A stretch of 33,966 nucleotides of DNA from Candidatus Bipolaricaulota bacterium (lineage in GTDB: Bacteria; Bipolaricaulota; Bipolaricaulia; M55B111), in NCBI GenBank assembly GCA_018335015.1, contig JAGXKX010000012.1, positions 1 through 33,966 of the forward strand, given 5' to 3'. Under the pieces are notes generated by a model. It was not told where the DNA came from and made no database searches. It worked only from the letters and a program-made list of their open reading frames with translations. This document shows positions 1-33,966 of the stretch, piece by piece. Position 1 is the stretch's first letter. Each line of letters begins with the position of its first letter. The position numbers were made by a program, and so were the translations under genes.

Positions 1-62
1 TAAGTCGATCGACGTTTGATCCTCGAAATAATCGTTAAATGGTCTGAGAAGTCCGGTCTAAC

Positions 63-91
63 TTGAATTTTTTCCGGCTATAAGGGATAAA
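63..91 (+). promoter_or_regulatory. Possible sigma70-type promoter for the surface-protein gene
   Basis: TTGAAT (63-68) and GATAAA (86-91) are separated by exactly 17 bp, ahead of a strong ribosome binding site. Both hexamers are imperfect, so this is a weak candidate. Confidence 0.3.
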
Positions 92-131
92 TAAATCCGG
101 CGAAGATTTATCGAAAGGAGGTTATCCCGGT

Positions 132-2243
132 ATGCGATGGCGAACCCCAGTTTTTGTGTCACTTCTACTTGTGCTCCTCCTGCCTTTCCTTGTAATGGGG
201 GCACCGAAATTTGCTCTCGAAGCCCCGCGATCCGTTACGTTAAATCCTAAGGACGCAAGAATACTCGTCCAGGAGATTTCGGTTACCGAGGTAAAGGAGC
301 CAATAAGGATAAAAGAACTAACGGTTAAGAATAACGGTACGGCTTCTGCGAGCGAACTGGTAGATATTCAGGTTCGATACCGGAAGGAATCCGGTGACTG
401 GAATTCGATAACTTTGGAGAACCTGACCGGAATTAACTCCGGTATAACTTTTACCTTGCCCGGGCATGGCTTAACTCTGAACCCGGAAGAAAGCGGGCAC
501 TTTCAGTTCCGTGTCTCGGCAGCCGATCCTGAAATGGTCCCAGTTAGCAAGTACGGGAGGAGTGTATCCCTAAAGCTGGGGACTATGCTGCATTACGTCT
601 ATCAGGAACGAGACGGGGAAGCTGTGGATTCGGTAAGCTCGGACTGGGTTGTAGATTCTGATCCGGACGGGATTGTCCGGGCCGGGTTCGAGGAGTTTTA
701 TTCTCTTTCGCTTGAAGGCAGGTCGCTTCTACCGGGAACCACCAGTACGATTGGTAGATACGTTTTCCGGGACGTGGACGCGAACCGAGCCGGCGTGGAA
801 GTAGATGAGATCGTCGTAGAGAATAAGTCAGTCAAGGAAGACGTCCTGGTTTTTGGCGAGGATATCTCTCAACTCCAGCTGAGATTGAGAATAGAAGAGG
901 ACGGAGAGGTAAGCGAAAAGACCGTTACGGAATTAATTGCCGCTCCTACCTCCGAGGTCTCCATTTCGACCACCGAGGACGGGTGGTGGGATGGCCGCTG
1001 TTCTAATGATTGTCGGCTAGAGCTGGAGATAGCCGGTAAGTTGGAATCGAACGGTCCCACTCCGGGCCTGGAGCTAAAGACGGGGGTCACTCTGGTAACG
1101 CGAGAAGATAACGGTATGGACGGATATCCGTTCAACCAGGAAGCAGTCGTACCGGATGCCAGCGCGCAGAAACTGGTTGAGCTGGGGATGGAGAAGATCA
1201 AGGATATATCGGAGTGGGAATCGGGTGTAATCAATCAAGGTGAAACGTACAAGCAGAGGCTGATTCTTTCGGATGATGATCCGGACGCCCAGGACTTTAT
1301 TGTAAAATCGATTAAGTTACAGAACCAGGGTTCCCTGAGGAGCAGTCAGGTCAAAGACGTTTCGCTGTACAGAGTCCATTCGAAAGGAGAGATGACTGAA
1401 CTGGGGTCCGATTTGGGAATTTCCGGTAGCTGGCAGTCACTGAACTCCCGCCGGGCCGGGAGGATTCCCGATGACGGAAGAGGGGTATTCGAGATTCATT
1501 ACCGGGTAGTTAGCGACGCGGAAGAAGGAGCGACCTTCAATCCACTGGTCCAGTTCCGGGGAAGTGAAGGAGCGTCCAATAGGGTCTTGAGTCCGGAGCT
1601 CAAAGACACCGATGAATTGACTATCTACCCCCGGGGAGCGGAGAGAGTGGAAGTAAACAGGAATTATGGGGGCTCTCCATCCGTCCCCAGCGGGAATGCG
1701 ATACTGGCCCAGCGCCTGGATATAATGGACAGGGATGAAAATAAACTGAATTTACATACCAACCCGATTGTTATTCAAAACATGGGAGACGCTACGAGCA
1801 GCGACTTTACCAAACTGGAACTCTACGATTCGCGAGGAAACAAGCTCGCTGAGAGGACGGATCTGTCCGGATTAAGTAGCGCCGGGATAACTCTGGACAA
1901 CCTGGATGGCAAGACCATTATTACCGACAATCAAGCAGGAAACTGGAGGTCCTTTTTTATCTACCTCACCCCCCGATCCTATTACAATCAGAAGTCGGTG
2001 AACCTGAGAACCACACTTTATCAGACCGAAGGAACGAGAGACATAGTAAGAACCGTCAAGGGTCCGTCTTTCGCGATCGGTCGTGGGGAAACAGTAAGTG
2101 AATCGAGAGCCGAGAGAACCGTTACCACCCGGGAGGAAGAGGGTGAAGAATTGGGTGAAATCGAGATAACTCCCAGGGTCGGGATCGCGATTGTCGGCGG
2201 AGTAATAGTCCTGGGCATAATTCTTTCATCTCAGGTGTTCTAA
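132..2243 (+). CDS. Secreted, membrane-anchored surface protein with repeated beta-rich domains
   Basis: I do not recognise a named family. The 703-residue protein begins with a signal peptide (Arg-containing start, hydrophobic core at about residues 6-22). It ends in a hydrophobic segment (about 683-703) preceded by an acidic Glu-rich stretch (about 667-678), so the body is probably outside the cell and held by the C-terminal anchor. Four related segments are visible near residues 43-83, 203-254, 370-414 and 526-567. Each has a strand with Asp-rich turn residues, then a motif like I-x-V-x-N-x-G, then Ser-rich and Leu-Tyr/Arg strands, resembling CARDB/Ig-like or S-layer-type beta sandwiches. 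The only two cysteines (C290 and C294) could form a small disulfide. The start is supported by AGGAGG ten bases upstream of the ATG. No enzymatic motif is visible. An envelope or S-layer role is inference. Confidence 0.75.
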   Translation: MRWRTPVFVSLLLVLLLPFLVMGAPKFALEAPRSVTLNPKDARILVQEISVTEVKEPIRIKELTVKNNGTASASELVDIQVRYRKESGDWNSITLENLTGINSGITFTLPGHGLTLNPEESGHFQFRVSAADPEMVPVSKYGRSVSLKLGTMLHYVYQERDGEAVDSVSSDWVVDSDPDGIVRAGFEEFYSLSLEGRSLLPGTTSTIGRYVFRDVDANRAGVEVDEIVVENKSVKEDVLVFGEDISQLQLRLRIEEDGEVSEKTVTELIAAPTSEVSISTTEDGWWDGRCSNDCRLELEIAGKLESNGPTPGLELKTGVTLVTREDNGMDGYPFNQEAVVPDASAQKLVELGMEKIKDISEWESGVINQGETYKQRLILSDDDPDAQDFIVKSIKLQNQGSLRSSQVKDVSLYRVHSKGEMTELGSDLGISGSWQSLNSRRAGRIPDDGRGVFEIHYRVVSDAEEGATFNPLVQFRGSEGASNRVLSPELKDTDELTIYPRGAERVEVNRNYGGSPSVPSGNAILAQRLDIMDRDENKLNLHTNPIVIQNMGDATSSDFTKLELYDSRGNKLAERTDLSGLSSAGITLDNLDGKTIITDNQAGNWRSFFIYLTPRSYYNQKSVNLRTTLYQTEGTRDIVRTVKGPSFAIGRGETVSESRAERTVTTREEEGEELGEIEITPRVGIAIVGGVIVLGIILSSQVF

Positions 2244-2391
2244 CGGGAAGACCGGAGTTTCATTCCTCCCCCCTTATCGTATCGTAAGATAGCTTTTCCG
2301 GACCCGGTTTACGGTCAAATATTTGGCTTTATTCCATGTAATCCCCCGCCTAGGCAATAAGGGCCGGGTTCCCTCTGTCGACCACCCGCTG

Positions 2392-2413
2392 GAGCATGGG
2401 AGCTTGGGCTGCT
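2392..2413 (+). repeat. Solo copy of the outer-end motif of the dispersed palindromic element
   Basis: The block containing GAGCATGGGAGC followed by a GCTGCT end matches the right ends of the large repeat units at 2636-2654 and 10101-10127, and the solo copy at 6345-6367. Just upstream, the CGACCAC sequence is also shared with the right flank of unit A. It appears to be a remnant or half unit next to the complete unit that follows. Confidence 0.5.
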
Positions 2414-2430
2414 ACATTGAAATAACCAAG

Positions 2431-2654
2431 CAGGGAGGGTTCTCGCGCCAAGTAATAAGCCGTACTTTTTTGTTCGTTCGATTAATCCCCTTCCCCGCTT
2501 ACCTGGCTGCCGGGATTTTGTCTACTGGTGAGTTAAAAAGGTTAAATCGGTTGCCAAGTAAGCGGGGAAGGGCTTTTGAGGTAACTTGAATTCCCTGCCG
2601 TAAAGATAGTCTCGATACCGACCACTCGCGCGGGCAGTGGGAGCCCGCGCTGCT
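2431..2654 (+). repeat. Palindromic repeat unit A, core in forward orientation
   Basis: This is one of four units of about 220 bp. Its centre is a hairpin with left arm 2488-2507 and right arm 2553-2572 (19 of 20 positions complementary) around a 45-bp core (2508-2552) beginning TGCCGGGATTTTG and ending GGTTAAATCGGTT. The left flank contains AGTAATAAGCCGTAC and TTTTTTGTTCG, shared with units B and E. The right end includes a separate 8-bp GC-rich hairpin (2628-2635 with 2643-2650). Together with the solo motif upstream, it fills most of the 554-bp gap between the surface-protein gene and atpC. No convincing gene is seen in this gap. Confidence 0.85.
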
Positions 2655-2688
2655 TTGTTTTTCCGGGAACCCGGCCCGAATCCAAAAC

Positions 2689-2717
2689 TTGTCTCCGACT
2701 AACCCAATTGTTAAACT
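2689..2717 (+). promoter_or_regulatory. Possible promoter for atpC-fabF
   Basis: TTGTCT (2689-2694), a 17-bp spacer and TAAACT (2712-2717) lie about 80 bp before atpC, downstream of repeat unit A. The match is moderate. A local promoter would make sense because the preceding gene is unrelated. Confidence 0.35.
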
Positions 2718-2797
2718 TGTTTTCAGTTGAGAGCAGGATTTCTCGCGAATCATTTTCTTTTCACGGAGACTACTCAAGGATAGAGAGGTGAACCAGG

Positions 2798-3202
2798 GTG
2801 CAATTCAAACTGATGACGCCGAACAGACAGGTGTTTTCCGGTGAAGTGGATCTGGTCGGCGGGCGGACCGAAGAGGGTTCGTTCAGCCTATTGTCCCGGC
2901 ACATTCCCGCCGTAATGGAACTGGAACCGGCTACGCTGAAAGTCGAGGGCGAGGAAGGAACCAAACGGTTCGCTGTGCACGGGGGGTTCGTTTTCAAGGA
3001 GAGGGACGATACGGTCAGGGTCTTGACCAGGGAAGCCCGGGATTTCGAGGAAATCGACCCGAGGGAGCTCGGCGCTCGAATAGACGAACTCGAGGAAAGG
3101 CTCGAGGAGATGGACGAGGAAGAAGAGGGAGCGGAATACGAAAAAGTCCGGTCGGAACTGGAGAGAGCCCGATTAAACATGGGCCTGGTAGGAAATGAAT
3201 AG
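2798..3202 (+). CDS. atpC: F-type ATP synthase epsilon subunit
   Basis: The 134-residue protein has the expected length and form of the F1 epsilon subunit. It has an N-terminal beta sandwich (about 1-85, with the RHIP and HGGFVF signatures of the family) and a C-terminal helical hairpin that is very rich in Glu and Arg (about 88-130). Epsilon sits on the central stalk, couples rotation to catalysis and can inhibit ATP hydrolysis. The start is GTG, supported by AGAGGTG seven bases upstream. The gene overlaps fabF by 8 bp, implying translational coupling. Unusually, atpD and the other F1 genes are not upstream: the previous gene encodes a surface protein and a repeat-filled gap intervenes. Confidence 0.93.
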
Positions 3203-4442
3203 CAAATCCCCGGTTTACGTGACCGGAATAGGCGCTGTAACTCCGTTCGGAGTTGGAGTAGATCGGCTCTGGGAAAAGATCAAGGGAGGAGAAAGCTCGG
3301 TTCGCCGGGTCGACGATAGGCTTGACGTATCGGAGCTTAAGACCAAGATCGGGTCGCCCGTTTCCGATTTCGAGCCGACGGAGTGGTTCAGTAGAAAGCG
3401 GGCGAGAAGGCTGGGCAGGCCCAGTCAGTTCGCCGTTGTCGCTGCCGGCGAGGCACTGGATGATGCCGAATGGGAAGTAGAAGAGGATGATTACGACCTG
3501 GGCGTAGGCGTGGTGATTGGAACGGGAATAGGCAATATAAACCCGCTGATCGAAAATCACGAGAAGATACTGGATCGAGGTCCCAGGCGGGTAAGCCCGT
3601 TTCTGATACCACAGCTTATGCCGAACGCCGCCGCGGCCCAGGTATCCATAGAGTTCGGGTTCGGCGGTCCCAACTACGGAGCCGTCTCAGCTTGCGCGAG
3701 CGGAGCCCACGCGATCGGCCAGGCCTTCGAGGAACTCAGGCTGGAGGAGGCCGACATGATGGTCGTTGGAGGGTCTGAAGCGCCTCTGCTCGAGTTAGCT
3801 TACGCCGGGTTCGACAAAATTAAGGCACTGTCTACGAGGAACGACGAGCCGGAGAGGGCGTCCAGGCCGTTCGATAAAGAACGCGACGGATTTGTGATGG
3901 GCGAAGGATCGGGAGTGCTGATTCTGGAAACGGAAAAAGGCGTAGAAAAGAGGGGCGTGGAGCCTTATGCCGAAATCATGGGGGTTGGTAAGACAGCCGA
4001 TGCCCACCACGTTACCGCACCCAGAGAAGACGGCGCCGGTGCAAAGGAGGCCATGGCCAGCGCGCTTGACGAAGGCGGTCTCGGGCCCGATGACGTCGAT
4101 TACGTGAATGCTCACGGGACCAGCACCCAGCTCAACGATAAGATGGAGACGAACGCGTTAAAGTCGCTTCTGGGAGAGAGGGCTTACGAAGTCCCCGTTT
4201 CGTCGAACAAGTCCCAGTTCGGCCATCTAGTTGGCGCTGCCGGCTCCGTCGAGGCGATTATAACTTCTCTGTCCCTGAAGGAAGGGTATATTCCTCCAAC
4301 GATAAACTACGAGAATCCCGACAGCGAATGCGATCTGGATTACGTGCCGAACGAAGAACGGAAGGAGGATATCGAGGTCGCGCTTTCGAATTCGTTCGGG
4401 TTCGGAGGGCAAAACGCTTCGATACTGATAAGGAAGGTTTGA
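3195..4442 (+). CDS. fabF: Beta-ketoacyl-ACP synthase II
   Basis: This condensing enzyme of type II fatty acid synthesis extends acyl-ACP with malonyl-ACP in the cytoplasm. Length (415 residues) and fold match FabF throughout. The catalytic triad is visible: nucleophile C167 in SACASGAH, H307 in [11 protein letters not shown], and H344 in [14 protein letters not shown]. The C-terminal [12 protein letters not shown] loop is intact. The ATG lies inside the end of atpC, so expression probably depends on atpC translation. Other fab genes are not adjacent, so this gene is detached from the usual fabD-fabG-acpP-fabF cluster. Repeat unit B starts 3 bp after the stop codon. Confidence 0.96.
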
Positions 4443-4445
4443 AAA

Positions 4446-4664
4446 CAGGGAGTGCTCCCACGCCGAGTAATAAGCCGTACCTTTTTGTTCGGTTCGAGTA
4501 ACCCGCTTCCCCGCTTACTTGGCTGCCGTGATTACCTCTAATACTATGTTAAAAAGGTTAAATCAGTTGCCAGGTAAGCGGGGAAGGGGGTCTGAAAGAA
4601 CGTGAATGACTTCCCGGAGGGTTCCGTAAGCGGAACCAATCGCCGGGGCGTGGGAACCCTTCCA
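4446..4664 (+). repeat. Palindromic repeat unit B, core in forward orientation
   Basis: Arms at 4501-4523 and 4569-4591 are complementary at 21 of 23 positions and enclose a 45-bp core (4524-4568) in the same orientation as unit A. Left flank AGTAATAAGCCGTACC and TTTTTGTTCGGTTCGA, and right flank TCTGAAAGAACGTGAA, are shared with unit E. The outer ends (GCTCCCACGC on the left, GGGGCGTGGGA on the right) are themselves inverted. Downstream (4665-4828) I see no gene; a TCTCGGTTCCGACCACTC block there repeats the right flank of unit A. Confidence 0.87.
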
Positions 4665-4828
4665 GTAATCTCGGTTCCGACCACTCTAACGATAATACCT
4701 CTGTGCCCTCTGGCCCGAGAAATTTCCGACTCGCGTGCTCAAACTGTCCTGTTCATGATAGTGATACTCCCTGCAGGATGTAATATTCATAAATATTTAG
4801 CCTCATTCGGTTAAGGTAATATCCCTCA

Positions 4829-4948
4829 CCAGCACCCAGTTGAGTAATCGTGCCTGGGTTGATTTACGCTTGATATTCATTACAGGTAGTCATCATTTAT
4901 ATTTTAGTCACTGACCTTGCCGCAGTAAAAAACTCAACTGGGTGCTGG
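4829..4948. repeat. Long inverted repeat, 17-bp perfect arms with an 86-nt loop
   Basis: CCAGCACCCAGTTGAGT at 4829-4845 is repeated exactly inverted at 4932-4948. It is unrelated in sequence to the six-copy element and is seen once in this window. It lies in the convergent gap between fabF and pgk. No open frame or tRNA is apparent inside. It may be a small non-autonomous mobile element or a structured RNA; neither can be decided here. Confidence 0.7.
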
Positions 4949-5020
4949 GTCAGTCAGACATATGCGCCGCTTCGCTGGAATTTCTCGGGCCAGTAGTCCG
5001 ATCCGTCGACTATCCCCAGC

Positions 5021-5043
5021 AGGCCGGGCTCCCATGCTCGGCC
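5021..5043 (-). repeat. Solo outer-end motif of the dispersed element, reverse orientation
   Basis: GGGCTCCCATGCTCGG is the reverse complement of the outer-end motif found at 6345-6367 and 10101-10127. It lies just downstream of pgk, inside the loop of a 7-bp inverted repeat (4994-5000 with 5055-5061) that could fold at the 3' end of the pgk transcript. Confidence 0.5.
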
Positions 5044-5070
5044 GACAGGAACTCCGGACTATCCGGCTCG

Positions 5071-6276
5071 TTATTCGTTTTTTACCTTTAGAATCTCCAG
5101 AGCGGGGAGTTCTTTGCCCCTGAGGAATCCCAGGCAGGCTCCGCCACCGGTGGAGACGTGATCCATCTCGTCGGCAAAACCGAACTGGGTAATCGCCGCG
5201 CCGGTTTCGCCTCCGCCGATTATTCTGTAGCCGGAACTGTCGGCTACCGCCTGGGCTACCTCCCTAGTACCCGCCTGGAAGGGCTGAAGTTCAAAGCCTC
5301 CGAGCGGGCCCGCCCAGGCTAAGGTTTGAGCTCCTTCGATCTCGTCGCTGTAGTTTTCTATCGTCGCCGGACCGATATCAATACCCATCCAGTCGGGAGG
5401 TATCTTCGTGGCGTCCACGGTTTTGACTTCTCCGTCGGCGCTGAATTCCTGCGATACTTTCGCGTCCACCGGAAGAAGAACTTCGGTGCTCCTGTCTTCT
5501 TTTACTTTGTCTAGGAAATCCCGGACGTCTTCGACCATCGATTCTTCGATCAGCGAATCACCGACCAGGTGGCCCTGAGCGTGAAGAAAAGTGAAAGCAA
5601 GGGCTCCGCCGATCAGGAACTTATCCACCCTTTCAACCATGTCCCACAGGGCGCCGATCTTGCTGGAGGCCTTTTTACCACCGATGATTGCTACGAATGG
5701 GTGATCTGGGTCTTCCACTGCCGGAGTCAGACCTTTGACCTCCTTCAGGATCAACTTTCCGGCCGCCGAAGGGAGTTTGGTGGCAACGCCGTAGTTTGAG
5801 CTGTGTTTTCGGTGGACCATTCCGAACGCGTCGTTGACAAAAAATTCTCCCAGCTCGCTCAGTTTCTGGACGAATTCGTCGCCCTTCCCTTTTTCGCCGG
5901 AATAGAAGCGTGTATTTTCCAGCAGAATTATACTCCCCGGCTCCATTTCTTCTACTTCGCCTTTTACTTCCGGTCCAATAGTATCGTCTAACTTCTTCAC
6001 GTCGGCCTCGACGAGTTCGGATAACCTCTCACCCACGGGGTCGAGCCTTAGCTCCTCTTTTACTTCGCCGCCCGGTCTCCCGAGATGGCTGGTCAAAATG
6101 ACTTTGGCATTCGAGTCGGTCAGATAATTGATGGTTGGCAGCGCGCTCTTTATCCTGTTATCGTCGGTTACCTCGCCGTCTTCGAGCGGTACGTTGAAGT
6201 CCACCCGGACGAGTACTCTCTTTCCCTGAAGTGAAAGGTCTTCCATCGTTCTGTACTGTGATGTTGGATCTATCAT
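5071..6276 (-). CDS. pgk: Phosphoglycerate kinase
   Basis: This glycolytic enzyme interconverts 1,3-bisphosphoglycerate + ADP and 3-phosphoglycerate + ATP in the cytoplasm. The 401-residue protein has the full family length. Visible signatures are VRVDFNVP (23-30), SHLGRP (63-68), NDAFGMVHRKHSS (148-160), the nucleotide-side GGKKASSKIG (199-208), IGGGETGAA (353-361) and STGGGACLGFL (375-385). The ATG at 6276 follows AAAGGAGGGAGC, a good but close ribosome binding site. The internal Met11 (MEDLSLQGKR) aligns with where many PGKs begin and is an alternative start. The gene stands alone; neighbouring glycolytic genes such as gap or tpiA are absent. Confidence 0.96.
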   Translation of the reverse strand: MIDPTSQYRTMEDLSLQGKRVLVRVDFNVPLEDGEVTDDNRIKSALPTINYLTDSNAKVILTSHLGRPGGEVKEELRLDPVGERLSELVEADVKKLDDTIGPEVKGEVEEMEPGSIILLENTRFYSGEKGKGDEFVQKLSELGEFFVNDAFGMVHRKHSSNYGVATKLPSAAGKLILKEVKGLTPAVEDPDHPFVAIIGGKKASSKIGALWDMVERVDKFLIGGALAFTFLHAQGHLVGDSLIEESMVEDVRDFLDKVKEDRSTEVLLPVDAKVSQEFSADGEVKTVDATKIPPDWMGIDIGPATIENYSDEIEGAQTLAWAGPLGGFELQPFQAGTREVAQAVADSSGYRIIGGGETGAAITQFGFADEMDHVSTGGGACLGFLRGKELPALEILKVKNE

Positions 6277-6305
6277 GCTCCCTCCTTTTGATTGATGGGT
6301 CCGTA

Positions 6306-6336
6306 ATTATAGTTTGATTGGTAATTTGCCTGTCAC
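6306..6336 (-). promoter_or_regulatory. Promoter candidate for pgk
   Basis: Reading the minus strand, GTGACA (6336-6331) and a perfect TATAAT (6311-6306) are separated by 19 bp, ending about 30 bp before the pgk start. The -10 is ideal; the spacing is slightly long. Confidence 0.45.
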
Positions 6337-6344
6337 ATTCCGCC

Positions 6345-6367
6345 CGAGCGTGGGAGCCCGGCCTGCT
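6345..6367 (+). repeat. Solo outer-end motif of the dispersed element
   Basis: GAGCGTGGGAGCCCGGCCTG matches the right end of unit E and the reverse copy at 5021-5043. It stands apart, 37 bp before unit C, like the solo motif before unit A. Confidence 0.5.
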
Positions 6368-6403
6368 CTCGTGTTTTGTCCGATTATTTAATCTCGTATC
6401 TCA

Positions 6404-6639
6404 CAGGGAGTGCTCCCAAGCTGTGCGGTAAACTGTACCATTTTGTTCGGTTCGAGTGACCCCCTTCCCCGGTTACCTGGCAACTGATTTAACCTTTAAA
6501 ACCCAGTAGTAGACAAAATCCCGGCAGCCAGGTAACCGGGGAAGGGGGTTCGAAAAAACGTTAAACCCTACCGGAAGTTCTACCCCAACGAATCTATGGT
6601 ACATCAACTCAGCAGGGAGGGCTCCCATGCCCTCCCGAG
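6404..6639 (+). repeat. Palindromic repeat unit C, core inverted
   Basis: Arms at 6459-6481 and 6527-6549 form a perfect 23-bp inverted repeat. The 45-bp core (6482-6526) begins AACTGATTTAACC and ends ATCCCGGCA, so it is the reverse complement of the unit A core; the first 19 bases of its reverse complement match the unit A core exactly. The left flank (TTTTGTTCGGTTCGAGT and the GTGCTCCCA end) stays in the same orientation as in units A and B. The right end (6613-6639) is a palindromic variant with GGGCTCCCATGCC. It lies in the 889-bp divergent gap between pgk and the LolA-like gene. Confidence 0.87.
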
Positions 6640-6674
6640 ACGTTCGATAACAACCAACCTGACCTCGTTAACGT

Positions 6675-6692
6675 GGAAGGCTAAAGCCTTCC
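6675..6692. repeat. Short perfect hairpin GGAAGGCT-AA-AGCCTTCC
   Basis: An 8-bp stem closes a 2-nt loop. Small GGCTAAAGCC hairpins of this kind are dispersed repeats in many bacterial genomes. The rest of 6640-6860 holds nothing I can recognise. Confidence 0.45.
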
Positions 6693-6861
6693 GTTACACT
6701 CGATACAACTTCTCTCCCACGCTCAAAGATCGCGAAACAATTAAGTCTAGCTAACCGGCAATCGGCAAAGTAATTTTAACGCAACTCCGTAGTGGGGCTC
6801 AACGGCATTATTTTAACCGGTTCTTTCATCGCCACCGCCCTTTATAATTGTCCGGTCCCTG

Positions 6862-6947
6862 CTACCCTCTGCCTCTTACCTGGCTGCCAGGATTACCTCT
6901 ACTATTAGGATTTTAGGTAAAATCAGTTGCCAGGTAACCGGGGTAGA
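6862..6947. repeat. Palindromic element D, core forward, different flanks
   Basis: A 44-bp core (6885-6928) in forward orientation sits between 9-bp perfect arm ends TTACCTGGC (6876-6884) and GCCAGGTAA (6929-6937). Beyond these the arms only partly match (a CTACCC block on the left, its complement GGGTAG on the right, with an indel), so this copy is degenerate. The outer flank of units A, B, C and E is missing. It lies about 310 bp downstream of unit C in the same intergenic gap. Confidence 0.75.
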
Positions 6948-7095
6948 ATGAGTGGGGTAAGAAGAACTCATTACTCAACTTACGCTTCGCCTCCATGTAA
7001 TGTTTAAAGAAATGAGTTGAAAAGACTGGGTGAGCGTTACTGGCTGGATTAGCGCCGTCGGGCCGGAAGAACGAGAACCAAGTTACGGGAAGTGT

Positions 7096-7124
7096 TTGTT
7101 CAGTGTCCACGGGGACCCTATAAT
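7096..7124 (+). promoter_or_regulatory. Sigma70-type promoter for the LolA-like/glmS pair
   Basis: TTGTTC (7096-7101), a 17-bp spacer and a perfect TATAAT (7119-7124) predict a start near 7131, giving a 5' leader of about 35 nt with a purine-rich binding site before the ATG at 7166. Confidence 0.65.
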
Positions 7125-7165
7125 CTAGGACAGTTCACGGTTAGTTCGTTTGAGAGGGGACTTAA

Positions 7166-7981
7166 ATGAATCGAAATAATATTTTTTGGGCAGGAATTCT
7201 GCTGGTTTTACTGCTCGTTCTCAACCCGGCCGGGTTTAGACCGGTCGCTGGAAGCGAGAAGATGGAAACAGCGGATCAATTCATCGAAAAGCTGGAGGAA
7301 GAGTACCGGGAGATCGAAGATTTTTCCGCTCAGCTGACTATATCGGGCCTCGAACCTCCTCTACGGGTTAAGGTGCAGGCTATATCGGAGCCGAGGATTC
7401 TCCGGGTCCAGTACCTGTCTCCACCGGAAATGGAGGGCCAGTTTTTTCTTCTCGAGGAGGATTTCCTGTACCAGTTCATGCCGGCGCAGAATATTATCAT
7501 AAAGAAGGATTTGAAGAAATCGAATATACCCGTGAAAGCCGCCAACCTGACGCCTGATTACCTGCTTGAGCTGGTGCGATCGGAGGAACTGGAGGTCAGC
7601 CTGGTGAGCAGCCCCGGAGAATTATTCTTTCCCTGGAAGAAGGAGGACGTGCTGCAGTTCGAGATGTCGGCTCCCTGGCTTAGGGGTGAGGATTCATCCA
7701 ACTCTGCCTACGATTCCGATTTAGTCACGCCAGTCTCGTTCGATTACGGTGAAGATAATTACGTCCTGGAAGTTATACCCAGGGACGAAGGTTATCAATT
7801 TGCCCGTCAGGTTATCAAATTCGATCCGGATAGCTTCCTCCCGCGAAAACTGATTACCTACTTTGAGGAAGAGGGGAAAGAGCCGGTTCGTACTGACGTC
7901 AGGGAGGTTCAAACCAATCTTGGACTGGATAATGAAAATCTGGCGAGATTGCCGAGGGACGCGGAGGTCATTTCTGGTTAG
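7166..7981 (+). CDS. LolA-like outer-membrane lipoprotein carrier/sorting family protein
   Basis: The 271-residue protein starts with a signal peptide (hydrophobic core about 7-22, probable cleavage near residue 29), so it is exported. The mature part shows the pattern of LolA/LolB/RseB-type half-barrel proteins: an N-terminal helix (ADQFIEKLEEEYREIEDFSAQLTI) followed by alternating beta strands with ISEPRILRVQYLSPPEMEGQF, and later FDPDSFLPRKLITYFEEEG. Such proteins bind acyl chains and carry lipoproteins or lipids through the periplasm, sometimes together with MMPL transporters. No lipobox is visible. The gene is separated from glmS by 18 bp and very likely shares its transcript. The start follows GAGAGGGG. 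Assignment rests on fold pattern only. Confidence 0.65.
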   Translation: MNRNNIFWAGILLVLLLVLNPAGFRPVAGSEKMETADQFIEKLEEEYREIEDFSAQLTISGLEPPLRVKVQAISEPRILRVQYLSPPEMEGQFFLLEEDFLYQFMPAQNIIIKKDLKKSNIPVKAANLTPDYLLELVRSEELEVSLVSSPGELFFPWKKEDVLQFEMSAPWLRGEDSSNSAYDSDLVTPVSFDYGEDNYVLEVIPRDEGYQFARQVIKFDPDSFLPRKLITYFEEEGKEPVRTDVREVQTNLGLDNENLARLPRDAEVISG

Positions 7982-7999
7982 GAGGAAAAGGAGGTACTT

Positions 8000-9823
8000 A
8001 TGTGTGGTATAGTCGGTTATCGAGGGGAAAGGGAAGCTCAACCGGTTATCTTGAGTGGCCTGAAGAAGCTCGAGTACAGGGGCTACGATTCGGCCGGGGT
8101 GGCCATAATCGGAGACGGAGGGCTGGGAGTCGAAAAAATGGAAGGTAAGATCGCCCGGCTGGAGGATGCCCTGATCGAATCCCCTAAACAGGGAAAGGTG
8201 GGGATCGGACATACGAGGTGGGCGACCCACGGCGAGCCAAACGACGTGAACGCCCATCCCCATCAGGGTTGCACCGACAAATACGGTCTGGTTCATAACG
8301 GAATAATCGAGAACCACCGAAAACTAAGAAAGGAACTGGAGTCGAGAGACCACGAATTTAGTTCCGATACGGATACGGAGGTTCTCATCCACCTGGTGGA
8401 AGAGCAGGAGGGTCCGCTGGAGGTTAAGGTCCGATCGGCCATGGACGAGGTTCAGGGTTCTTTCGCTATAGCAGTGGTGAGCGCCGAGGAGCCGGATAAA
8501 ATAGTCGGTGCCCGGCGGGGAAGCCCGCTGGTTGTCGGGTCCACTGAGGACGAAGAGTTTCTCGCCTCGGACATTCCGGCCATACTGGACTATACCAGAG
8601 AAATTATTTATCTGGAGGACGACCAGGTCGTATCCCTTACTGATTCCGGGATAGAGATTACGGACTTCGAGGGTAACTCGGTTGAAGCCTCACCGAGAAC
8701 GATAGACTGGGATCCGGTAGCCGCTCAGAAGGAAGGTTACAGGCACTTCATGCTTAAGGAGATAAACGAGCAGCCCCAGGCCGTCGGGGATACCCTTAGG
8801 GGGAGAAATTTCGCGAACGGTGGGCTAAGGATGGACGAAGGGGAGTTGAAGGAAGAAGACGTGGCGGGGGCCGATAAGATATTTATAGTCGCCTGTGGCA
8901 CCTCTTCTTACGCCGGCAGGGTAGCGAAGTACGTCTGGGAAGAGTACCTGGATCTACCGATAGAGGTCGAGATCGGCTCGGAATTCCGCTACAGGAACCC
9001 GCCTCTGGACGAAAACTCGCTGGTAGTTGGAGTCTCTCAGTCCGGTGAAACGGCCGATACCCTGGCGGGGCTGGAAAAGTCACTTGAAAGTGGCGCCACC
9101 ATTGCTTCCGTGGTGAACGTGCTTGGTTCTACCGTAACCAGAAGGTCGGATGCAGTCCTTTACACCCACGCCGGACCGGAGATAGGAGTCGCCTCTACAA
9201 AGGCGTTCACTTCCCAGCTCGTCGCACTCTCGCTTCTGGGCTTAGAAATAGCCCGGATGAAAGGGAAGGTTACTTCTTCCGAGGCCGAAAGCGCGGCGGA
9301 AAAATTGAACCGGGCTCCGGCGCTGCTCCGGGAGCAACTCGAGAACGTGGATCGGATAAAGAAACTGGCAGAGGTTTTCTACGAAAAGGATGACTTCCTG
9401 TTCCTGGGTCGGGACGTCCTCTATCCAGTGGCTCTGGAAGGAGCGCTGAAACTGAAAGAGATATCCTACATCCACGCCGAGGGTTACCCGGCGGGCGAGT
9501 TAAAGCACGGCCCAATTGCCCTTATCGACGAAAATATGCCCGTAGTTGCCCTTATAACCAGGAATTCCGTTTACGACAAGGTCTATTCCAATATAGAAGA
9601 GGTCAGAGCCAGGAAAGGGAAGATAATTGTATTGACGGACGAATTGACGGAAGATACGAAAGGCATCGCCGACGAATTGATCCAGCTACCCCGGGCCGAA
9701 AAGGTCCTTACGCCGCTTATATTTACCGTTCCTCTGCAGCTTCTGGCCTACCACATCGCCGTGCTTCGAGGAACGGACGTTGACCAGCCGCGAAACCTGG
9801 CGAAGAGCGTAACGGTAGAGTGA
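8000..9823 (+). CDS. glmS: Glutamine-fructose-6-phosphate aminotransferase (isomerizing)
   Basis: GlmS makes glucosamine-6-phosphate from fructose-6-phosphate and glutamine, the first step to UDP-GlcNAc for peptidoglycan and other envelope glycans. All 607 residues align with the family. The N-terminal glutaminase has Cys2 (the nucleophile after Met removal), HTRWATHGEP (71-80) and the NGIIEN loop. Two SIS domains follow, with ACGTSSYAG near 297, SQSGETADT near 346 and AEGYPAGELKHGP near 490. The C-terminal lysine K602 in NLAKSVTVE forms the Schiff base. AGGAGG seven bases upstream fixes the ATG. No glmS ribozyme is possible in the 18-bp upstream spacer. Confidence 0.97.
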   Translation: MCGIVGYRGEREAQPVILSGLKKLEYRGYDSAGVAIIGDGGLGVEKMEGKIARLEDALIESPKQGKVGIGHTRWATHGEPNDVNAHPHQGCTDKYGLVHNGIIENHRKLRKELESRDHEFSSDTDTEVLIHLVEEQEGPLEVKVRSAMDEVQGSFAIAVVSAEEPDKIVGARRGSPLVVGSTEDEEFLASDIPAILDYTREIIYLEDDQVVSLTDSGIEITDFEGNSVEASPRTIDWDPVAAQKEGYRHFMLKEINEQPQAVGDTLRGRNFANGGLRMDEGELKEEDVAGADKIFIVACGTSSYAGRVAKYVWEEYLDLPIEVEIGSEFRYRNPPLDENSLVVGVSQSGETADTLAGLEKSLESGATIASVVNVLGSTVTRRSDAVLYTHAGPEIGVASTKAFTSQLVALSLLGLEIARMKGKVTSSEAESAAEKLNRAPALLREQLENVDRIKKLAEVFYEKDDFLFLGRDVLYPVALEGALKLKEISYIHAEGYPAGELKHGPIALIDENMPVVALITRNSVYDKVYSNIEEVRARKGKIIVLTDELTEDTKGIADELIQLPRAEKVLTPLIFTVPLQLLAYHIAVLRGTDVDQPRNLAKSVTVE

Positions 9824-9904
9824 GGGGCGTAGTCTCTCTTAGAAACTGGCCGGAGGCCCGGACTACAAAGACTTGTGTTAGTTTAATTATTGTCACACAA
9901 AAAG

Positions 9905-10127
9905 CAGGGAGTGCTGCTGCGCCGAGTAATAAGCCGTACCTTTTTGTTCGGTTCGATTAACGCCCTTCCCCGCATACCTGGCAACTGATTTAACCTTTAA
10001 AACATAGTAGTAGACAAAATCTCGGCAGCCAGGTATGCGGGGAAGGTCATCTGAAAGAACGTGAACCCCCTACCGGAAGGTTGCATAAACGAACAAATCG
10101 CTCGAGCGTGGGAGCTCGGGCTACGTG
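9905..10127 (+). repeat. Palindromic repeat unit E, core inverted
   Basis: Arms at 9963-9982 and 10028-10047 (19 of 20 complementary) enclose a 45-bp core (9983-10027) in the inverted orientation, as in unit C. Flanks GAGTAATAAGCCGTACC, TTTTTGTTCGGTTCGA and TCTGAAAGAACGTGAA are nearly identical to unit B, whose core has the opposite orientation. Ends CAGGGAGTGCTG and GAGCGTGGGAGCTCGGG are inversely related. It occupies the convergent gap between glmS and pheS. The remaining parts of the gap (9824-9904 and 10128-10245) contain no gene; small stems GTAGTC/GACTAC after glmS and GGAAC/GTTCC after pheS might act as weak terminators. Confidence 0.88.
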
Positions 10128-10245
10128 CTTTTATTGTAGCAGAGACCTTTAGGCCTCCATAGATGCCAAAGATGGTACGGATGCAAAAACCTACCGGTAC
10201 ATGATCTGATGGGTGGAACCGGAAAACGTTCCGTCGTTTGTAGAA

Positions 10246-11253
10246 TTAAAACTGATCTAAAAACCGGAGATCGTTCCGGTAGAACAAACGGATGTCGTCG
10301 ATCCCGTACTTCAACATAGCCATCCTTTCGACGCCCAGGCCCAGGGCGAAGCCCTGATAGGTTTCGGGATCGTATTCGACTGCTTCCAGTACGTCGGGGT
10401 CGACCATGCCGGAACCCATTATCTCCAGCCAGTCGTCGCCGTCGGGCTCCATGACGTCGACCTCGGCGCTCGGTTCAGTAAAGGGGAAGTAATCCGCCCT
10501 GAACCTCATGGAGAACTCGGGCCCGAAGAATTCCTCCACGAAAGACCTGATTACGTACTTCAGGTTGGCGAAAGTCAGGTTCTCGTCGACCCAGAGCAAT
10601 TCGACCTGGTGAAATACTGGATAATGAGTCGCGTCAGGAGTGTCTCTGCGGTAGCATTTACCCGGGCAGATTATCTTTACCGGGGGTTCCTGATCCTCCA
10701 TCTCCCTTATTTGAACGGGAGAAGTATGAGTCCTGAGGAGATGTTCTTCGTCGACGTATAGTGAGTCCCATTCGTCTCGAGCGGGATGCAGCTCGGGGAT
10801 ATTTAGTGCCTCGAAGTTATAATAATCCGACTCCACTTCGGGTCCCAGGGCCAGGGAGAATCCCATCCGCTTGAATATACTCGTGAGTTCGTCGTTTACC
10901 TGAGTAATTACGTGCCTTTTCCCGACGCCCCGTCTTCTCCCGGGCAGGGTTACGTCGACCCCTTCGTTTTTTAACTGCTTTTCCTTTTCCCGCTTCTCGA
11001 ACCTCTCTTTCTTCTCCTCGATTTCATCCTGAAGGAGGGATTTAAGCTTATTTATGCTTTTACCGGCCTCGGCCTTATCTACGTCGGGAAGATCCCCAAG
11101 TTCGTCGAATAGCGCCTGGACCTCCCCGTTTCTCCCCAGGTATTTGACTCGCAGTTCCTCGCACTCCTGAAGCGACTCGGCTTCTTCCAGATTAGCTCTG
11201 GATTCCTCCTTTAAATCCTCTATTTTATCCAAGAGTTGATCAAGCTGTGACAT
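10246..11253 (-). CDS. pheS: Phenylalanyl-tRNA synthetase alpha subunit
   Basis: PheS carries the catalytic domain of the alpha2-beta2 class II enzyme that charges tRNA-Phe. The 335-residue length is typical. The N-terminal coiled coil (about 5-95) contacts tRNA. Motif 2 appears as ICPGKCYRRDTPDATHYPVFHQ (split here across 195-216) and motif 3 as GFALGLGVERMAMLKYGI (301-318). The substrate loop LLRTHTSPVQ is at 172-181. The ATG follows GGAG with an 8-base spacer. The partner pheT, normally directly downstream, is absent: the gene is followed by repeat unit E and then by glmS on the other strand, so the beta subunit must be encoded elsewhere. hup lies 68 bp upstream on the same strand and may be co-transcribed. 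Confidence 0.96.
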   Translation of the reverse strand: MSQLDQLLDKIEDLKEESRANLEEAESLQECEELRVKYLGRNGEVQALFDELGDLPDVDKAEAGKSINKLKSLLQDEIEEKKERFEKREKEKQLKNEGVDVTLPGRRRGVGKRHVITQVNDELTSIFKRMGFSLALGPEVESDYYNFEALNIPELHPARDEWDSLYVDEEHLLRTHTSPVQIREMEDQEPPVKIICPGKCYRRDTPDATHYPVFHQVELLWVDENLTFANLKYVIRSFVEEFFGPEFSMRFRADYFPFTEPSAEVDVMEPDGDDWLEIMGSGMVDPDVLEAVEYDPETYQGFALGLGVERMAMLKYGIDDIRLFYRNDLRFLDQF

Positions 11254-11321
11254 CTCAGGTTCTCCAGTTCGGGAAATACTTGTGTAGCGATCGGAGTGAA
11301 TCCAATGAACTTAAAAAAGAC

Positions 11322-11639
11322 CTACTTGTTCTTGTAACCTTCTCCGTCGTTCGTCGCCTCCAGGTTGTTTTGAACTTTCTCCGTAAAGCCTTTACCCGGC
11401 GAAAATTTGGGCGTGACTTTGCTGTCTACGTTGATTTTTTCACCCGTCTGAGGATGTCGTTTGACTGTTGATTTCCGAGGATTGGGTTTGAACGTACCGA
11501 AGTTCACCAGCCTGACTTCCTCTCCTTTTGCTACCTCGTCCGTTATGACGTCCACCATGTGGTTCACCATTTCTCGACATTCCTGCTTGGTGCAGTCAGA
11601 GTTACGGTAGATACTGTCGACCAATTCGCCTTTGTTCAT
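11322..11639 (-). CDS. hup: HU/IHF-family DNA-binding protein
   Basis: This small histone-like dimer bends and compacts DNA. The 105-residue protein covers the whole HU fold: N-terminal helices (MNKGELVDSIYRNSDCT), the NFGTF turn near 46-50, the beta-arm tip RHPQTGE (which intercalates at DNA kinks), and FSPGKGFTEKVQ in the last helix region. About ten extra polar residues follow the usual end. AGGAGG seven bases upstream supports the ATG. The 190-bp upstream region holds a minus-strand TTGCAA (11818-11813) and TATAAA (11797-11792), but with a short 15-bp spacer. The pheS-side neighbour recalls the pheST-ihfA linkage of gamma-proteobacteria, here without pheT. Confidence 0.94.
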   Translation of the reverse strand: MNKGELVDSIYRNSDCTKQECREMVNHMVDVITDEVAKGEEVRLVNFGTFKPNPRKSTVKRHPQTGEKINVDSKVTPKFSPGKGFTEKVQNNLEATNDGEGYKNK

Positions 11640-11829
11640 CTAAGGACCTCCTTTTGATATAGGAAACTTAAAAGTTTGACGGGAGATTAGCACTCCCACG
11701 TTTCTATACTGACAATACCATTACAAAACCCAATTCTACGGGGCTTTAGACTACTTCTCAAGTTTTTTAGCCATTTTTTTCGTAAACAAAATTTATAGTG
11801 TGATTGAAGCTATTGCAACCTAAAGTCCT

Positions 11830-13635
11830 TCAATTTTCGTCTTTTTGGAAAGAAAAATCTCTGTCGTAAAGATTTCTATCCTTGAACTTCCTGCCCTGTT
11901 GATCGGTCAGCTTTATCTTGTCCTTCTTTTTATTGCCGTTTCCCGTTGATTTTTCTTGAGAAAAACCCCGGGTAAATTCTTTCTTCAGCCTGGATATGAC
12001 CAGATGTTTTTCTCTCGGACCCAGGTCCGGTTCATAGATAGAAAACTTCTGCTCTACGAACCCCTTCAGGTTTGCCCGATAATGGAGTCCGGTTGACTTA
12101 TTCTCTCGGATGATAAGACCCAGGTCAAGGAGTTCCGTCGGCCTTTTTGAAAGAAGTAGGCCCGTGGGTTTATTTAGCCAGGCGCTAATCTGCTCGATGC
12201 TGTAGGCGTGGGGCCGATGGGCCACGAGGAACCCCAGTATCTTCCGGTCGAGCCTGGATAACCGCTTGGTTTTCTTCACTATGTAGTTAGTGTCCTGCTT
12301 TATTGCTGAGGGCAATTCTTCGAAGCGGGGATCCTTCTGCCTTTTCTTTTCTTCCTTAGCTTCGGTTCCGGAGTCCTTTTCGTGACTCTCGCCGTCGTAA
12401 GGCAAGCCGAACGTCTTGGCTTTACCTTTGGCTTCGCTCTCGTCGGGTTCATCGAAGTCCGGGATACTTCTTTCCACCCGATCGATGTCCTCCCCCTTAT
12501 CTTTTTGGGGCTTTTTACCCTGAGAATCCGCCAGGGTTTCGGTTACCGCCCTCATTGCTTCGCCTTCTTCCCCCTCTTTTAGCACGTCGGCGAACTCGAG
12601 TGACTCGATTACTGCTCTGGATACCTTGTGTACTTTCGGAAGATCAGGAGGATCGAGATCAACTTCTATGTACCCGAGTGTCTCGGCGGTCCGTTTTAGT
12701 TCTTTAACTTTTTCGGTTTTTTTCGAAAGCTCCTCCTGGAGCTCTTCCACTTGCTCTTCCAGTTCGTCCACCCTGCTCTTCTTCCTCTCACCTTTCTTTT
12801 TTGCCTCTTCTATTGCGTCTATTATGCTCTCCCCGACCTGCTTCAGCTGGGGAGTTTCGACCGTGTCAAGAGACGGCGTAAACCCGGCGTGAAAGGTCGA
12901 GCGCTCACGGACGTAAATCTGTTTGGTAGTTTTTTCGTCCAGGTAAATGCAATCTCCCGTGTCCAGCTGGTTTACTTTTTCTCTGACCTGACCTTTTTTC
13001 CAGGGGAGAAGGTCGTTATAGACCTTCATGTCTGCCTCGTGAACTACTCTGTGAAGGTAAAGCATTCCAGCCTGAGTGAGCACGTCCTTTTCTACTTTTG
13101 CGCTGCGCTGGGAAATAATCACAGCTCCCAGTCCTCTCTTTCTACCCCTGAGCGAAAGCCGTGTAATTATTTCCTTTAGCTCGCTTTTCTTTCCCTGCGG
13201 AATGAATTCGTGAGACTCCTCTATCCCTATCATGTAGGGTTTACGGAGCTTACCGGCCCAGTTCCAGAGCGCGGTGAAGTAGTGCTTGAGCATTTTCCTC
13301 TGCTCTTCCTTCAGGTAACCGCTGAGGTCGAGAATCACGGGAATGCTTTGTTTGAGGCTGATTTCCGCTACCTGAGGTGCGTCTTCGGGTTCTATCGTTA
13401 TATCGACGTTCTTTCCCTCACCTATTACCAGGAGTTCGTATTCTTCCTTGAGACCGAAGTATTCTCCGTCGATATCTACTACGGTTAGAGGGTAGTTGTG
13501 TTTCAGTAATTCTTCGAATATGACTCCGGCGGTGTTGGATTTGCCCGAGCCCCTTATCCCCAGTATTCCGATACACTTACCGATGATCTCGTCCAGACTA
13601 AAATCCAGATCGTCACTGATGTACAGCTCTTTCAA
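11830..13635 (-). CDS. HerA/FtsK-like P-loop ATPase with coiled coil and C-terminal winged helix
   Basis: The N-terminal 250 residues form a HerA/DUF87-type ATPase. Walker A is GIRGSGKS (26-33), Walker B ends in acidic residues in YMIGIEE (134-140), the SLRGRKRG segment (161-168) resembles an arginine-finger region and VIISQR (172-177) a sensor motif. Such hexameric ATPases translocate on double-stranded DNA, usually with the nuclease NurA in archaea or with other partners in bacterial defence systems. A predicted coiled coil (about 287-322), a charged low-complexity linker (about 350-440) and a helix-turn-helix-like region (about 458-530, RLDRKILGFLVAHRP then SIEQISAWLNK) follow, ending in a basic tail. 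The start is TTG with GGGAGG five bases upstream. No nurA, SIR2 or nuclease gene is adjacent. Family is clear; function is not. Confidence 0.82.
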   Translation of the reverse strand: MKELYISDDLDFSLDEIIGKCIGILGIRGSGKSNTAGVIFEELLKHNYPLTVVDIDGEYFGLKEEYELLVIGEGKNVDITIEPEDAPQVAEISLKQSIPVILDLSGYLKEEQRKMLKHYFTALWNWAGKLRKPYMIGIEESHEFIPQGKKSELKEIITRLSLRGRKRGLGAVIISQRSAKVEKDVLTQAGMLYLHRVVHEADMKVYNDLLPWKKGQVREKVNQLDTGDCIYLDEKTTKQIYVRERSTFHAGFTPSLDTVETPQLKQVGESIIDAIEEAKKKGERKKSRVDELEEQVEELQEELSKKTEKVKELKRTAETLGYIEVDLDPPDLPKVHKVSRAVIESLEFADVLKEGEEGEAMRAVTETLADSQGKKPQKDKGEDIDRVERSIPDFDEPDESEAKGKAKTFGLPYDGESHEKDSGTEAKEEKKRQKDPRFEELPSAIKQDTNYIVKKTKRLSRLDRKILGFLVAHRPHAYSIEQISAWLNKPTGLLLSKRPTELLDLGLIIRENKSTGLHYRANLKGFVEQKFSIYEPDLGPREKHLVISRLKKEFTRGFSQEKSTGNGNKKKDKIKLTDQQGRKFKDRNLYDRDFSFQKDEN

Positions 13636-14000
13636 CGAATCCTCCCGCGGCTTGAATGGTTAGTAACTAAGTGGAATATCTTTTTTCTGAATCGAACTCT
13701 GAATTCACGATATATCCCTGAAACCGGTAGATACGTCACTCTACAATTCCCGTTATAACGGATTTGACGAATTTCTGCAATATCCCAGGTCAAAAAAACC
13801 CGATCCGCCTAGTTTTCCGGGGGTCGAGCCTCGAAAACTTTCCGTAATCATCCTATATCCCATTATAACTAGATTTTCAGGAGGTTTCTTGGAGAGATGC
13901 CCTCGTTTATCCCGACAAATGTCGTGGTAAATCGTGATTTGTCCGACTTTAACCGTCGGTAGCGAGCTATTGTACAATTACCCTAATTGGAAGAACTCGT
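13636..14000. other. Intergenic region without a recognisable gene
   Basis: This 365-bp gap separates the ends of two minus-strand units (thyX upstream, the HerA-like gene downstream). It contains a perfect 12-bp palindrome CCGTTATAACGG (13750-13761), which could be an operator, and a 7-bp stem AGTTTTC/GAAAACT (13811-13817 with 13833-13839). The one short frame here (13753-13977, minus) has no supporting feature. Confidence 0.4.
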
Positions 14001-14600
14001 CTAACTGTCCTTCCTTAAGTCCTCGAAAACCGCAGGGGCCATCTCGGACAGACGGGCGAGAAACCCTTCGGCGAGTTCCCTGATTTCCCACTGTGCTTCC
14101 TCTCCGCCTCTAAGTTCTATGATGTGGCGAAATTCCCTGAAGTTGGTCTTGAGGTAAAGCGAAGTCTTGCTTCCTATGGGGAGGAGGAACCTCGCGTCTT
14201 CTTTCGGCACGCCCGCGTCAAGAGCTTTCTGGTATAGGTCGTGGCTCTTGGTTATTCCTTCCCTGTACTCTTCGTCCAGACCCGCTTCTTTGACCGACTG
14301 AGGAATTACTACCTCTTCCTGGTTTTGCTTTACGTACCTCATGGAACGGACCATGAAGCTTGCGAGCCTGTGCCTGGTGAGTTGAGCCAGACAGCTCCGG
14401 CTTATTCCTTCCACGTAAAACGTGGCACTCGCGAACTCGAAGGGCGACCAGTGCCCCCAGTTCCTGAGTTTTCTGATCAGTTCCCGGTCTTCCTCGGGGG
14501 AGTAGTCTTTTTCATTTCCGGTCGTCTGGTGAGAAATCCTTGCTGCCTGGGCTATCATGGATTCCGGCTTTTCGGTATGGCGGAGGAGCTCGATTTTCAT
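14001..14600 (-). CDS. thyX: Flavin-dependent thymidylate synthase
   Basis: ThyX makes dTMP from dUMP using methylene-tetrahydrofolate, FAD and NADPH. The 199-residue protein contains the diagnostic RHR-x7-S motif (R76, H77, R78, then S86) in LTRHRLASFMVRSMRY, and HWSPFEFASATFYVEG (50-65) typical of the FAD pocket. The start overlaps the stop of dcd by four bases (ATGA), so the two are translationally coupled. The pairing with Dcd gives a short route from dCTP via dUTP/dUMP to dTMP. ThyX replaces ThyA in many anaerobes and lets tetrahydrofolate, not dihydrofolate, be regenerated. Confidence 0.96.
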   Translation of the reverse strand: MKIELLRHTEKPESMIAQAARISHQTTGNEKDYSPEEDRELIRKLRNWGHWSPFEFASATFYVEGISRSCLAQLTRHRLASFMVRSMRYVKQNQEEVVIPQSVKEAGLDEEYREGITKSHDLYQKALDAGVPKEDARFLLPIGSKTSLYLKTNFREFRHIIELRGGEEAQWEIRELAEGFLARLSEMAPAVFEDLRKDS

Positions 14601-15133
14601 ATTTTTGCCACCTCTATACCTTCCTGATCCTGGTACTTTCCGTCTCTATCTCCGTAGGTCGTAATCGGTCGTTCACCCCGGAAGAATACTACCTGAGCTA
14701 TGCCTTCGTTGGCGTAAATTCTTGCCGGAAGCGGGGTCGTGTTCGAGATTTCAATGGTTAAAAAACCTTTCCAACCCGGCTCTATCGGCGTCATATTGAC
14801 AATTATGCCGCATCTCGCGTAGGTACTTTTTCCAACTACGAGACCGAAGAGGTCGTCGGGCATATCGAATTTCTCCAGTGATTTCCCGAGGCAGAAAGAA
14901 TTCGGCGGAATTAGGCAGCTTTCGCCTTTTACCTGGACGAAAGCGTCTTCGTTAAATTCTTTTGGGTTAATTTCGGTGGAGTGGACGTCGGTAAAAATCC
15001 GGAATTCGTCGTCGATCCTGATATCGTAACCGAACGAACCCAAGCCGTAGCTGATTTTCTCGTCGGTCTGGAGATCTCTGACAAAAGGAGTGACCGGCTC
15101 GACCTCAGCTATATCTTCGTCATTCAATATCAT
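14597..15133 (-). CDS. dcd: dCTP deaminase
   Basis: Dcd is a trimeric dUTPase-fold enzyme converting dCTP to dUTP. The 178-residue protein has GSFGYDIR (32-39) and the KSTYARCGIIVNMTPIEPGW region (about 102-121) with the catalytic Glu in PIEPGWKG, followed by EISNTTPLP and the EGIAQVVFF core strand. Whether it also hydrolyses dUTP, as bifunctional archaeal-type DCD-DUT enzymes do, cannot be settled by eye. It is the first gene of the dcd-thyX pair. The ribosome binding site is weak (GGGGGCAC upstream). It is divergent from pgsA with a 106-bp shared promoter region. Confidence 0.94.
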   Translation of the reverse strand: MILNDEDIAEVEPVTPFVRDLQTDEKISYGLGSFGYDIRIDDEFRIFTDVHSTEINPKEFNEDAFVQVKGESCLIPPNSFCLGKSLEKFDMPDDLFGLVVGKSTYARCGIIVNMTPIEPGWKGFLTIEISNTTPLPARIYANEGIAQVVFFRGERPITTYGDRDGKYQDQEGIEVAKI

Positions 15134-15205
15134 GTTTTCAGTGCCCCCATTAGAGTTGTATTCTAAATACTAACTTAAATAGGGAAAAGGGGCAAACCTA
15201 ACCCG

Positions 15206-15234
15206 TTGCAACCAGTAAGGACTGTAGTTATCAT
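15206..15234 (+). promoter_or_regulatory. Promoter of pgsA placed for a leaderless transcript
   Basis: TTGCAA (15206-15211), a 17-bp spacer and TATCAT (15229-15234) stand so close to the pgsA ATG (15240) that transcription would begin at about the first base of the start codon. No Shine-Dalgarno sequence lies between. Confidence 0.55.
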
Positions 15235-15239
15235 TCCCG

Positions 15240-15767
15240 ATGATGAACATAGCAAACTTTATAACGTCTATCAGATTAGTCCTGGTACCATTTATAGTTG
15301 TGGCGCTCGTCAGGGGAAACGATTGGTGGGCGCTGGGATTTTTGACGGTTGCCCTCGTGTCGGACCTGATAGACGGATCGGTAGCCCGAAGGATGGGTCA
15401 GATTACCGACCTGGGCCAGGTTTTAGATCCTCTGGCTGACAAGACTCTATTCCTGGCGCTTTTTGGTTATTTTGCCTGGGCGGGCAGGATTCCCGTAGTT
15501 GCCTTTTTTCTCCTTCTTTTACCGTATTTCGCACTGATTCTGGGCGGGGGAGTTATGTACCGTTATCAGGGAAAAGTGATCCAGGCAAACTCCTGGGGCA
15601 AGACGAGCTCGGCCCTCCTAACTCTGGGGTTGATTTTCGTCTACTTTCAGCTACCTTTCGCCCTTTATTTAATCTATATCGGTATAGGAACCGCCTTCGT
15701 TTCTGCCTTCGTTTATTTTCGAATAGGAGTGGAAAGTGAGATCTCACCCACCGAGCAGAGTAGTTAA
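15240..15767 (+). CDS. pgsA: CDP-alcohol phosphatidyltransferase, probably phosphatidylglycerophosphate synthase
   Basis: This integral membrane enzyme transfers a phosphatidyl group from CDP-diacylglycerol to an alcohol, most likely glycerol-3-phosphate, giving the precursor of phosphatidylglycerol. The 175-residue protein has several membrane helices and the complete signature D45-G46-x2-A49-R50-x8-G59-x3-D63-x3-D67 in IDGSVARRMGQITDLGQVLD. The length suits PgsA. Substrate choice (PgsA versus another CDP-alcohol transferase) is inferred from length and the N-terminal NIANFITSIRLVLVP pattern. Two ATGs (15240 and 15243) are possible starts. The gene converges on rluD, with only 4 bp between the stops. 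Confidence 0.88.
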   Translation: MMNIANFITSIRLVLVPFIVVALVRGNDWWALGFLTVALVSDLIDGSVARRMGQITDLGQVLDPLADKTLFLALFGYFAWAGRIPVVAFFLLLLPYFALILGGGVMYRYQGKVIQANSWGKTSSALLTLGLIFVYFQLPFALYLIYIGIGTAFVSAFVYFRIGVESEISPTEQSS

Positions 15768-15771
15768 CCGG

Positions 15772-16674
15772 TCAGTTATTCTCGAATTCCTCCGGCTCGG
15801 GTGCTTTCAGCGTGAGGTTTGTGCCCTTTTCGGGGTGTCTAAGGGTTAGTCGGCGGGCATGAAGCATAAGCCTTTCCGCCGGAGGACCTCCATAGTAGGA
15901 GTCACCTATTATTTTGTGGCCAATATAGTCCATGTGAACTCTGATTTGGTGGGTTCTCCCAGTTACTGGTTTCACTTTCAGCAGCGTCGAATTCTCGCGC
16001 TCGTCAATTACTCGGAATTCTGTTCTGGCCTCCTTTCCTCCGAGTTTAACCGTCATTTTGGTTTTATCCTTATTGCTTCTTCCCACCGGAGCGTCGATTA
16101 ACCCGCTCCTCTCGTCGAATCCCCCTTGAACGAGGGCGATGTATTCCTTATCCACTTCTCGATTTTTGAATTGATCTTTTAGATCGAAGAAAGCTTCGGC
16201 GGTTCTTGTCACTGCGAGAATACCGCTGGTTTCCTTGTCAAGTCGGTGGACTATCCCCGGCCTGGTCGGGGCGGGCAGATTCGGGAGGTCTTCGTAAAGA
16301 TAGATCAGCCCGTTGGCAAGAGTTCCCTTTTCGTGTCCCGGACCGGGGTGAACTACCATGGAGTTCGGCTTGTTAACACCGATCAAGCTGTCATCCTCGT
16401 AAACTACCTCCACGGGAATATCTTGCGGGATGAGCGACTCGGAATCGAAGTCCTCGGGGACTCTGATTTCAACTCTTTCGCCTGCTGAAACCCGGTAACT
16501 AGGCTTTATCCGGGAACCGTCCACCCTAACGTGGCCGTTATTTATCAATTCCTGCCACTTGCTTCGTGAAAGCTTCGGAAGACGAATCGAGACGAGTTTA
16601 TCGATTCGAATATCTTCCTCCGTTTTGCCCACGGGAAATACTTCTGAGTAATTGGATAAGTTCATTTTGCTCAT
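15772..16674 (-). CDS. rluD: RluD-family 23S rRNA pseudouridine synthase
   Basis: This enzyme isomerises uridines of large-subunit rRNA to pseudouridine. The 300-residue protein has an S4 RNA-binding domain (about 24-70, SIRLPKLSRSKWQELINNGHV) followed by the RluA-type catalytic domain. The catalytic Asp146 lies in HRLDKETSG, and the downstream GRTHQIRVHM motif is intact. GAGG lies almost against the ATG at 16674 but at a suitable 10-base distance from the in-frame ATG at 16665, so Met4 may be the true start. RluD, RluA and RluC cannot be told apart with certainty; the S4 domain excludes RluA. Confidence 0.92.
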   Translation of the reverse strand: MSKMNLSNYSEVFPVGKTEEDIRIDKLVSIRLPKLSRSKWQELINNGHVRVDGSRIKPSYRVSAGERVEIRVPEDFDSESLIPQDIPVEVVYEDDSLIGVNKPNSMVVHPGPGHEKGTLANGLIYLYEDLPNLPAPTRPGIVHRLDKETSGILAVTRTAEAFFDLKDQFKNREVDKEYIALVQGGFDERSGLIDAPVGRSNKDKTKMTVKLGGKEARTEFRVIDERENSTLLKVKPVTGRTHQIRVHMDYIGHKIIGDSYYGGPPAERLMLHARRLTLRHPEKGTNLTLKAPEPEEFENN

Positions 16675-16717
16675 TCCTCAATTGGTTCGAAAATCTAACC
16701 AGGGCCTGTGCAGGGAC

Positions 16718-16746
16718 ATTATACTCCAACCCTGATTTCCTTTAAA
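16718..16746 (-). promoter_or_regulatory. Promoter candidate for rluD
   Basis: On the minus strand, TTTAAA (16746-16741), a 17-bp spacer and perfect TATAAT (16723-16718) precede rluD. The -35 abuts the -35 of the divergent rimP promoter, so the two may compete or be co-regulated. Confidence 0.45.
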
Positions 16747-16747
16747 G

Positions 16748-16776
16748 TTGAGTTGCTATGCGGAATTTGGTATAAT
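16748..16776 (+). promoter_or_regulatory. Promoter of rimP-nusA placed for a leaderless transcript
   Basis: TTGAGT (16748-16753), a 17-bp spacer and TATAAT (16771-16776) form the best promoter in the window. The rimP ATG (16788) is only 11 bases beyond the -10, leaving a leader of about 4-6 nt with no room for a Shine-Dalgarno sequence. Confidence 0.75.
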
Positions 16777-16787
16777 CACTTTCAGCT

Positions 16788-17261
16788 ATGAGCAAGAAAC
16801 GAGAGCAGCTGACGAAAACCGTGGAAGGAGTTCTTGAGGATTTTTCAAGTCACCTCTATTTACTTAAATGGGAAAAGAGGGGCGAAGAATGGGTGCTGGA
16901 ACTCCTGATAGATAGCGAAAGCCCAGTCACTACTACCGATTGCGCTGACGTCAGCAGGCGGGTATCCGATGAACTGGACGACCGGAATATGATCGAGAAA
17001 AAATACGTGTTACAGGTTTCCTCCCCGGGCGTTGAACGACCGCTGATAAAATCCCGTCACTTTAAAGGGGCCGTCGGGGGTAGCGTGGAAGTCAATACCT
17101 ACGGTCCGATAAATGATTCGAAGAAGTTCGTGGGAAAACTGAAGAGTTACGACGAAGAGCACGGGGAGATAAAACTGGAAGTCGACGGGGAGTTCGTCGA
17201 TATTCCACTTGATAGCGTGTCCAAGGCGACGACCAGGATGGATGACCGGGAGTCCAACTAA
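16788..17261 (+). CDS. rimP: Ribosome maturation factor RimP
   Basis: RimP assists assembly of the 30S subunit. The 157-residue protein matches the family along its length: an N-terminal alpha/beta domain with VLELLIDSE and TTTDCADVSRRVSDELD, then the signature YVLQVSSPGVERPL (about 73-86), then a small SH3-like C-terminal barrel ending FVDIPLDSVSKATT. It is followed by nusA after 73 bp, the conserved rimP-nusA order. The ATG at 16788 is chosen because it lies just past a strong promoter and fits the family start; no ribosome binding site is seen. Confidence 0.92.
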   Translation: MSKKREQLTKTVEGVLEDFSSHLYLLKWEKRGEEWVLELLIDSESPVTTTDCADVSRRVSDELDDRNMIEKKYVLQVSSPGVERPLIKSRHFKGAVGGSVEVNTYGPINDSKKFVGKLKSYDEEHGEIKLEVDGEFVDIPLDSVSKATTRMDDRESN

Positions 17262-17334
17262 CCGATTTGACAGTGACATCTAAAAAAACCGTGAGTTTCG
17301 GTAAAAAGTAGGATTGACCCAAGAGGGGTAGTCA

Positions 17335-18267
17335 ATGAATATCGAATTTATCGAAGCACTGGAAGATATGGCGAAGGATAAAGGGATAGAGCGCGACGAA
17401 TTATACGAGATGGTTGAGGTGGGACTCCAGGCGGCGTATCAGGAGGAGTACGATACCGATAAGGATGTCGACGTAGAAATCGATCAGAACTCCGGAGATA
17501 TATTTATCGAAGGGGAACAGATCCAGCTGGGTCAGTTCGGCAGGATTGCCTCAAAGAAAGCGGAAGACGTTATTCGTCAGCTGATCCGCGAGAAGCAGAA
17601 CGAACTGATGTACGAAACTTATATGAAACGGAAAGGGGAACTGGTAAACGGATCGATACACCGGTTCGAAGGTAGCGACGTATGGTTAAATCTCGGCGAG
17701 GTGGAAGCCTTGCTTCCCGGTTCCGAGAGAATACCGGGCGAAAGGTACCAGCAGGGTGACAGTCTCAGGGCTTATCTCTATCGGGTGGAGAAAAAGTCCG
17801 GTGGGCTCTTGCTCCGCGTTTCTCGATCCATGAAAGAATTCGTGGCAAAGTTGATGGAACTGGAAGTACCCGAGATCGAAGACGGGCTGCTGGAGATAGT
17901 GAAAATAGCCAGAGAACCGGGAAAGAGAAGCAAGGTCGCGGTCCAGTCCCTGGATGAGCAGATAGATCCTGTAGGAACCTGCGTGGGCGCAGGCGGATCC
18001 CGGGTGAAAGAGATTACAGAAGAGTTAAATGGAGAAAAAATAGACGTAATACGCTGGAGCGACGATCGAGAACTGCTTATCCGGAATAGCCTGGAGCCTG
18101 CAAGCGTTCTGTCGATAGAGTTTAACGAGAACGACCGAGGGGAGGAGATTGCCAAGGTCATGGTACCCAAAGACGATCTGGCGTACGCAATTGGCCAAAA
18201 CGGTCAGAACGTAAGGCTGACCGTGGATCTGGTTGGCTGTGACATCGACGTAAGGAGTCCCGAGTAA
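17335..18267 (+). CDS. nusA: Transcription termination/antitermination protein NusA, compact form
   Basis: NusA binds RNA polymerase and nascent RNA, affecting pausing, termination and antitermination. Domains in order: an N-terminal RNAP-binding domain (1-about 100), S1 (about 101-165, KGELVNGSIHRFEG), KH1 (about 205-250, PVGTCVGAGGSRVKEI) and KH2 (about 265-305, LAYAIGQNGQNVRLTVDLVG). At 310 residues it is shorter than the usual 340-500. It stops after KH2, and in the N-terminal domain the strand FIEGEQIQ runs almost directly into GQFGRIASKKA, skipping about 30-35 residues found in most NusA proteins. The downstream ylxR-infB-rbfA cluster is missing; an MMPL transporter gene follows. GAGGGGT shortly upstream supports the start. 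Confidence 0.93.
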   Translation: MNIEFIEALEDMAKDKGIERDELYEMVEVGLQAAYQEEYDTDKDVDVEIDQNSGDIFIEGEQIQLGQFGRIASKKAEDVIRQLIREKQNELMYETYMKRKGELVNGSIHRFEGSDVWLNLGEVEALLPGSERIPGERYQQGDSLRAYLYRVEKKSGGLLLRVSRSMKEFVAKLMELEVPEIEDGLLEIVKIAREPGKRSKVAVQSLDEQIDPVGTCVGAGGSRVKEITEELNGEKIDVIRWSDDRELLIRNSLEPASVLSIEFNENDRGEEIAKVMVPKDDLAYAIGQNGQNVRLTVDLVGCDIDVRSPE

Positions 18268-18367
18268 CAGGCCATATCGATGATCTCCCTATCGGGTCCG
18301 CGAATGGTCTCTACTATCCCGAACTTAAAAATTCACCGGTATCTGGTAAGCCCTGGACTGAGCCTGG

Positions 18368-21157
18368 ATGCTGGATAAATTATTAAGGCTTGTATATAGA
18401 TTAGTTCGCTACAAAGCTTACTGGGTAATAGGGGTTTTCCTGGTAATAGTTGTCGTCGTCCTTACCTACATATTTCCATTCCCTATCAGAAGTTCACTTC
18501 TCGACCTCTTGCCCCAGAACGATCCTCTAATAGAAGAATACAAAACCAGGGAAGAGACAATTAACAGCACCCAGGAACTTAACGTCGTACTCACCCTACA
18601 AGAACCCAAGGGGTTGAGCAAATCCGAGAGGGAAGCCGAACTTCTGGAGCTCGCCGAAGTGGCAAAACCATTGCTGGAAGAGGTTCAGGGGATCAGTTCC
18701 GTTAGTTATCGGGGTGGAGGGGCAATACCCGAGGATTACGACTTCATATACTCCTTAAACTCTGAAACCATTGGCGAGGCAAAGGAGTTGAGGCGGGACC
18801 TGGAGGATTTCGCGGGAGAATCTACTTCCGGGACTCCTGAGTTTGATCCGGAGGATCCCTACGGCGATATTACCCGGAAGCTGGAGGGGCTGGAATCAGG
18901 ATCGGGTGGCACCGAGGAGGAATTATCCCGGTTGCTCGAGGAGCTGAAGGAGAGGAACAAGGTAATTCTGGCCGGGCTCGGCTCGGTCGACGATCTTAAT
19001 AGCTGGAATAGAAGGTTAAAATCACTCCGGCAAGATTTTCGATCGGTGAGAAGGGAGCGGGCGGAGGTAATAGAGGGCGAGTACTTTTCACCCGACCGAA
19101 CCACCCTTTTGATCAAGGCAACTCCTGTGCATCCGGAGTCACATAACATAGAATTCAGCAGGAGCCTGACGGATGGAGCCAGGAAGGCGGTTGCGGAGGT
19201 AAAGGAGAGCCCGGCCTTCAAATCGGGAAATTACGAGATAGGACTTACCGGTTCGTTCGTCATTAACGCCGAGAGAAATTCCGCTCTCAAAGTGGATATG
19301 CTCCGGACGACGATCATCTCCTCCGTGGCGGTGATGGTTGCTTTCTTCTTTGCCCTGGGATCTTTCTTTTACTCTGTGCTGATAGCATTTCCGCTTGGAG
19401 TGGCAGTGTTGCTCGCCCTGAGCTGGGCCAAGTTCTCCGTTGGCGGGTTTAACCTGCTTACTACCTTCCTTCCAGCTCTTGTTCTGGGTCTGAGCATAGA
19501 TTACGGAATTCACCTGCTGTTCAGGTTTAGCGAAGAGAGGTTAAACGGTCTGACGGTGAGCAGGGCCGTAAAAGTAACGATTCTGAAAAAGGGGAAGGGA
19601 ATATTTATTGCCGCTCTGACCACGGCCGCCGTTTTTACTACTTTAATCTTTTCCCGTTCTCAGGGCCTCGTAGAGATGGGGATAATCACCAGCCTGGGCA
19701 TTATGATATCGTTTTTCGTTTACCTGTTTTTGCTGCCGGCCACGATAATCACTTTCCAGCGCTGGAGAAGGCGGAGACAGGCAGTAGAGCTATTCGATTA
19801 TAGGGCTACGTTGAGAGGGGCGGTCGATAAAGGGTTAAAATACAGGAAGTCAATAATTGCTATTTCGCTGGTAATTTCCCTGGTTGCCTTACTTGGAGCG
19901 ACCCGGCTGGATTTCCAGTTCACCAGCAACAACGTTTCGACCGAAGTTGAAGGGATAAGGGTTCAGGAGCGAATCCAGGAAAAATTCGAGTCTTCCGAGA
20001 CCAGTCTTGGCCCTTCTTTCGTCTTTTTTCCGGATAACACCGAAAATTTACGGAAACTGGAGGAAGGGCTCGGGGAGATGGATCTGGTTACTTCGACTCG
20101 GTCGGTCAGGGACTACGTGCCCGATAACCTGGAAGAGGTCAGTATTTCGGGGGACGAGCTGGAGAAGCTAGAAAGGTTGGATAGTTCACTTGCCGGAGTG
20201 CAGGGGGTATTACGAGATAGAGAGGAAAAGGTCGAACGGCTGGAGTCGCTGGTTGCGAAATTATCGTCCGCACAGCTGACCTCGACTCTTTCCAGTAGAT
20301 CCGAGGTTACCGTTCGATTGAACGAAGTCATAGACCAGTTACTTGAGATCAGGCGGTCCCTGCTTGACCTGGAGCGGGCTCGGGTCCTGGAAACGACGGA
20401 AACTCTGAGAAATAACCTCGATTATCTGAAAAATGGTTTGACGTCCCTGGATAAATTACTTGCCCGGGAGGACGGGAATATAGTGGATGCTCTTCCGGAA
20501 GAGATACGCTCCACTTTTACCACGGATAAGGGAGAGTACGTGGTTTTTGCGGGCGTGGAAAAAACTATCTATGAATCGCAAAATTTGAATAGTTTTGTCG
20601 AGAAAGTCTCCGAATTTACGACCGATTACTTCGGCCTGCCATTGATTCAGTACGAGCTGGAGGGCCACATACGTCACGACTTCGTCGTATCCACTCTGCT
20701 GGCGGTGGTGATGATAAGTTTCGTTCTTTATCGGGGAATTTCCGATTTGAAACTATCCCTCCTGGCCGTGATTCCGCTGATTATCGGTTACCTCTGGATG
20801 CTGGGGGGAATGAAGGTCCTGGGGATGAACTTCAATTTCATAAATATAATTATCTCCCCGTTGCTGATTGGTATCGGGGTCGACGATGGGTTGCATCTGA
20901 TATATCGCTGGCAGGAAGAACGTGAAGTCGGAGGACTTAGGGGCTCCATACTGTCGGCTTTTTCTCACACCGGGTTGGCCGTGATTACTACATCTATAAC
21001 GACGATCGTGGTATTCGGCAGCCTGTTTCTGGCCCGGACCCCCGGACTGAGAATCCTCGGGGCCACGGCTTCGCTCGGTATCGGTTTTGCTATGGTGCTA
21101 TCTCTAACCGTACTGCCCGCCGCTCTCTATCTTGCATTTAGCCGAGACGAGAAATAA
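18368..21157 (+). CDS. MMPL/RND-superfamily membrane transporter
   Basis: The 929-residue protein has the duplicated RND plan. One membrane helix (about 16-38) is followed by a large external loop (about 40-310, partly coiled), then five clustered helices (about 312-463); the same is repeated from about residue 495. Each half carries the proton-relay-like motif with Asp: LSIDYGIHLLFRF (D378) and IGVDDGLHLIYRW near residue 840. The second external loop contains Leu/Glu/Arg-rich coiled-coil stretches. The family exports lipids or hydrophobic molecules, and HpnN/MmpL-type members work with periplasmic lipid carriers, so the LolA-like protein at 7166-7981 is a conceivable partner. No clear ribosome binding site precedes the ATG. 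Substrate unknown. Confidence 0.87.
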   Translation: MLDKLLRLVYRLVRYKAYWVIGVFLVIVVVVLTYIFPFPIRSSLLDLLPQNDPLIEEYKTREETINSTQELNVVLTLQEPKGLSKSEREAELLELAEVAKPLLEEVQGISSVSYRGGGAIPEDYDFIYSLNSETIGEAKELRRDLEDFAGESTSGTPEFDPEDPYGDITRKLEGLESGSGGTEEELSRLLEELKERNKVILAGLGSVDDLNSWNRRLKSLRQDFRSVRRERAEVIEGEYFSPDRTTLLIKATPVHPESHNIEFSRSLTDGARKAVAEVKESPAFKSGNYEIGLTGSFVINAERNSALKVDMLRTTIISSVAVMVAFFFALGSFFYSVLIAFPLGVAVLLALSWAKFSVGGFNLLTTFLPALVLGLSIDYGIHLLFRFSEERLNGLTVSRAVKVTILKKGKGIFIAALTTAAVFTTLIFSRSQGLVEMGIITSLGIMISFFVYLFLLPATIITFQRWRRRRQAVELFDYRATLRGAVDKGLKYRKSIIAISLVISLVALLGATRLDFQFTSNNVSTEVEGIRVQERIQEKFESSETSLGPSFVFFPDNTENLRKLEEGLGEMDLVTSTRSVRDYVPDNLEEVSISGDELEKLERLDSSLAGVQGVLRDREEKVERLESLVAKLSSAQLTSTLSSRSEVTVRLNEVIDQLLEIRRSLLDLERARVLETTETLRNNLDYLKNGLTSLDKLLAREDGNIVDALPEEIRSTFTTDKGEYVVFAGVEKTIYESQNLNSFVEKVSEFTTDYFGLPLIQYELEGHIRHDFVVSTLLAVVMISFVLYRGISDLKLSLLAVIPLIIGYLWMLGGMKVLGMNFNFINIIISPLLIGIGVDDGLHLIYRWQEEREVGGLRGSILSAFSHTGLAVITTSITTIVVFGSLFLARTPGLRILGATASLGIGFAMVLSLTVLPAALYLAFSRDEK

Positions 21158-21169
21158 AATTGCCTTACC

Positions 21170-21787
21170 ATGAAGATTGAACTCAACGACGACAGGATCG
21201 ATATTAGCGACCAGAAGACAGTTGGAGAACTAATCGAACTGGTCAAAGAAAAACTTTCCTCGACTCAAATTAGGCTCGTGGGAATAAAGGTCGACGGAAG
21301 TTTTTTGACCCAGTCCGAACTGGAAGGTAAGCTTGAGTTAAAATTAGAGGGAAAGGAAATAGAGTTAGTCACCGAGACTATAGATGAGTTAACAGCCGAA
21401 CTGGCGGAGGATGCTTTGCTTTATCTGAATAGCTTGACCGAGTGGACGGAGGATTTTTCCGTTTCTGCTAAGAAGGACATAACCTCCGAAGTCGATATAA
21501 GCGAAATAGAGGAACTGCTCGAGGGACTTCACTGGCTAAATCTGGCACTGGAAGAGTTAGCCGGGGCGGCCGAGACCGGAACTTTACTCGGTGGGCGTTC
21601 TTTGCCCAAATTCATGAGCGAGAACAGGATGTTTTTAAACGAGATCCAGGGCGCTCTGGAAAACCCAGAAGAAAATCCTCAGTTAATCAGGACTTTGATT
21701 ACCCAGGATTTGCCGACCTGGATAGATGAATATAGAGATATTTTCCTTGACTTTAGGGGCGGAACGAGGAGCGAGTTCGATGTATGA
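21170..21787 (+). CDS. Unrecognised acidic protein between the MMPL transporter and rny
   Basis: I do not recognise a family. The 205-residue, strongly acidic protein has no signal peptide or membrane segment and looks cytoplasmic. The first 75 residues have alternating strands (MKIELNDDRIDI, then LVGIKVDGSFLT, KLELKLEGKEIELV) compatible with a small beta-grasp-like domain. Residues about 76-200 are mostly helical with many Leu and Glu. No Cys or catalytic motif stands out. It starts 12 bp after the MMPL stop and ends 38 bp before the rny ATG, so it belongs to that operon, and translation is probably coupled because no ribosome binding site is obvious. Confidence 0.7.
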   Translation: MKIELNDDRIDISDQKTVGELIELVKEKLSSTQIRLVGIKVDGSFLTQSELEGKLELKLEGKEIELVTETIDELTAELAEDALLYLNSLTEWTEDFSVSAKKDITSEVDISEIEELLEGLHWLNLALEELAGAAETGTLLGGRSLPKFMSENRMFLNEIQGALENPEENPQLIRTLITQDLPTWIDEYRDIFLDFRGGTRSEFDV

Positions 21788-21825
21788 GTCCACTCCCCTA
21801 ACTGAACTTATGAGGTGTGATAACA

Positions 21826-23352
21826 ATGTTGCTGATATATATAGGTATATCGGTGGTCGTTTCACTCGCAGCTGGAGTCTTCCTTGGTCAGAAGTATCAC
21901 GAAAGAAAGTTATCGGACAAGGCGGAAAAAGCTGCGGATATAATCGAACAGGCGAGAAAGACCGGCGAAAATATAAAGAAGGAAAAAGTCCTGGAAGGAC
22001 AGCAGAAGATACAGGAGCAGAGGGAAGAGCTAGAAAAGAAGTTTAAAAACAGAGAAAAGGATCTGGACAAGAGGGAAGAAAGGGTAATGAGGAAAGCCGA
22101 TAGGCTTTCCAAAAAGAGTGACCACCTGGAGGACCTCGAGGAGTCGCTCAAAGAGGATCAGAATAAGGTTGAAGAGTTAAAGGAGAGGGGTAAGGAGTTA
22201 ATAAACAAGGAAAAGGAATACCTGGAAAAGATAGCGGGAATGAGTACGAAGGAGGCAAAGAAGGAATTGATGGAACGGGTCGAAAAAGAGACGGAAAGAT
22301 TTTACGCCCGCAAGGTAAACGAAGCGGAAAAGAACGCCAAAGAAAAGGCAGACGAGAAATCCCGCCAGATCCTCGCTACGGCGATGCAGAGGTACGCGGC
22401 AGAACAGGCAGAAGGTAATACGGTTTCTTCCGTTTCTCTACCTTCCGACGATTTCAAGGGAAGGGTTATCGGGAGAAACGGGAGGAATATAAAGACCTTC
22501 GAGGCACTGACCGGGGTGGAGGTCCTGGTTGACGATACCCCGGAGATGGTCGTGCTTTCTTCTTTTCACCCTGTCCGAAGGGAAATTGCGAAGCTGGCCA
22601 TGGAAGAGCTCGTGAAGGACGGGAGGATTCACCCGGTTCAAATCGAAGAGAAGGTCGACAAAGCGAGAGAAAGGATGGTGGAAAAGATAAAAGAGACCGG
22701 ACAGAATGCCGCACTGGATACCGGGGTCGATCTTTCCACCAAATTAGTTCCCCTGGTCGGTAAGCTGAAGTTCCGGACAAGCTACGGTCAGAACCTGCTA
22801 CGGCACTCGCTCGAAGTAAGCTTTATTGCGGGCATGCTGGCCGAGGAACTGGGGCTTTCTCATAAACCGGCGCGAAGAGCCGGACTTTTGCACGACATAG
22901 GTAAGGCGGTCGATCACGAGGTTACGGGAACGCACGCAGAGATTGGTGCCGAACTGGCCCGAAGGTACGGAGAGAACCCGGTTATAGTTAACGCGATTTC
23001 GGCCCATCACGAAGACGAGGAACCTGAATCCATACTCCCCATATTGATTCAGACTGGCGACACCCTTTCGGCTACGAGGCCCGGGGCCAGAAGGGAAACT
23101 TACGAAAAATACATTGAAAGACTGGAGAACCTCGAAGAAATCGCCCATTCTTTTGAAGGCGTCACGAAGGCGAACGCGTTCCAGGCTGGAAGGGAAATAA
23201 GGGTTATCGTATCTCCAGAAGAAGTCAACGATAATAGAGCAAGCAAGCTGGCTTACGATATAGCAAGAGAGATCGAAAGAGATCTGGACTATCCGGGTGA
23301 GGTCAAAATAAACGTGATCCGGAAGGCGCAATTCGTCGAAGCGGCACAGTAA
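21826..23352 (+). CDS. rny: Ribonuclease Y
   Basis: RNase Y is the membrane-anchored endoribonuclease that starts mRNA decay in many bacteria lacking RNase E. Layout: an N-terminal membrane helix (about 1-20), a long charged coiled coil (about 25-190), a KH domain (about 205-265, GRVIGRNGRNIKTFEALTGV) and an HD domain with HSLEVSFIAGMLAEELG and LLHDIGK (H near 356) for metal binding, then the C-terminal domain. The frame can open at GTG 21817, but GAGGTG lies 8 bases before ATG 21826, giving 508 residues, so that start is preferred. spoVS follows 54 bp later, a linkage also known in Firmicutes. Confidence 0.96.
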   Translation: MLLIYIGISVVVSLAAGVFLGQKYHERKLSDKAEKAADIIEQARKTGENIKKEKVLEGQQKIQEQREELEKKFKNREKDLDKREERVMRKADRLSKKSDHLEDLEESLKEDQNKVEELKERGKELINKEKEYLEKIAGMSTKEAKKELMERVEKETERFYARKVNEAEKNAKEKADEKSRQILATAMQRYAAEQAEGNTVSSVSLPSDDFKGRVIGRNGRNIKTFEALTGVEVLVDDTPEMVVLSSFHPVRREIAKLAMEELVKDGRIHPVQIEEKVDKARERMVEKIKETGQNAALDTGVDLSTKLVPLVGKLKFRTSYGQNLLRHSLEVSFIAGMLAEELGLSHKPARRAGLLHDIGKAVDHEVTGTHAEIGAELARRYGENPVIVNAISAHHEDEEPESILPILIQTGDTLSATRPGARRETYEKYIERLENLEEIAHSFEGVTKANAFQAGREIRVIVSPEEVNDNRASKLAYDIAREIERDLDYPGEVKINVIRKAQFVEAAQ

Positions 23353-23406
23353 CGCAGTATCTGTGCGATCGGCACGGAACAAAAAACTTCCAGGAGGTGC
23401 GGGATC

Positions 23407-23847
23407 TTGGCTGAAATTTTAAAGGTTTCTTCGACTTCGGATCCCTCTGCAACCGCCGGGGCCCTTGCCAATACTATAAGAGAAGAGGGCATTGCCGAGT
23501 TGCAGGCCATCGGGCCAAAAGCCGTGAATCAGGCTGTAAAAGCTATTACTATTGCGCGGGGATATATGGCCCCCAGCGGAGTGGATTTGATTTTCGTTCC
23601 TTCTTTCGTTGACGTACAAATTGACGACGAGAACAAAACAGCGATGAGGATGGAAGTAAGGACCAGGCTTCCCTTTAAACCGACTAAAGGGAAAGAGGAG
23701 GAAGACACCAATTCCAACGAACCGGACCGAGAGGGGGAACCGGCTGCTGAGGAATTAGCCGAGGGGGAAGAAGCTGAGGAAGAGGAAGAGGAAATTGAAG
23801 AGGATTATCCCCCGGAAGACGACGAGGAAGACATCCTGGATATATAG
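23407..23847 (+). CDS. spoVS: Stage V sporulation protein S family protein with long acidic tail
   Basis: The first 86 residues are a typical SpoVS/Alba-like domain: MAEILKVSSTSDPSATAGAL, then AIGPKAVNQAVKAITIARGY, then FVPSFVDVQIDDENKTAMRM. SpoVS is a small nucleic-acid-binding fold present well beyond spore formers. Unlike the normal roughly 86-residue protein, this one continues for about 60 residues of almost pure Glu/Asp with some Pro, ending EDILDI. The start is TTG, fixed by AGGAGGTG seven bases upstream; ATG alternatives would cut into the conserved domain. It lies between rny and an AtpZ/AtpI-like gene. No sporulation genes are seen nearby, so a sporulation role is not implied. Confidence 0.92.
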   Translation: MAEILKVSSTSDPSATAGALANTIREEGIAELQAIGPKAVNQAVKAITIARGYMAPSGVDLIFVPSFVDVQIDDENKTAMRMEVRTRLPFKPTKGKEEEDTNSNEPDREGEPAAEELAEGEEAEEEEEEIEEDYPPEDDEEDILDI

Positions 23848-23853
23848 CGGTAT

Positions 23854-24090
23854 ATGGCGAATAGGGACGAAGACGGGTGGAGAACAGCGTTAGAGACTCT
23901 GGGCCAGGTTGGCCAGGTCGGTTTTACCTTCGCCTTTTCGGTCCTGATATCCGTAGGAATAGGTTACTGGCTGGATAATCTCGCCGGAACGGACAAGCTG
24001 TTCAAGTTGATTTTTCTCGTATTTGGGCTTTTCTCCGGCGGGTTGAGCGTATACAAGTCGCTATCAAGGTTCCTGCACGAGGATGAGTGA
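23854..24090 (+). CDS. AtpZ/AtpI-family small membrane protein
   Basis: The 78-residue protein has two membrane helices (about 20-40 and 48-68) joined by the family hallmark GYWLDNLAGTD (37-47). AtpI/AtpZ proteins assist assembly of the ATP synthase c-ring or carry Mg/Ca into the membrane, and are normally the first gene of the atp operon. Here no atpB, atpE or atpF follows; the next gene encodes a chaperone-like protein. It starts 6 bp after the spoVS stop with no clear ribosome binding site, so translation may be coupled. Confidence 0.78.
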   Translation: MANRDEDGWRTALETLGQVGQVGFTFAFSVLISVGIGYWLDNLAGTDKLFKLIFLVFGLFSGGLSVYKSLSRFLHEDE

Positions 24091-24147
24091 GTGGTTATTG
24101 CTACCCTGTAACAGGCAAGATAATACGAAATATTTAGAGGTGAAAGA

Positions 24148-26595
24148 GTGAATAGGTTTTTTGATCGGCATAAAAAGACAATAATATGGATTATGGTAAT
24201 TGGCTTTTTTCTCGGGTCCGTGGGGCTGGCCGCGTTTCAGTACATGCGTCCCGGCGGAGGAGGGTCCTCTTCCGATAGTAGTTCCGAAAAGCGGGTTGCC
24301 CTTGTAGTAAACGGAGAAGAGGTTACCAATGCGGAGTTCCAGAATGCTTACGATAACGCGATAGAGAGGCAGAAGTCTCTGTACAGCCAGTTTGGCCAGG
24401 ACTTCTCACGGCTCCTGGAGGGTGCAAGCGGAAAGCTTTACGAATTAAGGATGAAATCGCGGACCGTTGAATCATTAATTGAACGAGAGTTGGTTGCTCA
24501 GGAGGCAGATAAACGGGGAATAAAGCCGCAGTCCGGTGAAGTTGATCAGAAATACAACGAACAGCTGGATTCCATTTTGAACCAGCAGGGCTGGACGCTG
24601 GATCAATTAAAAAGGGCTCTTTCGGCCCAGGGTCGGTCTTTCGATGAATTTGAGAAGAGCATGAGGGAAAGCGTCAGACAGCAACTCAAACAGGAAGAAT
24701 TGAAAAGCCAGGTAGTTGGCGATATTCAGCCTGCGGACGAGGAACTAAAGAGCTATTATGACGAAAACATCGATCAATACGTGGAAAATCCTGGCCGGGT
24801 AAAGACCAGTAACCTGGTTTTTAACACCCAGTCCGGCGCGGAGTCCGTAAAGAAGAAAGCCGAGGAAAACCCCGATTATTTTGAGGAATACGCAGAGGAA
24901 AACGACCTCGATCCGAACCCTGGATGGTTTAGTAAAGGGGAAAAGCCAAGGAACGTGGAAGACTTGGCTTTTTCGCTGGAAGTAGGTGAGGTTGGAGGTC
25001 CGATTAAAACTTCGGATGGATGGGAGTTATTGAAAGTCGAGGACAAGGAAGAGCGTAGCGTTCCGGAGTTTGAGGAAATCCGAGATCAGGTAAGAGATGA
25101 TTACGTTAATCAGGAGGAGCAGAAACGTTACAATGACTGGTTGGAGCAGGTGAAAGGGGAAGGTACCATTGAGATAAGACTGCCCGTAGTTAAGGCTTAT
25201 CGAAAAGCACAAGAGAGCTTCCAGGAAGGTCTGGAGGCGTACCTGGAGCTAAAAAGCGACAATCCTTCGATAGATCCTTATCTTCCCTATTACATAGGTA
25301 GGCTTTACGAACGACGTACCTCCGGATTGAGAGAAGAAGAATCCGCTGAAGACGAAGAGGCGGAGGTCCAGGAAAAAATAGAAGAGTACAGGCAAAAAGC
25401 AGTTGATAACTACATGGAAGTCGTCCGGGAGACGGGGGCTGGTGCGGGCGATTTACTGAACAGAGTGGTGCAGCTCGATTCGGACAACCCGGAGGCAAAC
25501 TTCTACCTGGGAAGGTACCAGTTCCAGCAGAAACAGTACTCCAGCGCTGCCAGTAGTTTTGAAAAAGCAATTGAGGCCAGACCCGATTACGTGGCCGCCT
25601 ACATGGAATACGGTAAATTGCTCGTGGAGCTGCGCAATTACGAAGAAGCAGCTGAGAAATACAGGAAAGCTCTGGACCTCGCCGGCGATAACGTGAGTAT
25701 CCTGAATAACCTGGCGGACGCCTATATGAAGAGCGGTCAGTACGAAAAAGCCGAAGAAACTTATAACAGGGTCCTGGAGGAATCCCCAAACAACTTCGAG
25801 GCTTTCAAAGGACTGGGTGATCTTTACCTGGAACAGGAAAATTACGAAGAAGCGGTCGACTATTATAACGACGCACTGAGCGTCCGTGCCGACCTCGAGG
25901 CTTCACTCAACCTCGCCCGGGCGTACCTGAATAGCGGAAGGCTCGAAGACGCGAAGTCCGAGCTTGACAGCACGCTTACAGCCAACCCTTACAGCGGAGA
26001 AGGGTATATGCTGGTTGGCGATTACTACAGGAAGAAGGACCTTCCTGACAGGGCTCTTGAGGAGTACAGGCAGGGGCTTTCCCGTACGCAGAACCAGGAA
26101 ATTCGGTCAAAAATATCAAAGAGGATAGTCGACCTTGCCCCGGAGGATACCGAGGCGAGGTTTACGCTGGCTCGAGCTTACAGAGATCAACACGTGTACG
26201 ATTCCGCGATCGACCAGTACGAGAGCATACTGGAGATTACGGGCGAGTCATCGGAGAAACGCGAGGCCTATCTTGGCTTGGGTGAGGTGTATTTGAATAA
26301 GACGGATTACGATAAGGCCAAAGAGTTCTTCGAGGAAGGATTGAGCGTAACCGAGGATCCGGTCAGGCGTGTTTCGTTCTACGAAGGGCTCCTGAAAGCC
26401 GACGAAGAGCAACATGGAGAAGATCAGCTTTCCGAAGTAGGGAAAGAAGCGCTATTGAAGATTGCCGAGGTCAACATCAATCAGGGAAGCAGGTCGGAGG
26501 CAAAGAAAAAACTGGAAAGGCTCGCCGAGCTTGACCCCGAATACAGAAAGGACAGAGTTCAGGAATTACTCGGCCAGGTAAACGCTACCGGCTAG
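24148..26595 (+). CDS. PpiD/SurA-like membrane-anchored chaperone fused to a TPR array
   Basis: The 815-residue protein has a short basic N-terminus and one membrane helix (about 11-31), placing the rest outside the cytoplasm as in PpiD. A SurA-N-type chaperone region follows (about 48-190, LVVNGEEVTNAEFQNAYDN), then a parvulin-like domain (about 215-300, NPGWFSKGEKPRNVEDLAFS and GEVGGPIKTSDGW). Residues 345-460 are helical and about 446-800 form roughly ten TPR repeats. The parvulin part lacks both usual histidines: VKTSNLVF stands where xxHILV is expected and GWELLKV where GYHIIKV is, so isomerase activity is doubtful. It probably holds exported proteins. The GTG start follows AGAGGTGA. Confidence 0.85.
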   Translation: MNRFFDRHKKTIIWIMVIGFFLGSVGLAAFQYMRPGGGGSSSDSSSEKRVALVVNGEEVTNAEFQNAYDNAIERQKSLYSQFGQDFSRLLEGASGKLYELRMKSRTVESLIERELVAQEADKRGIKPQSGEVDQKYNEQLDSILNQQGWTLDQLKRALSAQGRSFDEFEKSMRESVRQQLKQEELKSQVVGDIQPADEELKSYYDENIDQYVENPGRVKTSNLVFNTQSGAESVKKKAEENPDYFEEYAEENDLDPNPGWFSKGEKPRNVEDLAFSLEVGEVGGPIKTSDGWELLKVEDKEERSVPEFEEIRDQVRDDYVNQEEQKRYNDWLEQVKGEGTIEIRLPVVKAYRKAQESFQEGLEAYLELKSDNPSIDPYLPYYIGRLYERRTSGLREEESAEDEEAEVQEKIEEYRQKAVDNYMEVVRETGAGAGDLLNRVVQLDSDNPEANFYLGRYQFQQKQYSSAASSFEKAIEARPDYVAAYMEYGKLLVELRNYEEAAEKYRKALDLAGDNVSILNNLADAYMKSGQYEKAEETYNRVLEESPNNFEAFKGLGDLYLEQENYEEAVDYYNDALSVRADLEASLNLARAYLNSGRLEDAKSELDSTLTANPYSGEGYMLVGDYYRKKDLPDRALEEYRQGLSRTQNQEIRSKISKRIVDLAPEDTEARFTLARAYRDQHVYDSAIDQYESILEITGESSEKREAYLGLGEVYLNKTDYDKAKEFFEEGLSVTEDPVRRVSFYEGLLKADEEQHGEDQLSEVGKEALLKIAEVNINQGSRSEAKKKLERLAELDPEYRKDRVQELLGQVNATG

Positions 26596-26613
26596 CCATT
26601 TAAATGGGCAAAA

Positions 26614-26886
26614 ATGGATAAATTAACCGGAAAGATTCCTCCCCCTCCTGACGATTCGATCGAGGTCTACGTTGAACTGGAGGAGGAGGATCTTTATTTT
26701 CTTGACGCTGTCATAGAGGGATACGACGGGATTGCCAACGTCCGCCGGGAATACAGGGAAGTTGAAGGTGACAAGGAGTTCAGGATACTGACTTCTCCGG
26801 GTTGTCTGGACAAAACTTTGGCCGTTATCAGGGACCTAAGACGGTTCATTTTTGTGGGGCGAATTACAGTAGAGGAGGGCGAATGA
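26614..26886 (+). CDS. DUF4911-type small protein
   Basis: The 90-residue protein resembles the DUF4911 family of small proteins found in Firmicutes and related anaerobes: an acidic strand (SIEVYVELEEEDLYFLDAVIEGYDGIANVR), a central strand with FRILTSPGC, and a C-terminal helix (LAVIRDLRRFI). Its function is not established. Its stop overlaps the start of the YqeG-type gene by four bases (ATGA), so the two are likely made together. No strong ribosome binding site precedes the ATG. Confidence 0.65.
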   Translation: MDKLTGKIPPPPDDSIEVYVELEEEDLYFLDAVIEGYDGIANVRREYREVEGDKEFRILTSPGCLDKTLAVIRDLRRFIFVGRITVEEGE

Positions 26887-27428
26887 AGGGTAGTTCGTTC
26901 CTGAGAAAATTCTTCCCGGATGAGAGAGTGACCACCGTGGAAGACGTCGATTATCAGAAACTGATCGATTCGGGAATAAAGGCCGTTATATTCGATCTGG
27001 ACAATACCATCGCCAGGTGGGGCGATGACAGTCTCGCGGAAGAAATAATCGAGCTATTCGAGCGGTTGACTTCCCTGGGTTTAAAGGTAGGCATTTTGAG
27101 CAACAGTAGAAGGGAGACGATCGAGGACTTCATCAAGGATCTACCATTTCCTCACCTTTTTAACGCGAACAAGCCCAGCTTAAAAGGTTTTAAGTCCATT
27201 CTGGCAGAGCTGGACGTTTCGCCCGAAGAAACAGCTATGATCGGTGATCAGCTATTTACCGACGTCCTGGGTGCAAATCGGTTGGATATGTACACGGTTC
27301 GGGTTGAACCGATAGACCCCGACAGGGAATACAGGTTTACGAAGCTCAATCGGGTTGGTGAAAAGGTCATCCTGTTCCTCCGTGAAGTCTATCGATCTCT
27401 GAGACAGCTCAAGGAAACGGTCTGCTGA
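26883..27428 (+). CDS. yqeG: YqeG-family HAD phosphatase (subclass IIIA)
   Basis: With the start at ATG 26883 (after AGGAGGG, overlapping the preceding stop) the protein has 181 residues. HAD motifs are complete: FDLDNT with nucleophile D38 and acid D40, ILSNS (71-75), lysine K97 in NANKPS, and IGDQLFTD (D122 and D127) for Mg. The same frame is open to 26802, but those extra codons lie inside the preceding gene and have no family support. YqeG is in the same family as yeast Gep4, a phosphatidylglycerophosphate phosphatase. Together with pgsA in this window that suggests a role in phosphatidylglycerol synthesis, which is inference. Confidence 0.88.
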   Translation: MKGSSFLRKFFPDERVTTVEDVDYQKLIDSGIKAVIFDLDNTIARWGDDSLAEEIIELFERLTSLGLKVGILSNSRRETIEDFIKDLPFPHLFNANKPSLKGFKSILAELDVSPEETAMIGDQLFTDVLGANRLDMYTVRVEPIDPDREYRFTKLNRVGEKVILFLREVYRSLRQLKETVC

Positions 27429-27512
27429 AAAAGAAATACCTGGATTTCGCCTTTTCTCCGCAAAATCCTTTTTCGGAACCTGGACATTGGAGAAATTCCC
27501 CCTGGGGCCTAG

Positions 27513-27540
27513 TTGAACTTTGCCCTAATGATTTTATATT
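27513..27540 (+). promoter_or_regulatory. Possible promoter for the RACo-like gene
   Basis: TTGAAC (27513-27518), a 16-bp spacer and TATATT (27535-27540) lie about 65 bp before the ATG in an AT-rich spacer. A second overlapping candidate is TTGATT (27545-27550) with TGTACT (27568-27573). Neither is certain. Confidence 0.35.
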
Positions 27541-27604
27541 TTATTTGATTAATCGAACTGTAAAATTTGTACTGCCATAGAAAGAAAGTGTTAAGAGGAG
27601 AGAT

Positions 27605-29461
27605 ATGTCTCAAGAACACGAGATCGAGGTCACCGAAGACGATAGAAAATTTTCGGTGAGAAGTGGAGTAAACCTTCTGGAAGCTCTGCAGGATGAGGGT
27701 TACGAATTGCCCAGTTTGTGCGGTGGTATGGGATTGTGTGGCAAGTGCAGGGTAAAAGTTTTAGCGGGAGACCAAACCCCGACGGAGGCCGATCGCGAAT
27801 TTTTCTCGGAGGAAGAACTGCAGGAGGGTATGAGGCTTTCCTGCCGGGTGGAGGTAGGAGGCGATATCGTCCTGGCGATACCTTCTCTGGCGCAGGGTAA
27901 AAGCGAGGAGGCTACCGCAAAGGCCGACCTGGACGAGCAGTTAGTTGATATCGAGCCGGATAGTGGAATCGTGAAAGTTGCCCTGGATCTCGAAGAGCCC
28001 GGTCGGGGTGACCAGCGTTCTGACGCTACCAGGATCGCGGACGAGTTCGAAAGCTCTTTCTCTTTCCCGCTGGAGATTATGGAGGGTCTACCCGGTAAAC
28101 TGCGAGAGAACGATTTTTCCGTGACGGTGACAGTTGACGAACCGGCAGGGCGTCTTATTACGGTGGAAGGGGGGAAGAACCAGTACGAGTCTTACGGGAT
28201 GGCTTTCGACATAGGTACTACGACGGTTGCCGGGTACGGCCTTGACCTCGAAACCGGCAGAACTTTGAACGTGGATTCGCGGGAAAACCCGCAGGGTAAA
28301 TTCGGAGCCGACGTCGTCTCCAGGATAAAATACGGCCGGGAGAACGAAGACGGACTGGACCGACTGCAAAGCGAGATAATAAGGGCGATAAACGGTCTAG
28401 TTCAGGATTTCGTGGATGCCGGAAGTATCGAGAGGGAAGATATCTACAGATCAACTTTCGTCGGAAATAATATTATGTTGCATCTCCTTGCCGGAGTTGA
28501 CCCCACTCACCTTGATCAGGCTCCCTATATTCCCGCTTTTACCGATCCGCAGTGGTTCGACGCGGACGAGCTCGGGGTAAAAATTAATCCGAGAGGTAAG
28601 TTAGCTCTATTACCCTCACTGGCAGGTTATGTCGGGGCTGACGTTATGGGTGGAGTATTACAAACTGAAATGCATAAGTCGGACGATTTGAACCTTCTGG
28701 TTGATATAGGCACAAACGGAGAGATGGTCCTGGGTAACAAGGATAAAATGTACGCAGCTTCGACAGCGGCTGGACCTGCTTTTGAGGGAGCCAATATTGA
28801 GCAGGGAATGACGGCCCGGGCAGGAGCTATTTCCCACGTCTCTATAGACGACGAAGGCCAGCTAGAACTGGAGGTAATAGAAGATAAGGAGCCGATCGGT
28901 TTGTGCGGGTCCGGCATAGTGGATACGGTAGGTGAGCTTATTAAAGCCGGCCTGATAGGAGAAAAAGGTGGTATAGTTTCGGAAAAATCGGCTCTTCCCA
29001 GGCCGACGATCAACCCCCTGGGTAACAGGTTGATAGATATGGACGGCGAGAAAGCATTCTGGCTTCACGTTGACAACAGTCCAGTCTTTGTAACTCAGCA
29101 GGACGTGCGGGAGGTCCAGCTGGCGAAAGGAGCGATAAAGGCTGGCATAGAGATTCTTCTGGAGGAGTTTGGCGCGACCGCGGAGGATATCGATCGGGTC
29201 TACCTGGCGGGTGCATTTGGGAATTATCTCAGAAAGGAAAACATAATGCGAATAGGGGTATTACCCAACATTGACCTCGATAAGATCGTTTCGGTGGGTA
29301 ACGCCGCCGGTCAGGGAGGTAAGCTGGCGCTGATAAATCGTGGTAAGATGGAAGAAGTAAACCAGATAGCCCGTGACGTCGAGTACATCGAACTATCCTT
29401 CCGGTCTGACTTTACCGAGAAGTTCATGTCAGCGATGAGTTTTCCGGAAGTAGCAGAATAA
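27605..29461 (+). CDS. Ferredoxin-ASKHA protein, corrinoid-protein reductive activator (RACo-like)
   Basis: The N-terminal 95 residues form a 2Fe-2S ferredoxin with ligands C39, C45, C48 and C80 (CGGMGLCGKC, then RLSC). A linker leads to an ASKHA ATPase region (DUF4445) starting MAFDIGTTTVAGYG near residue 199, with phosphate-loop-like LLVDIGTNGEMVLG near 360 and YLAGAFGNYL near 535. RACo and RamA-like enzymes use ATP and an electron to return inactive Co(II) corrinoid proteins to Co(I), in acetyl-CoA pathway or methyltransferase systems. No corrinoid protein or methyltransferase gene is adjacent, so the target is unknown. The ATG follows AGAGGAGAGAT. It is a single gene ahead of gyrA. Confidence 0.9.
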   Translation: MSQEHEIEVTEDDRKFSVRSGVNLLEALQDEGYELPSLCGGMGLCGKCRVKVLAGDQTPTEADREFFSEEELQEGMRLSCRVEVGGDIVLAIPSLAQGKSEEATAKADLDEQLVDIEPDSGIVKVALDLEEPGRGDQRSDATRIADEFESSFSFPLEIMEGLPGKLRENDFSVTVTVDEPAGRLITVEGGKNQYESYGMAFDIGTTTVAGYGLDLETGRTLNVDSRENPQGKFGADVVSRIKYGRENEDGLDRLQSEIIRAINGLVQDFVDAGSIEREDIYRSTFVGNNIMLHLLAGVDPTHLDQAPYIPAFTDPQWFDADELGVKINPRGKLALLPSLAGYVGADVMGGVLQTEMHKSDDLNLLVDIGTNGEMVLGNKDKMYAASTAAGPAFEGANIEQGMTARAGAISHVSIDDEGQLELEVIEDKEPIGLCGSGIVDTVGELIKAGLIGEKGGIVSEKSALPRPTINPLGNRLIDMDGEKAFWLHVDNSPVFVTQQDVREVQLAKGAIKAGIEILLEEFGATAEDIDRVYLAGAFGNYLRKENIMRIGVLPNIDLDKIVSVGNAAGQGGKLALINRGKMEEVNQIARDVEYIELSFRSDFTEKFMSAMSFPEVAE

Positions 29462-29718
29462 TTTTCCTGCGATATCCCGCAACGGGGCTGGGAACTATAA
29501 AAAGGGCAGAATTATGACCGTTTGCTTATAATATCGGAGCCACTGATTTCCCCATAGGGACTAATTTTCCTTGAGTTGGCGGAGAAAAAAAGCTACCATT
29601 AGTTAAATGTTTGGATGGTGAGTGGTTTCTCAATGTTTAACAATTATTTTCATTTTTCATTATTGGTGGGGAGCTATGGATCTCAAAAGTTACGCGCTAC
29701 GAAAACCAGGAGAAAAAT

Positions 29719-32124
29719 ATGAGTGAAATAAAGACAGCTTATATAGAAGAAGAGATGGAGGAATCGTACATAAATTACGCGATGAGCGTAATCCGGGGAA
29801 GAGCAATCCCGGACGTAAGGGACGGGTTAAAGCCGGCTCAGCGCAGAATCCTCTACGCTCTTAACGAGCTCGGCCTGACCTCGGACGGTCCGCACAAGAA
29901 GTCTGCCCGTATAGTGGGAGAAGTGCTGGGTAAATACCATCCTCATGGCGACGTTGCCGTTTACGATACCATGGTGAACATGGCCCAGGAGTTTTCTTTT
30001 CGTTACCCTCTGATCGACGGTCAGGGAAACTTCGGATCGATAGACGGGGACAGTCAGGCGGCAATGCGTTATACAGAGGCTCGCCTGTCGCCGATTAGCG
30101 AGGCTTTTCTGGAGGAGCTGGACGAAGAGACGGTCGACTTTACCCCGAACTTCGACGATTCGCTCGAAGAGCCGACTATCCTGCCTGCCAAAGTCCCCGG
30201 CCTGTTGTTAAACGGGTCCTGGGGTATTTCCGTCGGGATGACCACTAAGGTCCCCCCTCACAACCTGACAGAGCTCATTGAAGGATTGATCTATCTTATC
30301 GACAACCCTGAAGCCTCGCTCGAAGAGCTTATGAAATACATCAAAGGACCGGACTTCCCCACTGGCGCTATCGTACTGGGCCGAGAGGGTATCAAGGAAG
30401 CTTACCGAACCGGGAAGGGAAGGGTCCGAATGAGGGCGAAAACCGAGCTCGAGGGAGATAACATAGTAATCACGGAGATTCCTTTTCAAATAAAGAAATC
30501 GACGATAATTGAGCGTATTGCCGACAAGGCCAAAGACGGAACGGTGGAGGGGATCACTGACGTCAGGGACGAATCGGACAGGGAAGGTCTACGTGTAGTG
30601 ATAAAATTGAAACGGGGTACTGAACCAAAGATAGTTCTCAACAGGTTATTTAAATACACCCCTCTGGAAAAAACCTACGGTGCTAATACCACGGTTATCG
30701 TGGACGGAAATCCGAGAAGATTGTCTCTCAAAGAAATTCTCAACGCCTTCATCGACTTTAGACGGTCGGTCGTGGAAAGAAGGACCCAGTACAGGCTGGA
30801 CAAAGCCGAGAGTAGAGCCCATATTCTGGAGGGATTGCAGGTTGCCCTGGACAGTACGGATATGGTAATCAAGTTGATCAGGGAGGCAGATACGAGGGAT
30901 CAAGCCAGACAGAACCTGATAGAGAGGTTCTCTTTCTCCGAAGATCAGGCGAACGCCATTTTAAAAATGCAGCTGGGGCGATTAACCAGCCTGGAGCGAG
31001 AGAAGATAGACGAGGAACTGGAGGAAAAACACGAGTACATCGATAAGTACAGGGAAATACTGTCTTCTACCCTAAAGCTGGACGAGATAATCAAGGACGA
31101 GCTAAGGGAGATAAAGGAAGAGTTTGGGGACGAGAGAAGGACGCTCATAACCGAGAAAGTCGAAGAAGTAGACGCGGATAAGTTGATTCCCGACGAAGAA
31201 CTCGTGGTCCAGTTAACCGAAAACGGTTACATAAATGCGCCCAAGAGGAGCGGTTACAAGACGCAGAATCGCGGAGGCAAGGGAGTAATTTGTATGGATC
31301 TCGAGGAAGACGACCGGTTAACCGTGGCCGCCGCCAGTAATTCAAGGAACGAAACCCTTCTCTTTACGGACGAGGAAACAATATACAAGGTGAGGACTTA
31401 TAAATTTCCCACGTCTCGCCGGGATTCTCGAGGAGAAAGGCTGCGAGATATCCTCGACCTGGAGGAAGATGAAGTAGTGCGGGCAATTCTAAACGTGAAA
31501 GCCGACGAACTGACCGAAGATGGATATTGCCTGATGGCCACCAAGGGTGGCTACGTTGTAAAGAATCAGCTTAGTGACTTCTCTTCGGCTCATATAAGTG
31601 GTATTCATAGCATGAATACGGAGAGCGGGGATACGATCTGTTCGGTGGGGTTGAGTCACGGAGAGGGAGAGATAATGATGGCTACCCGGGAAGGTCAGGT
31701 AATAAGATTCGCCGAAGAAGAGCTGAGGATGACTCAAAGGCCGTCTAAAGGGGTTAGAGGGATGACTCTGTCCCCGGGCGACCAGGTAATTAGCCTGGAA
31801 TCGGTGAGTCAAAAGAACCTGGAGAGGGAGCCTTTGTTACTCTTTGTTACCGAGCAGGGTAGAGGCAAGAAGGTGCCTCTCTCGGAGTTCAATTCCCAGA
31901 AAAGGTCTGGTAAAGGAAACCTTGGAATTAAACTTCCCGAAGACGACGGATTGAAAGAAGTAAAGCTTCTGGAGCGGGGTGAAGAGATCTTGCTGTGCAG
32001 CGAGCGAGGGAAGGCCGTTAGGTTAAGCATCGACGATATAAGTCAATTTCAGCGGTACGCCCAGGGCGTTAAGTTGATGGATTTGGAAGAATTCGATCGG
32101 GTTGTTGCAGCGACCGTGATCTAA
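29719..32124 (+). CDS. gyrA: DNA gyrase subunit A
   Basis: GyrA cuts and rejoins DNA in the A2B2 gyrase that introduces negative supercoils. The 801-residue protein has the winged-helix/tower core with catalytic Y118 in [10 protein letters not shown], the coiled-coil gate (about 360-480) and a C-terminal beta-pinwheel (from about 490). The GyrA box appears as QNRGGKG, which marks gyrase and not topoisomerase IV. At the position of E. coli Ser83 the quinolone region reads [10 protein letters not shown], with V79. AGGAG six bases upstream supports the ATG. gyrB is not in the window. A TATAAT (29527-29532) lies in the 257-bp upstream gap, without a good -35. tyrS follows after 14 bp. Confidence 0.95.
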
Positions 32125-32138
32125 CGGAGGTTTTCTAG

Positions 32139-33347
32139 ATGGTCAATAATTTTGAGGACGAAGTAAAGAAGATCAAATCCGGAACCGCCGATCTAATTCC
32201 CGAGAAGGAACTGGCGGACAAGCTAAAGCTATCAGAGGAAGAGGATCGTCCGCTTAGAGTTAAACTCGGTGTCGACCCGTCGTCACCGGATCTGACGCTG
32301 GGCCACGCCGTAGTGCTTAGAAAGTTGAGGCAGTTACAGGATCTCGGGCACAAGGCGGTAATGGTAGTGGGAGACTTTACGAGGAGAATTGGTGATCCGT
32401 CCGGACGCTCCGAAACCAGAGAGATAATGGACGCCAAAGAGATCGAGGATAATATGAAGGACTACGAGAAACAGGTTTTTAGAATCCTCGATCCCGAGAA
32501 GACCGAGTTTCGGTATAATTCGGAATGGCTTGGGAAACTTACTTTCGAGGATATAATCGAGCTGACGTCGAAGTATACCGTCGCCCGAATGCTGGAGCGG
32601 GACGATTTCTCCAACAGATACGAAAACAACAAGCCGATTTCGATTCTGGAGTTCCTCTACCCGCTGGCCCAAGCTTATGATTCGGTGGCAGTTGACGCCG
32701 ATATCGAACTGGGGGGAGCCGATCAAAGGTTTAACCTGATAGTTGGCAGGCACATTCAGCGGGAATTTGACCAGGAGCCTCAGATAGTTCTAACCGTTCC
32801 ACTCCTTACCGGAACGGACGGTACTGACGCGATGAGCCAGACGAGAGGGAACTACATCGGGATAAACGAGGCCCCGGAGACCATTTACGGTAAGATTATG
32901 TCTATCACCGACGAAACTATGCCGGAGTATTTTGAACTGCTGACTGATCTATCGCTGGATGATCTGGACGATCTTCACCCAAAGGATCAGAAAAAAGAAC
33001 TTGCCTACGAGATCGTCAGCAATATCTACTCTGAAGTCGAAGCAAACCACGCGGAAGAGGAATTTGAAACGGTATTCGAGCAGAATGGTAAACCGGAAGA
33101 CTTGAAGGAAGTAAAAGTCCCCGCTGATCGAATAAAGGAAGACGGAACTGTCTGGATACTGGACCTTCTCGAGGTTTCCGGTTTCGTATCCAGCCGTTCT
33201 GAAGCCCGGAGACTTATAGATCAAGGGGGAGTCAGGCTGGACGACGATAGAGTGACGGAAGTCGACTTCGATCCTCCTCTGGAAGATGAAAGAATCCTCC
33301 AGGTGGGTAAGAAGAAATTTGCAAGGCTTGTGCCGGAGAGCGGTTAG
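32139..33347 (+). CDS. tyrS: Tyrosyl-tRNA synthetase (TyrZ-type) with altered KMSKS loop
   Basis: This class I synthetase attaches tyrosine to tRNA-Tyr. The 402-residue protein aligns with the TyrZ type: KLGVDPSSPDLTLGHAVVLR contains the HIGH-equivalent LTLGH (52-56), GDFTRRIGDPSGRSETR follows, and GGADQRFNLIVGR contributes to tyrosine binding. A C-terminal S4 RNA-binding domain (about 340-400, SRSEARRLIDQGGVRLDDD) is present. The KMSKS loop, usually DGxxKMSKSxGNYIGI, reads DGTDAMSQTRGNYIGI (A231-M-S-Q-T235), so both lysines are missing while the flanks are intact. The gene lies 14 bp after gyrA with GGAGG upstream and is probably co-transcribed with gyrA and the HIT gene. Confidence 0.94.
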   Translation: MVNNFEDEVKKIKSGTADLIPEKELADKLKLSEEEDRPLRVKLGVDPSSPDLTLGHAVVLRKLRQLQDLGHKAVMVVGDFTRRIGDPSGRSETREIMDAKEIEDNMKDYEKQVFRILDPEKTEFRYNSEWLGKLTFEDIIELTSKYTVARMLERDDFSNRYENNKPISILEFLYPLAQAYDSVAVDADIELGGADQRFNLIVGRHIQREFDQEPQIVLTVPLLTGTDGTDAMSQTRGNYIGINEAPETIYGKIMSITDETMPEYFELLTDLSLDDLDDLHPKDQKKELAYEIVSNIYSEVEANHAEEEFETVFEQNGKPEDLKEVKVPADRIKEDGTVWILDLLEVSGFVSSRSEARRLIDQGGVRLDDDRVTEVDFDPPLEDERILQVGKKKFARLVPESG

Positions 33348-33379
33348 TCTCGGTTTTAGCGCTTTAACGGGTGATCAAA

Positions 33380-33793
33380 ATGTCAGATTGTGTTTTTTGT
33401 GACATCGTGAGTGGTGGAATTGATGCTCACGTGGTCTTCGAAAACGACCAAGCGCTGGCCTTTTTGGATGCTAACCCCCTCGTAGACGGGCATACGGTAA
33501 TAGTACCGAAAAAGCACGTTGAAAGGTTTTCCGAAATGCCCCGAGAAGTGATAGGAGGCACCTTTTCAGCCGTTCGAGAGGTAAATAAGTCAATTTTATC
33601 CGGCCTCGGCGCCGACGGTGCCAACTTGGGGTTAAATGATGGGAAGGCGGCGGGACAGGCAATTCCCCATACCCACGTCCACGTGATCCCGAGATATGAC
33701 GGAGACGGTGGAGGCTCGCTCCACTCCATCATTAGTGGAGAAGCCAGTGAAGACCTCGAGAAGGTGGCGGAAAAGTTAAAGTCGGCTATTTGA
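33380..33793 (+). CDS. HIT-family nucleotide hydrolase/transferase (HINT-like)
   Basis: The 137-residue protein carries the histidine triad H97-T-H99-V-H101-V in AIPHTHVHVIPRY, and the N-terminal CVFCDIV with C4 and C7, a zinc pair seen in many bacterial members. HIT proteins hydrolyse nucleoside phosphoramidates or dinucleotides, often AMP-lysine-type substrates left by synthetases, which fits its place behind tyrS, though the link is inference. The frame opens at GTG 33371, but GGGTGA lies just upstream of ATG 33380, which also matches the usual start of the family. Confidence 0.92.
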   Translation: MSDCVFCDIVSGGIDAHVVFENDQALAFLDANPLVDGHTVIVPKKHVERFSEMPREVIGGTFSAVREVNKSILSGLGADGANLGLNDGKAAGQAIPHTHVHVIPRYDGDGGGSLHSIISGEASEDLEKVAEKLKSAI

Positions 33794-33825
33794 CCACGAC
33801 AAGTTGAATGCAAGTTTCTCTAAAA

Positions 33826-33909
33826 GCTTCCTGCCCCTTACCTGGCAATTGATTTAACCTTTAAAACTAACCGGTAGGCGAAATCCGGGCCAGGTAAGGG
33901 GCAGGAAGC
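33826..33909. repeat. Palindromic element F, core inverted, different arms
   Basis: Perfect 21-bp arms (33826-33846 and 33889-33909; GCTTCCTGCCCCTTACCTGGC on the left) enclose a 42-bp core (33847-33888) beginning AATTGATTTAACCTTTAAAAC, i.e. the inverted orientation seen in units C and E. The outer half of the arms (GCTTCCTGCCC) differs from the ACCCCCTTCCCC of the other copies but is still fully palindromic. No larger unit surrounds it. It sits 32 bp after the HIT gene and could also end that transcript, although no T-run follows. Confidence 0.85.
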
Positions 33910-33966
33910 AGTTATTCGGCTCGGATAGATAAATCGGCCGTTGGTGAAATAACTGAGACTAAGATT

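Follow-up and report, generated by a model that had tools for sequence, protein, structure and literature searches.

Paired substitutions in the two arms of a hairpin are usually taken to prove that the stem functions as RNA. The window analysed here, a stretch of 33,966 nucleotides that is contig 5 of a 1.96 Mb Bipolaricaulota MAG in 152 contigs (genome G000; like all genomes used, a fragmented assembly), raises the question of whether such changes can have another origin. According to an original prediction made from the letters of this stretch, it holds six copies of a hairpin whose arms vary between copies and usually stay complementary within a copy, either because a stem is selected, as RNA or as DNA cruciform, or because one arm is converted by the other in a process that would also invert the loop.

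All six copies exist and their coordinates were confirmed. Copy C (6461-6547, + strand) has a 21-bp stem with Watson-Crick pairs at 21 of 21 positions and a 45-nt loop; its perfect pairing reaches 23 bp (6459-6481 with 6527-6549) and, as RNA, it folds at -58 kcal/mol (z -6.6). Copy F (33826-33909, + strand) is also paired at all 21 positions and has a 42-nt loop, copy E (9962-10048, + strand) pairs at 20/21, and copies A (2487-2573, - strand) and B (4503-4589, - strand) pair at 19/21 each. The arm strings given beforehand were right except for the right arm of copy A, which reads AGTAAGC and not GGTAAGC, so that copy A has one internal mismatch; copy B shows its mirror image. The degenerate outer arms described for copy D (6864-6949, - strand) were found as well, with 14 of 21 stem pairs being Watson-Crick. 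In copy A the loop is inverted with respect to copy C while the flanks are collinear, and the left flank of copy C (6401-6460, + strand) has the same orientation in copies A, B and E, which form a window subfamily. Beside the same intergenic gaps lies a second repeated motif around CGAGCGTGGGAGCCCGGCCTGC, present in both orientations (2387-2425, 4641-4679, 5018-5044, 6341-6379 and 10099-10137).

By comparing the sequences of the copies, we could show that each hairpin forms the core of a non-coding, non-autonomous transposable element (MITE) of about 201 bp, a setting that the original prediction missed although it had recognized the copies and their arms. The element consists, in this order, of a 15-bp terminal inverted repeat, a beta flank of ~31 bp, a 21-bp arm, a loop of ~45 nt, the second 21-bp arm, an alpha flank of ~54 bp and again the 15-bp terminal repeat, the hairpin thus sitting off-centre. 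The terminal repeat CTCAGTTCTTTCACC is found at both ends, and the flanks beyond the stem fall into the two families alpha and beta, both terminated by GGTGAAAGAACTGAG. Among 75 full elements, 71 measured 190-207 bp with matching terminal repeats (as a rule 199-204 bp), and an exact 5-bp target duplication accompanied 28 (compared to 5 for a length of 4 and 3 for a length of 3). When up to one mismatch was allowed, the terminal repeat matched the genome 103 times and its reversed control not at all. When ORFs of at least 130 aa were considered, only 1 of 121 assessable copies lay inside one, the family being mostly intergenic. No clean empty site was seen among the loci compared with relatives. 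The anatomy, copy number and location of the elements are those of prokaryotic MITEs (PMC10969869), which are short, non-coding and intergenic, with terminal inverted repeats, short target duplications, high copy number and strong secondary structure. Unlike in MITEs in general (PMC10969869), however, the strongest hairpin is here internal, off-centre and distinct from the terminal repeats, and it inverts independently of the remainder of the element.

Within the window, copy D is a complete 201-bp element (6816-7016, - strand) with degenerate terminal inverted repeats at both ends, whereas the only recognizable end of copy F is a terminal repeat at 33943-33957 (- strand; GGTGAAATAACTGAG on the + strand). 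The flank common to the subfamily of copies A, B, C and E deviates from the standard terminal repeat. In the relative L049 there is no hairpin at the place of copy D; copies C and D are both missing from it, and the same gap differs there in other ways too. Copy D itself (6864-6949) looks chimeric, one arm resembling copy C (CCCCGGTTACC) and the other the CTGCCTCTTACC subfamily, and this mosaic suggests an exchange between copies.

The family is large and narrowly distributed. With a covariance model built from 45 copies, we found at least 149 copies in G000. In a survey of 30 genomes with this model, whose E-values are rough, four congeners carried the family with 86, 29, 10 and 2 matches, counts that include some double entries for both strands of one hairpin (as do the 89 rows obtained when the congener G002 was searched singly), and none of the 25 genomes from other genera gave a match. 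Among named genomes, exact matches to the hairpin core came only from the Candidatus Bipolaricaulota MAGs GSL_GSL3510_5 and Tobar15.5-16.5m, and the viral contigs searched with the core gave no match. On these comparisons, the MITE family is restricted to a single genus of Bipolaricaulota, to which the salt-lake bacterium studied here belongs.

Then, we analyzed how well the arms pair. A stem length of 21 bp emerges from 143 anchored copies, with Watson-Crick pairs in 81-94% of them at each of positions 1-20, in 68% at position 21 and in only 18-34% at positions 22-28. In the set of 45 copies, 92.5% of the cells pair and 15 of 30 pairs have changed on both sides. First, the cells changed on both sides numbered 161 in these copies, compared to 55.9 +/- 7.2 when the letters of the 3' arm were shuffled (0/500) and to 26-45 when partners were slid by 1-3 columns. 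Second, when a tree was built with flank sequence alone, 66 double changes on the same branch restored a Watson-Crick pair, distributed over 39 branches, while slid partners gave 4-10; on 12 of the 39 branches at least two pairs had changed together. As this tree comes from ~115 columns and has weak resolution, the counts taken from it are indications of scale. The variation of the arms between copies and their complementarity within copies, as originally described, were thereby borne out, and covariation was strong both in the 45 copies and on the flank tree. Third, relatives were checked for simultaneous changes in both arms. Summed over 11 orthologous pairs of insertions, we counted 8 concordant double changes, three of them at copy E, but 44 one-sided ones, so that simultaneous changes do occur but are outnumbered. 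In addition, stem mismatches increased with the decay of the terminal repeats, a proxy for element age (rho 0.30, p 0.01), so that inserted elements do not strictly preserve the pairing of their stems. Together, these comparisons of sequence demonstrate concerted change of the two arms.

The strong covariation and the stable folds could point to a functional RNA or a 3'-UTR structure in which the paired changes are compensatory mutations under selection for pairing. An enrichment of convergent gaps in G000 would fit such a role, as these made up 37 of 119 gaps with an element and 12 of 157 gaps without. The same holds for the conservation of the inner stem and loop. Indeed, in the 75 full elements the inner 9 bp of the stem had a mean pairwise identity of 0.92-0.93 and the loop one of 0.80. 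The terminal repeats reached 0.78-0.81, whereas the outer 12 bp of the stem (0.64-0.65) and the flanks (0.54-0.55) were the most variable parts. Hence, the outer stem changes yet stays paired while the sequence of the core is conserved, so something selects the core, at least as long as the elements are mobile, and pure mutation bias is not sufficient. Selection for a paired RNA should favor G-U over A-C as the intermediate state on the transcribed strand. We observed a slight excess of GT over AC (118 vs 90), nearly symmetric between strands, but it was weak (p = 0.06, and p 0.13 for the 50 vs 35 seen in element orientation, both values treating copies as independent). Moreover, in tandem gaps the orientation of the loop had no relation to the strand of the genes (25 same, 33 opposite), and it flips at fixed sites, as described below. 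The search of Rfam returned no family at the gathering score, and at E <= 5 it gave sub-threshold matches alone, nearly all to animal microRNA families. The rise of mismatches with element age also speaks against this explanation, which we regard as improbable. The nearly symmetric wobble counts, the lack of an Rfam match and the gene-independent orientation together argue against a cis-acting RNA and in favor of copying between arms and spacer inversion at the level of DNA. Of the two initial readings, conversion with loop inversion is thus the better supported, and selection for an RNA stem found no support. The covariation observed here need not mean that an RNA is at work. More generally, very strong covariation goes together in this family with loops that flip at fixed sites and with few signs of selection on an RNA, so covariation tests on repeats can mislead.

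The orientation of the loop was then considered relative to the flanks. With respect to alpha and beta, the loop lay one way in 50 full elements and the opposite way in 25. On the flank tree, orientation changed 18 times, within the range obtained with shuffled labels (mean 21.3, range 16-25), so it carries no extra signal, and it differed in 11 of the 35 pairs whose flanks were at least 0.90 identical. At 11 orthologous insertions, accepted when the element flanks were at least 0.65 identical on each side (apparent orthologues below this value on a side, or whose hairpin anchors failed, were left out), the loop was flipped in 6 cases and kept its direction in the other 5. Two of the flipped ones are in the window. 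Copy E and its orthologue (L121/L049) share flanks that are 0.91 and 0.91 identical, whereas their loops are 0.44 identical when read directly and 0.98 when one is inverted; three stem pairs have changed on both sides. Copy B also differs in loop orientation from its sister-species orthologue (L128/L049), in a less clear comparison (0.58 direct, 0.69 inverted). Some flips were accompanied by almost no arm change, and at orthologous insertions flips seem to be faster or commoner than arm repair. These comparisons show that the hairpin loop is inverted in place.

Two other explanations were weighed against these inversions. A core found in two orientations between collinear flanks could be a separate small palindromic element of 87 bp that inserted into a larger repeat either way round. 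This is contradicted by the in-place inversions themselves, with opposite loops between orthologues whose flanks are 0.91/0.91 identical, by the presence of both orientations among members with nearly identical flanks, and by a distance from stem to terminal repeat that is always the same; we give it hardly any credence. Alternatively, since the MAGs are fragmented, with contigs ending at many of the copies, the flips could be errors of short-read assembly within a repeated palindrome. However, ordinary read-pair spans cover 21-bp stem arms and an element of ~200 bp, and the flipped copies carry private arm and loop changes, making this source of flips very unlikely.

We considered how arms and loop could change within the DNA. 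Our preferred reading, which we hold to be probable, is a MITE whose hairpin arms template one another in replication or repair, causing both arm homogenization and loop inversion. The most likely mechanism is hairpin-mediated template switching, that is slips of DNA copying, and the replication step is inferred. While the DNA is replicated or repaired, the arms would pair, forming a hairpin or a cruciform, and thereby serve as mutual templates. A switch within a strand would copy the mutation of one arm into the other, giving homogenized arms and paired changes, while a switch between strands would copy the loop backwards and so invert it. A switch overrunning the stem would yield a longer stem, possibly with deletion of flank. 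Such extension, which template switching predicts, was observed: 8 of 143 stems ran at least 4 bp beyond the 21 bp, compared to ~0.4 expected. One of these, C106:4696, is an element of 159 bp, its stem going 8 bp past the arms with ~43 bp of the adjacent flank lost. After insertion, stems also decay through one-sided changes, so that the near-perfect stems of young copies may reflect a recent mobile past and occasional correction, and not a demonstrated selection on RNA. That one mechanism serves arms and loop, as first proposed, is plausible but unproved, given the flips with almost no arm change. Indeed, common flips together with the modest arm correction at orthologous sites could reflect two different processes, and with an orientation close to random, arm correction and loop inversion need not come from one event.

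Template switching between inverted-repeat arms has been described in yeast genes (PMC8604942) and in rRNA hairpins (PMC8794818), in both cases with homogenized arms and inverted spacers. The hairpins studied here resemble these quasipalindromes in arm homogenization, in several simultaneous paired changes, in stem extension and in the inverted loop or spacer. In contrast to these cases, a single bacterial genus here holds ~150 paralogous copies along with several orthologues, and orientation is near random. The inverted spacers in yeast are only a few bases long (PMC8604942), whereas the spacer here is ~45 nt, about ten times as long, and this difference counts against the model. Compared to known template switching, the novelty lies in the scale, in the 45-nt spacer and in the setting within a MITE, and the ~150 paralogues with several orthologous insertions provide a natural replicate experiment on the frequency of arm copying and spacer inversion in a bacterium. 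Among MITEs, inversion of the element itself has been reported for the Correia repeat enclosed elements of Neisseria, as cited in a review (PMC10969869). Genomic inversion is common to both families, but here the internal hairpin alone flips, the element ends and flanks being fixed.

Flips seem to outnumber arm repairs and the core is conserved, so processing of a cruciform, or of the folded hairpin by an enzyme, may be at work instead. Invertons, or phase-variable invertible segments, are segments bounded by inverted repeats and found both ways round. Like them, the hairpins have inverted repeats that bound a segment present in both orientations; unlike in them, the spacer is very short and the arms evolve in concert. 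A dedicated recombinase or the transposase of the element could recognize the conserved core, made up of inner stem and loop, in the form of a cruciform or of a hairpin folded from a single strand and actively invert it, the matching of the arms being a by-product or a requirement of transposition. The inner 9 bp and loop are conserved as much as the terminal repeats or more, the orientation is randomized even in close paralogues, and 6 of 11 orthologues differ in it. Nevertheless, 45 bp is a very short distance to bring together two recombination sites on duplex DNA, the arms have no internal dyad, and site-specific inversion alone leaves the concerted change of the arms unexplained, all of which makes such an activity unlikely. 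Speculatively, the conserved 63-bp core (the inner 9-bp stem and the loop) might be a folded-hairpin site for recombination or transposition at which a host protein, or one from an unseen partner, often flips it in place and restores arm pairing. We see this as a long shot; if true, the MITE would be a set of ~150 dispersed tiny DNA switches, a kind not described.

Finally, we looked for a partner element. In the genus itself, no transposase with the ends of the family was found. In the sister genus (G005, contig 126), a partial transposase (L211:2-822) lies just inside the terminal repeat CTCAATTCTTTCACC, a 14/15 match, on one contig only, whose end cuts the gene. The fragment matched Pfam DDE_5 (E 5e-13), and its best NCBIfam models were both IS701, with 73 and 71 bits on this partial sequence, far below their cut-offs of 170 and 150; searches of five other genomes gave no relative of it. 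IS701 elements produce a 4-bp target duplication (PMC2266710). The duplication here is 5 bp, so the MITE was not filed under IS701.

Three other candidates were discarded. Orphan terminal repeats were nearly all truncated ends of elements at contig boundaries and not the ends of an autonomous element. A stretch of 896 bp between exact terminal repeats (L209:552-1447, G003 contig 58) holds no transposase ORF and is apparently made of nested repeat modules. What looked like a transposon end at L193 (G000 contig 67) turned out to be a solo right end, IS200/IS605-like by resemblance only, that had landed in an element. This module of ~79 bp (L193:87-165) runs from CCGATTCCTCCCCAGGG to CCCTGGGGCTTCCTCGG, and it occurs as tens of solitary copies in the genus and two in a sister genus, some of them inside the MITE.
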